A stretch of DNA of 64,000 nucleotides from an uncultured Pedosphaera sp. (GTDB taxonomy: Bacteria; Verrucomicrobiota; Verrucomicrobiia; Limisphaerales; Pedosphaeraceae), in contig CAIXFN010000013.1 of assembly GCA_903918755.1 (NCBI GenBank), positions 1-64,000 on the forward strand, in the 5' to 3' direction. Both the position numbers and the translations under genes were made by a program. The notes under the pieces were generated by a model that saw nothing but the letters and a program-made list of their open reading frames with translations, was not told the DNA's origin and ran no database searches. Below, one piece after another: positions 1-64,000 of this stretch; position 1 is the stretch's first letter, and every line of letters starts with the position of its first letter.

Positions 1-638
1 AGTCTATCGACAAGACCGGACACATTGCGTGAGAATTTATGGGTCCAGTTAGCACCAGCGGAGGATTCTGGGACAACGGCAGCTTTTTGGAATGAGGGGC
101 GCTTTTTTTTCAAAACTTTATTAATTCAACAGGCTGTTAGCCCAGCCTAACCAGGCTGGGTCTTCCGGCCATTCCTTCCAGCGCCCTGAAAGCGGCGCGA
201 CACCGGGGACCACAATTACAACGGAAGTCCAGGCTCCGGACACTTAATCCAGTTTCCTTTTCGCGGTTCCGAGTCTTCGTGTGAAATGCCTTCCCGCCTG
301 CGTTCTGCGGATTCAGCGATTTCTGCGGCCAAAATTCTGGGGCTTTCCCTGGCTGGTTTTGGCGGCCGAAAAGTTAAGAAAGTCGCAATGTCAGAGCCCC
401 CCGTGCTTCGCTGGCAGCAGGCAGGCCGTCTCCTCGGCACCTAGAAGTGTGAGTTTACGTGGCCTTCAGGTTCCTTTTTTGCGGTTTTGCGCATTTTGGC
501 GGCTAAAATTCCGGTTCTGTCCCCGCCTCGTTGCGGCGGCCCGCTCCGCGGTTGGCCCCCTGCCCCCCGCCCGCAAATTCTCTTTCAGCCCCCGGCCAAT
601 TTGTTAACCTGCCTGCGTATTTAAGCGAATCAAGCAAC
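1..638. other. Region without a confident gene, left edge
   Basis: No confident gene is seen before the glutaminyl-tRNA synthetase start. An open frame runs from base 1 to a TAA at 151-153 on the plus strand (about 50 codons) and could be the tail of a gene beginning outside the window, but I recognise no family. A hairpin lies at 141-160. A single copy of a 20-bp motif that recurs near the actin-like gene lies at about 235-252 on the minus strand. Bases 280-520 hold imperfect, degenerate short repeats rich in GCGG and AAAA/TTTT, which look like decayed dispersed repeats. The promoter of the next gene must lie near the right end, but no convincing -35/-10 pair stands out. Confidence 0.5.
141..160. 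terminator. Hairpin, possible terminator
   Basis: A perfect 8-bp stem CCCAGCCT / AGGCTGGG is separated by AACC. It falls on the C residues just before the TAA that closes the open frame at the left edge. No clear T-run follows, so termination is only a possibility. Confidence 0.35.
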
Positions 639-2387
639 ATGACAACGACCTCGACCACGACCTCGACCACGACCTCGACCAGCGATACCCCCGCCGCCGC
701 GGCACCCGGCGCGGCCGCCGCCAGTGATTTCATCCGCGACATCGTCGCCGCGGACAACCAGTCCGGCAAACATGGCGGCAAGGTGGTGACCCGCTTCCCC
801 CCCGAACCCAATGGCTACCTGCACATCGGCCATGCGAAGTCCATCTGCCTGAATTTCGGCATCGCCGGGGAGAATCCCGGCGGCGTCTGCCACCTGCGGT
901 TCGACGACACCAACCCCGCCCGGGAGGATGTGGAATACGTGGACTCCATCCAGGAAGACGTGCGATGGCTGGGATTCGACTGGGGCGCCAATAAATTTTA
1001 CGCCTCCGATTATTTTGAGCGCCTGTATCAATACGCGGAGGAACTGATCAAACTGGGCAAGGCGTTTGTTTGCGACCTGACCGCCGAGGAAATGATCAGC
1101 TTCCGCGGCTCCCCCACCGTGCCGGGCCGCGAAAGCCCCTACCGCGAGCGCACCGTGGAGGAAAACCTGAATTTGTTCGCCGCGATGCGCGCGGGCGACT
1201 TTGCCGATGGGGCCAAAACCCTGCGGGCGAAAATCGATATGGCTTCGCCCAACATCCATATGCGCGATCCGGCCATCTACCGCATCCGCAAGGTGGATCA
1301 TCACCGGACCGGCGACGCCTGGGGCATTTATCCGATGTACGATTACGCCCACTGCCTGTCCGACTCCATCGAAGGCATCACGCACTCCATCTGCACCCTG
1401 GAATTTGAGGTGCACCGGCCGCTCTACGACTGGATTCTTGACGCGCTCAAAACGCCCTGCCACCCGCAGCAGATCGAGTTCGCCCGGCTGAACCTCAGCT
1501 ACACCGTGATGAGCAAGCGCAAGCTGCTCCAACTCGTGCAGGAGGAGTTGGTCGAAGATTGGGACGATCCGCGCATGCCGACCATCGCCGGCCTGCGCCG
1601 TCGCGGGGTCACCCCGGAGGCCATCCGCCATTTCTGCGCCCGCATCGGCGTGACCAAATACAACGGGCTCACGGACATCGCCCTGCTGGAATTCAGCATC
1701 CGCGAGGATCTGAACCGCCGCGCCCTGCGCGTCATGGCCGTGCTCCGCCCGATCAAGGTGGTGCTGACGAATTATCCCGAAGGTCAGACCGAGGAAATGC
1801 CCGCGGTAAACAACCCCGAGGATCCCGCGGCCGGTTCCCGGACGGTGCCGTTCTCCCGGGTGTTGTACATTGAGCGGGACGATTTCATGGAAGTGCCGGC
1901 GAAGAAGTTCTTCCGCCTTTTCCCTGGCAACGAGGTGCGGCTGCGCTACGCCTACATCATCAAGTGCAACACCGTGATCAAGGACGACGCGGGCAACATC
2001 ACCGAATTGCAGTGCACCGTGGATCCCGACTCCAAGAGCGGCGGCGCCACTGCCGGACGCAAGATCAAGGGCACGATCCACTGGGTCTCCGCCGCGCATG
2101 CCCTCACCGCCGAAGTGCGGCTGTATGACCGCCTGTTCACGGTGCCCGAACCGGACAACGCCGGGGAAGGTCGCGACTTCAAGGAATTCCTGAATCCGCA
2201 TTCCCTCGAAACGCTGACCGATTGCAAACTCGAACCCAGCCTGGCCACCGCGGTGCCGGAAACCCGTTACCAATTCGAGCGGCTCGGCTATTTCCGGGCG
2301 GATCCCAAGGATTCGGCCGCCGGCAAACCGGTCTTTAACCGGACCATCGGGCTGCGCGATTCCTGGGCCAAGGAACAGGCCGGCTGA
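639..2387 (+). CDS. glnS: Glutamine--tRNA ligase
   Basis: This is a 582-aa class I aminoacyl-tRNA synthetase that charges tRNA-Gln with glutamine in the cytoplasm. The class I signatures are visible: [14 protein letters not shown] near residue 53 (HIGH) and VMSKRKL in the middle (KMSKS-type). The FDDTNP motif of the GlnRS/GluRS catalytic core follows the HIGH box, and the C-terminal half matches the anticodon-binding beta-barrels. I chose the ATG at 639 because homology begins about 30 residues later and upstream in-frame sequence is unlike any synthetase. The first ~30 residues are a low-complexity Thr/Ser/Ala extension encoded partly by three perfect 12-bp repeats at 645-680. A hairpin follows the stop. 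Identification is firm; the exact start is less so. Confidence 0.96.
645..680 (+). repeat. Three perfect 12-bp tandem repeats in glnS
   Basis: The unit ACGACCTCGACC occurs three times in succession and encodes a Thr/Ser-rich N-terminal tail outside the conserved synthetase core. Being a multiple of three, changes in copy number would keep the frame. Confidence 0.85.
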
Positions 2388-2419
2388 TCCTGGGGCATTT
2401 GCTAATTAGTAACATTGAT

Positions 2420-2450
2420 GCTATAATGCTGGGAGCCCAAGCGGGCTCCC
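2420..2450 (+). terminator. Hairpin after glnS
   Basis: GGGAGCCC / GGGCTCCC forms a perfect 8-bp stem with loop AAGC at 2431-2450, about 45 bp after the glnS stop. It is preceded by GCTATAAT (2420-2427), an octamer that also precedes a GGAGC hairpin at 29805. There is no T-tract, so it may be a dispersed repeat element that also works as a transcription stop. Confidence 0.45.
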
Positions 2451-2499
2451 ACGGTCCGCCCAGCGGGGTGGGGAAATCTGCCTCCGGGACCGCAGTTGA

Positions 2500-2588
2500 G
2501 TCTCTTACTCTCTGCACCGCTTGATGTTACGAGCACGGATGATAGCCCGGATGGGGTGGAATTCCCCATGGTGCAGAGAGTAGGAGAC
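2500..2588. repeat. 19-bp inverted repeat with nested hairpin
   Basis: The arms at 2500-2518 and 2570-2588 are 19 bp long with one mismatch (GTCTCTTACTCTCTGCACC against the complement of GGTGCAGAGAGTAGGAGAC). Inside the right half, ATGGGG and CCCCAT (2551-2569) form a second stem. The element sits between the convergent glnS and antiporter genes. It is sized like a small non-autonomous repeat, or could fold as a structured RNA or bidirectional terminator. No coding frame is evident. Confidence 0.7.
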
Positions 2589-2593
2589 GCGGC

Positions 2594-4060
2594 TTAGACG
2601 GCCGAAATCTTGGCGGGTGCAACTGCCGAGCGTCGTCTCATGGCATTGCCCACGCCCAACAAAGGCCCCGTCATGAAGGTCGTTACCAAGGCCATGATGA
2701 CCATCATCGCGAACACTTGCGCGGACAGGATCCCCAGTTCGTAACCAATATTCAGCACGATCAGTTCCACCAATCCCCGGGTGTTCATCAACGCCCCCAG
2801 GCTGAAGGCGTCTGGCCAGTTCATTCCCGTCCAGCGGGCCGCCATCATGCTCCCCCCCAGCTTGCCCGTGGTGGCCACCAGAATGATGAACCCGCAGACC
2901 GACCAGCCATGCCAGTCGTTCAACAGCCCGATCTGGGTCCGCAGACCGATGAAGGCGAAAAACAGGGGTAACAGGAAGGAGGTGCTGAAATTCTCCAACC
3001 GGTCGCGCAGTTGGGTCCGGAATTGCGGGTCCAGCGGCATGATGATGCCGACCAGGAAAGCCCCGAACAAGGCGTGGAGTCCGATGACCTCGGTGAACAG
3101 GGCCGCCGCGAAAACCAGCACCAGTACCGTCACCACTATGCCCGGGCCGGGGGTCCGCGGCGTGGCGGTAGGTGGGGTGAACCACCGGTGCAGCAGCGGC
3201 TTTACCAACCCGACGAGAACCAGGCAGAACGCCAACGCCAGCCCAAGGTTCACCAGGAACGCGGCGGGGCTTCCGGCCTTGGCAATCGCCACGACCACCG
3301 CCAGAATGCTCCAGGCGCTGACGTCAGACATGGCCGCGCAGGTGATGGCGGTGACCCCCAGATACGACTTGGCCATGCCGCATTCGGCAATGATGCGGGC
3401 GAGCACCGGAAAGGCCGTCATGCTCATCGCGGTGCCCATGAACAGCGCAAAGGCCAGGAAATCAATCTTCGCCGGGGCGTATTCCCCGTAGAGATAAAGC
3501 GAGAGCAGCACGCCCAGGAAGAAGGGAAAGACGATGCCCGCCTGACTCACCACGATGGCGGTATGGGCTTTTTTGCGCAAATGCTCCAGCTCCACCTCCA
3601 TGCCGACGACAAACATGAACAGGATCACCCCCACCTGGCTCAACATGCGCAGGGCGCCCAGGGATTCCGTGGGGAAAATGAACGCAAAGGCCCCCGGAGC
3701 AAACGTGCCCACCACCGACGGACCCAGCACGATCCCGGCCACCATCTCCCCGATTACCGACGGCTGGCCGAGCCGCACAAAGAGGGAACCGAACAGCCGC
3801 GCCAGGATGACAATGAGCAACAATTGCACCAGCAGGAGGCAGAGCGGTTCCCGCAGGTGGTCGCGGATGCCCTGCCAGGTGGAACCGAGCAAATCCCCGG
3901 TCGGCGCGGCCGTCGCGGTCGGGGCGAGGGCGTGGCCGCCCAGGGCCGCAGGCAGGCTTTGCCGGACCAATTCCAGGCGCTTGCCCGCGTGCAGGGCAAA
4001 ATAAATGCCCAGCCCGAAGCCCGCGATCAGCAATAAATAAACCGCCAGATTCCGTTTCAT
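2594..4060 (-). CDS. CPA2-type cation:proton antiporter
   Basis: A 488-aa polytopic inner-membrane protein of the Kef/CHX-like monovalent cation:proton antiporter family (Na+/H+ exchanger domain). It has about a dozen hydrophobic segments and family motifs: LGQPSVIGEMVAGIVLGPS near residue 95, MGTAMSMTAFPVLARI near 205, and CAAMSDVSAWSILA near 240, where the acidic site reads Ser-Asp in place of the Asp-Asp or Asn-Asp common in the family. An extra N-terminal transmembrane segment and a Pro/Ala/Thr linker precede the conserved core. No TrkA/RCK regulatory domain is present. Substrate cation cannot be told from sequence. It converges on glnS. Confidence 0.9.
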   Translation of the reverse strand: MKRNLAVYLLLIAGFGLGIYFALHAGKRLELVRQSLPAALGGHALAPTATAAPTGDLLGSTWQGIRDHLREPLCLLLVQLLLIVILARLFGSLFVRLGQPSVIGEMVAGIVLGPSVVGTFAPGAFAFIFPTESLGALRMLSQVGVILFMFVVGMEVELEHLRKKAHTAIVVSQAGIVFPFFLGVLLSLYLYGEYAPAKIDFLAFALFMGTAMSMTAFPVLARIIAECGMAKSYLGVTAITCAAMSDVSAWSILAVVVAIAKAGSPAAFLVNLGLALAFCLVLVGLVKPLLHRWFTPPTATPRTPGPGIVVTVLVLVFAAALFTEVIGLHALFGAFLVGIIMPLDPQFRTQLRDRLENFSTSFLLPLFFAFIGLRTQIGLLNDWHGWSVCGFIILVATTGKLGGSMMAARWTGMNWPDAFSLGALMNTRGLVELIVLNIGYELGILSAQVFAMMVIMALVTTFMTGPLLGVGNAMRRRSAVAPAKISAV

Positions 4061-4308
4061 GCCCGCTTTTTTTGGATAATCGAGGCCCGCTTACCGAGTA
4101 CCGGCGGGCACCGCGAGCTTACTCCGGCCCGGCGAAATTTTCAATGCGCCTTCAATCAATTATTGCCAGGCGGGGAATGGCAGAGCCTGCCTCCTGGCGT
4201 CGGCAGCTACAAGGCTCAGCGGGTGGCGGGTTTGGGTGCGGTGGGAGGAAACGGAGCGGTGTGGTCAAGTTTGAGCTTCCTTACGTCAGCTCCTACAAAG
4301 AAAAATTG

Positions 4309-7152
4309 TTAATGTGCTTCGAGCCAGGTCTGGCCGGTACCGATTTCCACCTCAATGGGCACTTCCAATGGAAGGGCGGTCCGCAGTTTCTCCTCGATCA
4401 ACGGTCGCACGATCCCCTCCTCTGCCACGGGCACGTCAAACACCAGTTCATCATGCACCTGCAGGAGCATGCGCGTTTGCAAACCGCGTTGCTCCAATTC
4501 CCGGTGAATGTTCACCATGGCCACTTTGATCATGTCTGCCGCCGTCCCCTGGATGGGGGCATTGATCGCGTTCCGCTCCGCCGCTCCCCGCTGCGTGGCG
4601 TTGGCCGACTGGATGTCGCGAATATACCGTCGCCGGCCGGTCACGGTTTCCACGTAGCCGCGCGCCCGGGCGAAATCGATCGTGTCGTTCATGTAGCGCG
4701 CGATGCCGGGATACAGCGCCAGGTATTGCTCGATGATCGTGGCGGCTTCCTTGCGCGGGATGCGCAACCGCTGCGCCAGGCCAAACGCGGAGATACCGTA
4801 GATGATGCCGAAATTAACCATCTTCGCCTTGCGGCGCATGTCCGGGGTGACCTGGTCCAGGGCCACGCCAAACACCTTGGCCGCGGTGGCGGCATGGATG
4901 TCCAACCGCTCGCGAAAGGCTTCGAGCATGCCCGTCTCATGACTGAGGGCGGCAATGATGCGGAGTTCGATTTGGGAATAATCGGCGGAGAGCAGCCGGT
5001 GCCCGGCATCCCGGGGCACGAACGCCTTCCGGATTTCCCGCCCTTTTTCCGTGCGGATCGGGATATTCTGCAGGTTGGGATTCTGGGAGTTCAACCGCCC
5101 CGTGGCGGTGACCGCCTGATTGTAGGTCGTGTGCACCCGGCCGGTCTTCGGCCAGATCGTCGTCGGCAGCGTATCCGCATAGGTGGATTTCAGCTTGGTC
5201 GCGGCCCGGAAATCCAGCAGGCGTTGCACGATTTCATGGTCCGGGGCCAACTCGATGAGGGTCTGTTCATTCGTGGAAAACTGCCCGGTCTTGGTCTTCT
5301 TGGGGGCGTCGCCGATTTTCAGTTCATTGAACAACACCTCGCCCAGTTGTCGCGGCGAATTCAGGTTGAACTCCCGGCCGGCCAACCGGTAGATCGCAGC
5401 CTCATGTTCCGCCATTTCCCCAGCCAGTTGCACCGCGAACTCGGCGAGCGCTCCGGCATCAATCCGGATGCCCTCGAACTCCATGTCCACCAAAACGGGA
5501 ATCAGCGGCGCCTCGACTTCATAATACACGCGCTCCTGCCCCCGCTCCTTGAGCAACGGCGCGAGATGCCCGCGCAATTGCCACGTCACATCGGCATCCT
5601 CGGCGGCATACTCCGCCACCAGTTCGGGCGCGACCACGGACATATTGAGTTGCTGGCCTTTTTCCTCGCCAATCAAATCCGTGATCGGCACGGGCGTATA
5701 ACCGAGGTAAACCTCGGACAGGTAATCCATCCCATGCCGCTGGTCGGGCTCGACGAGGCTGTGGGCGATCATGGTATCGAACAGCCGACCACGCACGGCC
5801 ACTCCGTGCCACTTGAGCACACTCAGGTCGTACTTGAGGTTGTGGCCGACCTTCTCGATCCGTTCATCCTCCAGCACGCCACGGAATTCCTCCAGCACTG
5901 CCGCCGCCTCGGCCGCGCCTGCCGGCACCGTCACGTAATAGCCAGTGTGCGGGGCGAAGGAAAAGGCCATCCCCACGAGGCGCGCCTGCTTGGTGTCCAG
6001 CCCGGTGGTCTCCGTGTCGAAGCAGAAGGAAGGCTGGCCGCGCAGGATTTCAATCAGCCGGGCGCGCCCGGCCGAATCGGTCACGAGGTGATATTCGTGC
6101 GGCACGTCTTTGATGGTCTTCAGGTTCGGCTTGAGCGGCTTCTCCGCCGCGGGCGGTTGGGCGGCATCGTCCGACTGCAAACTGAATTCTTCCTGGGCCG
6201 GGGCTGGCTCCACGACCGGCGGGCGCGAGGGTGTCGGCGACGACGGCGCCCCGGACTCGAATCCATGCCCCGCCCGGAAACTGTCGCCGAACAGCCGGCG
6301 GCCGATGGAATTGAACTCGAACTCCACGCACAGCCGGCGGAGTTCCTCGTCGTGCGGTTCGCGCAGCTTGAACTCCTCCAGATCCAAAGTGCAGGGAGTC
6401 GCCCGATTGATGGTGGCGAGGCGTTTGGAGAGCAACGCATTTTCGCGGTTGGCCTCCAGGTTCTCCTTCAGCTTGCCCTTCAATTCGGAAGTGTGGGCCA
6501 GCAGGTTCTCCACGCTGCTGTATTGGCTGACGAGTTTCGCCGCGGTCTTCTCGCCGATGCCGGGCACGCCGGGGATATTGTCCGAGGCATCGCCCCAGAG
6601 AGCCAGGACATCAATGACCTGCATGGGTTCCGGAATGCCCCACTTCGCCCGGATCTCCGGCACGCCGAGAATCTCAATCGCGTCCCCCACGCGCGCCGGT
6701 TTGAACAGAAAGGTGTGCTCGGTAACCAACTGGCCGAAATCCTTGTCCGGCGTGACCATGAACGACTCAAACCCCTCCGGCTCGGCGCGCGTCACCAGGG
6801 TGCCAATGATGTCGTCCGCTTCGTAACCTTCGCAGGTCACCACGCGCAGGTTGAGCGCCTCGATGAAGCGGCGGATGTGGGGCAACGCGAACCGGATGTC
6901 CTCGGGCATTTCCTCCCGCTGGATCTTATACTCCGGATATTCGATGTGCCGCTGGGTGGGCGTGGCGGTGTCGAACGCCACCACGAGATGCGTCGGCTGC
7001 CGGTTCGTGATGATGTCCAGCAGCGCCATCGTAAAACCGTAGAGCGCGGAAGTGTTCTGCCCCTTCGAGGTCAGGATAGGCCGGGTCGCAAACGCAAAAT
7101 GCGCCCGGTAAACGAGCGCCATGCCATCCAGCAGAAACAGTTTCTTCGCCAT
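4309..7152 (-). CDS. polA: DNA polymerase I
   Basis: At 947 aa this is a full-length three-domain Pol I for gap filling and RNA primer removal. The 5' nuclease domain (about 1-290) starts with LFLLDGMALVYRAHFA. The 3'-5' proofreading domain (about 345-530) looks active, with FDTETTG, VGHNLKYDL and YAAEDADVTW. The polymerase domain (about 560-947) shows motif A (SADYSQIELRI), motif B (RRKAKMVNFGIIYGIS) and motif C (QVHDELVFDV). The start is the ATG at 7150-7152, directly on the 5' nuclease motif. It is divergent from the LOG-family gene, with 117 bp between. Confidence 0.97.
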   Translation of the reverse strand: MAKKLFLLDGMALVYRAHFAFATRPILTSKGQNTSALYGFTMALLDIITNRQPTHLVVAFDTATPTQRHIEYPEYKIQREEMPEDIRFALPHIRRFIEALNLRVVTCEGYEADDIIGTLVTRAEPEGFESFMVTPDKDFGQLVTEHTFLFKPARVGDAIEILGVPEIRAKWGIPEPMQVIDVLALWGDASDNIPGVPGIGEKTAAKLVSQYSSVENLLAHTSELKGKLKENLEANRENALLSKRLATINRATPCTLDLEEFKLREPHDEELRRLCVEFEFNSIGRRLFGDSFRAGHGFESGAPSSPTPSRPPVVEPAPAQEEFSLQSDDAAQPPAAEKPLKPNLKTIKDVPHEYHLVTDSAGRARLIEILRGQPSFCFDTETTGLDTKQARLVGMAFSFAPHTGYYVTVPAGAAEAAAVLEEFRGVLEDERIEKVGHNLKYDLSVLKWHGVAVRGRLFDTMIAHSLVEPDQRHGMDYLSEVYLGYTPVPITDLIGEEKGQQLNMSVVAPELVAEYAAEDADVTWQLRGHLAPLLKERGQERVYYEVEAPLIPVLVDMEFEGIRIDAGALAEFAVQLAGEMAEHEAAIYRLAGREFNLNSPRQLGEVLFNELKIGDAPKKTKTGQFSTNEQTLIELAPDHEIVQRLLDFRAATKLKSTYADTLPTTIWPKTGRVHTTYNQAVTATGRLNSQNPNLQNIPIRTEKGREIRKAFVPRDAGHRLLSADYSQIELRIIAALSHETGMLEAFRERLDIHAATAAKVFGVALDQVTPDMRRKAKMVNFGIIYGISAFGLAQRLRIPRKEAATIIEQYLALYPGIARYMNDTIDFARARGYVETVTGRRRYIRDIQSANATQRGAAERNAINAPIQGTAADMIKVAMVNIHRELEQRGLQTRMLLQVHDELVFDVPVAEEGIVRPLIEEKLRTALPLEVPIEVEIGTGQTWLEAH

Positions 7153-7269
7153 GCCCCAAAACGTAAACGAATTCCGCCGGGGCTAAAAGCCGTAATCGGT
7201 TCGGGATGGGCGGGGCGAATGCCCTCTGGCCAACCTTGAGTATTTCCCCTGCGCGCTTATGCTGGCGGC

Positions 7270-7950
7270 ATGAACAACGCGACCGTCGGTTTCATCAAAG
7301 AAGATCCCTGGCGAATCTTCCGCATCATGGCGGAGTTCGTGGATTCCTTTGAAGCGATGTCGAAGGTGGGGCCGGCGGTCACGATTTTCGGCTCGGCGCG
7401 CACGCCGGTAAAGGATCCCTATTACCAGGCCTCAGTGACGCTGGCCAAAGGGCTGGTGAAGCACAATCTGGCCGTCATCACCGGCGGAGGCCCGGGCATT
7501 ATGGAAGCAGCCAACAAAGGGGCACGTCAGGCCAAGGGGCGCTCGGTGGGGTTGAACATCGAATTGCCGCACGAGCAGCATGGCAACCGGTTTGCCAATA
7601 TCCCGATCAATTTCCACTACTTTTTCTCGCGCAAGGTGTGCTTCGTCAAATACAGCGTCGCGTTTGTCTTCATGCCCGGGGGCTTCGGCACGCTGGACGA
7701 ATTCTACGAAGTGCTCACCCTGGTGCAGACCCAGCGCATCCCCCGGTTTCCCCTCATCCTGTTTGGCCGCAAGCACTGGACCGGCCTGGTCACGTGGATG
7801 AAAGCCAACCTCGAGAAAGGCCATTTTATCAGCCCCGGCGACCTGGACTTGATCACCATCACGGATGACCCGCAGGAGGCGATCGACATCATCCTGGATT
7901 ACGAACGCCGCGTCGGTCCCCCGGACGTTGTGCCGGCAGCGTTTGCCTGA
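7270..7950 (+). CDS. LOG-family (TIGR00730) Rossmann-fold protein
   Basis: A 226-aa protein of the LOG (LONELY GUY-like) family, related to lysine decarboxylase-like folds. Members cleave nucleoside 5'-monophosphates, for example in cytokinin activation, but many bacterial ones have no assigned substrate. Both family signatures are clear: GGGPGIMEAANKGA at 72-85 and PGGFGTLDE at 136-144. The first ~35 residues precede the core. It is divergent from polA and followed after 29 bp by the M16 peptidase gene on the same strand, so the two may be co-transcribed. Family is firm; substrate is unknown. Confidence 0.9.
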   Translation: MNNATVGFIKEDPWRIFRIMAEFVDSFEAMSKVGPAVTIFGSARTPVKDPYYQASVTLAKGLVKHNLAVITGGGPGIMEAANKGARQAKGRSVGLNIELPHEQHGNRFANIPINFHYFFSRKVCFVKYSVAFVFMPGGFGTLDEFYEVLTLVQTQRIPRFPLILFGRKHWTGLVTWMKANLEKGHFISPGDLDLITITDDPQEAIDIILDYERRVGPPDVVPAAFA

Positions 7951-7979
7951 GTTTATTCCTGACCGCATTTTTATCGCGC

Positions 7980-9242
7980 ATGTATCAAATTTCCAAATTG
8001 GAGAACGGCCTCACCGTGGCCACCGCCGAAATGCCGCACATGGCCAGTGTCAGTGTCGGCCTGTGGGTGGGAGTCGGCGGACGTTACGAACCGGCAGAGC
8101 TAAACGGCGTCTGCCATTTCATTGAGCATCTGCTGTTCAAGGGCACCCGCAAGCGCTCCGCCCGGCGGATTTCCCAGGATGTCGAGGGCCTCGGCGGCTA
8201 CCTGAACGCCTTCACTACCGAGGAAATGACCTGCTACCATTGCCGGGCCACGCACCAGCATTTTGACGAATTGCTCGATGTGCTGACCGACATGTTCCTG
8301 AACTCGAAATTTGACCCCGCCGAAATCGACAAGGAACGCAGCGTCATCAAGGAGGAACTCGCGATGTACCGCGATCAACCGCATCACCTGGTGCAGGAAA
8401 TCCTGAACGAAGCGCTGTGGCCCCGACACCCGCTGGGCCGCAACCTGGCGGGCACCGAACAAACGCTGGACGGCCTCACCCGCCCGCGGCTGCTGGCATA
8501 CCAACGCCAGAACTACGCGGCCGGTCGTACGCTGATCGTGGCGGCCGGTCGCCTGAAGCATCGCCAGGTCCTCCGCTCGGTCACGCGATTGGCCCAAAAA
8601 TTCCCGGCCGGAGCGGGTCCGACGTTTCTCCCGGTGGCAGAAAAGCAGACGGCGCCCCAAGTCCAACTCCACGTCAAAGACACCGAGCAAACCCAACTGG
8701 CTCTGGGCATCCGCACCACCACCCGGCATGACCTGCGCCGCTATCCCCTGCGCCTGCTCAACGTCATGCTCGGGGAAAACGCCAGTTCCCGGTTGTTTAA
8801 CGTGATCCGGGAAGAACGGGGCATTGCCTATTCCATCGACAGCGCCCTCGGCTATTTTGATGATACCGGCACCCTGACCATTTCGGCCGGACTCGATCTC
8901 GATCACCTCCGGGAAACCCTCGGCTTGATCCGCGACGAGTTGCGCCGCTTCAAACTCGCCCCCCCGCCCCGCGCGGAATTCAACCGGGCGCGGGATTACG
9001 CGTTGGGACAAATCGATCTGGGTTTGGAAAGCGCCGACAACCAGATGAATTGGCTGGGAGAACAACTGCTGGGTTACGGCCGGGTGGTTACCGCCCGGCA
9101 GGTGAAAAGCCGGCTGGCCAAGGTCACCCCGGCCGAAGTGCTCGCGGTGGCCCGGGAATTCTTCCGTCCGGAACGGCTCACGCTGGCATTGGTGAGCCCG
9201 CTAAAGACCGATCGTGGGCTGGCGAAGTTGCTGGAATTGTGA
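7980..9242 (+). CDS. M16 family zinc peptidase
   Basis: A 420-aa insulinase/processing-peptidase-like protein with the inverted zinc motif HFIEH at residues 46-50 and a downstream Glu in the ERSVIKEEL helix, as expected for an active M16 subunit. The N-terminal half carries the catalytic domain and the C-terminal half the second, inactive M16 domain (about 185-365). There is no signal peptide, so it may be cytoplasmic, or membrane-associated by partners. Bacterial relatives such as PqqL- or YmxG-type peptidases degrade small peptides. The gene is co-directional with its neighbours on both sides. Confidence 0.92.
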   Translation: MYQISKLENGLTVATAEMPHMASVSVGLWVGVGGRYEPAELNGVCHFIEHLLFKGTRKRSARRISQDVEGLGGYLNAFTTEEMTCYHCRATHQHFDELLDVLTDMFLNSKFDPAEIDKERSVIKEELAMYRDQPHHLVQEILNEALWPRHPLGRNLAGTEQTLDGLTRPRLLAYQRQNYAAGRTLIVAAGRLKHRQVLRSVTRLAQKFPAGAGPTFLPVAEKQTAPQVQLHVKDTEQTQLALGIRTTTRHDLRRYPLRLLNVMLGENASSRLFNVIREERGIAYSIDSALGYFDDTGTLTISAGLDLDHLRETLGLIRDELRRFKLAPPPRAEFNRARDYALGQIDLGLESADNQMNWLGEQLLGYGRVVTARQVKSRLAKVTPAEVLAVAREFFRPERLTLALVSPLKTDRGLAKLLEL

Positions 9243-9299
9243 GTAAGTGGAACTCTGGGATTGTCGCTCCGGAAGGGGTTCGCTTAGAGTCTCGCCCAG

Positions 9300-9836
9300 A
9301 TGAATATCCCCCATCTGGGTGCCAACCTCATGAAAGTCATCATGCCGTTGTTGGCCATCGGCGTGGTGTTCCTCGCGATGCGCGTCCGCCGGCTCCCGGC
9401 GGCGACGGCGATCGGCTGGGCCAAGCCGCCACCGGCCGCCGTCGCGGGCTGGCTGCTGCTCTATGCCGCTTACATCCTGGTCTCCAATTACTTCATGTTT
9501 TGGCGGGGGCCCTGGGATTTCACCATTTGGCGGGAGGCGCCGCTCATCATTGATTTCCTGCGGGTGCTGGGCGTGGCGGTATTGGGTCCCATTGCAGAGG
9601 AGCTGATTTTTCGGGGAATCCTGTACGGCCGTTTCGCGCAAACCAAGTTGGGAGTCGGCGGGGCTATTGCCATCACGGCCATCAGTTGGGGGGCCATTCA
9701 CTACACCTACACCCCAGGCGTGATCCTGCTCCTGGTGGGCGCAGGATTTCTGCTGGGGTTGGCGCGCTGGCAGACCCGGTCCATTGTGACGCCCATGCTG
9801 ATGCACATCCTCTGGAATATCTACGCGGTCTGGTGA
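9300..9836 (+). CDS. CPBP family intramembrane metalloprotease
   Basis: A 178-aa polytopic membrane protein of the CAAX/CPBP (Abi) family. The diagnostic elements are present: the glutamate pair and Arg in EELIFRG (EE at 100-101), His134 in the next helix, and MLMHILWN with His169 near the C-terminus. Four to five hydrophobic segments are visible. The ATG at 9300 is used; another in-frame ATG at 9330 also fits. Bacterial members act in membrane proteolysis, but the substrate here cannot be guessed. It ends 36 bp from the convergent symporter gene. Confidence 0.88.
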   Translation: MNIPHLGANLMKVIMPLLAIGVVFLAMRVRRLPAATAIGWAKPPPAAVAGWLLLYAAYILVSNYFMFWRGPWDFTIWREAPLIIDFLRVLGVAVLGPIAEELIFRGILYGRFAQTKLGVGGAIAITAISWGAIHYTYTPGVILLLVGAGFLLGLARWQTRSIVTPMLMHILWNIYAVW

Positions 9837-9872
9837 GGAACCGGCCCAACACCCGCCGGAGATGTGGGCAGA

Positions 9873-11150
9873 TCACCCCGGGCGGACTTCCACTTCAGCC
9901 GGGACGCGCAATTCCCCTTCCCAACTGGCCATGATCGCGGAGGCCAGGCAGTTGCCGATCACGTTGATGGTAGTGCGGGCCATGTCCAGAATGGCATCGA
10001 CGGCCAGGATCAGGGCCACGCCTTCCAGGGGCAGCCCAAAGCTGACCAGCGCGCCGGAGAGGATCACCGAGGTGGCCCGCGGCACCGCGGCCACCCCCTT
10101 GGACGTCAACATGAGCGTCAACATCATCATAACCTGCTGGCCGGTCGTCAGGCTGACACCCGCCGCCTGGGCCACGAAAACCAGCGCCACAGCCAGATGC
10201 AGGGTGCTGCCATCGAGGTTGAAGGAATAGCCAGCCGGCAGCACAAAGGAAACGATCCGCTTGGGCACGCCGAACTTGACCATGGCCTCCAACGCGGACG
10301 GCAGGGCCGCTTCCGATGAGGTAGTGGAAAAAGCAATCAAGGCGGGGCCTTTGATGGCCTTGAGAAACCGCCCCACCGGCACCCGCGCAATCAAGGCGGC
10401 GGGCAGGAGCACGACCAGGCCAAAAACCGTCAGCGCGCTGTAGAGCGTCAGGATCAACTTGATCAAATGTTTGAGCACATCCAGGCCCAAGTGACCGACG
10501 GTCACCGCCATCGCCGCGCCGATCCCCCAGGGCGCCAGTTTCATCACGAGATCGGTGAACTTGAACATCACCTGCGAAAGCCCTTCGCAAAAGCCGAGCA
10601 TGGCCTTCTTGGGCTCGCCCTGCACCTGCGTGAGAGCGACGGCGAAAATCGCCGCGAAAACCACCACCTGCAGCACATCGTTTTCCGCGGCGCTCTTGAA
10701 AAAGCTTTCCGGCGCGATGTTCTCCAAGCGCTCGCGGGTGGTCAGTTTCACCAGATTGTTGGCGGGCGAGCTCGGATCGGGCGGCGGCAGTTTCACGCCC
10801 ACGCCAGGTTTGAGTAAATTCACCGCCAGCAACCCAATGACCAGGGCCAGTGTGGTGACCACTTCAAAATAGATGAGCGAGCGCAAGGCCAGTCGACCGA
10901 CCGATTTGAGGTCATCGCTGTGGGCGGCGATGCCGGCGACCAGCGTGCTGAAAATGATCGGCACCGCGATGCACTTGACCAGCCGAAGAAAGATTTTGGA
11001 GACGACGACCAGTTGCTGGGAAGCTTCGGGAAAGAGCCAGCCCAGCAGCGAACCCAACACGGTCGCGAGTAAAATCCATTGGGTAAGGGAGAGCCGCTTC
11101 CCGGCGGGGCGCGCGGGGGGAATGGTTGGAGTATGGGTGGTGGTCGTCAT
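9873..11150 (-). CDS. Dicarboxylate/amino acid:cation symporter (DAACS)
   Basis: A 425-aa inner-membrane transporter of the GltP/DctA family, importing glutamate, aspartate or C4-dicarboxylates with H+ or Na+. Eight transmembrane helices plus two hairpins fit the length. Recognisable motifs are the HP1 serine-rich loop (STTSSEAALPSALEAM), LPAGYSFNLDGSTLHLA and the HP2/TM8 segment ending DAILDMARTTINVIGNC. The ATG at 11150 is chosen because the frame further upstream adds 26 residues of non-family sequence. A gap of 180 bp separates it from the divergent secreted metallopeptidase gene. Exact substrate is undetermined. Confidence 0.92.
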   Translation of the reverse strand: MTTTTHTPTIPPARPAGKRLSLTQWILLATVLGSLLGWLFPEASQQLVVVSKIFLRLVKCIAVPIIFSTLVAGIAAHSDDLKSVGRLALRSLIYFEVVTTLALVIGLLAVNLLKPGVGVKLPPPDPSSPANNLVKLTTRERLENIAPESFFKSAAENDVLQVVVFAAIFAVALTQVQGEPKKAMLGFCEGLSQVMFKFTDLVMKLAPWGIGAAMAVTVGHLGLDVLKHLIKLILTLYSALTVFGLVVLLPAALIARVPVGRFLKAIKGPALIAFSTTSSEAALPSALEAMVKFGVPKRIVSFVLPAGYSFNLDGSTLHLAVALVFVAQAAGVSLTTGQQVMMMLTLMLTSKGVAAVPRATSVILSGALVSFGLPLEGVALILAVDAILDMARTTINVIGNCLASAIMASWEGELRVPAEVEVRPG

Positions 11151-11330
11151 GCGCAACGCAGGGATGCTAGGCAACCGCGGCGGGCTTGTCAAAGCGGGGA
11201 ATATTTCCCACCCATTTCGGCCTTGCAACGCCCTCCCCCCCGCCTATGCTCGAACCGTCAGCAACCCAATTACAGCGCCAACTTTAACTGAAAGTTCTCC
11301 CGCATCATTGCCGCCCCTCTCCCTCTCGAC

Positions 11331-12707
11331 ATGAAAACAGCCACGTCCCTAAGTCTCGCGCTTCCGGTCCTGCTGCTCGCAGCGGGCACGGCGTTCGCGG
11401 AAATCAAAACGGTCATCAATCACAATGACAACGAACACGCGTCGGCGGAGTTCAAGTTTGCCGACGTTCCGCCCCCGGCGAAATCCGATGCCGGCGCCCA
11501 AGCCAAAGTCTCGATCATCGCCGGGAGCCGGGATCAAAATGGCGGTGAGATAAGCCGGTTGACGGATGGGCGGGTCCCCACGGAAGCGGACGAACCCGAG
11601 GCCAACTTCTTCTTCGCCCAAGGCGTGGATGGCGGCCGCCTGCGGTTTGATTTCGGGCAGGTCATTGAAGTGAAACAGGTGAATACTTATTCGTGGCATC
11701 CGGACACCCGGGCGCCGCAGGTCTATGAGCTTTATGCGAGCGATGGTACCGCGGACGGGTTCAAAGCGGAACCGGATGCCGACACAGACCCGGCCAAGGC
11801 GGGTTGGAAGCTGGTCACCAAGGTCGCGGCCCGCTCGGGGGGCGGCCAATACGGAGTTAGCATTTCGGATACCGCCGGCCTGATAGGCAAATATCGGTAC
11901 CTCTTGTTTGTCTGCGCGGCCACCGAAACCGCGGACCCATTCGGCAACACGTTTTACAGCGAGATCGATGTCATCGCGGGGGACTCCACCAACACCACGG
12001 ACACCGCATCCGCCGTGGCCTATGTCCCGTTCGTCACCAATTCGGTGGATGGCAAATGCAAGATCACAATTGATTTCTCCAAGGCGCCGGAGCTGAAGGA
12101 ATGGGCGGAGCAGAAGCTGGCCCCGGTATTGGCGGAATGGTATCCAAAACTGACGGACATGCTCGCGAGTGATGGGTACACCGCCCCAACCGAATTCTCC
12201 GTGCGCCTGGCCCCCGGAAACGGGGTGGCGGCAACCGGCGGAACCCGCGTGACTGCCAATTCCGACTGGCTCAAACGGGAACTGAAACGCGAAGCCATCG
12301 GGGCACTGTTGCATGAAGAAGTCCACGTGATCCAGCAATACGGCCGGGCCCGACGGAACAATCCCAACGCCACCCGCGCTCCCGGATGGCTCACCGAAGC
12401 CATACCTGACTATATCCGGTGGTTCCTCTATGAACCGGACAGTCACGGCGCCGACCTGGTGTGGATCAAGCGGCAACGTAATTTCGTCCCCAAGTACGAT
12501 ACTGCCTATCGCCCAGGCGCCAATTTCCTGAACTGGGCCTCCGAAAAATATGACAAGAAATTGGTCTCCAAACTGAACGCCGCCATCCGCAGTGGCAAGT
12601 ATTCGGAAGAAATCTGGAAGGAATCCACCGGCAAAACCGCGGATGAACTGGGCGCCGATTGGAAGGCGGAGATTCTCAAAGAAATCGCGCCCTCGCCGGT
12701 GCAGTAA
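11331..12707 (+). CDS. Secreted basic-secretory-protein-like metallopeptidase
   Basis: A 458-aa exported protein with a signal peptide at about 1-23 ending in TAFA. The middle (about 55-210) resembles a discoidin/F5-8-type carbohydrate-binding fold. The C-terminal ~230 residues match the plant basic secretory protein (BSP) family, with LHEEVHVIQQYGR carrying HEEVH (an HExxH zinc site) followed by GWLTEAIPDYIRW and RPGANFLNW. BSP proteins are poorly characterised putative zinc peptidases. The gene converges on the next one, with a strong hairpin in between. Confidence 0.85.
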   Translation: MKTATSLSLALPVLLLAAGTAFAEIKTVINHNDNEHASAEFKFADVPPPAKSDAGAQAKVSIIAGSRDQNGGEISRLTDGRVPTEADEPEANFFFAQGVDGGRLRFDFGQVIEVKQVNTYSWHPDTRAPQVYELYASDGTADGFKAEPDADTDPAKAGWKLVTKVAARSGGGQYGVSISDTAGLIGKYRYLLFVCAATETADPFGNTFYSEIDVIAGDSTNTTDTASAVAYVPFVTNSVDGKCKITIDFSKAPELKEWAEQKLAPVLAEWYPKLTDMLASDGYTAPTEFSVRLAPGNGVAATGGTRVTANSDWLKRELKREAIGALLHEEVHVIQQYGRARRNNPNATRAPGWLTEAIPDYIRWFLYEPDSHGADLVWIKRQRNFVPKYDTAYRPGANFLNWASEKYDKKLVSKLNAAIRSGKYSEEIWKESTGKTADELGADWKAEILKEIAPSPVQ

Positions 12708-12731
12708 GGAAGGGACTCTTTCGCATCACGT

Positions 12732-12772
12732 CCCCGCCCAGCTACCGCCGCAAACGGTAGAACTGGGCGGGG
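12732..12772. terminator. Bidirectional terminator-like stem
   Basis: CCCCGCCCAG plus CTACCG (12732-12747) pairs with CGGTAG plus CTGGGCGGGG (12755-12772), interrupted only by an AA bulge. This gives a 16-bp stem between two convergent genes and overlaps the last codons of the minus-strand gene. No T-tract is evident. Confidence 0.5.
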
Positions 12773-13524
12773 GCGGATAGCGCCGCAGTAACCCCGTTGG
12801 TGCCGCCAGTGGGGGCGTCCGTCCAGGTCCCGGTTTGCAGCGCGGGGCTGGATTGCAGCACAAATCCAGGCGTGGCCGGCGACCAGGAGATGGTTGCGAA
12901 TCCGGGCGCGGCGGGAGTGATGCTCAAGACGGGCGGCGCTGGAGTGAACTGCAACACCAAAGGCTCGCTGTCCCGGAGGACGCCGTTGACATCGTGAATT
13001 ACCAGCGTCAGGGAGTAAGTCTGTCCGGGAATTCCGCTCACGATGTCCCAAATCGGATGGGTGTCGAAGAAGGCCGGCCCCATGTAAAAGCTTTCCCCCA
13101 GGCGCATCGGGGCTGATCCAGTATCATTCCAAACTTCCATTCCGGGATCCTTGGCCAGGAGGATGAAACGGATGTCCGCCAAAGGGGACAGTTCGAGAAA
13201 GTCCGCAGTTTCATCGTCCGCCGCCGCCGAGTGAAATCCCACATCACCGGTCGCGAAGCCGGGAAAACCAGGAATAGTGGAAAATTCCAAGCCGAGGGGT
13301 TGGATGAAGTCCACGTTAACCTTCAGTTGCCCCGCCAGGCTCTGCCCAATTTGCATTTCGTTTTCCGCCGACGCAGAGCCGGAACAAAATGCGAGAGTCG
13401 TGGCAAGAAACAGTCCGGCGAGGCCGCGAATCCGGTCAGGCGCAATCGGGCAGCGGGTTGTGTGGGGTTTAATTGCGGCTGACGGGGCCGCTCCGGGGCA
13501 GGGTTTACAGACATTTTCGCGCAT
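12742..13524 (-). CDS. Secreted protein of unknown function
   Basis: About 260 aa from the ATG at 13522-13524. A basic N-terminus is followed by a hydrophobic stretch (GLAGLFLATTLAFCSGSASA), probably an export signal, then a Gly/Pro/Ala-rich all-beta body. The last ~70 residues (from about ITPAAPGFATISW) look like a fibronectin-like module ending in QFYRLRR, a tail I associate with verrucomicrobial exported proteins. I recognise no catalytic motif. It is not a PEP-CTERM protein, since no PEP box, hydrophobic helix and basic end are present. Function unknown. Confidence 0.6.
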   Translation of the reverse strand: MRENVCKPCPGAAPSAAIKPHTTRCPIAPDRIRGLAGLFLATTLAFCSGSASAENEMQIGQSLAGQLKVNVDFIQPLGLEFSTIPGFPGFATGDVGFHSAAADDETADFLELSPLADIRFILLAKDPGMEVWNDTGSAPMRLGESFYMGPAFFDTHPIWDIVSGIPGQTYSLTLVIHDVNGVLRDSEPLVLQFTPAPPVLSITPAAPGFATISWSPATPGFVLQSSPALQTGTWTDAPTGGTNGVTAALSAPAQFYRLRR

Positions 13525-13601
13525 CGCGGCAGGACCATAGCACACGAAAACGCGTTGTCAAACGGACCGGAAAAGAGGCCGAAATAGCCGGTGACCAAAT
13601 G

Positions 13602-13633
13602 TTGAACCCCGGCCCGAACGGGCCGGGGTTCAA
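13602..13633 (-). terminator. Terminator hairpin after zinc protease gene
   Basis: A perfect 14-bp inverted repeat (TTGAACCCCGGCCC / GGGCCGGGGTTCAA) with loop GAAC lies 9 bp beyond the stop of the minus-strand protease gene. Stem strength favours an intrinsic terminator, though the following T-run is weak. Confidence 0.7.
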
Positions 13634-13642
13634 AGGAAGGGA

Positions 13643-16105
13643 CTATTCGCCGCCGCGGGGGTCGAGGGCCTTGGTGATCCGCGCGGGGAGGTCCCGGAGA
13701 TGGGCTTCCACGGCGGGCTTGGCGCCCTTGCCTTTGGCCATCTGGGTCAGCTTGCGGATTTCTTCCAATTCAACGCGGGAGAGCGCCGGCAGATCGGAAT
13801 TGGCGGCGGGTGTTTTGATATTCGCCGCCAGCATATCCACGTAAGTGCGCTGGAGATTCCGGCGGTAAAGGTCGATCTCGACGGGCGTGTTATTCAACTC
13901 GCGGAACAGACCTTTCCTCAGGTCCTCAAACAGCTTCGCGGGGGCATAGCTATTGGTTTCGGTTTGTTCCAATTCCGCCAGACGGGCAATCCGGGTGCTG
14001 GAGATAAGATTGCCGAGCACCATGCTTTGGGAGGCCAATACCCGGCGGGCTGTGCCGTCGGAAGTCAACCGGGCGACGATGTCCGGTCCGATGAATTTCA
14101 CCGGGGTGCTGAGGGCATTGTCCAACAGGAAATTCACCGCCTGTTGCTGGTAAGCGGGATCATTCGGGAAGAAGCGGCGATTGGCATCGCCGTAATACAG
14201 GTTGATCTCCTGCACGCCACCCACCACGTTCGCCACATGGCCCATTTCCCGGCTCCATTGACCGAGCAGGGAGTCATAGACATCCGCCAACACGGAATAA
14301 TCCTTGCCCGCTTTGCTGGTGGCTTTGACGAGGTAACCCGCCACGCGTTCCAGGTTCATCAGACCGAGGCGCGTGGCCTCCACGGCATCGGCGCCAAGGT
14401 CTTCGGTTTGTTGGGTGGAATCCACCCCGGGATTGGGATCACCGAAACGAAACATGGGCTGATCCACCTGCACCCGCACCAGTTTCTCCAATTCCGCCTT
14501 TTCATCGACGCCCTTCGCAAACTGGTGGTAGCCCCAATTCACGGCGAAGAAGTCATAGGGACCAACCTTGGCCATGAGTCCGGCGTGATCATCCGGCTGG
14601 GCCACGTAGTTGTAGCGGGCGTAATCCATGATGGAGGGTGCCGTACCGTTCTTCTTGGTCCATTCCGGATCGCGCAACTGGGCAATGGTATAGCTGGAAG
14701 ATGCCTTCATGTTGTGCGGGAAGCCGAGGGAATGCCCGACTTCATGGGTGACAACGAAGCGGATCAGATCCCCTTCCAGGTCGTCGGGGAGCGGCAGTTT
14801 CTGGGCGCGGGGATCGGACGGGGAAGCCTGGACGAAATACCAATCACGGACCAGCTTCTGGACGTTGTGGTACATCCGCACATCCGCGCTCAGGATTTCG
14901 CCGGTGCGAGGATCAGACACGTGGGGGCCGAAGGCGTTTTCAATGCTCGAGGGCAGCCAGCGAATGCTGGAAATGCGCGCATCTTCCGGATCCCAGTCGG
15001 GATCTTCGCGGGGATCCGGGGCATATTTGCCGATGATCGCATTGGTGAAACCAGCCGCGGCGAAAGCGGGCGCCCAGTCCTCGATGCCCTGCTTCACATA
15101 TTTCTTCCATTTTTCGGGCACTTCCCGGGCCACGTAAAATACAATGGGTTTAACGGGTTCGGAGACTTCCGCTTCCGGGTTCTTCTTTTCCAAGCGCCAG
15201 CGGGTGATGAGCCGGACGGTCTCGGCCTCATGATCACTGCCATAAGCGAAATCGGTGAAATTCTCGGTAAAGAAACCGACCCGCGAGTCCCAGCGACGGG
15301 GCTTCATCGGCGTCTCCGGCAGTTTGACCATGCTGTGTTTGATCACCGCCGTCAGACCGCTGGAATCGGAACTTGCATCGCCACCGCCCACGGGAACGCC
15401 AAAGGCGCGCGCCTGGCCGGGGGCGTAACTGGCGAGGACGCGGATGTTGATGTTACGGGGAAAGGCTTTGAACTCTTCAATGAAAGTCCGGGTAGGATCC
15501 ATGACCCCGGCGTTTAGCGCCCGCTTGGCACTGAATTCCGGCACGTCCTTCTTGAACAAATCCGTGACGTCGATCACCGGGGCCTTGTCCTTGCCATAAG
15601 CCTTGATCTCGAACGCCCGAATGATCGGGGCGAGGTTGGAGGTCTTCACGGCCTGGGCGATGGGATCACTCGTCTCGGCGCGGATGTTGTAGCGCACATC
15701 GCGGAGCAGGACTTGTTCGCCGTGCAATTCCCAGCGCACCACGCGGTCCATGACCGGCATACCAGCATAGGAGTTGCCGGCGGTGGTTTCGGCGATTTGG
15801 GTCACCCAAAGGAGATCGGTGTCAAGGGCATCGGCGGGAATCTCGTAAAAGAGGTTTTCGTCCACGCGGTGGACCCGGAAGAGACCCACCTTCGTTACCG
15901 CGTCTTTGTTGATGACGTCATCGAACTTCTTGATTTTGGGTTTCTTAGGCGGCGCTTCATCCGGTTTCTTTTCCCCTTCCTTCGGCGCATCGGCCTTGGG
16001 TTTTTCCGGCGGCGGGTCATCCGCGCGGACAGCCGCGATGACGGCGACGGTGGTGATCAGAGACAACGAGAGAATGAACCGGAGGGAAGACGTTCGCAGA
16101 CGCAT
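13643..16105 (-). CDS. Exported zinc-dependent metalloprotease (DUF5117/DUF4953 type)
   Basis: An 820-aa protein with signal peptide MRLRTSSLRFILSLSL... ending near ADD, then a Pro/Lys/Glu-rich spacer (about 30-65). The extended zinc motif HEVGHSLGFPHN is at about residue 454, giving a metzincin-like HExxHxxGxxH site. The flanks match the large bacterial family annotated with DUF5117, DUF5118 and DUF4953. I use the ATG at 16103-16105, where the signal peptide begins; upstream in-frame sequence is unlike protein. It is divergent from the YmdB-type gene and followed by a strong hairpin. It probably acts in the periplasm or outside on proteins. Confidence 0.88.
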   Translation of the reverse strand: MRLRTSSLRFILSLSLITTVAVIAAVRADDPPPEKPKADAPKEGEKKPDEAPPKKPKIKKFDDVINKDAVTKVGLFRVHRVDENLFYEIPADALDTDLLWVTQIAETTAGNSYAGMPVMDRVVRWELHGEQVLLRDVRYNIRAETSDPIAQAVKTSNLAPIIRAFEIKAYGKDKAPVIDVTDLFKKDVPEFSAKRALNAGVMDPTRTFIEEFKAFPRNINIRVLASYAPGQARAFGVPVGGGDASSDSSGLTAVIKHSMVKLPETPMKPRRWDSRVGFFTENFTDFAYGSDHEAETVRLITRWRLEKKNPEAEVSEPVKPIVFYVAREVPEKWKKYVKQGIEDWAPAFAAAGFTNAIIGKYAPDPREDPDWDPEDARISSIRWLPSSIENAFGPHVSDPRTGEILSADVRMYHNVQKLVRDWYFVQASPSDPRAQKLPLPDDLEGDLIRFVVTHEVGHSLGFPHNMKASSSYTIAQLRDPEWTKKNGTAPSIMDYARYNYVAQPDDHAGLMAKVGPYDFFAVNWGYHQFAKGVDEKAELEKLVRVQVDQPMFRFGDPNPGVDSTQQTEDLGADAVEATRLGLMNLERVAGYLVKATSKAGKDYSVLADVYDSLLGQWSREMGHVANVVGGVQEINLYYGDANRRFFPNDPAYQQQAVNFLLDNALSTPVKFIGPDIVARLTSDGTARRVLASQSMVLGNLISSTRIARLAELEQTETNSYAPAKLFEDLRKGLFRELNNTPVEIDLYRRNLQRTYVDMLAANIKTPAANSDLPALSRVELEEIRKLTQMAKGKGAKPAVEAHLRDLPARITKALDPRGGE

Positions 16106-16291
16106 AGCAAGCTGATACGCCGATGGTGCGCCGGCGGCAAGCGAAAATTCCGGGAATTCGGTTGGCCGACCGAAAGGGGCCAAGTCAATGCACCGTCGCG
16201 CGCCCGACTGCCGGTGGGAATCCATCGCGAACCAGGCGGCGGCGGCGACATGCAGCTTGCCTGATCGGCGGGTTTCCGCCATTACTTGGCC

Positions 16292-17089
16292 ATGGTTAAG
16301 ATTTTGTTCATTGGCGACATCGTCGGCGAACCGGGACGGCGGGCCGTGAGTGAACTGGTACCGCGTTTGCGCCGGCAATTGGATCTGACTTTAGTGGTGG
16401 CCAACGGGGAAAATTCCGCTGGCGGTTCGGGGATCACGCCTAAAACCGCAGAGGAAATCTTCGACGCCGGGGTGGATATCATCACCTCGGGAGATCATCT
16501 TTGGGACCAGAAGGAAGTGGTGGGACTCTTGCAAAATAACTCCCGGTTCCTACGCCCCCACAATTACCCGTCGGGGACGCCGGGCAAAGGCAGTGTGGTT
16601 TACCAAGCGGATAACCAGGCCCCCATCGCGATTTTGAACCTGCAGGGCCGGACCTTCATGCAGGACCTGGAAAATCCGTTCATCATGGCCCGGTCCGAGG
16701 TGGAACGGTTGCGGCAGAAGACCAACATCATCCTGGTGGATTTCCATGCCGAGGCGACTTCCGAAAAGGCGGCCATGGGCCGGATGCTCGACGGTCAGGT
16801 CTCGGCCTTGATTGGCACCCACACCCACGTGCAAACGGCGGATGAACAAATCTTTCCGGGCGGCACCGCTTTCTTGAGTGATGCGGGCTTTACCGGTCCG
16901 CATGAAAGCGTCATCGGGCGGGAAATTGACCCGGTGATAAAGCGTTTTCTGACGCTGCAACCGCAACGATTCGCGGTGGCCACGGAACGGGTATTTCTCC
17001 AAGGAGCAGTGGTGGAAATTGATTCCTATACTGGCAAAGCCATCAGCATCAAACGCATTTCCGAGGCCCTGCCCAGTGCGGGCAAATAG
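16292..17089 (+). CDS. YmdB-like metallophosphoesterase (TIGR00282)
   Basis: About 265 aa from the ATG at 16292, with another in-frame ATG at 16286. The dinuclear-metal phosphoesterase motifs are in order: FIGDIVGEPGR at the N-terminus, ANGENSAGG, SGDHLWDQKE, VDFHAEATSEK and GTHTHVQTAD. This family includes Bacillus YmdB, a 2',3'-cyclic nucleotide phosphodiesterase that influences biofilm formation and motility. The gene is 14 bp upstream of xseA on the same strand, so they probably form an operon; this pairing resembles arrangements with RNA/DNA-processing genes elsewhere. Substrate here is inferred only from family. Confidence 0.92.
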   Translation: MVKILFIGDIVGEPGRRAVSELVPRLRRQLDLTLVVANGENSAGGSGITPKTAEEIFDAGVDIITSGDHLWDQKEVVGLLQNNSRFLRPHNYPSGTPGKGSVVYQADNQAPIAILNLQGRTFMQDLENPFIMARSEVERLRQKTNIILVDFHAEATSEKAAMGRMLDGQVSALIGTHTHVQTADEQIFPGGTAFLSDAGFTGPHESVIGREIDPVIKRFLTLQPQRFAVATERVFLQGAVVEIDSYTGKAISIKRISEALPSAGK

Positions 17090-17103
17090 GCCACTCGCCC
17101 CGC

Positions 17104-18516
17104 ATGGCCAAGCCATCCAAATCTCAGTGGGACTTTGGAGAATTATTCCCGCCGGAACCACCCGCACGAAAAGTTCTTTCGGTTTATGAACTGACCGTCC
17201 AAATCAAGCGGTTGCTGGAGAAGCAAATTGGACAGGTCTGGGTAACGGGAGAGGTGACCAACTTCCGGGCGCAAAGTTCCGGGCATCTTTACTTCACGCT
17301 GAAAGATGCCGATTCCCAAGTCAGTTGCGTTCTTTTCCGGAATGAGGCCCGGGAGGCGCGCGCGTTCCTGCAGGATGGACGAAAAGTCCTGGCACAGGGG
17401 GAAGTGACGGTTTACGAACCGCGCGGGCAGTATCAATTGCGGGTCACCGCCGTGGAGTTGCAAGGAGTGGGTGCGCTGCAAATGGCCTTCGAGCAACTCA
17501 AGCAGCGGCTGAATGCCGAAGGGTTGTTTGCCGCAGAGCGCAAGCGTCCCCTGCCCCGCTATCCCCGCCGCCTCGGTTTGGTGACCTCGCCGACGGGTGC
17601 GGCCATCCGGGATGTTCTTCATGTCATCCGGCGACGGAATCCCGCCCTGGAAATTATCCTGGCCCCCTGCCGGGTGCAGGGCCAGGGTGCCGCCGGGGAA
17701 ATCGCGGCGGCGGTACGACTGCTGAATGAGTTTTCGACCCGCCAACCGGAACAAGCCCCGGATCTGATTCTCATCACCCGCGGCGGGGGTAGTCTGGAAG
17801 ATTTATGGGCATTTAACGAGGAGGTTGTGGCCCGGGCCATCTTCGAGTCCCGGCTGCCAGTGGTCTCCGCGGTCGGCCATGAGATTGATTTCACCATCAG
17901 TGATTTTGTGGCGGACCTGCGAGCGGCCACGCCGAGTGCGGCGGCGGAAATCATTACAGAAGGGGTGTTCGCCACCCGCGAATTCATCGCCGGCGTCGGG
18001 GAACTGTTGCAAGCCATCGCCTACCGGCATTGGGAACGGCTTTTCCAGGAGTTGAAACAGGTGAACGGCCGGCTGCTGCGCCTCCATCCGCGCCGCCAGA
18101 TCAACGAAAGCTGGCAGCACCTCGACGATTTGCAGGTGGCGCTCAACCGCAACGCGCGCCAGCAGTTACAGGCGGCAAAGCTCGCAGCGAGCAATCTGCG
18201 GGACCGGCTGCAACGGCTGCGTCCGCGCCAGATGCTGGAACTCCGCCGGGAACGCTGGCGGCTCGCCCAGGCACGACTGCTCGAACTTTCGCACCGACAG
18301 GTCACGGAAGCGCGGGTAAGACTGGGAGCGGCCAGCGAACGACTGCGATTGCTGGGCCCGGAACAGGTTCTGGCACGGGGCTATTCCATTACCCTGGATG
18401 CAGCGACCGGCGAGGTAGTGCGCACCGCTGCGGCCGTGACGCCCGGGCAGGAATTACGGACGCGCCTGGCCAGCGGGGAAGTGCGGAGCCGGGTGGAGAA
18501 GGCGCAGGACTCTTGA
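17104..18516 (+). CDS. xseA: Exodeoxyribonuclease VII large subunit
   Basis: A 470-aa catalytic subunit of exonuclease VII, which degrades single-stranded DNA from both ends. It has the N-terminal OB-fold (about 20-125; VTGEVTNFRAQSSGHLYFTLKD), the catalytic core with TSPTGAAIRD, and ITRGGGSLEDLWAFNEE with SAVGHEIDFTISDFVADLRAATPSAAAE. A long coiled-coil region fills about 290-410. The start ATG is 14 bp after the phosphoesterase stop. No xseB-like small subunit follows within the window; it may be encoded elsewhere. Confidence 0.95.
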   Translation: MAKPSKSQWDFGELFPPEPPARKVLSVYELTVQIKRLLEKQIGQVWVTGEVTNFRAQSSGHLYFTLKDADSQVSCVLFRNEAREARAFLQDGRKVLAQGEVTVYEPRGQYQLRVTAVELQGVGALQMAFEQLKQRLNAEGLFAAERKRPLPRYPRRLGLVTSPTGAAIRDVLHVIRRRNPALEIILAPCRVQGQGAAGEIAAAVRLLNEFSTRQPEQAPDLILITRGGGSLEDLWAFNEEVVARAIFESRLPVVSAVGHEIDFTISDFVADLRAATPSAAAEIITEGVFATREFIAGVGELLQAIAYRHWERLFQELKQVNGRLLRLHPRRQINESWQHLDDLQVALNRNARQQLQAAKLAASNLRDRLQRLRPRQMLELRRERWRLAQARLLELSHRQVTEARVRLGAASERLRLLGPEQVLARGYSITLDAATGEVVRTAAAVTPGQELRTRLASGEVRSRVEKAQDS

Positions 18517-18569
18517 TCCTGGACCAGTAGTATTGGGGGACGGGCAAGATTGACGACTCCACCTCTCCC

Positions 18570-18604
18570 CTCCCTCTCCCCCATTCTAAATGGTGGAGAG
18601 GGAG
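18570..18604. terminator. Hairpin between convergent genes
   Basis: CTCCCTCTCCCCCA (18570-18583) and TGGTGGAGAGGGAG (18591-18604) are a 14-bp inverted repeat with one mismatch and a short A/T-rich loop. It lies between convergent xseA and the dehydrogenase gene, as expected for a bidirectional terminator. Confidence 0.55.
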
Positions 18605-18667
18605 GAACGGCACAGCTCCCCGGCATCCGATGCGCGCGGAGAGACACCCCGCACCGATCGACCGGGC

Positions 18668-20419
18668 TTATTCGGGCGCGAGCTCGTCGAAGCGCGCGGC
18701 GGAGAAATCGAGTTTGTAAATCATGCCTTCGTAGCCGACGGCGTAGATATTGCCGGGTTCGTCGGTGCCGAAGGAGACCAGACGCTGGGGAACGGTGCTG
18801 ATGATGCGGACGTTTTTCAGCGCGCCTTTTTCCTGGGTGACCCCGAAGATGAGTTTGGAGTTGTAATCACCGCAGACGTAAACGCCGTCAAAGGTTGATT
18901 TCCGATCGCCGCGATAGACGTAGCCCCCGGTCACGGAGTTGCCGTATTTGCGTTTGTAAGCGAACACGGGCGCGGTGTAGTTCCGGTCGGCTTTGCGATA
19001 TTGATTGGAAAAGGGTTCGAAGGCTTCGTAAACGTTCCAGCCGAAATTCTCCCCGCGATGGATGAGGTCCACTTCCTCAACCCGGTCCTGGCCCACATCG
19101 GCGAGCCAGAGATCACCGGTGACGCCATCAAAACAGAAGCGCCAGGGATTGCGGAACCCGTAAGCCCAGATTTCAGGTCGCGCGTCCGAACGACCCTGGA
19201 AGGGATTGTCGCGCGGGATGGCGTAGGCATTGGTGCCCTCGGTATGATCCACATCCAGGCGCATCATTTTGCCGAGCAGCAGTTGGAGATTCTGCGCGTG
19301 GCCGTTGGGGTCCATTTGCGGGCCGGTGTCACCCATGGCCAGGTAGAGATAACCGTCCGGCCCAAATTGGAGGCACCCACCGCTGTGGTCGTCCGCAATG
19401 CTGATCATGGAAAGAAGTCGGCGGGCGGGTAGCCCGGAGTCACGTTGAAAATCCGGGGCGAATTGGCGCTCTATTAACAGGGTCGTGACCTTGCCATTCT
19501 CCAAGATCTGATACTTGAGGTAGTATTTGCGATTTTTTGGGAATTGGGGGTGAAACGCCATCCCCAGCAAGCCATTGGGTCCGCGCTCGCTGAACACCTC
19601 TTCGCTGAGGTCCATAAAAATGGACTTGTCCTCGCCGGTCGCGGTCTTTTCCAAGGACCAAATCATGCCTTTCTGGTGGGTGACCAGAAAGCGGTTGGCA
19701 TGACCCGGCACCTGATAAATGCCAGTCAATCCAGATTCGGCGCGGCCGCGCGGCAGTTTGAGGGGTTGCGAGAAGAAAGGTGTGGCGGGAGCGGCATGGG
19801 CCAACTTGGGGATCACGAGCGGCATGCCCGTGTTGCTGGCCAGGGCGGATTCGGGCTGACGCAGCGTCACCAGGTAATCTATGAGATCGGTGAATTCCTG
19901 GACCGTGAGGCCCGTTTGCAGACCTTCAGGCATCAAGGAAACGGGAGTGCCGTGCTGCGACTGAATTTCCTTCGCGGCCAGGACGACCAGTTTGCCGTCG
20001 GCCCCGATCAATTGGATACCGGCGTCATTGGCCTGCTTGATGATCCCGGTGTATTCCACACCGGCCTTGGTCTCCACGACGGTGGTGGTGTAACCCACGG
20101 CAATAGTGGCGGACGGTTGTAAGATGGCCTCAATCAGGTCTTTGCGGGCAAATTTGTCCCCCACCGCGTAAAGATCGGGACCCGCCTTGCCGCCCTTGTC
20201 ATCCAAGGAATGGCATTTGGCACACGCTAGTTTTTGCTCATCGGCAAAAAATTTGGCGCCGCGCGTGACATCCCCATCGTGCGTCAAGGCGAACCGCCGG
20301 TATCCGTCCGGATTCGTGGGACGGGAACCCGGGGACTGGGCGCGGGCGGTGGGCGCGAGCAGGGACAAGACCAGGGCAGCAATGGGGGCAACAAGCAGTG
20401 GTGAAATCGCGGTTTTCAA
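18668..20419 (-). CDS. Exported cytochrome c / PQQ-type sorbosone dehydrogenase fusion
   Basis: About 583 aa if it starts at the TTG at 20417-20419, which gives a clean signal peptide ending in APTARAQ; no suitable ATG is nearby. The N-terminal domain has a single heme c site, CAKCH, within a PVC-type heme-binding domain (about 50-190). The C-terminal ~380 residues form a six-bladed glucose/sorbosone dehydrogenase propeller, with NGLLGMAFHPQFPKNRKYYL and ADVGQDRVEEVDLI. It probably oxidises a sugar or alcohol in the periplasm and passes electrons to its own heme. The start codon is the main uncertainty. Confidence 0.85.
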   Translation of the reverse strand: MKTAISPLLVAPIAALVLSLLAPTARAQSPGSRPTNPDGYRRFALTHDGDVTRGAKFFADEQKLACAKCHSLDDKGGKAGPDLYAVGDKFARKDLIEAILQPSATIAVGYTTTVVETKAGVEYTGIIKQANDAGIQLIGADGKLVVLAAKEIQSQHGTPVSLMPEGLQTGLTVQEFTDLIDYLVTLRQPESALASNTGMPLVIPKLAHAAPATPFFSQPLKLPRGRAESGLTGIYQVPGHANRFLVTHQKGMIWSLEKTATGEDKSIFMDLSEEVFSERGPNGLLGMAFHPQFPKNRKYYLKYQILENGKVTTLLIERQFAPDFQRDSGLPARRLLSMISIADDHSGGCLQFGPDGYLYLAMGDTGPQMDPNGHAQNLQLLLGKMMRLDVDHTEGTNAYAIPRDNPFQGRSDARPEIWAYGFRNPWRFCFDGVTGDLWLADVGQDRVEEVDLIHRGENFGWNVYEAFEPFSNQYRKADRNYTAPVFAYKRKYGNSVTGGYVYRGDRKSTFDGVYVCGDYNSKLIFGVTQEKGALKNVRIISTVPQRLVSFGTDEPGNIYAVGYEGMIYKLDFSAARFDELAPE

Positions 20420-20588
20420 TTGAGTGGGAGGGATTATGGTTTTTCCCGTCGTCGCGTCAAGTTTGCAAAATTGCCTTTCCCAACGCCGCCACCGCGCCCC
20501 GGACGTTTCCCGCTTGACCGCGCGTTCCCACCCTGCAAAAAAAGACCAACAGGAACCTGAATCCTTGCCCAGACGGATCACCAAAAGT
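20420..20588. promoter_or_regulatory. Divergent promoter region
   Basis: A 169-bp gap separates the dehydrogenase start (minus) and the tricorn start (plus), so promoters for both must lie here. I cannot pick out convincing -35/-10 elements. Just before the tricorn ATG the sequence is A-rich, without a strong Shine-Dalgarno match. Confidence 0.4.
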
Positions 20589-23500
20589 ATGAAAACAGTC
20601 TCCGCCCTATTGCTGACACTGACGATGGCCCTCACCCTTTGCGCGGAGGAACACCCGCTCTGGTTGCGCTACCCGGCGATTTCGCCCGATGGCCACACGA
20701 TCGTGTTTGAGTGGAAGGGCGATCTGTATTCGGTTCCGGCCACCGGCGGCACGGCCACCCCGCTGACCCTGAGCGAGTCCTATGAATTTGCCCCGGTTTG
20801 GAGTCATGACGGCCGCCAGATTGCTTTCGCCTCCGATCGTTATGGCAATTTTGATGTCTTTGTCATGCCAGCCACCGGGGGCGAGGCCAAACGCCTGACC
20901 TTTCATTCCACGCGTGAAATTCCGAGCACGTTTACCGCGGATAACCAGGCCATTCTCTTTTCGGCCTACCGCCAGGAACCCGCCGCAAGCGCGCAATTTC
21001 CCATCAGTGTCCTGAGCCAACTCTACAGCGTTCCGGTGAGCGGCGGCCGCGTGACACCCGTGCTCCCGGTGCCGGCGATCGATGCCACCCTGGACACTGC
21101 CGGCAAGCGCTTGATTTATCACGATCTCAAAGGTTACGAAAGCGATTGGCGGAAGCACCACACTTCGGCCATCACCCGCGACATCTGGGTGCACGATTTC
21201 AAAACCGGCAAATACCAGCAACTCACCGGCTTCAAAGGCGAGGATCGGAATCCGGTATTCGCCGCCAATGACGATGATTTCTACTATATCAGCGAACAAA
21301 ACGGCTCGTTTAATGTCTTCCGAAGCTCACTTAGCAATTCCGCGACCAACACCGCCCTGACGCATTTCACCAAACACCCCGTCCGCTTCCTCACGCGATC
21401 CAAAGATGACACGCTGTGTTTCAGTTACGACGGGGAAATCTACACACTGCAACCCGGGGCCGCCCCGCGTCCGGTGGCCATCCGCATCGCCGCCGATGGC
21501 CGCACCGGGATCGACCGGGTCGTGCCGGTGAACGAAGGTTTTACGGAGGCCAAGCTTTCTCCCAATGGCAAGGAGTTCGCTTATGTGTTCCGCGGGGAGA
21601 TTTTTGTCTCCAGTGTCGAGGGCGGGGTGACCAAACGCGTGACCAATACTCCCTGGCAAGAACGCAGCGTGGATTTCAGCCCCGATGGCCGCTCCCTAGT
21701 GTACGCCGCCGAACGCGACAATAGTTGGAATCTTTATACGATCAGCATCACCCGGCCCGGGGAACCCTATTTTTATGCCTCCACCGTGCTCAAAGAAGAA
21801 ACTGTCATTGCCACGTCGGCGGAGGAGTTTCAGCCCAACTTCTCACCGGACGGCAAGGAAGTGGCGTACCTGGAAAATCGCGTCACGCTGAAGGTTGTTA
21901 ACCTCGCGACCAAGAAGTCACGCACCATCCTGCCGGCGGACAAGAACTACTCCTACGCGGATGGCGATCAAACCTACCGGTGGTCACCCGATGGCAAATG
22001 GTTCCTGGTGCAATTCGGTTATCCCGAACGCATTTTCACCCCCCAGGTGGGATTGGTCGCGGCGGACGGCCAGGGCGAGATTCACAATTTGACGCTGAGC
22101 GGCTATGACAACTTCCTGCCCAAGTGGGTGCTCGACGGCAAAATGATGATTTGGGGCTGTGACCGGGATGGGACCCGGCAACAGGGCGGGGAAATGGCCA
22201 GCGGGGATGTTTATGGCATGTTCTTCACCAAAGCGGCCTTTGACCGCTTCAAGCTCACCAAGGAGGAATTCGCCCTCGTCAAGGAGCAGGAAGAAAAGCA
22301 GGAAAAGGAGAAAGCGACTGCTCCGGCGCAAAAGCCCAAGAAGAAACCAGCCAAGAAAGAAGGGGAGACCAAAACGAATTCGCTGGTGATCGATTGGGAA
22401 AACCTGCCGGAGCGTAAACAAAAATTAACCATCCACACCTCCCCGGCCAACGACTGGATCCTCTCCAAAGACGGCGAGAAACTTTATTACCTGACCAGCT
22501 TTGACAAGGGCAACGATCTCTGGGAAACGGAATTACGCACCCAGGAAACCAAGCTTTTCAGCAAACTAGGCGCCAAAAGCGTCACGGGCCTGGAACTTTC
22601 CAGCGACGGCAAGTTCCTCTTCCTCCTCGCCGATGGCAAAGCCATGAAAGTGGAAGTTGAGGGCGGAAAAACGGAGCCATTGAAAACGGGGGCGGAAATG
22701 GTGCTCCAACCGGCCAATGAGCGGGAATACATTTTCGACCACATCTGGCGGGAATTTGAGGAAAAATTCTATGTGGTCGATTTGCAGGGCGTGGATTGGA
22801 AGTTTTATTACACCGCCTATCGCAAGTTCCTGCCCTTCATTAACAACAACTTCGATTTTGCGGAAATGGTCAGCGAAATGCTGGGCGAGGTGAACGCCTC
22901 TCATACCGGCTGCTATTACCGCGGCGGGCGCCCCAATTCCGATGACACCGCGGAACTCGGACTGCTCTATGATTTGAATTTTGCCGGTCCGGGCCTCAAA
23001 ATCGCGGAAGTGATCGCGGGCGGTCCCCTGGACAAGGCCACTTCAAAAATCCGCGCCGGCCAGATTTTAGAGGCCATCGACGGCCAGCCGATCGGGTCGG
23101 ATCAGGATTTCGCGCGCCTGCTCAACCGGCACAAGGGTAAACTAGCACTCCTTGCTGTGCTCGATCCGGCGAATAAGAAGCGCTGGGATGAACCGGTGAA
23201 ACCGGTTTCGGCGGGGGAGACCGAGGAACTGTTGTATGAACGCTGGGTGCGCAATCGGCGTGCGGAGGTGGACAAACTCAGCCATGGAAAAATCGGCTAT
23301 ATTCATGTCCGCGCCATGGACGATGCCAGCATGCGGGTCGTCTTCGAGGAAGCTTTGGGCCGGCATGTGGGTCGGCAGGCACTCATCATCGACACCCGTT
23401 TCAACGGCGGCGGGAACATCCATGAGCAATTGTCCGATTTCCTGAGCGGCCGGAAGTATTTTGACATCATTCCGCACGGCCAGTATGTGGGCTCGGAGCC

Positions 23501-23837
23501 CAATGATAAATGGACCAAACCCTCCATTGTGTTGATGGGCGAAAGCAATTACTCCGATGCCCATCTTTTCCCGGTGGCCTATAAGCTCAAAGGTGTGGGC
23601 AAGACGCTGGGCATGCCGGTCCCCGGCACCGGCACCTTTGTCTGGTGGGAGAAGCAGATCGATCCCTCCCTCAACTTTGGGATTCCGATGGGCGGATGGC
23701 GCACCGCGGATGGAAAGTTCTGCGAGAATAACCAACTGGAGCCCGACATCCGCGTCCGCAACGAACCCGACGTAATCTCCGCCGGCCGCGACCAACAAAT
23801 CGAGGCGGCGGTGACCGAACTGCTGAAAGCCCAGTAA
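20589..23837 (+). CDS. Tricorn protease homolog (S41 family)
   Basis: A 1082-aa exported peptidase. The signal peptide MKTVSALLLTLTMALTLCAEE fixes the start at 20589. Two TolB/WD40-like beta-propellers follow (about 25-330 and 330-700, with repeated SPDGKE/SPDGRS blades), then the tricorn C1 domain, a PDZ domain (about 830-910) and the C2 protease domain with DTRFNGGGNIHEQL and GESNYSDAHLFP, where the Ser of YSDA is the likely nucleophile. A Lys/Glu/Pro-rich insertion near residues 555-600 splits the second propeller. Family members trim peptides. Archaeal tricorn is cytosolic, so the export signal points to periplasmic peptide digestion. It converges on the PQQ dehydrogenase. Confidence 0.93.
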   Translation: MKTVSALLLTLTMALTLCAEEHPLWLRYPAISPDGHTIVFEWKGDLYSVPATGGTATPLTLSESYEFAPVWSHDGRQIAFASDRYGNFDVFVMPATGGEAKRLTFHSTREIPSTFTADNQAILFSAYRQEPAASAQFPISVLSQLYSVPVSGGRVTPVLPVPAIDATLDTAGKRLIYHDLKGYESDWRKHHTSAITRDIWVHDFKTGKYQQLTGFKGEDRNPVFAANDDDFYYISEQNGSFNVFRSSLSNSATNTALTHFTKHPVRFLTRSKDDTLCFSYDGEIYTLQPGAAPRPVAIRIAADGRTGIDRVVPVNEGFTEAKLSPNGKEFAYVFRGEIFVSSVEGGVTKRVTNTPWQERSVDFSPDGRSLVYAAERDNSWNLYTISITRPGEPYFYASTVLKEETVIATSAEEFQPNFSPDGKEVAYLENRVTLKVVNLATKKSRTILPADKNYSYADGDQTYRWSPDGKWFLVQFGYPERIFTPQVGLVAADGQGEIHNLTLSGYDNFLPKWVLDGKMMIWGCDRDGTRQQGGEMASGDVYGMFFTKAAFDRFKLTKEEFALVKEQEEKQEKEKATAPAQKPKKKPAKKEGETKTNSLVIDWENLPERKQKLTIHTSPANDWILSKDGEKLYYLTSFDKGNDLWETELRTQETKLFSKLGAKSVTGLELSSDGKFLFLLADGKAMKVEVEGGKTEPLKTGAEMVLQPANEREYIFDHIWREFEEKFYVVDLQGVDWKFYYTAYRKFLPFINNNFDFAEMVSEMLGEVNASHTGCYYRGGRPNSDDTAELGLLYDLNFAGPGLKIAEVIAGGPLDKATSKIRAGQILEAIDGQPIGSDQDFARLLNRHKGKLALLAVLDPANKKRWDEPVKPVSAGETEELLYERWVRNRRAEVDKLSHGKIGYIHVRAMDDASMRVVFEEALGRHVGRQALIIDTRFNGGGNIHEQLSDFLSGRKYFDIIPHGQYVGSEPNDKWTKPSIVLMGESNYSDAHLFPVAYKLKGVGKTLGMPVPGTGTFVWWEKQIDPSLNFGIPMGGWRTADGKFCENNQLEPDIRVRNEPDVISAGRDQQIEAAVTELLKAQ

Positions 23838-23866
23838 CCGGGAACCGGATTATTGCGGGGCACCGA

Positions 23867-26089
23867 TCAGCGTGGGAGGGCGAAGGCCACGTAGGCATCC
23901 CCGCTCTTGGTGCCCATCTTGCCACCACCACAGGCTATGACCACGTACTGGCGCCCGTTCACCTGGTAGGTGGACGGGGTGGCGTAACCGCCCGCGGGGA
24001 GTTTGGTCTGCCAGAGCAGGCGGCCGGTCTTTTGGTCAAAGGCATGGAGCATCTCGTCCTTGGATGCGGCAATGAACACCAGTCCGCCGGCGGTCACCAC
24101 CGGACCACCGTAATTCTCCGTGCCGGTCGGGGGAATGCCCTGGGCTTTCAGCTCGGGGTATTCGCCCAGCGGCGTCTTCCAGACGTATTCGCCGGTGTTG
24201 AGGTCGATCGCATTCAGGGTGCCCCACGGCGGCTTGACCGCCGGATAACCCTTCGGATCCAGCCACCGATTGTAACCGGTGTGGGTATAGGGTTCACCGA
24301 GCGGTTGGGTGTCGGATGCGGCGGCGGAAGCATGGGGATCAACGTTGACCGGGGTCTCACCGAGGATGAATCCGGCGACTGCCTCAATCTGCGCGGGGGA
24401 GAGAAAGGCGAACGCCGGCATCACTCCTTTGCCGTGCCCCAACAGTTGGATGATGTCCGGCTTCTTGAGTTTGGCCCCGATGTTTAAAAGCGAAGGGAAA
24501 GCCCGCGCGGGGTCCCCTGACCGACTTAATCCGTGACAGGCGGCACAAATCTGTTGGTAGATCCCCTCCCCGCTCGAAAGCGCCGCGCCACCCGCCGGAT
24601 GGGCCTCGACCATGGTCAAAATCCAGGGCATTTCGTTGGCATTCACATAAAGAATTCCGTGCCGGGGATCCACCGCCGCGCCACCCCATTCGGCACCGCC
24701 GTCAAAACCGGGGAAAATGATGGTCCCTTCCCGGCTGGGGGGTTGGAAAGGAACGTGCGGGCGGATCTTCACAAAGCGATCCAAGACGGCCCGGTGGGAT
24801 TCGGCGGAAAGGTCGGTGATTTCGTTCGCGGTGAACAATTGGCGGGCGAATGGTGCCGGCCGGGTGGGCCAGGGTTGCGTGGGCCAGGCGGATTCACCCT
24901 GCAAATCCGAGGGGGCGGCGGGTCTCTCCTCGATCGGAAACAAGGGTTCCCCGGTTTCCCGGTTGAACACGAAAACCACCCCCGATTTCGTCACCTGAGC
25001 CACGGCGTCGATGGAGCGGCCGTCGCGCTTGACCGTGAGCAAGGTGGGCGGAGCCGGAGGATCGCGATCGGCCAGATCATGGTGCACCAATTGGTAGTGC
25101 CATCTGCGCGTGCCGGTTGCGGCGTCCACCGCCAGCAGGCAGTTCGCAAACAAGTTTTGACCGATCCGGTTGCCGCCCCAGAAATCAAAGGTAGCCGAGC
25201 CCAGCGGCACAAACAAAAGTCCGCGCTTTTCATCGAGCGTCATGCCCGGCCAGCAGTTCACCCCGCCGATGAATTTCCAAGCTTCCGGCGGCCAGGTTTC
25301 ATAGCCCAACTCCCCGGGATGCGGAATGGTATGGAACGTCCAAACGATTTCCCCGGTGCGGATGTTGTAAGCCCGCAGGTGCCCGGGCGCCGCCGGTCCC
25401 GGACCTTCCGCGACCCGGGTGCCAAGAATGAACAAATCCCGGAACACGATGCCCGGCGAACTCGCACTCACCAGCAATCGACTGGCGTCACGCCCGAGGC
25501 CATCCTTGATATCCACCCGCCCCTGTTTGCCAAAGGTGGGAATGGGTTTTCCGGTCCGGGCGTCCAGGGCGTAGAGGAAGTGATCCGCCACGTACAAAAT
25601 GCGTTCGTCGTTCCCGCCGGACCAATAAACGACCCCGCGATTCACGCCGAAAGCTCCGGCATTCCCATCTCCTGCCGGATCAAACCGCCAGAGTTCGCGA
25701 CCCGTCGCCGCCTCGAGGGCCACGGCCTTCAAGCCGGGCGAAGTGGCGTAGAGAACCCCTTTGATAATCAACGGGTTGCATTGGATTTGGGAGCGATTCT
25801 CCCGCGCATCCCCGGCATGGTAGGTCCACGCCACTTCCAGGCGATTCACATTGCCCCGGTGGATTTGCTTGAGCGGGGAGAAATGGGAGCGCCCCGAGTC
25901 GCCCAAATACGAAGGCCAATCCTGGTCGGCGCCGCGGGTGGTGGCGGGCAGGAGAAGAAATAGCCACAGGCAGAGGGCAGGTCCGGTGGGGAATGGTGGA
26001 CGACCCGGCGCATTGCGGTTGGGAAAGGCATGGCATGGCATGGCGGGGAATCTAACGATTCCCGGGGGGATGGGGTCAATGAGTTTCAC
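23867..26089 (-). CDS. PQQ-dependent dehydrogenase with cytochrome c domain
   Basis: A 740-aa quinoprotein resembling membrane or periplasmic glucose/alcohol dehydrogenases: an eight-bladed PQQ propeller in which a heme c domain (CAACH, about residue 530) is inserted before the last blades. Blade signatures such as TGRELWRFD, TGTRRWHYQ, TGEYVWKTP and TGRLLWQTK are spread along the chain. A hydrophobic stretch (ALCLWLFLLLPA) gives an export signal. The ATG at 26089 or the one at 26041 could be used; the latter sits on three TGGCA direct repeats. No PQQ biosynthesis gene is in the window. Confidence 0.9.
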   Translation of the reverse strand: MKLIDPIPPGIVRFPAMPCHAFPNRNAPGRPPFPTGPALCLWLFLLLPATTRGADQDWPSYLGDSGRSHFSPLKQIHRGNVNRLEVAWTYHAGDARENRSQIQCNPLIIKGVLYATSPGLKAVALEAATGRELWRFDPAGDGNAGAFGVNRGVVYWSGGNDERILYVADHFLYALDARTGKPIPTFGKQGRVDIKDGLGRDASRLLVSASSPGIVFRDLFILGTRVAEGPGPAAPGHLRAYNIRTGEIVWTFHTIPHPGELGYETWPPEAWKFIGGVNCWPGMTLDEKRGLLFVPLGSATFDFWGGNRIGQNLFANCLLAVDAATGTRRWHYQLVHHDLADRDPPAPPTLLTVKRDGRSIDAVAQVTKSGVVFVFNRETGEPLFPIEERPAAPSDLQGESAWPTQPWPTRPAPFARQLFTANEITDLSAESHRAVLDRFVKIRPHVPFQPPSREGTIIFPGFDGGAEWGGAAVDPRHGILYVNANEMPWILTMVEAHPAGGAALSSGEGIYQQICAACHGLSRSGDPARAFPSLLNIGAKLKKPDIIQLLGHGKGVMPAFAFLSPAQIEAVAGFILGETPVNVDPHASAAASDTQPLGEPYTHTGYNRWLDPKGYPAVKPPWGTLNAIDLNTGEYVWKTPLGEYPELKAQGIPPTGTENYGGPVVTAGGLVFIAASKDEMLHAFDQKTGRLLWQTKLPAGGYATPSTYQVNGRQYVVIACGGGKMGTKSGDAYVAFALPR

Positions 26090-26102
26090 GCCGGGGGCGA
26101 AC

Positions 26103-26142
26103 CTGGATTAACTGCCCGGAAACTGGATTAAGTGTGTGGAAG
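26103..26142 (+). repeat. 20-bp tandem repeats, first pair
   Basis: Two adjacent copies of the unit CTGGATTAANTGNNNGGAAR. The same unit recurs at 26264-26303 and once, on the minus strand, near 235-252 at the left edge of the window, so it is a dispersed element. Confidence 0.75.
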
Positions 26143-26263
26143 GGCGACGACTGGGGAAAAAGTCAGAGCCTCGTCACCTTCTAAGGCACTTACAAATTAG
26201 GAGCGGTTCACGCCGCAAAAGGACTGGAACTCGCGGGCAGTTTCGCTGGCAATTCTTCGCGAC

Positions 26264-26303
26264 CTGGATTAAACGTCCGGAAGTTGGATTAAGTGTCTGG
26301 AAA
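26264..26303 (+). repeat. 20-bp tandem repeats, second pair
   Basis: Two further copies of the CTGGATTAA-type unit, followed by a partial third (CTGGACT). The second copy is almost identical to the copy near 235-252. Confidence 0.75.
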
Positions 26304-26720
26304 CTGGACTCGGCTTCGGTGGATGGACGGAATCCGGGAATGAAGCCATGATGTGCGGTGGTGAAACTTGACCATTTTGATCGGGATTGAATGCATTTCG
26401 GTTGCCGGAATTTGGTTCAGGTTTGGATCAAATGCGGGCGGATGGCGGGGTGCCGCGTGCGCCACTGGCTGGGGTAGCGGGCACGCGGCAGGGCCGCGAT
26501 TCGCTTTCGCTTTCGCGGGTGGTGGCCAAGTGAATGGCAAAATCAATATGTCAAAGAGCGAATCCACCCAGGGCCAGGAAAAGGCTATCGGGCGGACAAA
26601 ACCCGCCTTGGTTGTAGCATGGGATTCGGAGATTCGTATTGCTATGGGAGGAATTTAGCAGTGGATTTGGCTACCCCTACTAAGGGAGGATCGAGCTCCC
26701 TCTCCCGTCCTCCCTGCCGG

Positions 26721-27851
26721 CTAAAAGCACTTGCGGTGAACAATGGCAGGGCCGGCCTCTTGATATTCCTCCTTCGTGATCCACATGCACGAAAAGGTGC
26801 TGATGCTGGAAAGAATCGAACCACCGATCCAAACGCAGTCTTTTCGCTCGGGGATGGCGATGACTTTTACCTTCGAGGAAATGTTCCGGGGCGCCAGCTT
26901 TTGGACCTCTTTGGTGAGCCGCTCGGGTAACCCCGGGAAGAGCGTCGAGCCGCCGGCGAGGACAATGTTCTGATACAGATCCTTACGGACGTCCACCTCG
27001 GATTTTTGAATGGACTGAAAGACCTGATCATGAATGCCACTGAACCCCCGGCCCACTAATGAAGGTCGGAAGAGGGCCTCAGGGCAACTAAAGCGTTCGT
27101 CGCCGAGGGTGATTACTCGGCCGTCGGGCATTTCATAAGGGACCCCACCCCTTTTCGCGCACGCCAATTCATCCTCAAAGTCAAGGGCCACAAAACAGGA
27201 CTTTTCCTTCACATCGCGGAGGATCTCGAGCCCGTCGCCGGCAGTCAGGTTAATCCCCTTTGAGGACAAAAGTTTCGCCAGGTAATCGTCGAGGTCTCGG
27301 CCGGCCAGATTGGTGCGTAATATGGAGTGCGGCAACGCATAGCCATCCCATATCGGCACCACGCTGGTGCTCCCACCGCCAATTTCAAGGACCAGACCCG
27401 TGAACTTGCCGGCGGAGTACAAAGCGAGCACGGCGGAAATGGCGATATAAAGGCCCGACACATTAAAAGTGTCGAACATGATTTGGGTCATCTTCTCGCG
27501 GTTCGCCTTGGGGTTCAAAGGAGGTTCGGTGAGCATGATATTGTGCTCCTCAGGAACGACTCGCAACTCATCGGTAAAGATGTGAGCCATCACCTTTTCC
27601 CAGTCGTCCCAATCCGCGACGATGCCGCATTCGACGGGAGATTTGAGGATCAGCTGCGACCGCATTTCCTGAGCTTCGGTCCCGATGTAATAGTCCTTCG
27701 CTCCGCTGCCACCCATGTTTTGTGGAACCTTGGGCCGGCCAACGAGGTTGGGGACGACGCACCGGGGATTCTCCTCGCCGGAGAAGCCAGCTTTGATGTA
27801 GCTGGAACCGTTTTCAATGATTATGGGTGGTTTGTCGATGCCATTTTCCAT
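26721..27851 (-). CDS. Actin (conventional eukaryotic-type) homolog
   Basis: A 376-aa protein colinear with eukaryotic actin over its whole length. Shared stretches include PLNPKANREKMTQIMF (112-127), DGYALPH, LAGRDL, VALDFE, CPEALF, the adenosine-loop GGSTLFPG, VWIGGSIL and the exact C-terminus IVHRKCF. A loop of the same length as the DNase-I-binding loop is kept (about 40-55). Compared with actin there is a 3-residue deletion near 235 and a 2-residue insertion near 324. Changes at key sites are D11 to E13, H73 to C75, Q137 to S139, D154 to E156 and H161 to S163. It is not MreB, ParM, MamK or FtsA. It has no intron or frameshift, lies 37 bp after the hydrolase gene, and is visibly lower in GC than its neighbours. 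Known bacterial actin is rare; polymerisation here is inferred. Confidence 0.97.
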   Translation of the reverse strand: MENGIDKPPIIIENGSSYIKAGFSGEENPRCVVPNLVGRPKVPQNMGGSGAKDYYIGTEAQEMRSQLILKSPVECGIVADWDDWEKVMAHIFTDELRVVPEEHNIMLTEPPLNPKANREKMTQIMFDTFNVSGLYIAISAVLALYSAGKFTGLVLEIGGGSTSVVPIWDGYALPHSILRTNLAGRDLDDYLAKLLSSKGINLTAGDGLEILRDVKEKSCFVALDFEDELACAKRGGVPYEMPDGRVITLGDERFSCPEALFRPSLVGRGFSGIHDQVFQSIQKSEVDVRKDLYQNIVLAGGSTLFPGLPERLTKEVQKLAPRNISSKVKVIAIPERKDCVWIGGSILSSISTFSCMWITKEEYQEAGPAIVHRKCF

Positions 27852-27888
27852 GCTTTTTCAGTAATGATTGGTTATTTGGTTCAGGCAA

Positions 27889-29145
27889 TCAAAATACGGG
27901 ATTTTTTTCGACTGTCAAGAGTGGGTGATCGGCGGACCCTTTCACGAGCAATTCCGAAGGCTTTCCCATCAAGTATTGGCCGAAAAATTCTCGCAGGACG
28001 GCACGAGTCGCCGCGATGAACGCCTGGCCGTCGACGGGGTGGGAAAATATGGGTTTACCGCTGGGATACGAGCTGGTGGCGATACCTGGGATCACCCCCA
28101 AATCCGTGAAGTTGGCGTGTTCGGCGCCGGTCAACTTCAGCTGGATGCCGGGCGTGGCTTTTTGTGCATATTCCGTTTCCGAGCGCGCTTTTTCCCGGGT
28201 ATTCGGTGAATCCTGGTGGTCCGACTTCAGGATGAGCACGGGAAGCGCCTGGGCGTCCTCGGGGTCCACGTATCCGGGGTCGAGGAGCGCAATGGCCTTC
28301 AGTCGTTTATCGAGGCGAGGCATTCTGGCCACGATCAACCCGCCGGCGGAATGGCCAAAGGCGCCGATCCGACTGAGGTCCACGCGACCAAAGAACCGGT
28401 GGCCTTTAGTCTCATTCCAAACCTGCAACTGATCGAGCTCATAGCTCAAATCACCGGCCCACAGCGAGAACATCTCCCCCCGGTAGCCGGGGGTGATGTT
28501 CCCGGCGGGAAAGGGAACCGTGATACCGCTTCCAACCGGGACGTCGCCAACCACCACGAAGCCATGGCTCGCCAGGTCCTCGGCCAGCGAGGTGTACTTC
28601 GAGGGAAACGAGATGCTGCCCGGCGCCAGCAGGATCACGGGAAAGCGCTCGGGGGATGACGCCAGGGAAACGTCCTCCCGGGAATGAACGACGATGGAAG
28701 CCAGGTATTTCTGGGCATCCCGCGCCAACGGGTCGGGAGATTTCGCCAAGAACTCGTGGTAATCGGCCCCCAAGCGGACCCACTCGGGGAACATCCAAGC
28801 GGAATGGTCGCCCTTGGGTCCGGACTGCGCGGGATACCAAATCTGGGACCAGAATTCGCGCTTGTGGTCTTTCTGGGTGCCCCGAAGGTCCTCCCGTGAC
28901 ACGTCGACCATATAAACGGTGGTGCGGCCCACGGCATACTTTCCGGTTGGTGCCGGCAATACTGGCGGTTCGGCGGCGGCGGCGGCGAGCGGCGGCACGA
29001 AGGCCACGCCCATGGCCAGGATCACGAATGCCTTGAGCACTTGATAAAACAGGTGATCGCGCCGCTTTGGATGACATGAGCCATTAGGAAATTGGAGTTC
29101 CGGGCTACGAGGATACCGCAGTATTTCTTTTCTGATCGCGTTCAT
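27889..29145 (-). CDS. Exported PAF-acetylhydrolase-like alpha/beta hydrolase
   Basis: A 418-aa serine esterase related to plasma-type platelet-activating-factor acetylhydrolase (isoform II fold). The nucleophile elbow GHSAGG is at 264-269 (Ser266), the acid is probably in the LLDPGYVD segment near 289-294, and the His is in AEHANFTD (343). A hydrophobic export signal (about 33-57) ends in an Ala run, after a polar N-terminal stretch, so the true start may lie downstream of 29145. It is upstream of, and probably co-transcribed with, the actin-like gene. Relatives hydrolyse short acyl chains from phospholipids or act on polyesters; substrate here is unknown. Confidence 0.85.
   Translation of the reverse strand: MNAIRKEILRYPRSPELQFPNGSCHPKRRDHLFYQVLKAFVILAMGVAFVPPLAAAAAEPPVLPAPTGKYAVGRTTVYMVDVSREDLRGTQKDHKREFWSQIWYPAQSGPKGDHSAWMFPEWVRLGADYHEFLAKSPDPLARDAQKYLASIVVHSREDVSLASSPERFPVILLAPGSISFPSKYTSLAEDLASHGFVVVGDVPVGSGITVPFPAGNITPGYRGEMFSLWAGDLSYELDQLQVWNETKGHRFFGRVDLSRIGAFGHSAGGLIVARMPRLDKRLKAIALLDPGYVDPEDAQALPVLILKSDHQDSPNTREKARSETEYAQKATPGIQLKLTGAEHANFTDLGVIPGIATSSYPSGKPIFSHPVDGQAFIAATRAVLREFFGQYLMGKPSELLVKGSADHPLLTVEKNPVF
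27891..27918 (-). promoter_or_regulatory. Candidate sigma-70 promoter for the actin-like gene
   Basis: On the minus strand a perfect -35 hexamer TTGACA (27913-27918) is followed after 16 bp by TATTTT (27891-27896) as -10. This places a start about 33 bp upstream of the actin ATG and overlaps the last codons of the hydrolase gene. It would allow actin expression independent of the upstream gene. Confidence 0.5.
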
Positions 29146-29220
29146 GTTGCGCGTGCGCCATCGATTCGCTCCCCGGCGGGAGACGCCAAGGCAGCATTTG
29201 TGGCTAATCTTTTTAACAAC

Positions 29221-29607
29221 TCAAGTGCCGCCCTTCCCCTTGACGACCAATTTTCCTTCCTTGTCGAAGCCCACACAATAGAACATGTCTATGTCAGTCA
29301 CCCAGGTGTAAAATATCACCCCATTCGACCGAGCTGCCCTTTCATATTCCTTTTCGAATCCAGCCACTTGGCCGAGGGTGAATTCAGGGTTCGTTGAATA
29401 GGGGTTTTGTTTCATGATGACCAGCACTTGGTTGGTGGTCATGCCGGGTCGCAATAAATCGAAGGCGCTTTGCAAATTGGTGCCAAAAAGCGGCGTTAAT
29501 CCAGTAGACCGCCCGATGCGAAACAACGCAACCGCACACCATAGTGAAATGCCAAGGGTGGACAGAATGGATACCCTGACGAAAGCATTCAGAATATGGC
29601 GGCGCAT
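29221..29607 (-). CDS. Small membrane-anchored protein, BamE/SmpA-like
   Basis: A 128-aa protein with one N-terminal transmembrane or signal-anchor segment (about 8-30) and a soluble domain. The segment DLLRPGMTTNQVLVIMKQNP resembles the GMT-xx-QV opening of the SmpA/OmlA (BamE) fold, followed by a short beta-rich region ending in FDKEGKLVVKGKGGT. No lipobox is evident. Base composition is lower in GC than the left and right arms, like the actin-like gene. Function not assigned. Confidence 0.55.
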   Translation of the reverse strand: MRRHILNAFVRVSILSTLGISLWCAVALFRIGRSTGLTPLFGTNLQSAFDLLRPGMTTNQVLVIMKQNPYSTNPEFTLGQVAGFEKEYERAARSNGVIFYTWVTDIDMFYCVGFDKEGKLVVKGKGGT

Positions 29608-29938
29608 AAGCTCTGGAAAAAAATCTGCCGCACGAGTGGGGGATTCGCAAGGAAGGAATATTTTTGAACAGAAGGGCGCGAAGGACGCGAAAACACGAAG
29701 GAAGACAGGTGAAGGAGGGGAAGTTGAGGGTGACGGTGGGGAGCGGGCAAATGATGGGTTCTATGCCGCTCCTATGGAGCTTGGGGTTTTTGGGTTTGGT
29801 GAGTGCTATAATCATGGCGCTCCGCTGGAGCTTGGGGGCTTCGACAATGCCGCGTGATGCGGCGGGCACGGTGCTGAGGCACCGGCGACGTGCAAGGTGA
29901 TCGGCTGTTGAAGACGACAGAGGCGGGACAGTTCCGCC
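29608..29938. other. Region without a gene, with hairpin repeats
   Basis: 331 bp with no convincing gene. The left part contains an Arg/Lys-like purine-rich stretch (GCGCGAAGGACGCGAAAACACGAAG region), which looks like a degenerate dispersed repeat. Two near-copies of a 19-bp hairpin follow at 29768-29786 and 29819-29837. Confidence 0.5.
29768..29837. repeat. Duplicated GCTCCnnnGGAGC hairpin
   Basis: GCTCCTATGGAGCTTGGGG (29768-29786) and GCTCCGCTGGAGCTTGGGG (29819-29837) differ at three bases in the loop; each is a 5-bp stem. The second is preceded by GCTATAAT (29805-29812), also found before the hairpin at 2431. This suggests a dispersed palindromic repeat family. Confidence 0.65.
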
Positions 29939-31180
29939 CTATTGCTGGGGGTGCAAACTGGCCTGCAGGAACTGTTCGATTTGGTCGATGATGACGGGTT
30001 CGGCGTATTTGGCGCGGACTTCGGCGTGGCCGGTGGCGGCCAGGCGGGCGCGGAGGGTGGGATCGCTGTCGAGTTCGACGATGCGGCGACCGAGTTCGCC
30101 GGCGTCGCCGGCTTCGTAAGTCAGGGCATTTTGGCCGTGGCGGAAGAGTTCCTGGCTGCCGCCTTTCATGGTGCCGATCACGGGCAGGCCGCTGGCCATG
30201 GCTTCGAGCGGGGTGAGGGCGAAGGGTTCCTCCCATTCGGAGGTGAAGATCAACCCATCGTGGGCGCTGTAAACAGCGGGCATCTCGGCCGCGCCGGCGG
30301 AATGGAAGGTCACCCGCAACTGGTACTTGGCGACGAAGGCTTCCAATTCGGCGGTGTATTTGGCGTCGCCTTTGCCGTATATCCGCAGTTCACCGGCAAA
30401 TTTGCCGGCGCAGGCGGCCATGGCCCGGAGGGCGGTCATCACGCCTTTGTCTTCGGACAAACGGCCGACGTAAAGCAGTTTGCGGAGGGGACGGTCCGCG
30501 GGAATCGGGTCGCCAAAGAACCGGGTGATATCCACCGGGCAGTAAATCACCCCGCCGTGACCGACGGGGAACCCCTTGGCCACGGTTAAATCCCGGAGTG
30601 CTTTGCTGCAAAAGTAAATGCGGGGAAACCGAATGGCGGTCACGGGATCCGTGGGGGCCAAGCGACTCCAGCGGCGGCGCAGGCCGAGCAGGGTCCAGAT
30701 TTTGCGCAACGCCCCGGCAGCGGGTTCCGGGTGGGGCCGGTTCCACCAATTCAGCCACACATCGGCCACGAGGCTGCGCGCAATCCAATGATCGGAAACA
30801 TCGTAAACCACGGGCAGGCCCGATTCCTGGAGGGTGAGGCAGAAGGATTTGGAAATCCCCCCCAGGTTCCAAACGTGAACCACGTCGGGCGCAAATTCCG
30901 CCAGCGCGGTGCGCAGCACGGTGTGGTTGTGAAATTCCAGTTTCCGCAATTCGGCAATCCCCAGCCAGGGATGGCCGAAGAAACCGTGGATACGCAGTTG
31001 GCGCGACACGCCGTCCACGACCGCGCCAACGGCGGCGGAGTCCCCCACCCCGTGATTGGAGGTGAGCACCCGCACCGTGTGGCCGCGGGCGCGCAAGGCG
31101 TTGACGACGGCCGCGCAACGGAGTTCGTAACCGCCGACGTAGTGCGGCGGATAAAGATTGGAAACGACCAGAATTTTCAT
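29939..31180 (-). CDS. Glycosyltransferase, GT4 family
   Basis: A 413-aa GT-B enzyme that transfers a sugar from a nucleotide-activated donor in the cytoplasm. The N-terminal acceptor domain starts with LVVSNLYPPHYVGGYELRC, and the C-terminal donor domain has YVGRLSEDKGVM and the EX7E motif in EEPFALTPLEAMASGLPVIG. It is the last gene of the polysaccharide run and overlaps the preceding GT2 gene by 4 bp (ATGA). Specific sugar and linkage cannot be read from sequence. Confidence 0.92.
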   Translation of the reverse strand: MKILVVSNLYPPHYVGGYELRCAAVVNALRARGHTVRVLTSNHGVGDSAAVGAVVDGVSRQLRIHGFFGHPWLGIAELRKLEFHNHTVLRTALAEFAPDVVHVWNLGGISKSFCLTLQESGLPVVYDVSDHWIARSLVADVWLNWWNRPHPEPAAGALRKIWTLLGLRRRWSRLAPTDPVTAIRFPRIYFCSKALRDLTVAKGFPVGHGGVIYCPVDITRFFGDPIPADRPLRKLLYVGRLSEDKGVMTALRAMAACAGKFAGELRIYGKGDAKYTAELEAFVAKYQLRVTFHSAGAAEMPAVYSAHDGLIFTSEWEEPFALTPLEAMASGLPVIGTMKGGSQELFRHGQNALTYEAGDAGELGRRIVELDSDPTLRARLAATGHAEVRAKYAEPVIIDQIEQFLQASLHPQQ

Positions 31181-32052
31181 GGCTTGCCCGTCGCCCGCTC
31201 GGACCAGCCCTGGCGGAAGCCCGCCAGTTTGCCGGTGCGCTGCCGCCAGCGAATGCGCGCGGCATGGGGTAGTTCATCCAAACGACCATTCCGCGAGCAA
31301 AAGCGCAGATCCTGCCGCACATCATTCAACCAGCCGAACGCGACGGTTTTGAGAAAATTGAATTCCGTGGGCGCGCCGGTCCAGGCTTTGCCAATAGCCC
31401 GGGCATCGCCAAAACTGCGCTTCCGGGACTGTTCCGGAGTGTAATTGTGGGAATGCATGGCCACCGATTCGGGGACATACACCACTTCATATCCCTGCGC
31501 TTTGCACCAGCGGGTGTACTCATCATCCTCGGCGTATTGCAAATCCTCCCGGAAGCCGCGGCGCGCCCAGACGTCCTTGCGGAGACCGCTGCTGACCATG
31601 CTGAAAAAATGATCCCAATGAATTGATTCCCGTTGCGGACCGAAGCAGCGGTCATAGTCACAGGCGTAAACGGCGGCGCAATCTGGTCGCGGGATTTGCC
31701 GGCCAAAGCAGGCCGCCACGCGGGGATTTTGCAATGCGGCGACCAACGGTCCCAGCCAGTTGCCGCCCTGGGGAGTGGCATCGGCGTTGAGAAAAATACC
31801 GAACCCGGTCCGGGCCAGGCGCATCCCGTGGTTCATCACCCGGCTGGGATTGTATTCCGCGGGAGTGATCTGGATAAAGTGCGCAGGATTGGCGGCGCGA
31901 ATCATTTCCACCGAGCCATCCGTGGAACCGGAATCAATCACAATCAATTCCCAGTCCCGATGTTCCTGCGCCCGCAAAGCGGGCAGCGTGCCCTGCAACG
32001 CCCAGGCTTCGTTGTAGGAACGCATAATGATACTGACCGGCGGCAAACTCAT
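31177..32052 (-). CDS. Glycosyltransferase, GT2 family
   Basis: 291 aa, starting at the ATG at 32050-32052 (MSLPPVSIIMRSYNEAW), which overlaps the upstream flippase stop by 4 bp. The GT-A fold signatures are VSIIMRSYNE, VIDSGSTDGS (nucleotide binding) and FLNADATP (DxD-like metal site), then YAEDDEYTRWCKAQGYEVVYVPES. It belongs to the translationally coupled chain of polysaccharide genes and probably adds a sugar to a lipid-linked repeat unit. Confidence 0.92.
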   Translation of the reverse strand: MSLPPVSIIMRSYNEAWALQGTLPALRAQEHRDWELIVIDSGSTDGSVEMIRAANPAHFIQITPAEYNPSRVMNHGMRLARTGFGIFLNADATPQGGNWLGPLVAALQNPRVAACFGRQIPRPDCAAVYACDYDRCFGPQRESIHWDHFFSMVSSGLRKDVWARRGFREDLQYAEDDEYTRWCKAQGYEVVYVPESVAMHSHNYTPEQSRKRSFGDARAIGKAWTGAPTEFNFLKTVAFGWLNDVRQDLRFCSRNGRLDELPHAARIRWRQRTGKLAGFRQGWSERATGKP

Positions 32053-33611
32053 GCAGGCTGACTCCCCGGCAAAGATTTTTTGCGGCCCAGGCGGGCCAAA
32101 ATCATGCGGCGTTCTTCCGCGGTCAAGGCCAGGCGCCAGAGGCCGGCCATTGCCAATACCCCGGCCAAGGTGGCCTGAATAAACATGACCAAGGTGGTGG
32201 TCCCACCGGGGGCGGGAAAAACGAGTTTGAAAACCACCAGCAAGCCGAGCATGGGAGCGCAGGCAAGCCAGGACGGTAGCACGGTGCGCAGGAACAAGCG
32301 CCCGCCACTGATGCCGCCGTCCCGCGCCATCCAGGGCCAGAGGTGGACCCAGCCAAAATAAAGCGTTGGGATAAGCGAACCTATTGCCACCGCCGCCACA
32401 TTCCGAAAAACGAGCACCAGGACCACGCTCAACACCACGTTGGCCACGGCCTCGCCCAGTCCCAGCCAGAGGAGCAACCGCTCGTGACCACACATCATGA
32501 AAATGCGTTTGGAGACGGCATGCGTCAGAATGGTGGTATAGAACCAGAAGAGGAGAACTTCGCCGACCAGCCAGGTTTCCGGAGCGATGTGGTGATCGCC
32601 GGTCAGCAACCGGATCAACTCGTTCATGTAGAAGGCGCAGAGGAGGAAAAGGGGCGTGGCGATCAGCACGCTCCAACGCAGGCTATTCACCAGCAAGTCA
32701 CTCAACGAGGCCTTGTCCCCGACAGCGTGCAAATGCGCCGCCGCCGGCGACAGAGTGTCCTGCACCTGCCGCGTAAACTGGTTGAACACCTCGGCGATCT
32801 TCGCGCCCGCCTGGTAAATGGCAACCGCGCCCACCGACAAAGCCGTGCCCAGCACCAGTTGATCCGTCTTGCCCAAAACTATATTGGTGGCGGTGGAGAG
32901 GTAGGCGAAAATCGAAAAGCGCATGGTATCCCGCATCAGGGCCGGGGAGAAATACCGGAGGCGCAACTTGACCTCGGGCATCCGGCGCAAGGCAAACGCG
33001 GCCGCAAAAAAATCGGGCGCGAGGGCGAAGAACAGCGCGATGTTCATCACCACCAGAAAGCTCCACTTGAACCATACCGCGCAGATGATGAAACCCAAAC
33101 GAAGGACGAGGGCGATGGAAATGAGATTGTTCGCCAGGCGGATGCGCTGCTGCCCGCGCAGGACCTCGGGAAAGATCCCCATGGGAAAGGCGAGTCCGAT
33201 GCCGACGAAGAAAACCACCAGGACCGTGCGAAATTCCGCCAGATTCGCCGGGGAAACGCCAAACCAACCGATGATGTATTTGGATCCCAGCAACACGACG
33301 AGCGCGATCCCCGCGGCGACGGCCAGATAGAATAGCAGGATGGTGCTTAACACCTTGCTTAAGGCCTCCCACTCCTGCTTCACGGAGAGTTCGGCCACCC
33401 GTTTCTGGGCGGCGAAGCCAAAACCGAAATCCAGCAAAATCCCGTAACCAAACACACTCCACAACAATGACCAGAAGCCGAATTGTTCCTTGGTCAGCGC
33501 CTGGTACAGCATGCGGAAGGTCAACAAACCCACCGCCATGCCCAGCACGGTCCGGATGTAATTCGAAACCGAATTACTCCAGATATTGCGTTTCACTTCC
33601 GCGTAACTCAT
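32049..33611 (-). CDS. Oligosaccharide flippase (Wzx-like)
   Basis: A 520-aa inner-membrane protein with about 12-14 hydrophobic segments, of the polysaccharide-biosynthesis (MOP/RfbX-like) family. It flips undecaprenyl-linked repeat units to the periplasm. The start ATG at 33609-33611 overlaps the upstream glycosyltransferase stop by 4 bp. The N-terminal helix with SVSNYIRTVLGMAVGLLTFRMLYQALTKE and a long ordered series of TM helices fit the family. Neighbouring glycosyltransferases and the initiating transferase support the role. Confidence 0.9.
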   Translation of the reverse strand: MSYAEVKRNIWSNSVSNYIRTVLGMAVGLLTFRMLYQALTKEQFGFWSLLWSVFGYGILLDFGFGFAAQKRVAELSVKQEWEALSKVLSTILLFYLAVAAGIALVVLLGSKYIIGWFGVSPANLAEFRTVLVVFFVGIGLAFPMGIFPEVLRGQQRIRLANNLISIALVLRLGFIICAVWFKWSFLVVMNIALFFALAPDFFAAAFALRRMPEVKLRLRYFSPALMRDTMRFSIFAYLSTATNIVLGKTDQLVLGTALSVGAVAIYQAGAKIAEVFNQFTRQVQDTLSPAAAHLHAVGDKASLSDLLVNSLRWSVLIATPLFLLCAFYMNELIRLLTGDHHIAPETWLVGEVLLFWFYTTILTHAVSKRIFMMCGHERLLLWLGLGEAVANVVLSVVLVLVFRNVAAVAIGSLIPTLYFGWVHLWPWMARDGGISGGRLFLRTVLPSWLACAPMLGLLVVFKLVFPAPGGTTTLVMFIQATLAGVLAMAGLWRLALTAEERRMILARLGRKKSLPGSQPA

Positions 33612-34894
33612 TGGCCCGCCCTCCCGTAACGCCGGTCGGCATGACGTTCCGCCGCCTGGTAGAGTTCCTCCAATTGCGCGGTCACCCGGCTCCAATCATA
33701 ACGGGTTCGCGCCTCGGCCTGCCCGGCCGCGGCCAGCGACTGACGCAAGGCGGGGGAAGCCGCCAGCGAGGTCAGGCGCGCGGCCAAATCCTCGGGGGTC
33801 CCCTGCTCGCCCGGCGAGATGAACAAACCATTCTCACCGTCCCGCACGAGGGATTTTAAGCCGCCCACCCGGTTGACGATGACCGGACGACCGGCACTCC
33901 AGGCCTCCAGGACCACAATGCCAAACGGTTCGTGCATCGAGGGGAGCACGAAAACATCGCAGGCATGAAAGGCATCCTGCAATTCAGGATTATCATTGCG
34001 CAATCCCGGCAGCAATTTGGCGCAACCCGTCAAATTATTTTCCGCGAGGAATTGGCGCAGGGCGGCAGCGTATTCCGGTTGGGTCTCCGGACCGATCAGG
34101 ATCAAATACGCGGCCGGATGGAGCGCGCGAAAGCGGGCGAAACCGGCGAGCAGCAGCTTTTGGTTTTTCTGCGAATCGATGCGGCTGATGTTCAGCACCA
34201 GAAAGGCGTCCGTCGGAATATTATGCTTTCGGCGAAAGGCGGCACCGTCTCCGGTGGCAAATTTCATCGAGTCCACCCCGTTCGGCAAATAGGCGATCCG
34301 GTCGTGTCCCAACTGGCCGCGGGCTTTGTCATATTCACTTTGGCCGACGCAAATCACCTGGTCGGCATCTTCCAGAATCCGCCGTGAACCGAAGAACGCG
34401 CCAAAGAATTTCCCCCATTCGGGCTTGTTGGCGATGGGTTGCATGATCTGGGCGCGCTCCGCCTCCGGCACATCAAACACCCCGCCATGGAGCGAGACCA
34501 CAAAAGGTTTCTTGCGCCAACGCGCGGCCGTCCGCACCTCCCCACCCAACCGCTTCAACGCGTGAGCGTGGAAAAGGCGAACCTCCGAGCGGGTCAACAA
34601 GGCGCAAAAGAGCGAGAGCGAGAGCAGGTTGCCGCCCTTCTTATCCATGGCCGCGCGATCGGCGGCACTCAACCCAAAAAACGGATACGAGTAGGGATAA
34701 CGCCGCACCGGAACGCCGCCGATGGTTTCCTCCCGTGCGCGCGCCAGCGCCAGGGAAGTCATGATCTCCGGCCGGGCGCCGGCGCGTTGCTGTTGCCGGG
34801 AGATTTCCAGGATCACCGTCTCCGTGCCACCCCACTCCTCAGCCACGAACCTTCGCGGCACGTGGAGGATGCGGTTGGGGAGCGTTCCGCTCAT
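33608..34894 (-). CDS. Glycosyltransferase, GT4 family
   Basis: 428 aa from the ATG at 34892-34894 (MSGTLPNRILHVPRRF). A GT-B fold with an acceptor domain (GGTETVILEISRQQQ; SLHGGVFDVPE) and a donor domain (LNISRIDSQKNQKLLLAGF; MHEPFGIVVLEAWSAGRPVIV with EX7E). It overlaps both neighbours by 4 bp, so it is translationally coupled in the polysaccharide operon. Donor and acceptor sugars are unknown. Confidence 0.92.
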   Translation of the reverse strand: MSGTLPNRILHVPRRFVAEEWGGTETVILEISRQQQRAGARPEIMTSLALARAREETIGGVPVRRYPYSYPFFGLSAADRAAMDKKGGNLLSLSLFCALLTRSEVRLFHAHALKRLGGEVRTAARWRKKPFVVSLHGGVFDVPEAERAQIMQPIANKPEWGKFFGAFFGSRRILEDADQVICVGQSEYDKARGQLGHDRIAYLPNGVDSMKFATGDGAAFRRKHNIPTDAFLVLNISRIDSQKNQKLLLAGFARFRALHPAAYLILIGPETQPEYAAALRQFLAENNLTGCAKLLPGLRNDNPELQDAFHACDVFVLPSMHEPFGIVVLEAWSAGRPVIVNRVGGLKSLVRDGENGLFISPGEQGTPEDLAARLTSLAASPALRQSLAAAGQAEARTRYDWSRVTAQLEELYQAAERHADRRYGRAGQ

Positions 34895-35652
34895 GCGCGC
34901 AGGAAGAGAAAAGTGCCGCCGTGCTCCTGCTCGACGCGGAAGCCCAGGTTGATCAGGTCGGCCACGATCTGATAGGTGCGGGCGTGCCCAATGAAAGCGG
35001 GGTGCAATTCCACGATGATCTTTTTGACACTGGCGGGAAGCTGACGGAAATTCACGAATTGTTCCGCCCCTTCGACATCCATGATAAGGGCCGTGGGGAG
35101 ATAGGCCAGGCGACCGCACAAAGTGGCCAGGCTCGCCGCCGGCACCTTCACGGAGCGTCCGCTGTTCGCGCCGGTCACCAGGGAATTCTCCCAAAATTCG
35201 TTGCCGATGTTCAGGGTCACTTCCCCGTCGTCCCCCGCCACCGCCACATTCCAAAGCACGGGCATCAGACCATTCAGCGCATAATTTTTCTCCAACAGTT
35301 TCGCGGTGTTGGGGTTGGCTTCCACCGTGGTGTAACGCTTGATCCCGACCCGCAGCTGGCAGAAAAGGCCGATGAAACCGATGGCACCACCGATTTCCAG
35401 CACGGCGTCGTCCGGGGTCAAATACTTTTGCGCGAGGGTGCGTTCCTGCGTTTCATAGCGTCCGAGCGAAAGGTTGTTCTTCATCACGGACGACAGGGTG
35501 CTGACATCCAGCTGCACGCCTTCCAGCGTCACGTGAGTTAGTTTGGGCAGGACAAATTTGAACCGCCAACGGGTGCGGAAATTTTCCCACCAGAAGTACA
35601 ACAACGAACGCTGCCAGAGACTCGGGGACGCGCCGGCTTCAGAGGTAGTCAT
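34891..35652 (-). CDS. FkbM family methyltransferase
   Basis: A 253-aa SAM-dependent O-methyltransferase of the FkbM type. The SAM-binding loop reads VLEIGGAIGFIGLFC (about 90-104), followed by the acidic VEANP and the LIMDVEGAEQFV segment typical of FkbM proteins. In polysaccharide clusters such enzymes methylate sugar hydroxyls. It overlaps both neighbouring genes by 4 bp. Confidence 0.88.
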   Translation of the reverse strand: MTTSEAGASPSLWQRSLLYFWWENFRTRWRFKFVLPKLTHVTLEGVQLDVSTLSSVMKNNLSLGRYETQERTLAQKYLTPDDAVLEIGGAIGFIGLFCQLRVGIKRYTTVEANPNTAKLLEKNYALNGLMPVLWNVAVAGDDGEVTLNIGNEFWENSLVTGANSGRSVKVPAASLATLCGRLAYLPTALIMDVEGAEQFVNFRQLPASVKKIIVELHPAFIGHARTYQIVADLINLGFRVEQEHGGTFLFLRA

Positions 35653-36836
35653 TTTGCCAGGGATTCGGATTGGGGGTGGTTGACTTGCTGCGTGAGGGAA
35701 ATATTTTGCCGCATCAGATTGAAAATATGCGGAATGGCGGTGACGTCCCCGGGGAGGGACGGTTGATTGGTGAGCACCGCGGCGTAACTGTGGGGGTCAG
35801 TAGGGTGATAGCCGTGCATGGCGCGAATCGGGCGCTCGCCCATGTGGCTGGGGACAATCAACACCCCTTCCTTCAGAAGAAAGATCAACTCCCCAAAGTA
35901 ACGATCGGGAAAGAAGGCCTGCAGGTTCTCCAATTCCGCGTCCGGCACGACGCGGCCCTGGGGCACCTGCTGCAGTGCCGCGGTGATCAATTTGCGCGCC
36001 TGGTCGTTAAAAAACCAAAACCGCGCCATCGTGGAATCATAGACCACCGCGTAATCCTTCTGAACTTCGAGGGGCAGCGCCTCAATCCGCGCCATCAAGT
36101 CGAGATGCTCATCACAGTTGGCCATTCCGTGATCACTAAAGACATAAAGCCGCACCTCCGAATACTGCTCCTTCGCCACCACGAGCAAGTCCCGGATCCA
36201 CTGTTCATAAACCCGCAACCGGGCGGGAATTTCCGGGGAATCGTTGCCCACGCGGTGCAACAAGCCGTCCAGTCCCGCCCAATACATGAAGGCAAAATCC
36301 ACACTGCCCGTCCGCAATTGGGCGGCCAGGGTATCGCGGTTTTCCTCCTCGGTGCGGGCGGGGTCACTGACAAAATAAGGAACTTTGCCGGCGGTCAGCA
36401 CATCAAAGATGTTCTCGCCGCGGTTCATGCCACCCGGTTGGAGCGGGCTCTTCTTCTCGGTGAAATCGTAATTGTGGATGTGCTGAAAGGGGATGTTATA
36501 GAGATCAAAATAACCCCGAAAATTAAGGCGACTTTTGACCGCCTTCGTCAGCCAGCGTCGGAAAATGCGCCGGCTGGTCACCGCCTTGGGCAGCCAGCGT
36601 AAGGAGCGGAGCCATTTGAAGGGCGAATTGGCCGGATCATGGACAAAATAGCACCAATTGCGATGCTGCACCGGCCAGCGACCCGAGAGAATGGAAGGGA
36701 CGCAGGTGGAACTGTAGCCGAAAACACTATCCAACCGCTTCCGAACCGGAGCGAAATCCTGGCCAAAGGAATCGTTCCGCAAGATCTCCCACCCCATGGC
36801 ATCAATCATGATAAACAGACCCAGAACCGGTTTCAT
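35649..36836 (-). CDS. Alkaline-phosphatase-fold phosphodiesterase-like protein
   Basis: A 395-aa protein of the type I phosphodiesterase/nucleotide pyrophosphatase or phosphoglycerate-mutase superfamily. Metal ligands are suggested by FIMIDAMGWEIL at the N-terminus, YVFSDHGMANCDEHLD near residue 236, and SHMGERPIRAMHGYHPTD near 330. The Thr/Ser nucleophile probably lies in the YSSTCVPSI segment (about 42-50). There is no signal peptide. It overlaps the FkbM gene by 4 bp and so belongs to the polysaccharide operon; it may act on a phosphate-containing substituent or precursor. Substrate unknown. Confidence 0.8.
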   Translation of the reverse strand: MKPVLGLFIMIDAMGWEILRNDSFGQDFAPVRKRLDSVFGYSSTCVPSILSGRWPVQHRNWCYFVHDPANSPFKWLRSLRWLPKAVTSRRIFRRWLTKAVKSRLNFRGYFDLYNIPFQHIHNYDFTEKKSPLQPGGMNRGENIFDVLTAGKVPYFVSDPARTEEENRDTLAAQLRTGSVDFAFMYWAGLDGLLHRVGNDSPEIPARLRVYEQWIRDLLVVAKEQYSEVRLYVFSDHGMANCDEHLDLMARIEALPLEVQKDYAVVYDSTMARFWFFNDQARKLITAALQQVPQGRVVPDAELENLQAFFPDRYFGELIFLLKEGVLIVPSHMGERPIRAMHGYHPTDPHSYAAVLTNQPSLPGDVTAIPHIFNLMRQNISLTQQVNHPQSESLAK

Positions 36837-36920
36837 TGGTTCCTCCCGGTTAATTTTACCGGCCCGGCCGTTCCTTGTTTTACCACAGGCCGTCGCTTAT
36901 TGTTCATGACTGGTTCCTAA

Positions 36921-37325
36921 TCAGGTGGGGATTGCGCCAACGGGCACAGCGGGAGCCGCCAGCGGCATAATGCGCCGGGCTTCCGCCGCCAAGGCACTGG
37001 GACTGAATGGTTTGGTGATGTAGAGCGCAGCGCCGGAACGCTCGGCTTCCGCCCGCGTCATGTTTTGCCCGCGCGTGGTCAGCATGATCACGGGAATCGC
37101 TTCAGTGGCCGGATTCCCCTTTAATTCCCGCAAAGCGGCCAAGCCATCCATCTCCGGCATGGACACATCCATCACGATCAGGGCGGGCAGGTGAATCACC
37201 GCCAGATTGATGGCCTCGCGGCCGTTCCGGGCAGTGATAATCTCGTAGCCGGCTTTCTTCAAGCTGAGTTCGGTGACGCGCAACATGTGCGGTTCGTCGT
37301 CCACGATGAGAATCTTATTGGTCAT
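36921..37325 (-). CDS. Single-domain response regulator
   Basis: A 134-aa CheY-like receiver with an intact phosphorylation site: acidic pair at 9-10 (VDDE), phospho-acceptor Asp53 (VMDVSMPEMDG), Thr83-84 and Lys105 (ITKPF). No output domain is attached; the C-terminal ~15 residues are Ala/Pro-rich. It follows the PP2C phosphatase gene by 1 bp, so it probably feeds the partner-switching module rather than DNA. Confidence 0.93.
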   Translation of the reverse strand: MTNKILIVDDEPHMLRVTELSLKKAGYEIITARNGREAINLAVIHLPALIVMDVSMPEMDGLAALRELKGNPATEAIPVIMLTTRGQNMTRAEAERSGAALYITKPFSPSALAAEARRIMPLAAPAVPVGAIPT

Positions 37326-37326
37326 T

Positions 37327-39096
37327 TTAAATTGGTTCCCGGCCGGTCACAACGATAAACGCTGTATCATCAGCAGGCGCCGTGCCATGCTCGAACTCAG
37401 TGAGCAAACGGGAGAGCCGATCGCGGGTGGCATCGCAGGATTCGCCCGTCCGCGCGGACTCGGCCAGTTCGGCTTTCACCGCCTCCAAGCCCAGAAGTTC
37501 CCCCCGGGGATCGCGCGCTTCAAACAAGCCGTCGGTGTACATTAGTATGCGCCCACCATCACTGGGAAAGGCATCTTCCGGAAAGACCGCTCCGGCGATC
37601 ACTCCGAGCGGGGGACCACCGGCGAGAATCTCCTTGATCCGGCCTTGGGCATCGGCCACCAGCATGGGGGGATGCCCGGCACTCGCCACACGCAACTCGC
37701 CGCTCCGGCTGTCGAGAAACGCCAACTGCGCGGTGATGAACATTTCGGCCTGATCCAGATCGGGAAAAAGGTTCTTGTTCAACCAACCCAGAAACTCCCC
37801 AGGTCGGGAAGCCAGATCGCAACGAGCCCGGACGAGGCTGCGGAAAATAACGGCAAAAAGGGCGGCGGGGAGCCCCTTGCCCATCACGTCCGCCATCACC
37901 AGCAGCAAATGACCGTCCGCCACGGGCACGGCGTCATAATAATCCCCGCCAATTACCCGGGCACTCCGGTAAAATCCCGCCAGAGCAGCCCGCGGGGAGG
38001 AAGGCAGACAATCGGGGAGCAAGGCATGCTGAATCTTGGCGGTAATCTCCAAATCGCGGGTCTTGAGTTGCGCTTCCAACTGTTCCTGCTGCATCTGGGT
38101 GCTGCGAATCTCCAAAGCCAGAAAATCACCGAAAGTCTGCGCCACGCTGACCTGGCCGGCTTCGAACGACCGCCGATCCTCCCGGCGCCCCAGCGTGAGC
38201 ACCCCCACCAAGGTGCCGTTGACAAACAGGGGGTGGGCAAAGCCACAACCCCGCCCGACGAGTTCGAAAAGGGGATCCTCCCGGGAGATGGTGGATCCGG
38301 GCTCAAACCAGACATCGTTATGATCCAAGGCCGCCAAGGCTTCCACCGAATGCCGGCCCGCTTCGGGGCTTTCCAAGGAGGCCGGCATGCCCAGCGGGGA
38401 CTTCACCGAAGTGGAAGCCAGCCGCAATTGATGGGGCGCGCGGTCACACAGGCGCAACACAAACCAGTCCGAATCCGTGATCACCAGCAACTGGGTCAAC
38501 CAGCGGTGAATGAAAACCTCGGAGGTCACGCCGCCCTGCAATTCGGAGCTGAAGCGGAAGATGGCCGCCAAACTCTCGTAGCAGGAGGCCAGTTCATTGG
38601 TCATGGCATCCAGCGTCCGGGCGATATCGCCGTCGCTCTCCGGGGCCGGGGCGGGCGGAGGGAGAGGCACGGGGGGCTGACGCCGCTTCCGCAGCACCAT
38701 CACATTTTCGTCGTGTCCCTGCAGATAGGCCAGTTCATCGGTCAGGCTGCGCATGAGAAACACGCCCCGACCAGACTCACTGTCCTCCGGCGGCAGATCA
38801 ACCTTGGCCAAAAGGTCGAAACCAGCGGTATGATCGTAAATCCGGCTCTCGATCCATTCCCCGGTGCCGAGCAATTCCAGACGCACCGGCCGCGAACGCG
38901 CTTCCGGCCGGACATAATTGACCGCATTGTTCACGGCCTCGCCGAGCACCAACTCCCAGACGTCCAATTCCCCGGCGGCCAAGCCCATGGAAATGAGAAA
39001 ATCGCGCGCCTGGAGACAGGCCTCGGCAGCGGCGGCCAGGTGGCATTCCACTTCGCAGGCCAGCAGAGTCGTCGGAATGGAGCGTACGGCGGACAC
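37327..39096 (-). CDS. Fused RsbW-like kinase / GAF / PP2C (SpoIIE-type) protein
   Basis: A 589-aa cytoplasmic protein. The N-terminal ~135 residues are an anti-sigma-factor-like HATPase (ELVLGEAVNNAVNYV; GRGVFLMRSLTDE). A Pro-rich linker leads to a GAF domain (about 170-330), and the C-terminus is a PP2C/RsbU-SpoIIE phosphatase (about 365-589; GGDYYDAVPVADGHLLLVMADVMGKG; YTDGLFEARD; DDTAF). It thus carries both the kinase and the phosphatase of a partner switch acting on the STAS protein encoded 6 bp upstream in the transcript. Located inside the polysaccharide operon. Confidence 0.92.
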   Translation of the reverse strand: MSAVRSIPTTLLACEVECHLAAAAEACLQARDFLISMGLAAGELDVWELVLGEAVNNAVNYVRPEARSRPVRLELLGTGEWIESRIYDHTAGFDLLAKVDLPPEDSESGRGVFLMRSLTDELAYLQGHDENVMVLRKRRQPPVPLPPPAPAPESDGDIARTLDAMTNELASCYESLAAIFRFSSELQGGVTSEVFIHRWLTQLLVITDSDWFVLRLCDRAPHQLRLASTSVKSPLGMPASLESPEAGRHSVEALAALDHNDVWFEPGSTISREDPLFELVGRGCGFAHPLFVNGTLVGVLTLGRREDRRSFEAGQVSVAQTFGDFLALEIRSTQMQQEQLEAQLKTRDLEITAKIQHALLPDCLPSSPRAALAGFYRSARVIGGDYYDAVPVADGHLLLVMADVMGKGLPAALFAVIFRSLVRARCDLASRPGEFLGWLNKNLFPDLDQAEMFITAQLAFLDSRSGELRVASAGHPPMLVADAQGRIKEILAGGPPLGVIAGAVFPEDAFPSDGGRILMYTDGLFEARDPRGELLGLEAVKAELAESARTGESCDATRDRLSRLLTEFEHGTAPADDTAFIVVTGREPI

Positions 39097-39102
39097 GGGT
39101 AA

Positions 39103-39405
39103 TCAGTCCCGCACGATCTCAAAGACCCGATGCAAACGGGTGAGCTCGAGAATCTGATAGACGATTGGGGTCGGCCGCAGAATGCGAATCGCCCCGCCGC
39201 GGGCGCCCACGGTCTTTTGCAGGGCGATCAACGCACCCAAGCCACTGCTGTCCACTTGCCGGGTCTGCGACAGGTCAATGTTCACGTTGGTCACGCCCTC
39301 CCGCAAGGCGGCGCGGGCCTCTTCGCGAAAGGTTGAACTGTTGGCCGCGTTCAAGGGGCCGATATCACTCAAAGTGAGTGTTCCTGTTTGGTATTCGATT
39401 TTCAT
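39103..39405 (-). CDS. STAS anti-sigma factor antagonist
   Basis: A 100-aa single STAS domain like SpoIIAA/RsbV. The DSSGLGALIAL motif (52-62) carries the likely phosphorylated Ser53/Ser54. It is the first gene of the STAS - kinase/phosphatase - receiver cassette, with 6 bp to the next gene. The cassette may release a target regulator of polysaccharide output; no anti-sigma partner other than the fused HATPase domain is seen nearby. Confidence 0.92.
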   Translation of the reverse strand: MKIEYQTGTLTLSDIGPLNAANSSTFREEARAALREGVTNVNIDLSQTRQVDSSGLGALIALQKTVGARGGAIRILRPTPIVYQILELTRLHRVFEIVRD

Positions 39406-39483
39406 GGTGATTAAGATTCGCTAAGGTCGCCATTCTACAGTTTCCCAGCCGGGAATCACAGCCCTAACTGCCGGACCGCGCAG

Positions 39484-40329
39484 CTACAAAAGAAAGCGCC
39501 CACCGGCCCGCGCGAGGCCGGGCGGATTGGCGAGGGCATCGGGGGCCGTTCCCCGGTTGCCGATCCCCCGGATGATGCCGGCCAATCCGGCAGCAAACCC
39601 GCTGCGGACCCGCATTTCGCTGAGCAAAAAGCGATCAGTGACCTGGGCCAATGACCCCGACTCCAGATGCAACAACTCACTGCCCCAAGCGAAGGATCCC
39701 CGGATTTCGGTGACGGACCCCACATAGGTTTGGGGCCCGACGATGCTCTGCACAATTTCCGCGCCACTATCCAGGTAGCTGCCATCCTCGATGATGGACC
39801 CTGGTCCAACCACGGCCTGAGAGCCAACAAAGACGCCCGACCCGATCCAACAAGGCGCGACCAAGGAGGCATCGCCAGCTATCTGGGAGCGCAGGTCGGC
39901 AAAGACACCCGGGGTGACCTCGCGCATGCCCACCCGCTGCGCGGCAAAGGCCGGCAAAAGGGCAAGTTGCGCTTCGTACCAGCCCTGATAACTATCCCAA
40001 AGGGGCCGTTCGGGCGCTTGCGGCAGATGATCCAGCGTCATCACCGATTCGCCCGGCGGGACCTCCCGGCTTAGGATTTCAGCACCCTCCCGGGGGGATA
40101 AAAAGACCACCTGCAAGCCCCAAGCCTGCCCGGCTCCCACCACGGCCTGAATCTCCGGCAGGCGATCCTCGGCCAGCAGGCGCACCACTTTTGCCCCATT
40201 GGCAGCCAGACCCGCCAAGGCGTGTTCCAGCACGGTCCGCCCCAAAAAGGGCGCCAACACCAAGGGGCGCTGGCGGGAGAGAGCAGGGACCGCGGGCACC
40301 GCAGTGGGACAAATCAAGGTATAATTCAT
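39484..40329 (-). CDS. NDP-sugar pyrophosphorylase-like protein with left-handed beta-helix
   Basis: 281 aa from the ATG at 40327-40329. The N-terminal half resembles a reduced nucleotidyltransferase-like domain (LVLAPFLGRTVLEHALAGL), but the GxGTRL signature of true pyrophosphorylases is not clear. The second half (about 155-230) has hexapeptide-type repeats (IGSGVFVGSQAVVGPGSIIE; IVGPQTYVG), as in GlmU/RmlA-like acyltransferase helices. It lies 4 bp after the sugar transferase gene. It probably makes or senses an activated sugar, but activity is uncertain. Confidence 0.65.
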   Translation of the reverse strand: MNYTLICPTAVPAVPALSRQRPLVLAPFLGRTVLEHALAGLAANGAKVVRLLAEDRLPEIQAVVGAGQAWGLQVVFLSPREGAEILSREVPPGESVMTLDHLPQAPERPLWDSYQGWYEAQLALLPAFAAQRVGMREVTPGVFADLRSQIAGDASLVAPCWIGSGVFVGSQAVVGPGSIIEDGSYLDSGAEIVQSIVGPQTYVGSVTEIRGSFAWGSELLHLESGSLAQVTDRFLLSEMRVRSGFAAGLAGIIRGIGNRGTAPDALANPPGLARAGGRFLL

Positions 40330-40333
40330 GGGG

Positions 40334-41086
40334 TCACATTCCTTTGCCAAAAAGGATCGCGGGCACCGTTTTGGCCAGCAACCAGATATCCTTCCGAAAG
40401 CTCTGACTTTCGATGTAACGGACGTCCAAACTGACTTGCTCGGGAAAATCAATGGTGTTACGATCACCGATCTCAAACAGTCCACCGCGCCGCTCCCCCA
40501 CCTGCCAAAGGCCAGTGATTCCGGGCTTGACCAACAGCCGACGCCGATCCGCCTGGGAATAAAGAGCGACCTCGCGGGTCACGGGAGGACGCGGGCCCAC
40601 CAACGACATGTCACCGCGAAGCACGTTCCAAAACTGGGGTAATTCGTCCAACGATGACTTCCGGAGATAGCGTCCCACGCGGGTCACCCGCGGATCATCC
40701 TTCATTTTAAAGGTGACCCCGGCGGCCTTTTCGTTCTTCGCCAACAATTCCTGCAACCGGGCTTCGGCATCGACACACATGGACCGGAACTTCAGCATTT
40801 TGAATTCCTGGCCGTTGAGACCGATGCGGGTCTGCCGGAAAAAAACCGGACCACCATCCAACTTGACCAACAGGGCAAACAGCAAAAAGAAAGGGGAAAA
40901 CAGAATCAAAGCGCAGACACTGCCAACAATGTCCACCACCCGTTTCACAAAAAACGTTGCGTTCACCACCGCCCCCCAGCTGAACCGTTTCCACGCCACC
41001 CGGGCATTGATCCGGGCGCGCCCCCAAGGGGTTTGCGCAGCCAGCAAACGGTCAACCGAAGCTTGAGTGTTTTTCTTGGAGCTCAT
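40334..41086 (-). CDS. Initiating sugar transferase (polyprenyl glycosylphosphotransferase)
   Basis: A 250-aa monotopic membrane enzyme that moves a sugar phosphate to undecaprenyl phosphate, the first step of repeat-unit assembly. One N-terminal hydrophobic hairpin (about 47-72, VDIVGSVCALILFSPFFLLFALLVKLDGG) precedes the catalytic part with KFRSM, RKSSLDELPQFWNVLRGDMSLVGPRP and KPGITGLWQV. It overlaps the kinase-like gene by 4 bp. Confidence 0.94.
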   Translation of the reverse strand: MSSKKNTQASVDRLLAAQTPWGRARINARVAWKRFSWGAVVNATFFVKRVVDIVGSVCALILFSPFFLLFALLVKLDGGPVFFRQTRIGLNGQEFKMLKFRSMCVDAEARLQELLAKNEKAAGVTFKMKDDPRVTRVGRYLRKSSLDELPQFWNVLRGDMSLVGPRPPVTREVALYSQADRRRLLVKPGITGLWQVGERRGGLFEIGDRNTIDFPEQVSLDVRYIESQSFRKDIWLLAKTVPAILFGKGM

Positions 41087-41706
41087 GAGAGGCCGCCAAC
41101 CGGCAGGAATTTACGACAACGGGTAATAATCTGGCGGAGCGGGCCGGCGGCGATGGGCGAGTCCACCACCAAATCCGCCATTTCCTTTTGAGGCGCCACG
41201 AAGCGGCGATGATTGGGCTCCACCTGGGTTTGAAACTGCCGTCGGATCTCCGGGGCGGTCCAACCCCGCTCCCGCTGGTCCCGTTTGAGGCGGCGCTTAA
41301 AGCGCAGCGTCTCGCTGCATTCCACGTAAACGCTCAGGGAAAATAATCTCCGCACCGCCGCATAATGAAGTAACCAGAGGCCGTCAATAAACACGAGTTC
41401 CCGCGGCTCCCAGAGTCGTTTTCGTCGCGACCGGGACTGGGTCGCAAAGTCATAGGCGGGCAAAGCCGCAGCCTGGCCGGCGCGCACCAAAGCCAGGTCA
41501 CCGCGAAACCGGGGCCAATCGATCGCCTTGGGCTGGTCAAAGTTCATTTGCTTGCGCTCCGCAGGAGGCAGGTGGGACAGGTCTTGATAATAGTCATCCA
41601 AACAAAGGCGTCCGGCAACTTGACGAAATTCCTGCTGCAGGCGGTCCGCCAACCAAGACTTTCCCGATCCACTGCCACCAACAATGGCGATGAGGCATGC
41701 ATTCAT
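41083..41706 (-). CDS. Uridine-kinase-like P-loop kinase
   Basis: A 207-aa ATPase with Walker A GGSGSGKS (10-17), then LDDYYQDLS and FDQPKAIDW, the signature of the uridine kinase/phosphoribulokinase family. FIDGLWLL provides the following catalytic Asp segment. It sits between two polysaccharide genes (1 bp and a 4-bp overlap), so it may phosphorylate a nucleoside or sugar precursor for the locus. Exact substrate unproven. Confidence 0.82.
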   Translation of the reverse strand: MNACLIAIVGGSGSGKSWLADRLQQEFRQVAGRLCLDDYYQDLSHLPPAERKQMNFDQPKAIDWPRFRGDLALVRAGQAAALPAYDFATQSRSRRKRLWEPRELVFIDGLWLLHYAAVRRLFSLSVYVECSETLRFKRRLKRDQRERGWTAPEIRRQFQTQVEPNHRRFVAPQKEMADLVVDSPIAAGPLRQIITRCRKFLPVGGLS

Positions 41707-41707
41707 C

Positions 41708-42907
41708 TCAATTCCGCGCGGCCGTTTGCCCGGCGATCACCCGCTGGAACATTTTTTCCAAATCCTGGATATACCCGTCAAAGTCGTATCGCTCACTGAC
41801 CAAGCGTAGGCCATTCAGCCCCAATTGTCGAGCCAAAGGCTTATCCATCAACAATTTACGCAACTGCGCAGCGAACCGGGGCCGGTCCATCCAGGGGATC
41901 AGGTAACCGTTCTGGCCATCGAGCAACCAATCTTTGATGCCCCCGGCATCAAAAGCGACGACGGGCAAGGCATAACGCATGACTTCCAAGCCAATGGTGG
42001 CGATGGGCTCAGGCCAGACGGAACTGATCGCCACCACGCTGCATTCCCGATAGTAGGTCTTGAGTTCCTCCTGGGGGACAAAGCCTTTGAAGGTTACCCG
42101 GTCCGCCAAACCCAGCTTGCGGCTCAGTTCCTCACAATAGGCCCGGTGGTTGCCATCCCCAAGAATCACACACTCAAATTTGACATCCAGCAAGGCCAAC
42201 GCTTCCAGCAACACGTCCACCCCTTTTCCGCGAATGATCTGCCCCGCATACATGATCAGATTGCGTTCGCTGAAACTGCTGCGCAGGTTCGGGTCCCCCA
42301 TCCGCGGCACCGGGGCGTGGATTTCAATTCGCTCGGGGTTAAATCCATTATTCAACAATTCATCCCGCATATAGTTCGTCACCACGACCATGCGGTTGAA
42401 TTGCCGGTTCAAGGCCACTTCGCGCTTCTTGTCACCATAACTGACCCATTTAAGCGGAAATCCTCCCCCTGAATTGCGGGCCACGGAAGCAAGGCAGGAA
42501 AAAATACAGTGCAAACCAACGGGACGGGTGCAAATTTTACGGGAAAAGTAATCGTACTTATAGCTGCGCATGCAGTAGATGTCGTGATCGTGCACCATAC
42601 GCACCAAAGGGACACCACTTTCCACCAAGGCGGAAATCACTTCCAAATCAGCCATTTTGTGAACATAAACCACGTCCGGTTGGAATTCCCGAATCGCCGC
42701 CTGAACCACCGCCGCATTGCCCTGACTGGCCAAGGGGAAGCGTTGCGAAAAAGTGGTCTGCCAGGCGGCCTCATTTTTCCCCGTCCCGGGACCATGCAAA
42801 ATGCCCATTTGGTGGCCCCGCAAGCCCAATTCAGTCGCGGTAATATGGGCATTTGCCTCGGCACCCGCCAAGGCCCCATACCGCTCGTGAACATAAAGTA
42901 TTCTCAT
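41708..42907 (-). CDS. Glycosyltransferase, GT4 family
   Basis: 399 aa from the ATG at 42905-42907 (MRILYVHERYGALAGAE). GT-B fold: acceptor-side AGAEANAHITATELGLRGH and MVHDHDIYCMRSYKYD, donor-side AGQIIRGKGVDVLLEAL and the EX7E segment in WPEPIATIGLEVMRYALPVV. It opens the polysaccharide run that continues to 29939. The 97-bp gap upstream separates it from the YfiR gene. Confidence 0.92.
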   Translation of the reverse strand: MRILYVHERYGALAGAEANAHITATELGLRGHQMGILHGPGTGKNEAAWQTTFSQRFPLASQGNAAVVQAAIREFQPDVVYVHKMADLEVISALVESGVPLVRMVHDHDIYCMRSYKYDYFSRKICTRPVGLHCIFSCLASVARNSGGGFPLKWVSYGDKKREVALNRQFNRMVVVTNYMRDELLNNGFNPERIEIHAPVPRMGDPNLRSSFSERNLIMYAGQIIRGKGVDVLLEALALLDVKFECVILGDGNHRAYCEELSRKLGLADRVTFKGFVPQEELKTYYRECSVVAISSVWPEPIATIGLEVMRYALPVVAFDAGGIKDWLLDGQNGYLIPWMDRPRFAAQLRKLLMDKPLARQLGLNGLRLVSERYDFDGYIQDLEKMFQRVIAGQTAARN

Positions 42908-43004
42908 TCTTGAATCCCAATCCTGGCCAGGACACCATTTCACTATCCTAGCAAACAACGTGCCATACTGAGAGTGTTTTGCAACGGTCAGGTTCCCGGA
43001 AATT

Positions 43005-43613
43005 TTAAGGTCGCGGCTTCACGACGGTCGCCATCCCCGCAAGATAAGCGCTGACCTTCAAGCCCGCTCGCTCCGCTCCGACAAGATTCACCTCAAACCG
43101 GAACGCATCATTCTGGCGGATAAAATTGATGATGCCACCACGCTGGGCAAATTGATCAAACTCCCCCACGGTCACCGTGGTGGTGCCGTGGGCCCGCGTC
43201 AGAACTTCATCCACCCGCGCCCGTTCGGCCCGGCTGAGGAAAAATATATGGCAATCCGGCAATTCACTGAGGTTTTTCAAGAGCATGACTTTAATCGGCC
43301 GGCGATTGGCCACCTTGCCCGTCAACCCCTGTTGCAAAACCGGCGCCGCCGGATCGTCGGCGAGCACGCCAATCCGGATCTCTGAATTCGTTGTCGGCAG
43401 CACGGTGACGGGCCACTCGACGTATTTGGCAAAATTGAGGAGAAAACCGGCCTTGACCTTGTACTCCAACCCATCATCGGCCGGCTCAGCCAAGGACGGC
43501 CGGAGCAGCAAGAAAACAGCAAGGAGTCTGAAAACGCATGCCCAATGGCGGCGTCGCCGGAACCCATTCCGGAACCCCGGCCGAATTAAAATTGGCAACA
43601 ACGATTTCTCCAT
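43005..43613 (-). CDS. YfiR family periplasmic protein (second module)
   Basis: A 202-aa exported protein of the YfiR (DUF4154) family: a hydrophobic signal (about 25-41), then VKAGFLLNFAKYVEWPVTVLP, the classic opening of the family, and a C-terminal GGIINFIRQNDAFRFEVNL segment. In Pseudomonas, YfiR is a periplasmic repressor of the membrane diguanylate cyclase YfiN. Here it follows a TonB receptor gene by 15 bp, which in turn follows a hybrid kinase gene, suggesting a periplasmic sensory partner for that set. Confidence 0.9.
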   Translation of the reverse strand: MEKSLLPILIRPGFRNGFRRRRHWACVFRLLAVFLLLRPSLAEPADDGLEYKVKAGFLLNFAKYVEWPVTVLPTTNSEIRIGVLADDPAAPVLQQGLTGKVANRRPIKVMLLKNLSELPDCHIFFLSRAERARVDEVLTRAHGTTTVTVGEFDQFAQRGGIINFIRQNDAFRFEVNLVGAERAGLKVSAYLAGMATVVKPRP

Positions 43614-43628
43614 GACAGGTCAACGGGC

Positions 43629-45692
43629 TTAGAATCGATAGGTTGCCTTGAGCCGGAAAGTCCGGCCATCCTGGGGAATGAGATCCTGGGCGAACCCGGG
43701 GGCCGTGGGATTGTAATACTGCCGGTTGAACAAGTTATCGATACTGGCCGAAACCTCGAGTCCCTTAACGATCTCGCGCGTGAAGAGGTTCAAGTTCGCG
43801 ATCACGGAAGCGGGCAACCGGGCGCCCTGCCCCGTGGTGACGGCGCTCGTCCCCAGCAATTCGATCCCGGCGAATAATTTCGGCGGGTAGAGCGGAAAAG
43901 TGAAATGAAATTTCGCCAGATGCCGGGGTGAATTGGCGAGGGTTTCACCGGTGACATCATTCACGGCGGACGCATAGGCATAACTGATCCGGGAGCGCAG
44001 GCCATGCTCCCAGCGGGCCTCCAACTCGGCCTCGGCGCCCTCGACATTCGCGCCACCGTTGTTCCGAAAGATCAAATTGCCGTCGGCCGCGTTGACCTCC
44101 TGGGCAATCAGGGAATCGACCACCTCATAAAAGAGAGTGCCGGTCAGCCGGTAGTTTTGTGCCAAAGCCTGCTCCCAAACCAATTCGCCGGAACGAATCG
44201 TCTCCGGCCGCAAGTCGTGATTCGCATCGTAGCCCAGTCCGTGGTAATCCTGCTCATAGGCATTCGGAGCCCGAAAGGCCTGTCCGTAAAGGGCTTTCCA
44301 GGTGGTACCGTCCCAAGGCTGATAGATGACCCCCAATCGCGGGTTGATGGTTCCCCCGAAACTGCTGAAGTAATCCCCCCGCAAGCCGGCATTCAAAGTG
44401 AGCCGCTCCAGCACGCGAAACTCGTCCTGGAGATAAAGACCGCCGCTTTCCGAGGAATGCGATTCATTAATATAGACGTAAGCCGGGCTCACATCATAGT
44501 TATTCTGGCGCTGTTCAAAATCATACCGCCCCTCCGTGCCAAACGTCAGCCGGTGTTTTTCCCAAACGGTACCGCTCAACTGGAGTTCCGCCCCCGCCCA
44601 ACCGGCCCGCGGGGCATCGCGATTCAGGGTCAAAACCCCGTTGTGCGCGTAGTCATCCACGTAGGACCCGTCATAAGCGTAGCGGTCGATATACGTCCGG
44701 GCCTGCAATTGCCAGTCGGGCGATAATTCGCGCACGAGCCGTGCCTCCAAATAGGCCCGCTCATCCTGCGCCTGATTGCGGTTGTCATTAAACACGGCAC
44801 CATAAGGTCCATTGGCCAGCCCCGCATCACGGCGCCCATAAACCGCCTCCAGGGTGATTCCATTGTAGGCCACGGAGGCGAAAAAATTCCGCGCAGTCTG
44901 GCCGTCATTGCCGCGTTGGATCACTCCGGGAAAACCGCTCGCGCTGGCGGATGGGTAGGCGAGTTGGGCAGCCCCATCCGTGCTGAAATAGGAACCGGAA
45001 ACCAACAGCTCGACGCCATTCGTGAAACTACCACCGTAAGTGAAACGCCCGGAAAAGGCATCGAACGAACCATAAGAGGTGGCGGCCTCCATGCCCTGGC
45101 CATCCAACTGGTGGCCCGAGCGGGTCACCACATTGATCACGTCAAAAAAGGCGTTATTGCCATACAGCGAAGAACCCGGGCCACGAATCACCTCCACCCG
45201 CTCGATCAAATCCACATCCAGCGGAAAATCCAGACCCAAGGCGGCGGATTCGTAAACGGGATCGTTCAACCGGTGGCCATCGATCATGATCAGCGATCGC
45301 CCCCCGAAATCACCCAGCCGGTTTACGCCCCGCGAACCGAGATAATAGTAACCCCGGTCGAAAATCGTGTAAAATCCCCGCACGCCATCCAGCACCTCCG
45401 CCATGGTCCGGAATCCGTATTCCTGGATATCCTCGCGGGTCACAACCGTCACGGAAGAGGGCGCGTCGGTCGCCTTCTGCTCGTGCTTGGAGGCGCTGTA
45501 AATCACCGGCACTTTCACCGCCATCAGTTTCTCGAGATCCATGCCCGTGAAATCCTCCGCGGCATTCGACGGCGGGTCAGCAGGGGCGGGTGGTTCACCG
45601 GCGGCCACGCCGGGGATCGGAGACCCGAGCGCCGCGCACGAAAGCAGGATCAGGAAGCGGGTCAGGTGAGTGGGGCTGGAAATGCCGTTCAT
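43629..45692 (-). CDS. TonB-dependent outer-membrane receptor (second module)
   Basis: 687 aa from the ATG at 45690-45692, giving a signal peptide. The plug domain (about 60-170) carries ATDAPSSVTVVTREDIQEYGFRT and RVEVIRGPGSSLYGNNAFFDVINVVT; the rest is a 22-strand barrel ending in the aromatic KATYRF. It resembles vitamin B12/colicin-I-receptor-like TonB receptors. It lies between a PAS hybrid kinase and a YfiR gene, so a signalling role is more likely than plain nutrient uptake. It is paralogous to the receptor at 51818. Confidence 0.93.
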   Translation of the reverse strand: MNGISSPTHLTRFLILLSCAALGSPIPGVAAGEPPAPADPPSNAAEDFTGMDLEKLMAVKVPVIYSASKHEQKATDAPSSVTVVTREDIQEYGFRTMAEVLDGVRGFYTIFDRGYYYLGSRGVNRLGDFGGRSLIMIDGHRLNDPVYESAALGLDFPLDVDLIERVEVIRGPGSSLYGNNAFFDVINVVTRSGHQLDGQGMEAATSYGSFDAFSGRFTYGGSFTNGVELLVSGSYFSTDGAAQLAYPSASASGFPGVIQRGNDGQTARNFFASVAYNGITLEAVYGRRDAGLANGPYGAVFNDNRNQAQDERAYLEARLVRELSPDWQLQARTYIDRYAYDGSYVDDYAHNGVLTLNRDAPRAGWAGAELQLSGTVWEKHRLTFGTEGRYDFEQRQNNYDVSPAYVYINESHSSESGGLYLQDEFRVLERLTLNAGLRGDYFSSFGGTINPRLGVIYQPWDGTTWKALYGQAFRAPNAYEQDYHGLGYDANHDLRPETIRSGELVWEQALAQNYRLTGTLFYEVVDSLIAQEVNAADGNLIFRNNGGANVEGAEAELEARWEHGLRSRISYAYASAVNDVTGETLANSPRHLAKFHFTFPLYPPKLFAGIELLGTSAVTTGQGARLPASVIANLNLFTREIVKGLEVSASIDNLFNRQYYNPTAPGFAQDLIPQDGRTFRLKATYRF

Positions 45693-45766
45693 ATATTGGC
45701 ACGGCGGCGGGTGGCCGATTTGCCACGGAAAAGCCTGGCAGATACCGTCATGGAATTCAAGCCCGT

Positions 45767-47764
45767 TCAAGGCGCCGCGCGAAAGCCGCGGGAATGATCG
45801 AGGACCAATTCCTCCCGCAGCCGCCCCAAAGATGGCGGACTGTCCAGGATCACATCAATGCCCCCGGCACGGAACGTCTCGCGCTCACTCTCGGTCACCC
45901 GGTTGGCCAGGGCGATCAGACGCACAGATCCTTTGCCTGCCAAAGGACCGCGCAACTCTTCCCGCCGGATGGAGGCCGCAAATTCCCGGCCCGGCATTTC
46001 CGTCATTCGCGGATCAAACAGCAGGGTTTCAACCGTCTCCCGGCGCAAGATTTCCAAAAGCTCACCGGGCGTTTTCACTATGACTGGTTGGCAGCCGAGC
46101 TTTTCCAGTGTTAACAGGGTCAACCGCCGGTCCAGCGCGTTGGCCTGCAACACAAATACTTTTCGTCCCGGGAGCAAATCTTCCCGAACCGAGAGGTCGG
46201 CAGACACCAGCGGCAATTCGATCTCAAACCAAAACAGCGAGCCTTTCCCCGCCTCGCTAGTCACCCCCATGCGCCCGCCCATCAACTCCACCAACCGCCA
46301 GGAAATGGCCAACCCGAGCCCGGTACCGCCGTGCCGCCGGGTCGAACTGGCGTCCACTTGCTGAAAGGATTTGAAAAGCAAAGCGAGTTTGTCCTCCGGG
46401 ATGCCCATCCCGGTATCCACGACTTCGAAACGCAGCCGGACCCGGTCCGGCGCGGTTTTCCGGGCCTGCACCCGCGTCACCACCTCGCCGGAAGGGGTAA
46501 ACTTGAAACCGTTGCCGACCAGATTGGACAAGACCTGGCGCAATCGCCCGGCATCGCCCCGCACCCGCCCCGGGAGCTGGCCGTCCCACTCGACGCGCAG
46601 ACGGACCGGTTTGGCGGGGGAGGATTGCGAAATCCCGCCGATGACTCCGTCCACCAAGGGCCGCAACTCAAACTCTTGTTCGCCCAGGGTCATGCGCCCG
46701 GCCTCCATCCGGGACAGGTCCAGAATATCGTTGATAATGTTCAACAGGGCGCCGCCACTCTCCGTGATGGCGTGGGTAAACTCCCTTTGCTGATCCGTCA
46801 AAGGGGTCTGGTGGAGCAATTCCGCCATCCCCAGAATACCATTCATGGGAGTCCGGATTTCATGGCTCATATTCGCCAGAAACTCGCTCTTGGCCCGGTT
46901 GGCCACCTGCGCCTCCTGGGCCATGCGCTCGGCATGTTCCTTGGCAGCCTCCAATTCCCGCTGCGCGCGCCGCCGGGCGGTGGAATCGCTCTGGATGGAA
47001 ACGAAGCGTTCCACGCGGCCCTCAGCATCCCGGATCGGGGAGATTTGGAAGGAAACCCAATACGCCTCGCCGGTCCGGGTGTAGTTCAACAACTCCGCCT
47101 TGAACGACCGTCCTTCCGCAAGCGCTTCCTTCACCTGCTCCACCGCAACCGGGTCAGTGTCGGGGCCTTGCAGGATTTCGCCTGGTTTGTGGCCAAGCAT
47201 GTCTTCCAGGGTATAGCCCGTCCGGTTAATAAAGGCCTGATTGACCCATTCCGTCCGGCCTTCCCGGTCGGTAATGATGACATAGTTGTCCGTGTAACTG
47301 GCCACGAGGGACAATTTGGCGAGCTCATCCCGGGCCTTCTTTTCCGCCGTGACATCATGCAAGGTGCCGACCACGCCGCCCGCAATCTGGGCCACGGAAA
47401 TTTCCATCCAGGCCAAACTGCCGTCCGCCTTGCTAAACCGGAGGCGATTCCGACCAGCGGTCGGGGCGGGAATCACCCCGGCGAGGGACTGGGCGCAACT
47501 GGGTTGATCCTCCGGCAGGACAAACTCCGTGAGCACCTTCCCGAGACACCGGTTCGAAGGATGCCCCAAAGCCTTTTCCCACGCGTTGTTCAGAAAAACC
47601 AATTGCCCGGCGGCATCGGTCTCAAACACAATCTCCGAAAGCAACTCAACGCGCCGCCGCATCCGATTTTCGGAGGCCACCAAGGCCTCCGTCAGGCGGT
47701 ACGTCGCCTGAACATGTAAATCGGTGGCTAACTGCGACCGTGGTTGTTCGTCGGAAGCGGACAC
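45767..47764 (-). CDS. PAS hybrid histidine kinase with degenerate receiver
   Basis: A 665-aa cytoplasmic kinase without transmembrane segments. Order: two PAS domains (about 35-150 and 155-270), HisKA with MSHEIRTPMNGILGM, HATPase (SPAKPVRLRVEW...; GMGIPEDKLALLF; RHGGTGLGLAIS), then a receiver-like domain (about 520-660). In the receiver the acidic pair is replaced (VFVLQANALD) and the switch Lys is Ser (ILDSPPS), though an Asp is kept in LLFDPRM. The kinase part looks active; the receiver probably is not a normal phosphate acceptor. The next gene downstream is a TonB receptor. Confidence 0.9.
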   Translation of the reverse strand: MSASDEQPRSQLATDLHVQATYRLTEALVASENRMRRRVELLSEIVFETDAAGQLVFLNNAWEKALGHPSNRCLGKVLTEFVLPEDQPSCAQSLAGVIPAPTAGRNRLRFSKADGSLAWMEISVAQIAGGVVGTLHDVTAEKKARDELAKLSLVASYTDNYVIITDREGRTEWVNQAFINRTGYTLEDMLGHKPGEILQGPDTDPVAVEQVKEALAEGRSFKAELLNYTRTGEAYWVSFQISPIRDAEGRVERFVSIQSDSTARRRAQRELEAAKEHAERMAQEAQVANRAKSEFLANMSHEIRTPMNGILGMAELLHQTPLTDQQREFTHAITESGGALLNIINDILDLSRMEAGRMTLGEQEFELRPLVDGVIGGISQSSPAKPVRLRVEWDGQLPGRVRGDAGRLRQVLSNLVGNGFKFTPSGEVVTRVQARKTAPDRVRLRFEVVDTGMGIPEDKLALLFKSFQQVDASSTRRHGGTGLGLAISWRLVELMGGRMGVTSEAGKGSLFWFEIELPLVSADLSVREDLLPGRKVFVLQANALDRRLTLLTLEKLGCQPVIVKTPGELLEILRRETVETLLFDPRMTEMPGREFAASIRREELRGPLAGKGSVRLIALANRVTESERETFRAGGIDVILDSPPSLGRLREELVLDHSRGFRAAP

Positions 47765-47777
47765 AAGGTTGACCAGT

Positions 47778-48389
47778 TCAAGCCGTGACCGAAGCGAGTT
47801 CCGCCAGGGCCTGCTCGTTGGTCAGCACTCCGCCGTAGAGCGGGAAGATGTTCTGGCAAAAGAACTCTTGTTCGGACCGGGTCCGCGCCGAGGAGCAATC
47901 GGCGAGAATCCGCACGTTGTAACCGCGCTCGTACGCGGCGCGACCGGTCGAGTCGATGCACAAGGAAGTCACCATCCCCGCCACCAACACCGTCGCAATC
48001 CCACGCTCCCGCAGGACCTGATCCAGTTCCGTGTGGGAAAAGGCATTGAAACCCACTTTACCCTTCACGTAGGTAATGCGATCCCCAAAAGCGAGCAATT
48101 CCGGGAGCGTGGCGGCGCCCGGGGTGCCGGCTTTAAAAGCACCGGAGGCCTTGATGGTGTCCAGAATCCCAACGGAATTTGCCAGCGCCCGATAGTCGGG
48201 TTCGAGCACAATGGGGGTGGAAATGATCGTCAACTCCGTCGGAGCCACTTTCCGGAGAAAAGCCAAGGTATTGGCGAGGACGGCATCGACGCGGTTGGGT
48301 TCTTCCACCACGCCCCGCAGAATGCCATCGGGGGCAAAGTAATCGTTTTGAAACCCGACCAGGATAACCGCGGTTGATTTTGGATTCAT
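47778..48389 (-). CDS. Isochorismatase-family cysteine hydrolase
   Basis: A 203-aa alpha/beta hydrolase of the isochorismatase/nicotinamidase superfamily. The Cys nucleophile is in VTSLCIDST (Cys144) and a Lys in YVKGKVGF (109/111). The first triad Asp, expected where VGFQNDYF begins, appears to be Gly12. It sits between two hybrid-kinase genes, 13 bp upstream of the PAS kinase. Relatives hydrolyse isochorismate, nicotinamide or related amides; here the unusual active site and signalling context leave the role open. Confidence 0.82.
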   Translation of the reverse strand: MNPKSTAVILVGFQNDYFAPDGILRGVVEEPNRVDAVLANTLAFLRKVAPTELTIISTPIVLEPDYRALANSVGILDTIKASGAFKAGTPGAATLPELLAFGDRITYVKGKVGFNAFSHTELDQVLRERGIATVLVAGMVTSLCIDSTGRAAYERGYNVRILADCSSARTRSEQEFFCQNIFPLYGGVLTNEQALAELASVTA

Positions 48390-48822
48390 AGTTGTATTTT
48401 CAGAGCCCTTGGTGGTCCCTGTTTTTATTAGTTAATTGGTTGAATGGACAGCCGAAAGAGCATGGAAAAGGGAGCGGTTGCGGCCACTGTTGGCCGAAAA
48501 AAATCCGGCTTAACCTGGCCGGGGAGGTCCTTTGATTTTGCATTGAATTGCAATCACCATGCGCTTGCATTGCAAGCGAATTGCCCCGCCCGACGTCGCG
48601 GAGGGCAAATCCGACGCTCTGGGTGTATGCAGCCTGAACGCCAGCCCCAAAAACCCGCCAAACAAGCGGGCAGCATGCCCCGGCTTCCGCCGGAGGATCC
48701 GATTGCAGGTTCATCAGGAGTCTCATCGATCACAGACTGGTCGGTCTGATGCAAGACTGTAAGCAGCCATCGCGCCAACCCCGGGGCAAAGGTAAACTCC
48801 CGGACCCGCGACCACTCCCGGC
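48390..48822. other. Regulatory-looking region without a gene
   Basis: 433 bp between the CHASE8 kinase stop and the hydrolase start. No convincing gene. It contains clustered TTGCA/TGCAA motifs (48535-48580), including a near-perfect 17-bp palindrome CGCTTGCATTGCAAGCG at 48562-48578, and a looser palindrome CAGACTGGTCGGTCTG at about 48733-48748. A promoter for the hydrolase/PAS-kinase/TonB/YfiR genes probably lies here. Confidence 0.5.
48562..48578. promoter_or_regulatory. 17-bp near-perfect palindrome
   Basis: CGCTTGCATTGCAAGCG differs from its reverse complement at one central base. It lies 173 bp upstream of the hydrolase start and shares TTGCATTG and ATTGCAATC words, in the same area, with the large dyad beside the sigma-54 activator gene. 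Confidence 0.5.
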
Positions 48823-51144
48823 TTAGAGCGCCTCTCTTAGCAACGAAACTTTCAGGTCAGCGGGCGCAGGGGGGCTTTCCAAAACGGCATCCACCCCCGC
48901 CGCCAGATAGCGTTCGGATTCCTCGCGGGTCACCCCGACCAGCAACCCGATCAAACGGAGACGGGAATGGTCGCCGCTCCCCCCGCGCGACCGGAACTGC
49001 CGAATCGCTGCGATCAAGGCAAACCCGTCCATGTCAGCCATCCGCAAATCCATTATAACGGCGGCGAAAGGTTCCGGTTCCAATTGCGCCAGTAATTGGG
49101 CCGCCGAGCCGGCAGTCGCGGTCTGGCAACCGAGCTTCTGGAGGGAAAGCACCGTCAACCGGCGATTGAGGGCATTCTCCTGGGCCACCAAGACACGCAT
49201 CCCAGCGAGGGCGCTGTGGTCACCCACCGGCGGGACCGGGCCGACCACGGGCAGCACCAGTTCAAACCAGAACGTGGAGCCCTTTCCCGGTTCGCTCTCA
49301 ACCCCCATCCGGCCGCCCATCATCTCCACCAACCGGCGCGAGATGGCCAATCCGAGTCCCGTACCGCCATGGCGCCGGGCATGGGAGGCATCCACCTGCT
49401 GGAAGGGTTGGAACAAGAGGGAGAGCTTTTCCGGGGCAATCCCGCCCCCCGTGTCCGTCACCTCGAATCGCAACCGTTGCCCCTGCGGGGATTGCGCCCG
49501 CGCCAGGACGCGCGCCACCACCGTTCCCGAATTGGTAAACTTCAATCCGTTCCCGACCAGGTTAAGGAGAACCTGCCGCAAGCGCCCGGCATCCCCCCGC
49601 AAGCGGGCCGGAATAGCGGGATCGCAGTCGGCCCGCACGACCACCGGCTTGCCCTGCCCCGCCTGCGCCACGAGCGTGACCACGCCTTCCACCAGGGGGG
49701 GCAATTCAAATTCCTCCTCTTCGAGCGTCAGGCGTCCCGCTTCAATCTTGGACAAGTCAAGAATGTCATTAATAATGCGCAGGAGAGCCTCGCCGCTCTG
49801 CGCGACGGCATCGGTGTATTCACGCTGCCGGGGATCCAACCGGGATTGCTGGAGCAACTCGGTCATCCCGAGAATGCCATTCATCGGGGTACGGATTTCA
49901 TGGCTCATGGTGGCCAGGAATTCACTCTTGGCCCGGTCCGCCTTTTCGGCGGCCTCCTTCGCCCGCTGCAAGGTTTCTTCCACGCGCTTGTATTCGGTCA
50001 GATCGACAATGGTGGCAATGGCCCCGACCACTTGTTGATCGCGCCAGCGGGGCACCGCGGTAACCTGGGCGCGCAACACGCCACCATCCGCCCGACGCAG
50101 GCTGACCTCGCGGATGGATGTCTTCCCTTCCTGACAGAGCCGGCTCTGCTCCGCCAGACGGGCCAGATCTTCCGGGAGGGTAAAGTCCGCCAGCCGCCGC
50201 CCCAGTACGGCGGCGGGCGGGCAACCCAGCATTTGGGCGAAGGCCGGATTGCTGAAGGAAAAGAGTTCGTGCTCGTCAATCACCGTCAAGCCCTCGCCCA
50301 TCAAATTCATCACCTGCAAGGCAAAATCCCGCTCCCGCTCCCGCTCCTGCTCGGCATGCTTCCGCTCCTTCACTTCCTCCTTTAATTCCAGCGTCCGGGC
50401 TTCCACCCGGTGCTCCAAGGCCGCCTGGGCCTCCTGCAAGGCCCCGTCCCGAGATTGAATTTGCGCCAGCATTTCATTGAAATCATCAATCAAAGAGCCC
50501 AGTTCATCATTGGTCTCCTTGCGGACCCGCAGGGCATAATTCTTCTTCAACGCCACATCCCGGCTCGCCGCCACCAAGTGTAGAATCGGTCCCGAAATAA
50601 ATTGCTGCAACCAGGCCGACAGCGCGAAGGCCGCCACGCCCGCCAGCAGGGACAGCCCGGCGGCGATGTAAAAATACTGGCGCAGGCGGATGGTCAGCGC
50701 CCCCAACCGGGACTCCAGGCAAATCGTCCCCACCAATTCAGTGCCCTGGCGGATTTGCCGGAACAAAATGAGCCGGTCCGCGGTGAACCGGTGGCCGTCA
50801 CTCTGCATTGCCGGAGCGCGGCTCCGGACTTCCGCCCCCGAAGGATAACTGGCGAAGATCTCCCCGCCCGGCCGGTAGATATAGGCGCGAACCACTTCCG
50901 GTTCCGCAATCAGGGCCGATAACACCTCGTTGGCCACCTTGCCATCATTGAAATCCAGGGAAGCGGCGGAATTATTGCCCATGACCTGCGCGAGAACGGC
51001 CAGATGCCGGGCGGCACTGGCGCGGAAGGTGACCACATCGTAAGTCACGAACCCGGCACACGCCAAAAACAGGGCCGTGCCGCTGGTCAACATGATGACG
51101 AGCATCTGCTTGCGCCGGATGGAAGTTTGTCGGAACAAAGCCAT
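48823..51144 (-). CDS. CHASE8 hybrid histidine kinase
   Basis: A 773-aa inner-membrane kinase. TM1 (about 14-34) and TM2 (about 155-177) flank a periplasmic CHASE8-type domain (NNSAASLDFNDGKVANEVLSAL; VVRAYIYRPGG), the sensor found in YfiN. HAMP (about 178-235), a coiled coil, PAS (about 275-390), HisKA with MSHEIRTPMNGILGM and HATPase follow. The C-terminal receiver has a weakened acidic site (VLVAQENALN) and Ser for the switch Lys (VLESPPA), though IMDLRM keeps the Asp. It lies 5 bp after a YfiR gene, so YfiR probably modulates this kinase. Confidence 0.92.
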   Translation of the reverse strand: MALFRQTSIRRKQMLVIMLTSGTALFLACAGFVTYDVVTFRASAARHLAVLAQVMGNNSAASLDFNDGKVANEVLSALIAEPEVVRAYIYRPGGEIFASYPSGAEVRSRAPAMQSDGHRFTADRLILFRQIRQGTELVGTICLESRLGALTIRLRQYFYIAAGLSLLAGVAAFALSAWLQQFISGPILHLVAASRDVALKKNYALRVRKETNDELGSLIDDFNEMLAQIQSRDGALQEAQAALEHRVEARTLELKEEVKERKHAEQERERERDFALQVMNLMGEGLTVIDEHELFSFSNPAFAQMLGCPPAAVLGRRLADFTLPEDLARLAEQSRLCQEGKTSIREVSLRRADGGVLRAQVTAVPRWRDQQVVGAIATIVDLTEYKRVEETLQRAKEAAEKADRAKSEFLATMSHEIRTPMNGILGMTELLQQSRLDPRQREYTDAVAQSGEALLRIINDILDLSKIEAGRLTLEEEEFELPPLVEGVVTLVAQAGQGKPVVVRADCDPAIPARLRGDAGRLRQVLLNLVGNGLKFTNSGTVVARVLARAQSPQGQRLRFEVTDTGGGIAPEKLSLLFQPFQQVDASHARRHGGTGLGLAISRRLVEMMGGRMGVESEPGKGSTFWFELVLPVVGPVPPVGDHSALAGMRVLVAQENALNRRLTVLSLQKLGCQTATAGSAAQLLAQLEPEPFAAVIMDLRMADMDGFALIAAIRQFRSRGGSGDHSRLRLIGLLVGVTREESERYLAAGVDAVLESPPAPADLKVSLLREAL

Positions 51145-51149
51145 GGTTT

Positions 51150-51713
51150 CTATTCCTTGAGGGAGGGCACCAATTCGGCGACCTGCAGCAGTTTGCTGTT
51201 CAATTCCAGGCCGACCCGCCGGGCACTCTCCAGCCCGATTTGCAGTTTAACGTTCGCCTTGCGACGAACAAAACTGATCATCCCCCCCATCATCACAAAA
51301 TCCTCCCCTTCCCCCACCGTCAGAACGGCGGCGGACTTGGTGGCGGCCAGCAGATTGCTGATGACCTGGCGGTCCGGCGTCATCAGCACCAAGACCTGGC
51401 ACCCGGCGGCATCCTTGGGGGCGCTGATCGGACGGATGACAAAAGCGGCTCCGTCCCGCCGTTTGTCCCGGGTGAGTCTGGTCAAATCCTCGGTAATTTC
51501 CGGGGGAGCCAGAACCCCGATGGTGAAATCACGCAGCGGGAGATCCGTTTTGATGGGGGGCCAGGTGATATACTTGGTGAAATTGTAGATGTATAACGAC
51601 TTGATTTCATGTTCGGGGCGGGCCGGCAGGTCGTCCGCCAGCGCCCGCCCGAAGCCGGTCAAACATCCCCATAGCGCCAGCCAGACACCCAGCCGCAGAC
51701 ACCGATCCGCCAT
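51150..51713 (-). CDS. YfiR family periplasmic protein (first module)
   Basis: About 187 aa from the ATG at 51711-51713, which gives a good signal peptide (MADRCLRLGVWLALWGCL... ending in ALAD). ATG at 51782 and TTG at 51821 are other in-frame choices, the last overlapping the receptor stop. The YfiR/DUF4154 core starts with EIKSLYIYNFTKYITWP and ends with MGGMISFVRRKANVKLQIG. Position between a TonB receptor gene and the CHASE8 kinase gene mirrors the YfiB-YfiR-YfiN relay logic. Confidence 0.88.
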   Translation of the reverse strand: MADRCLRLGVWLALWGCLTGFGRALADDLPARPEHEIKSLYIYNFTKYITWPPIKTDLPLRDFTIGVLAPPEITEDLTRLTRDKRRDGAAFVIRPISAPKDAAGCQVLVLMTPDRQVISNLLAATKSAAVLTVGEGEDFVMMGGMISFVRRKANVKLQIGLESARRVGLELNSKLLQVAELVPSLKE

Positions 51714-51817
51714 CCCGTCCACCCACCGCCGTGGCGTATCGATCCATGCCCGGTCCCGCCCGGCCGGCCAGGAGGCGGGCATCCGGGAATGGTTGGCAGG
51801 GCACTTAAAGGTGGTTT

Positions 51818-53875
51818 TCAAAATCGATAGGTCAACTTGACCCGGAAACCGCGGCCATCTTGTTCAATCAGATCCTGTTGGCTCCCGGCACCAGCGGGAT
51901 AGGAATACCGGGTATCCAACAAATTATAGACGCTGGCCGAAAGCTCCACATTTTTAACCAACTCCCGGCTGAGGAGCGTGAGATTGATGACGTAAAACCC
52001 GTCGGCATAGCCGGTGGTATTGGAAAACAAAGTGCCCGCCGCGCTGGTATATTGCAATTCCACCCCACCCAGTATCCGTTCGTCGCCCAAGGGGGCGCGG
52101 AGGTTGAATTTGACCAAATGCTGGGGCGAGTTCGGCAACCCTTCCCCCGAGCCCACCCATTGGGAATGTTGCAAGGAGTAACTGGCCTGAGCGCGAACGC
52201 CACTGGCATGCCGCCAGTGGAGTCCGAGTTCCGCTCCCTCCGCCTGCACCTTCCCCGAATTCTCGAACAAAAGGGTGTTCTGATTCAGGGCGATGAGATC
52301 ATTGATGTGATTATAATAACCGGCGAGGCTCAGCTGCAAATTAGCGGGCAGTCCCTGCTCATAATCCAGTTCATAGGACTGAATGGCCTCCGGTGCCAGG
52401 CGGGCGGTGGGAAGGATCGCCCCCACGGGAAAGTGCAACTCATACTCGTTCGGCGCGCGAAACGCCGTGCCGTACAACAGCTTGAAGGTGGAATCCGGCA
52501 CCGGCGTGTAAATCAACGCCAGGCGCGGGTTCACCGTGCCGGCCGAGGTCTCGGATTTGTCGAAGCGGACTCCGGCATTGAAATGCAGGTTGGTGCGCAA
52601 CTCGAATTCCCCTTGCGCATAGACGCCGGCATCGAAGCTGTGACGGTGCTCATCCGCGTAGTAAAACCGGGGGGCCACATCGTAATTCTGCTGATCCTGG
52701 CGCAGATGATCCCGCACTTCCGCCCCCGCCGTCAGCGTGTGTTCACGCCAGCGGTGGGTCAACTGGGTTTCCCAGCCCACCATCTGTCCCACCACGCGGT
52801 CACGGTTCAATCCCTGGTCCTGCGGGCTCACGTAAGCCGCCGACGGATAGTCCGCAGAATAACGCACGTCATCAAAATAGCTCCGCGCCATGAGCTCGGT
52901 GTCGGCACCGAACTGATGCTGCAGTTTCAAATCCAGATACCCGTGCTCATCCAGGGCGTGGTAGCGGGGATCATTGAACAACGTTCCGTAGGAAGCGGTC
53001 GGGATGTCCTTGGTCCGGGAGACATAACCGGCCTCCAGCGTCAAATCGCGCCACGTCAGACTGCTAAAAAGATTGTAGGCCTGCTCGTGGTCAAGGTGCT
53101 CGGCAATGCCATTATTGATGTTGTTGGTCGGCGAGTTCCAAGCGGGATAATAGAGGCGGGGCTGTCCGGCGCTGTCATAGAAGGAGCCGGAGACCAGCAA
53201 ACTTGCCTCCAGATTGGTGAGCATCCCGCCGTAAGTGAACCGGCCTTCGTACGCCCCCCGACTGCCCGCCGACGCGGAAACCTCACCATCCGCCACCGCC
53301 GCCGCCCGCTTGGTGATCACGTTGACGACGCCCAAAAATGCGCTGCTGCCATACAGCGAGGAACTGGGGCCGCGCACCACTTCCACGCGGTCGATGGAAT
53401 CCACATCGAGGATAAATTCGCGGCCAATGTAGGCCCCCTCGAAAATGTTGTCGTTTACCCGGTGGCCATCCACCAGAATCAAAACCCGCGAATTGTAATC
53501 CCCGGGCAGACTGAAACCGCGCATCCCCAGATAACTGTAGGTCCGGTCATTGCTGGTGTAGATTCCGGGCAAGCTGTTGAGGGCATCGCCCAGGGTGCGA
53601 TACCCGAATTCCTTGAACTGGTCGGCCGTGATGATGGAAACCGAGGCGGGGGCATCCGTCACGTTCTGGCGGTAGCGGGAGGCAGTTGAAACCGTCTCCA
53701 CGGGAATCTGTCCCAATTGTTCGAGGGGGATATCTTCTTCCAGATTGGGCACCGGAGGCGAAGCCACCGCGACAGCCAAATGCCCTCCCAAGATCCCGAT
53801 CCCCCCCGCCATCGTCCAAAAGGCCTTCATGCTCGTTCGCCTGGCCAGCCCTGCCGATGCTCCCGAATGGTTCAT
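51818..53875 (-). CDS. TonB-dependent outer-membrane receptor (first module)
   Basis: A 685-aa receptor; the signal region is within the first ~40 residues (MKAFWTMAGGIGILGGHLAVAVAS from an internal ATG is a good alternative start). The plug carries VTDAPASVSIITADQFKEFGYRT and RVEVVRGPSSSLYGSSAFLGVVNVIT, and the barrel ends in KLTYRF. It is a close relative of the receptor at 43629 in order and motifs. It is followed by a YfiR gene and a CHASE8 kinase gene on the same strand. Ligand unknown. Confidence 0.93.
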   Translation of the reverse strand: MNHSGASAGLARRTSMKAFWTMAGGIGILGGHLAVAVASPPVPNLEEDIPLEQLGQIPVETVSTASRYRQNVTDAPASVSIITADQFKEFGYRTLGDALNSLPGIYTSNDRTYSYLGMRGFSLPGDYNSRVLILVDGHRVNDNIFEGAYIGREFILDVDSIDRVEVVRGPSSSLYGSSAFLGVVNVITKRAAAVADGEVSASAGSRGAYEGRFTYGGMLTNLEASLLVSGSFYDSAGQPRLYYPAWNSPTNNINNGIAEHLDHEQAYNLFSSLTWRDLTLEAGYVSRTKDIPTASYGTLFNDPRYHALDEHGYLDLKLQHQFGADTELMARSYFDDVRYSADYPSAAYVSPQDQGLNRDRVVGQMVGWETQLTHRWREHTLTAGAEVRDHLRQDQQNYDVAPRFYYADEHRHSFDAGVYAQGEFELRTNLHFNAGVRFDKSETSAGTVNPRLALIYTPVPDSTFKLLYGTAFRAPNEYELHFPVGAILPTARLAPEAIQSYELDYEQGLPANLQLSLAGYYNHINDLIALNQNTLLFENSGKVQAEGAELGLHWRHASGVRAQASYSLQHSQWVGSGEGLPNSPQHLVKFNLRAPLGDERILGGVELQYTSAAGTLFSNTTGYADGFYVINLTLLSRELVKNVELSASVYNLLDTRYSYPAGAGSQQDLIEQDGRGFRVKLTYRF

Positions 53876-54003
53876 AAAAAATGCCTTAATTCAACAACAT
53901 CGACTTTGACGTAAAAGTCAGACCCGTTCAAGCAGAACCCGGAGGCGGGAGCGGACGGATGGGGAGTGAACCGGCACATCTCCCAGGGCGCCGAACCCAT
54001 GGG

Positions 54004-57000
54004 CTAAACGGGGGGACCATCCCCCGCGGGGGCCGCGAGACCCCGCCGCGAATCCAACCAGCGACGCAATTCGCGCTGGGCCTGGACCTCCATTTCCGGC
54101 AGGGGTCCGATCAGCTGCGACCAGGCGGGATCATTCCCGGGGCCGGCCGCCTGCTCCAAAGCCCGCAGTTGCCCCCCCAACCGAACCAACCCAAACGACA
54201 GGCTGATGCCCTGCAGGGAATGAGCCAGCCGGGCAACCTCCCCCCGCCGATCGGTCCCGGACAGGGAGTTGAGTTCCGCAATGCGTTGGGGCAAATCCGT
54301 CAGAAAATCATCAATGATCGCGCTCACCCCTTCATCCCCCAATTCCGTGCAAAGCTCGGTGGGCCGCTCCGGATCAAAAATGGGGGGGGCGGGAACCGCG
54401 ACGGGAGGCGGCGATGGGGCGGCCGCAACCGGGGCGGCGGCAGCGGGCGGTCGTTCCTCCAGGGCGGACCGCAGTTGTTGGGCGGTGAACGGCTTGCTGA
54501 TATACGCGTCCATCCCCGCAGCCAAACACCGCTCCCGATCCCCCTTCAAGGCGTTCGCGGTCAGGGCAATAATTCGGACGGGAGGGCGGGACGTGGCCGG
54601 GCGGGCCGCCTCCCGCCGGCGGATTTCCCGGGTGGCTTGGAAACCATCCATTTCCGGCATCTGACAGTCCATGAGGATGACATCGTTTTCATAACGCTCC
54701 CAGGCGTCGATCGCTTCGAACCCGTTCGCGGCGAAATTCGCGCGATAACCCAGACTTTCCAACATGAACCGGACGAGGCGCCGGTTGGTATCGTGATCCT
54801 CCGCCACCAAAATCCGCGAGGGGCGGACGGCGGGCGCCGGCGGGAGGCCAGCCGCCCCGGAATCGGGCGAAAAGTTCTCGGCATTCATCGATGGGTAAGC
54901 ACCTTCCGGAAGGGCGGGAGGCAATTTGAGTTCGACCTCGAACCAGAAAAGCGAGCCCCGGCCGGGCGTGGATTCCACGCCAGTGAGCCCTCCCATTGAT
55001 TCCACGATTCGCTTGGAAATGGCCAACCCCAAGCCGGTGCCGCCCCGGCGGCGGGAAGCGCTACTGTCCGCCTGGGTGAAGGGCTGGAAGAGCCGCTCGA
55101 CTTCGGCCGCGGAGATCCCAATGCCGGTGTCCTCCACCTCAAACCGCACGCGGATCGAAGGCGCTGCCGCGGCCAGATTTTGCACCCGGACAACGACACT
55201 GCCACGATCGGTAAACTTGATGCCATTTCCCGCCAGATTCACCAGGACCTGACGGAGGCGTCCGGCGTCGCCCATGACCAGAGGGGGGAGGCGGGCGTCG
55301 ATTTGCGCGGTCAGGGCAATTCCCCCGGAGGTCGCCCGGGGCCGCAACATTTGCACCATGTCATTGACCAGACCCGGCAGACTGAACCTGGCCTCCTCCA
55401 ACGGCAACTGCCCACCCGCCTCAATTTTGGAGAAATCCAGGATGTCGTTGATAAGTTCCAGCAGGCTTTCCCCGCTGCGCGCCACGGTTTGGGCAAATTC
55501 CGTCTGCCGCGCATCGAGGTGCGTCTCCAGCAGGAGATTGGCCATGCCGATCACCGCGTTCATTGGCGTGCGGATTTCGTGGCTCATCATGGCGAGGAAT
55601 TCACTTTTAGCCCGGCTGGCGGTCTCGGCGGCCTCCTTGGCCTGGACCAACTCACTGGCGACCCGCTTCCGCTCGGTGATGTCCGAAGCCACACAGAGAT
55701 AACCGCTGACCTGGCCCCGCCCATCACGCAAGGCGGTGACTGATAATAAAACCGGAAAGCTGCTGCCATCCTTGCGCAGGTAAATCCATTCGCGCTCATC
55801 CGGCTCGCCGCGGGCCGCCCGGGCGCAAATGACCTCGATCCCGGGTTCGACGGTACGATTCAATTCCCGGGATAACTCCCCAGCCCGGAGGGCGACCTCG
55901 GCGGGATCGTGAAAAACCAGGGGGGTGACCCGCCCCAAGACCTCCGCACTGGCATAGCCCAGCATGCGCTCGGCCGCGGAGTTGAAGGTTTGAATAATCC
56001 CCTGTTTGGACAGCGCAATGATCGAGTAACTGGCGCCTTCGAGAATGGCGCGCTGCAGGGTATTCGTTTCCAGCAGGGCTTCCTCCGCTTCCCGCCGCAC
56101 AATGAACTGGCCGATTTGGTGGCCGACGGCGGCAAAGGTCTGCAGCAAGGCGCCATCCGGCTCATCGATTCGCCGGCTGAAGAATTCCAATACGCCCCAA
56201 ATTTCTCCGCGGACCAAAACCGGAAAGGCAAAGGCGCCATGCAGTTCTTCCCGGGCGGCGACCGCGGCGCGCGGAAATCCCGCGTCTTTGGTCACATCCG
56301 ATACCCAACTCTCCCGGCCCGTCTCCCAGACGCGACCGGGCAGTCCCTCCCCCCGGGAAAAGCCGATCACGCGGTTCGTCCCCACAAACATGGACACCCC
56401 GGCGCCAATCGGATGCCAGGCTTCGCTGTAGCGCAGGCTGGCGCCCTGCCGGCGCCAGAGCAATCCCACCTGCCAGCCCATATTTTCACAAACCGCCTGA
56501 AGCAGGCGGGGAACGGCCGTGCCAAAATTGTTGACCTCCGCCAGGACACGGGAGACGTCGAACTGGATCGCCAGCCGTTGCTGGGCCGCCCGGCGGGCGG
56601 AGATGTCAGACTGGAGCGCCATGAAATTGGTCAAACGCCCCTGTTCATCCCGGATGGGCTGCACCTCGATGTTGATCCAGTAACTCCGCCCGCTCTTGGA
56701 ATAATTTAAAATCTCGGCACTGAACCCCTGTTGAGCCTGGAGACGCGCGCTGATCATCCGCACCGTTTCCGGGTCGGTCCCGGGTCCTTGCAGCAAGGCC
56801 CCCGGCCGCTGCCCAATGGCTTCGGCCGGAGTGTAACCCGTGAGGCGGGTAAATCCCTCATTGACCCACTCAATCCGGCCTTGGGCATCGGTGAGCACCA
56901 CCGAGTTGTCCGTGCGGGCCGCAATCAGGGCCAGTTTTTTGGTGTCCGCATCCTGCTGGCGCAGACGCTCGTTGGCGACCCGCAACTCCGCCCGCTGCCC

Positions 57001-57480
57001 GGTCAGCTTGGCCGCCAGCTTTTTGGCATCCGCCAGGGCCACCTTGCTGGCCTGAAATGCCTGCAGCAGGTCCACCGCCGGGTCGTGGATGGCAAAATCC
57101 TCAAAGCCCAGTCCCCGGGCGGCGATCTCCTCGGTATCGGTGAACCAAGGCGAACCCAGGAAGAGAAGCGTATCCCCGGCGGGCAGCAGCAGGAATTCAC
57201 CGCGCAATTGCAACTTGGTGGCCAGGTGTTCCAGCAAAAAAAAATGGAGACGGTGGTCCAACACCCAAGCCAGACTGATCGGTCCTTCCGGTCGAATGGA
57301 CCGGAAGCAATCTTCCAGTCGGGCGCCGGGACGCAGGTCGGCGCACAGCTTTACCAACGTGACCCCCGCCTGCCGGAGCCGTAAATCCCGGTCCACCGCC
57401 AAGTGGAAAGGAAACGCGGCCGCAAACTGCTCGGGCGGCAGCGCGATGGCGGACAGGGTTGGCGGTGGGGCCGGATTCAT
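54004..57480 (-). CDS. HNOBA-containing hybrid histidine kinase (H-NOX partner)
   Basis: A 1158-aa cytoplasmic kinase. Residues 1-170 are an H-NOX-associated (HNOBA) domain, with FPFHLAVDRDLRLRQAG near the start. A coiled coil is followed by PAS (about 185-305), GAF (about 315-465), PAS (about 470-610), HisKA (MSHEIRTPMNAVIGM), HATPase, an intact receiver (ILVAEDHDTN; VILMDCQMPEMDG; YISKPF) and an Hpt domain with AHSLQGIS at the C-terminus. It overlaps the H-NOX gene by 4 bp, so NO binding to H-NOX should control this kinase. No dedicated output regulator is adjacent. Confidence 0.93.
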   Translation of the reverse strand: MNPAPPPTLSAIALPPEQFAAAFPFHLAVDRDLRLRQAGVTLVKLCADLRPGARLEDCFRSIRPEGPISLAWVLDHRLHFFLLEHLATKLQLRGEFLLLPAGDTLLFLGSPWFTDTEEIAARGLGFEDFAIHDPAVDLLQAFQASKVALADAKKLAAKLTGQRAELRVANERLRQQDADTKKLALIAARTDNSVVLTDAQGRIEWVNEGFTRLTGYTPAEAIGQRPGALLQGPGTDPETVRMISARLQAQQGFSAEILNYSKSGRSYWINIEVQPIRDEQGRLTNFMALQSDISARRAAQQRLAIQFDVSRVLAEVNNFGTAVPRLLQAVCENMGWQVGLLWRRQGASLRYSEAWHPIGAGVSMFVGTNRVIGFSRGEGLPGRVWETGRESWVSDVTKDAGFPRAAVAAREELHGAFAFPVLVRGEIWGVLEFFSRRIDEPDGALLQTFAAVGHQIGQFIVRREAEEALLETNTLQRAILEGASYSIIALSKQGIIQTFNSAAERMLGYASAEVLGRVTPLVFHDPAEVALRAGELSRELNRTVEPGIEVICARAARGEPDEREWIYLRKDGSSFPVLLSVTALRDGRGQVSGYLCVASDITERKRVASELVQAKEAAETASRAKSEFLAMMSHEIRTPMNAVIGMANLLLETHLDARQTEFAQTVARSGESLLELINDILDFSKIEAGGQLPLEEARFSLPGLVNDMVQMLRPRATSGGIALTAQIDARLPPLVMGDAGRLRQVLVNLAGNGIKFTDRGSVVVRVQNLAAAAPSIRVRFEVEDTGIGISAAEVERLFQPFTQADSSASRRRGGTGLGLAISKRIVESMGGLTGVESTPGRGSLFWFEVELKLPPALPEGAYPSMNAENFSPDSGAAGLPPAPAVRPSRILVAEDHDTNRRLVRFMLESLGYRANFAANGFEAIDAWERYENDVILMDCQMPEMDGFQATREIRRREAARPATSRPPVRIIALTANALKGDRERCLAAGMDAYISKPFTAQQLRSALEERPPAAAAPVAAAPSPPPVAVPAPPIFDPERPTELCTELGDEGVSAIIDDFLTDLPQRIAELNSLSGTDRRGEVARLAHSLQGISLSFGLVRLGGQLRALEQAAGPGNDPAWSQLIGPLPEMEVQAQRELRRWLDSRRGLAAPAGDGPPV

Positions 57481-58034
57481 GGGGCCGCCGGGACCCAGGT
57501 TACGGCAAAAACATCATGGTCCGCCCCGTTTTCGCGGGCCTCCAGCAACCGCACGGTAACCGGGGTGCGGAACAATTTGCCGAGGCCCTGCATCAGGCCC
57601 ACCACAAATGAGGCCAGGCCCGGACGATGGGTGAAATAATGCAGCTTGAGCGCATTCGCCGTGATGTCCCGGCATTCAAAGCGGGGAGGTTCCAGCTGGG
57701 GGAAAATCATCGAAACACGGGAGTGAAAATTGGGCAGGTTACCGAGGAATTCCGGCAAGGTCCGGCCCGCCGCACGCATCAATCCGCCGTAACCTTCCTG
57801 CGCGGTATGCAATACCCAGTGTTCCCCGAACGCAACGAGGATGTCATCGGCGGGCAGTTGCAATACTTCACTGGCCGCTGCCACCAGTTGGTAGGTCACC
57901 TCATCGGGATACCCTTCGTTGCTCATGAATACTTCCACGTCTACCCCGGCCCGGAGCTTGATCTGCTCCCATTTCTCCGCCCCGAAGTGCATGCCGACCA
58001 TGTCCTCGATCGCCTTGTTCACCATTCCGTACAT
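57477..58034 (-). CDS. H-NOX heme nitric-oxide/oxygen sensor
   Basis: A 185-aa heme-binding protein of the H-NOX (HNOB) family, starting MYGMVNKAIEDMV. The proximal heme ligand is His104 in NLPNFHSRV. The propionate-binding motif is Tyr133-x-Thr135-x-Arg137, a variant of the common YxSxR. I choose the ATG at 58032-58034 because H-NOX proteins start with this conserved helix. There is no distal Tyr evident, which favours NO over O2, but this is not conclusive. Overlaps the HNOBA kinase by 4 bp. Confidence 0.93.
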   Translation of the reverse strand: MYGMVNKAIEDMVGMHFGAEKWEQIKLRAGVDVEVFMSNEGYPDEVTYQLVAAASEVLQLPADDILVAFGEHWVLHTAQEGYGGLMRAAGRTLPEFLGNLPNFHSRVSMIFPQLEPPRFECRDITANALKLHYFTHRPGLASFVVGLMQGLGKLFRTPVTVRLLEARENGADHDVFAVTWVPAAP

Positions 58035-58045
58035 ATGAATTCGTC

Positions 58046-59434
58046 TTAGTCGATTGTGTGTTTTGCCGGACCCGCGATTCCCGTTCCAAATCCGAACGGC
58101 ATCCCCCAATCCGGCTTGTTGCGTTGCCCGGCCACCCAGGCATAAATCTCCAACATTTGCCTGGCCTTGGCGTCCCAGGTGTAATTCTGGAATACGTGCT
58201 CCTGCGCCCGCCGGGCCATGGCCGCCAATTCCAGCGGATCGGCCAAGAGGGCGGCAAAACGCTCCGCCATGCCGCGGATCACTTCCGTCCGAGACGTCAA
58301 GGGCAAGGCATATCCCGTGCCGGGCAAAATGAGTTCGGCGGGTCCGCCATAATCGACGACCACCGGGACCAACCCCAGCGCCATGGCCTCCAGCACCACC
58401 CCACCCCCGAATTCCCGGACGCTGGGAAAACCAAAGACGTGGGCCTGGCTCAGGCGCGCCGCCAATTTCGTGTGTTCCACCCACCCGGGAAACTCAACGC
58501 TTTCCCCGATTTTTAACTCCGCCACCAACTGCTTCAGCCGGGGCAGTTCGGGTCCGTCGCCGATGATGTCCAATTTCAGCCGGCCGGCCCGGGCCAGTGG
58601 GGCGGCCGCTTCCACGAGCATGTCCACCCCTTTCAGGGGCACCAACCGGCCCACAAAGGCCACCCGCAGGGGTTCGCGAAATTCCGGCCGCTCCTGCCGT
58701 GGAAACCTGTCCGCATCGATCGCATTTTCCGGGAGGAAGACACATTTATCATGGTACTTTTCCGGCATCTCCCGCCAGGCGAAACGCGCGCCCACCAGCA
58801 GTGCGGCGGAATCCCGGCGCGTGGCGGTGTAACCGGGCAAATACCGGCTCAAGCCGCGGACATAACTCAGCCATTCCCGTTCCGCGCGGCGCAAGTAGGC
58901 GAATTCCTTCGGCCAGGGGACCCCGCCATTGAGTGGGCCCAGAACAAAAGGCACCCCCACCCGGGCGCAGCGCGTGGCCAGCAGGCTCGGCGTCACGGGC
59001 GCATTGGGCGCAATCCGGTGGACGGCGTCAAATTCCCCACCCCGGATCCGAGCGCCAAACTGTCGCCACACGCGCCGTTCAAAAGCCGGATAAGCCAGGG
59101 TGGCGAGGGCGGAATAGGTGCTCCATCCGAGCGTCGTCCCGCCGCGCAGAACTTTGGCTACCCGCCATGCCAACCCCTGCCAGCGCCGGTTGTCGATCGG
59201 GGTGAATTGCATCCCGGTCGTACCCGCCGCCTCGATGTCCCCCTGATTGCGCAGTTCGGCCACGAGATGCACATCCGCGACCTTCGCCAGTGCCCGGGCG
59301 AAACTCCACCCGATCAGCGCCACACTAAATAATTTGGGGTTGGCGGATTCGGCCAGCAACAGGATGCGCGGCCGGCGGAGGGGACCGGAATTCCCGGGGC
59401 CCGGGGCGGGGATGGCAGGGGCTTGGCTGTTCAT
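58046..59434 (-). CDS. Glycosyltransferase, GT4 family
   Basis: 462 aa from the ATG at 59432-59434, overlapping the upstream O-antigen-ligase-like gene by 4 bp. A Pro/Gly-rich tail (about 1-20) leads to RILLLAESANPKLFSVALIGWSFARAL. The donor domain has VAFVGRLVPLKGVDMLVEA and FGFPSVREFGGGVVLEAMALGLVPV with the expected Glu pair. It is followed after 11 bp by the H-NOX gene, joining polysaccharide synthesis to NO sensing in one transcript. Confidence 0.9.
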   Translation of the reverse strand: MNSQAPAIPAPGPGNSGPLRRPRILLLAESANPKLFSVALIGWSFARALAKVADVHLVAELRNQGDIEAAGTTGMQFTPIDNRRWQGLAWRVAKVLRGGTTLGWSTYSALATLAYPAFERRVWRQFGARIRGGEFDAVHRIAPNAPVTPSLLATRCARVGVPFVLGPLNGGVPWPKEFAYLRRAEREWLSYVRGLSRYLPGYTATRRDSAALLVGARFAWREMPEKYHDKCVFLPENAIDADRFPRQERPEFREPLRVAFVGRLVPLKGVDMLVEAAAPLARAGRLKLDIIGDGPELPRLKQLVAELKIGESVEFPGWVEHTKLAARLSQAHVFGFPSVREFGGGVVLEAMALGLVPVVVDYGGPAELILPGTGYALPLTSRTEVIRGMAERFAALLADPLELAAMARRAQEHVFQNYTWDAKARQMLEIYAWVAGQRNKPDWGMPFGFGTGIAGPAKHTID

Positions 59435-60861
59435 GCAGGTTGAGGCAATTCCCGGCGGGGGGTGGATTCGATTGGAGGGTAAAAAAAGGTCGGAAAGGGC
59501 AAGCGACGCATCGTCTGGACCCGAGCCGCAAATCCGCAAAAAATCAACCAGGCGGACATGTTTTTCGTCTGACTCAAAACCCGCTCCACGGTGCCATGGA
59601 TATAAGTCAGGGCCAAGGCCACCAGCACTCCGCCGATGAAATACCCCAGCGGTGTCTTCCAATACTTGATCATTCCCCGCAAGGCCCACCACAAGGTAAT
59701 CCCCATGAAAAGGAGATAGCTGACAAATCCCTGATACCCCGTTTCGGATAATACCAACCAGAACAAACTCTCCGTGAGCGGCCCGGCCATATACATTTCG
59801 TCAATGATCCGGAATCCCCGGCTGGCATCCCAATCCATCAGCACCACGACATACTTGTCATTCGGCAGGCTGTTCACGATGCCAAAATTATTCCAGCCGA
59901 TCCCGATCGGGGAATCCCGCAACATATAAAGCGACTGGCGATTGAGGATGGGGCGCAAATCCTCGGGATTCTCCCGGGAAGAATCCTCGTGAATGCGGGC
60001 AATGAGGGAGTTCAAGGCCAGCGTGGCCGCCGCCACCGCACCGCACGCCCCCAGGGCGGAAATGCCGCACTTCTTCAGGGTGATACCCCGGAGGAAAGCC
60101 ATTCCCGTCACAATCGCCGCCCCGATCGCAAACGCCGCCAACGCCCCGCGGGAGACGGAAAGCAAAATCATGAGCGCCGTGGCGGCCACCCCCCCCAGGA
60201 ACAGCATGGTATCCCCCCGTTTTATCTGGGGCGCGAAGGCCACCGAGAGCAGCGGGATCGCACACATATAGGTCCACATCGCCATGGGATTCTGGTGTTC
60301 AAACCAGCCATGCACCTGCCAGCGACCATCCAGAAAACGGAGTTTCAGGCAGACCAGGGCCTGCACAATCAGAGTGATCGCCAGGGATCGCAACACCCAG
60401 AGCAAATCCTGCTCGTCCTGGAAGGCATGGTAGGCGCCGACAAAGATGAGGATGGCGGAGGTGAACTTCCACGCGGCCATCAGGCCGTAAACCTTGTTCG
60501 GGGCCACCACCAGGGACACGCAGGCAAGGGCGCAATACAGCAGGTAAAACCAAAACCCCGGGGGCCGGGGCCGGTACCCCGGCCAGGGCCGAAGCGCCGC
60601 GGAAACGCAGAGAGCGATACCGGTCGCCACGATGATGGAAAACTCAAAACCTTTCGTGTGCCCCCGGTAAAACTCGATGGAATCCACCATCAGCGTCAGC
60701 TTGCTGGGAAACCAGGAAGGCATGCTCACCATGATGGCCAGGGTGAGACGTTCCGCAAACCGGTTGCGTGACAGATACACGCCCAACCCGGGCGCCAAAA
60801 CAAGGTAGATTACGCAGACGACCGCCAACTTGATGAATTCCTTGATGGCATCAGCGGTCAT
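59431..60861 (-). CDS. O-antigen ligase / Wzy-like membrane protein
   Basis: A 476-aa polytopic inner-membrane protein with about 12 hydrophobic segments and a larger periplasmic loop (about 285-350) containing RPILNRQSLYMLRDSPIGIGWNNF, resembling the Wzy_C/O-antigen ligase family conserved loop. It probably polymerises or transfers polysaccharide repeat units. It lies 3 bp after the sigma-54 activator gene and overlaps the glycosyltransferase by 4 bp, so the activator, ligase, transferase and NO sensors look co-transcribed. Confidence 0.88.
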   Translation of the reverse strand: MTADAIKEFIKLAVVCVIYLVLAPGLGVYLSRNRFAERLTLAIMVSMPSWFPSKLTLMVDSIEFYRGHTKGFEFSIIVATGIALCVSAALRPWPGYRPRPPGFWFYLLYCALACVSLVVAPNKVYGLMAAWKFTSAILIFVGAYHAFQDEQDLLWVLRSLAITLIVQALVCLKLRFLDGRWQVHGWFEHQNPMAMWTYMCAIPLLSVAFAPQIKRGDTMLFLGGVAATALMILLSVSRGALAAFAIGAAIVTGMAFLRGITLKKCGISALGACGAVAAATLALNSLIARIHEDSSRENPEDLRPILNRQSLYMLRDSPIGIGWNNFGIVNSLPNDKYVVVLMDWDASRGFRIIDEMYMAGPLTESLFWLVLSETGYQGFVSYLLFMGITLWWALRGMIKYWKTPLGYFIGGVLVALALTYIHGTVERVLSQTKNMSAWLIFCGFAARVQTMRRLPFPTFFYPPIESTPRRELPQPA

Positions 60862-60864
60862 AAC

Positions 60865-62259
60865 TCAATCCAGCCGACCCGATTTGCGCCAGCGCCAAAG
60901 GGTGGATGGATTAACCCCTAATTGTCCGGCTACCCAGGTGAAATTGTCATCGCTCTCGGCCAGCAATTTCTTGGCGAGGGCGAGCTTTTGCTTGGTGTTG
61001 GGCAAGGCGGAACCGGCAGGCGGAGCATAGTCCGCAGCCGCAGGGGCCGGGGATGGCAGTGGTTCAACCGAGGCGATGGTGGGTTTACCCACCAAACCGG
61101 GAACGGGGGCGGCGGGCGGCAGAGGCGCACGTTCCGGCATGTCCCACCAGGGGGCGCGCAAAATCGGACCGTCAAATAGCAGCACCATGCGATCCACCGT
61201 GCTTTTCAGCTCGCGCACATTGCCGGGCCAATTATATCCCTGAAACCGGGTGATGAGGGCCGGTTCCACGAGTTCGAAATTCTTGCCGAAGCGGTCATTG
61301 GCGTTCTTTAGAAAAGCCAGCACCAGTTCGGGGATGTCTTCCGGCCGCGAACGCAAGGGGGGCACCTGCAAACTCAATTCCGCCAGGCGATAGTAAAGGT
61401 CAGTCCGGAACCGGTTCTCGGCAATTTCCGTTTCCAGGTTGCGGTTGGTGGCGGAAACCACGCGGACTTTCACCTTGTATTCCGCTTCGCCGCCCACCCG
61501 GCGCGCCTTGCGGGTCTCGAGAAAGCGCAGGAGCTTGGGCTGCACTCCCAGTTCCATTTCGCCCACCTCATCCAAAAATAGCGTGCCCCCGTTCGCCTGT
61601 TCCACGAGCCCGGGCCGACTCTTGAGCGCCCCGGTAAACGCCCCTTTTTCCACGCCGAACAACTCCGCTTCGAGCAAGTCCTTGGGGATGGCCGCGCAAT
61701 TCAAAGCCACAAAAGGACCGTCCTTGCCGGCTTTGTGCAATGCCGAGGCCACGCGTTCCTTGCCCACTCCGGATTCCCCCTGGATCAATACGCCGACATC
61801 TGTCGGCCCCAATCGGTCGATGGTTTCCTGCAATCGCCGAATCGCCTCGGAACGTCCAATCAACACATCGTCCGGGCTCAACGGCCGCCCCCCGTAGAGC
61901 TGTAACCAAATTTTTTGGTTTTGGGCAACCACGGTCATAGCCCCGCTCCATCGTTCATCCGAATCTTCCTGTGACACAACATCTTGGGCACCGTCACGCA
62001 TACAGCGTGCCACTTCTTCCGTGGTCGGCTTTTCCACCCAAACGATATAGGGCCGGTTCGCCCGCGCAAACTGGACGCGCAGCCGGGGCCAGGAGGCGGC
62101 CGCCATGGATTTGATCGGAATAACGTAAACCACGTCTTCGCTGGACTGATTCAAATCGCGAATGTCGGCATCTTTGAAAGTATGAAATGCCAGTCCCAAT
62201 CGCTTGAACCGTTCCGCCGGTACGCACTCAAACTCCTCTGGATGTACAATATTTATCAT
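60865..62259 (-). CDS. Sigma-54-dependent activator, PrsR/PEP-CTERM-like
   Basis: 464 aa from the ATG at 62257-62259. The N-terminal ~135 residues resemble a receiver but lack a clear acidic pocket. The AAA+ domain (about 145-380) has Walker A GESGVGKE, the GAFTGA loop that contacts sigma-54, Walker [12 protein letters not shown] and the R-finger region. The C-terminus (about 425-464) is a Fis-type helix-turn-helix ([23 protein letters not shown]). A 13-bp dyad lies just upstream of its start, and an exosortase gene with a sigma-54 promoter is divergent from it; it is the obvious activator of that promoter. Confidence 0.93.
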
Positions 62260-62275
62260 GCGGTTGCATTGCGAA

Positions 62276-62305
62276 AATATTGCAATCCGGTAGGATTGCA
62301 ATATT
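62276..62305. promoter_or_regulatory. Perfect 13-bp dyad, likely activator binding site
   Basis: AATATTGCAATCC and GGATTGCAATATT with loop GGTA, enclosed by an outer GGTTGCA / TGCAACC pair (62262-62316). It lies 17-46 bp before the activator ATG and is centred about 125 bp upstream of the predicted exosortase transcription start. This is a typical distance for an enhancer used by a sigma-54 activator, and it could also give autoregulation. Confidence 0.7.
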
Positions 62306-62388
62306 ATCTTGCAACCAATCTCGGCCGACTATCCCACTATCGTCTGGCAGTTGGGATTATCTAGAATATTTAGCGCGTTTTACCTTTA

Positions 62389-62404
62389 TGGCGCGTGTTT
62401 TGCT
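62389..62404 (+). promoter_or_regulatory. Sigma-54 (-24/-12) promoter of the exosortase operon
   Basis: TGGCGCG followed by TGTT and TTGCT matches the consensus TGGCACG-N4-TTGCW with one change. The invariant GG (62390-62391) and GC (62402-62403) are 12 bp apart, as required. The predicted start is near 62414. Confidence 0.82.
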
Positions 62405-62477
62405 GTAACTCAAATTGATGGTGTCACTAACTTCCCCGGAGCAACCCGGTCTGCGCCCCGCGGCTGACCGGCCAAAA

Positions 62478-63287
62478 ATGAATTTTGCGGATCGCGTGGC
62501 CCTCGCCCTGCTCGGCGTCCTCGGCCTATTCATCTGGCTGCATGATCGGGCCTGGCTGGCCGACCTGGACTCCGCCCTCCCATTAATCGCGGCCTGGCCA
62601 TTGGTTTATTGGCTGGCCGGGCCCTGGCAGTTTAACCAAGAGGAATTTCGCATCCACACTCGGTGGCTCATTGCCGGCGGGCTGGCATTTTTACTGGGTT
62701 GGTTAACGAGTTTTACTTTTTTGCTTTCGTTGGGCTGGGTGACCGCATTCTGGGCCTGGCTGGGAACCCGGACCGTGACAGCCACCCGGGCACGGCTGCT
62801 CCGCCTGCTGCCACTCGCGCTGCTGGGGTTTCCCTGGCTGGCCCTGGATTTTCCCACCCTCGCCTGGTGGTGTCGGCTATTCGCCGCCTCAAACGCGGAA
62901 TTGGTCTATACCTCGCTCGGTTTCTCCGTGACCCGGGAAGGCACCCAATTGCTGGTCCAGCAAATGCCGTTCGACGTCGCGCCGGCGTGTGCCGGAATCA
63001 AGGCTTTGCAAGCCACCTTCATCGCGGGGAGTGTCCTGTGCTTCCTGCAAGCCCGCACGGCCCGCACTTACTGGATCGGTCTGGCCTGCCTGCCATTGGT
63101 GGCGGCGCTGGCCAATGCGTTGCGGGTGCTCGTGATCGTCGCCGCCGCCTTGACCTTTGGGCCGGAATTTGCCGCGGGTTGGTTTCATGATTTTGGTGGC
63201 TGGCTGGTCTTTCTGGCCATGTTTGGCCTCACCTGGTTGTTGCTTGAACTGGCCCGCCGATGGGACCGGCCGACCGTGCGCGTATGA
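62478..63287 (+). CDS. Exosortase
   Basis: About 269 aa from the ATG at 62478, with seven to eight transmembrane helices. The catalytic triad of the exosortase/archaeosortase family is in place: Cys171 in PACAGIKALQA, Arg216 in ANALRVLV and His237 in WFHDFGGW. It cleaves C-terminal sorting signals (PEP-CTERM type) of exported proteins and attaches them, usually in species with exopolysaccharide loci. An in-frame ATG at 62418 is closer to the promoter but would leave almost no leader, so I prefer 62478. It overlaps the next gene by 4 bp. Confidence 0.9.
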   Translation: MNFADRVALALLGVLGLFIWLHDRAWLADLDSALPLIAAWPLVYWLAGPWQFNQEEFRIHTRWLIAGGLAFLLGWLTSFTFLLSLGWVTAFWAWLGTRTVTATRARLLRLLPLALLGFPWLALDFPTLAWWCRLFAASNAELVYTSLGFSVTREGTQLLVQQMPFDVAPACAGIKALQATFIAGSVLCFLQARTARTYWIGLACLPLVAALANALRVLVIVAAALTFGPEFAAGWFHDFGGWLVFLAMFGLTWLLLELARRWDRPTVRV

Positions 63288-63754
63288 AGAACAACCCCTT
63301 GAAAGCGGTGGGCCTGGAGTTGGCTGTGCTGATGTTTTGCGCCTGGCAGGCGGCCGATTTGATCACGGCCTGGCGCCACTCGCCTTTTGACCGGCTCGGC
63401 TGGTTGAGCTTTGCCGTCTGGCTGCTACCGATTGGTTTCGGGTTATTTCGGGGCACCACCCTGCCAACCGGTTCTCTGCCGTTGACCGCGGCCGCTTTGG
63501 TGGTTTGCCTGGTGGGTAGAGTCCTGGACATGCATCTGATTATTTGCGGGGCGCTCGCCCTGGCCGGCGCCGCGCTGGCTCCCGCCGGCCCCCGCCGGTT
63601 CCTTTGGTTGATTGGCGCATTGTGCTGGATGCCGGTCACGGGTTGGCTCCTGCACAGTTTTCCGGCCAGTGCGGTCGCGGCCTTCCGCCTCAGCCTGGCC
63701 CTGGCGTCGGTCGGAGTGTGGCTGCTACCGCTTTCCCGTTCCCCTAAGTTATGA
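63284..63754 (+). CDS. Exosortase-operon membrane protein of unknown function
   Basis: A 156-aa protein with about five hydrophobic helices and no recognised motif. The ATG at 63284 overlaps the exosortase stop (ATGA), and its own stop overlaps the next start in the same way, so all three genes are translationally coupled. It may be an accessory of exosortase or an assembly factor of the polysaccharide system. No function is claimed. Confidence 0.7.
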   Translation: MKNNPLKAVGLELAVLMFCAWQAADLITAWRHSPFDRLGWLSFAVWLLPIGFGLFRGTTLPTGSLPLTAAALVVCLVGRVLDMHLIICGALALAGAALAPAGPRRFLWLIGALCWMPVTGWLLHSFPASAVAAFRLSLALASVGVWLLPLSRSPKL

Positions 63755-64000
63755 AAAACCGACTCAAAAAAGTAATCTGGTGGTGCCTGGGTCTGGCCGT
63801 GGCGCTGTGCCTGCTGGTGGAGTGCCTGCCGCATCCCAAGACGCCCTCCCGGCTGGCGCAATTGCCGCTCAAAGGCTTTGGCTATGCGAGTCGCGATTTG
63901 CCGTTGGAGGGGGCGGAGGCGGCCGTTTTCCAACGGGCCGTGGTGCTCAAGCGCCTCTACCAGGCTGGTCCCGACCGCTTTGTGCTCCTGGCCGTTGATG
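63751..64000 (+). CDS. EpsI-like exosortase-associated protein, partial
   Basis: The first 83 residues of a gene running off the window. The N-terminus MKNRLKKVIWWCLGLAVALCLLVE is a signal or membrane anchor, followed by a soluble part with LKGFGYASRDLPLEGAEAAVFQ and FVLLAVD. Position directly after an exosortase fits the EpsI/exosortase-associated family, but the fragment is too short to be sure. Confidence 0.6.
   Translation, partial: MKNRLKKVIWWCLGLAVALCLLVECLPHPKTPSRLAQLPLKGFGYASRDLPLEGAEAAVFQRAVVLKRLYQAGPDRFVLLAVD

Follow-up and report, generated by a model that had tools for sequence, protein, structure and literature searches.

The uncultured Pedosphaera sp. contig carries a full-length gene for a eukaryotic-type actin, which is almost certainly a real chromosomal gene of this bacterium and in whose product the residues that serve ATP hydrolysis in conventional actin are replaced. 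The preliminary description had proposed a eukaryotic-type actin of full length, and the open reading frame was recovered with exactly the coordinates proposed in the window (the whole stretch of 64,000 nucleotides that was analysed), its 376-aa translation containing every sequence block that had been quoted (Table 1). The Pfam profile PF00022 (Actin; cut-off 27 bits) matched residues 8-376 over model positions 5-410 with 408.8 bits and an E value of 2.5e-122, and conventional actins led the PDB matches with up to 488.6 bits over residues 9-376 among the best 60 of 171 matches, in agreement with the family assignment made earlier. Chance is excluded as the source of the match. In a joint alignment the product was identical end to end at 58% of positions to a rabbit-type alpha-skeletal actin chain and at 59% to a Chlamydomonas actin chain. 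The identity to Acanthamoeba actin was 58.6% versus 44.8, 39.0 and 36.4% to Arp1, Arp2 and Arp3, respectively, and the protein is thus not closer to Arp1 (centractin) than to actin. No actin in the small set of compared rows exceeded 59% identity. The only other PF00022 match in the genome (7.19 Mb in 118 contigs) was MreB, and Rfam gave no match in the window. An AlphaFold model built from 11 rows was too poor to read a fold from (pLDDT 50.5, pTM 0.34), and it is the 58% identity to solved actins that points to an actin fold.

Table 1. Coordinates of the actin gene, its sequence elements and its neighbourhood in the window.
Feature	Position	Strand	Remarks
PQQ dehydrogenase with cytochrome c domain, downstream neighbour	23867..26089	-	Pfam
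Dispersed intergenic repeats	26093..26674		end 46 nt past the actin stop codon
Eukaryotic-type actin gene	26721..27851	-	376 codons, without intron, without internal stop
Conserved C-terminus IVHRKCF	26724..26744	-	translation and alignment
Second phosphate loop, residues 156-163 EIGGGSTS	27363..27386	-	actin 154-161 DSGDGVTH; MreB DIGGGTTE
Ser139 codon, in place of catalytic Gln137 of actin	27435..27437	-	alignment; role of Gln137 from PMC10062479
D-loop region, residues 41-52	27696..27731	-	of actin length; 36% identical to Acanthamoeba actin, actin positions 40-50
First phosphate loop, residues 13-20 ENGSSYIK	27792..27815	-	actin 11-18, D11E and G15S
Alpha/beta hydrolase (PF03403), upstream neighbour	27889..29145	-	37 nt before the actin start
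Promoter-like site TTGACA-16-TATTTT	27891..27918	-	39 nt before the start codon

The chains of conventional actin used for comparison (PDB 5kg8, 7ju4 and 4efh) have in common with the product their length, the full-length alignment, the C-terminus and most nucleotide-holding residues, but D11, Q137, D154, D157 and H161 are replaced in the product and its D-loop is rewritten. The preliminary description had missed the replacement of the catalytic centre (D11E, Q137S, D154E, D157G and H161S). In actin numbering, E11, S15, S137, E154, I155, G157, S159 and S161 stand for D, G, Q, D, S, D, V and H, respectively, so that D11, Q137, D154 and H161, which were kept in 10 out of 10 eukaryotic rows, are absent and have become E, S, E and S. 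Compared with actin, the product also has a two-residue insertion after LAPRNI and three residues fewer before the PYEMPDG stretch. Among 78 positions invariant in seven eukaryotic actins and Arp1-3, 14 were changed in the protein, comprising 5 of 9 positions at the phosphate site versus 9 of 69 elsewhere (Fisher p 0.008, for a phosphate-site list that was chosen after looking). On the adenine and ribose side, 9 of 10 positions (90%) were kept. In cardiac actin, as described in PMC10062479, Gln137 bonds the attacking water and assembly is accompanied by a flip of His161 toward ATP; the Q137A mutant still forms filaments with low ATPase activity.

The second phosphate loop of the product (LEIGGGSTSVV) resembles by eye that of MreB (VDIGGGTTEVA). 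The MreB_Mbl profile scored 22.7 bits over residues 270-317, its best stretch lying away from the loop, and among nine actins scanned this protein alone had a notable score, the next being 11.4. As the score was below the cut-off of 27 bits, membership of the MreB family was rejected. We read the MreB-like loop as probable convergence because its flanks remain actin-like, and recombination with MreB may be considered as another source. Such a glycine-rich loop could support a different hydrolysis chemistry.

We evaluated whether the gene is native to the genome from its immediate surroundings. The intergenic repeats next to the stop codon matched 24 other contigs of the same genome (a hand count among the matches listed, in a search that initially scored 37 candidates per genome), none being listed in seven genomes of the family, and two copies aligned base by base were ~71% identical over ~230 window positions. 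A second short repeat, at window positions 29747-29837, matched several other family genomes as well. On the other side of the gene, the hydrolase had an 80% orthologue in G001, the sole other genome of the genus examined, where a different gene adjoins it. The PQQ dehydrogenase had orthologues in G001 and in a further genome, G002. No actin was present on the fetched stretches around these orthologues, and a search of the G001 genome for actin gave no match. G001 does not offer a clean empty site, as its genes are ordered differently round the hydrolase and its PQQ dehydrogenase lies on a separate contig. The promoter-like site upstream of the start codon is within chance, one being found versus 1.2 expected in the 3 kb scanned.

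It is very improbable that a protist actin was brought in here by contamination or by a chimeric assembly, even though the genome assembly is fragmented with an estimated contamination of 2.55%. A repeat of the host on one side and a host gene on the other each lie within 50 nt of the actin gene, and the contig extends over 65,760 bases on which the Pfam-matched genes are of bacterial kinds (a tricorn-like protease, glycosyltransferases, a flippase, TonB receptors, histidine kinases, an exosortase and the PQQ dehydrogenase). The gene is free of introns, none of the compared actins exceeds 59% identity, and codon use leans to the host, with a score of 0.142, the fourth lowest of 40 genes, and a host-like GC3 of 0.69. 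Eukaryotic actin may enter such assemblies: two contigs (L018 and L019) of H1_MAG_00039, labelled Verrucomicrobiaceae, look like eukaryotic contamination and have interrupted actin frames, which indicates that contamination is recognisable when present. Contamination and chimerism, including the chimeric join at a gene border that the preliminary description had named as a refuting result, were accordingly rejected on indirect evidence, namely the repeats, the host gene within 50 nt and the codon use.

We then searched for the distribution of related genes. A profile search of the 320 genomes of the order detected actin in this genome only. It gave one genome among 384 sampled from the class, besides seven weak matches not above 22 bits (five with the MreB loop DIGGGTTE), and one among 387 sampled from the phylum. 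A scan of an 84,980-species collection with the protein alone gave no relative. When the same collection was scanned with a three-row alignment, an approach that relies on two short peptide patterns and does not cover the collection fully, 11 loci emerged: one each from Myxococcales, Thiosymbion, Alteromonadaceae, Microcoleus, a cyanobacterium, Finniella and an alphaproteobacterium, and four that were eukaryotic-looking or partial. With the genome of the respective query included, actin was present in 3 of 388 genomes of a cyanobacterial sample, in 4 of 240 of a myxobacterial-class sample and in 2 of 42 of Finniella's order, one of the latter being an internally deleted copy (L041). The actins of L011-L017 were 42-57% identical to the Pedosphaera protein. 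In these searches, actins of eukaryotic type turned up rarely in bacteria and in scattered groups. A plasmid or phage origin was rejected: at E 1e-5, tblastn matched none of 72,556 plasmid records and none of 50,697 phage records, and three scans of viral contigs gave a single actin contig (L022), with 48% identity. In the literature covered by our search, from which most subscription journals and all preprints were absent, we saw no Verrucomicrobiota reported to have an actin of eukaryotic type.

Several of the loci had features of their own. In Finniella inopinata (L016:4664-8415, forward strand), three actin genes stand in tandem with N-termini that by eye are signal-peptide-like, so that these actins may be exported. 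The viral-collection contig L022 (3.2 kb; positions 9-3074, forward strand) has genes for an ERF-family protein and a YqaJ-type recombinase as well as for a full-length actin in which all catalytic residues are kept, and is either an actin-bearing phage or a chimera. At ~650 nt from the actin of Myxococcales (L011), a 234-aa open reading frame (L023:1465-2169, reverse strand) scored 23.4 bits for Profilin (cut-off 25) and weakly matched a TAT signal, an arrangement that by analogy recalls the actin/profilin pair of Microcystis. The actins from Thiosymbion (L012), Alteromonadaceae (L013), a cyanobacterium (L015) and the myxobacterial class (L051) formed one starred group (97/94), which suggests that a captured actin may have been passed between bacteria. 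Two divergent actins of one myxobacterial-class genome (L050 and L053 of G1251) are without most of the D-loop and much of both phosphate loops.

Phylogenetic trees of 21 and 25 rows, from which Asgard, Uab, BARP, ActM and giant-virus actins were left out, grouped the protein with the conventional actins to the exclusion of the Arps (94/93 and 89/90, not starred). Its branch was ~0.7 changes per site long and had no fixed position within the conventional group. A reduced tree of 11 rows had no supported branch. The tests did not reject a clade that joins the protein to Arp1 (p 0.27), to the myxobacterial set (p 0.26), to the cyanobacterial and gammaproteobacterial set (p 0.39) or to the Finniella actins (p 0.35; p 0.21 when L017 was included), kinship with the latter being suggested by a common STSxVPI loop. 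A single clade of the 14 bacterial rows was likewise not rejected (p 0.15), and no supported grouping of the protein with L011-L017, L046, L050, L051 or L053 was obtained. The preliminary description had named nesting within one eukaryotic species as the mark of contamination, and in this small set of rows the protein instead sits on its long branch with at most 59% identity to any row.

The lateral transfer that was also proposed there fits the presence of the gene in a single genome of the order, its absence from G001 and its position between host repeats and a host gene. That the actin was gained by lateral transfer within the bacterium's own lineage is well supported, and the ultimate source was presumably a eukaryotic actin. 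A direct eukaryotic donor would be the simplest reading of the identity values, and an Asgard or bacterial intermediate may be considered as an alternative route; no Asgard actin was named among the best 60 of the 171 PDB matches.

The gene appears to have been kept by selection because its frame is intact despite changes at ~40% of residues. Relative to Acanthamoeba actin, some 150 replacements separate the two proteins, for which a rough count assuming no constraint would give ~8 stop codons, and none was seen. The constraint to which the stop count points could have acted in this host or in an earlier one. It is improbable that the gene is a recent passenger without function that is now decaying, as its occurrence in one genome only and without partner genes would allow; the extent of replacement, the many conserved blocks retained with no stop codon and the partly host-like codon use all speak against this.

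We next compared the surfaces of the protein with those of Acanthamoeba actin, using position lists for the contacts, the D-loop and the groove that we take to be correct. Against 58% for the whole protein, identity was 54% at longitudinal and 47% at lateral contact positions and 71% in the barbed-end groove, which presumably binds profilin, cofilin and WH2 domains. The groove of Arp1 is also above the average of that protein (63 versus 54%). The hydrophobic plug, the C-terminus and the subdomain layout are retained in outline. In the genome, profilin gave zero matches and gelsolin and cofilin none; control genomes gave none either, apart from a weak profilin match in G414. As the searches rang in no control genome, the absence of the three partners is likely, but not proven. 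By eye, the product has no export signal. The protein may form filaments of some kind, as the preliminary description suggested; eukaryote-style dynamic filaments look unlikely because its contact positions are slightly below the protein average and the residues for ATP hydrolysis are replaced.

Taking these observations together, we tentatively propose, at somewhat less than an even chance, that the protein is a cytoplasmic ATP-binding actin with crippled hydrolysis that acts as a static scaffold. A gene laterally acquired from a eukaryotic actin and kept under selection would encode a product that holds the actin fold and probably binds ATP, since most positions that hold the nucleotide outside the gamma-phosphate region are retained. 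Judging from the sequence and published mutant data, hydrolysis of ATP would be slow or absent, as serine takes the places of both Gln137 and His161 and D11, D154 and D157 are altered as well. The protein may then form nucleotide-loaded filaments or sheets in the cytoplasm, without turnover driven by hydrolysis, as a counterpart of the structures of cyanobacterial ActM. The static cytoplasmic scaffold itself is a guess that we base on the lack of matches to profilin, gelsolin and cofilin and of an export signal by eye. By analogy, the ActM ribbons and sheets formed in a bacterium and the Q137A filaments with low ATPase activity would support it.

The main rival, which we consider rather unlikely but serious, is a non-polymerising actin, an ATP-binding monomer that serves as a nucleotide-gated regulator or binding partner. 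Several nuclear actin-related proteins are ATP-binding monomers that act as regulators or partners. The contact positions of the Pedosphaera protein are no better kept than the rest and its D-loop is rewritten, so that polymerisation may be lost, and the groove and the adenine and ribose side are both conserved above the protein average. On the other hand, the plug, the C-terminus and the arrangement of subdomains persist in outline, contacts within a homopolymer can change in concert, and the raised conservation of the groove in Arp1 suggests a partly general feature. The conserved groove would also suit an actin mimic that acts on eukaryotic partners, in which case the bacterium would live with or inside protists and the protein would bind host actin or actin-binding proteins. 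The three tandem Finniella actins with their signal-peptide-like N-termini are in line with such a role, Finniella being an alphaproteobacterium of a group that PMC11909080 describes as tied to eukaryotic hosts. For the Pedosphaera protein we judge mimicry to be quite unlikely, as no export signal is visible and no link of this bacterium to a eukaryotic host was seen.

We also compared the catalytic residues across the actins from bacterial assemblies. Gln137 was replaced in 11 of 14 rows by eight different residues, in at least five steps on the tree, while Asp154 was replaced in 6 and His161 in 7; all ten eukaryotic rows and the viral contig L022 keep all three residues. The 14 rows were this protein and 13 rows from 10 other bacterial assemblies, 10 of these 13 having lost Gln137, and their bacterial context was taken from neighbouring genes for L016 and L011 and from the assembly record or position for the others. 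Kept outside the 14 were L041 (without the Gln137 stretch), the fragments L047/L048 and L052, the partial and probably eukaryotic L020 and L021, and viral L022; L018 and L019 were counted as eukaryotic. The set is small and the tree weak, two of the eukaryotic rows were entered by hand, and most eukaryotic rows are conventional, slowly evolving actins, which favours the contrast with the bacterial rows; a fair comparison thus needs divergent eukaryotic actins. The actins L011-L017, L046, L050, L051 and L053 are, like the protein described here, of eukaryotic type in bacterial records with Gln137 often replaced. It is possible, though we regard it as doubtful, that bacteria capturing a eukaryotic actin repeatedly disarm its ATPase, with several losses of one catalytic glutamine in unrelated groups and in the present case with a phosphate loop remade in MreB style, and that such actins change from dynamic polymers driven by ATP into nucleotide-locked structural proteins. 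We found no report of recurrent Gln137 loss in the literature searched, which excluded most subscription journals and all preprints. If true, this would be a natural repeated experiment on what actin needs without its usual partners.

Eukaryotic-type actins are known in bacteria from ActM, BARP and the Uab actin, and BeeR is a separate, MamK-like family. ActM of Microcystis aeruginosa PCC 7806, the actin of its ActM/PfnM pair, is likewise a eukaryote-type actin in a bacterium and is thought to be of lateral origin in the account of PMC3254629. The same account describes it as located on an island with a profilin gene and as polymerising, assembling in the bacterium into ribbons and sheets with profilin as a bundler; by this description it is set apart from the present protein, for which no profilin match was obtained. 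Also compared by description, BARP of Haliangium ochraceum (PMC3035250) is an actin-family protein (COG5277) in a bacterial genome of another phylum, and the actin of 'Candidatus Uab amorphum' (PMC6906331), for which its authors suggest an Asgard-like source, is near the eukaryotic actins and belongs to a bacterium that, like the present host, is of the PVC group. BeeR of Verrucomicrobiota (PMC11929497) has an actin fold and occurs in the same phylum as the present host, but it is MamK-like (25-30% identical to MamK), phylum-wide and has an N-terminal extension of 30-50 aa, whereas our product is 58% identical to actin, without the extension and confined to one of the 320 genomes of the order. 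Membership of BeeR, compared by description with its definition in PMC11929497, was rejected on this distribution and on an actin alignment that starts at residue 9. New here are the host group, the replaced ATPase centre and the hint of recurrent loss.

Actin is among the most conserved proteins of eukaryotes. In one account, put forward in PMC3254629, it is its many partners that hold actin still. An actin with no partner detected and a replaced catalytic centre, taken with the loss of Gln137 in 10 of the 13 rows from other bacterial assemblies, makes this partner-constraint account testable. The replaced ATP-splitting part suggests that a borrowed cytoskeleton protein was turned into something different, and raises the question of whether hydrolysis, and not polymerisation, is what a bacterium is unable to exploit in actin.
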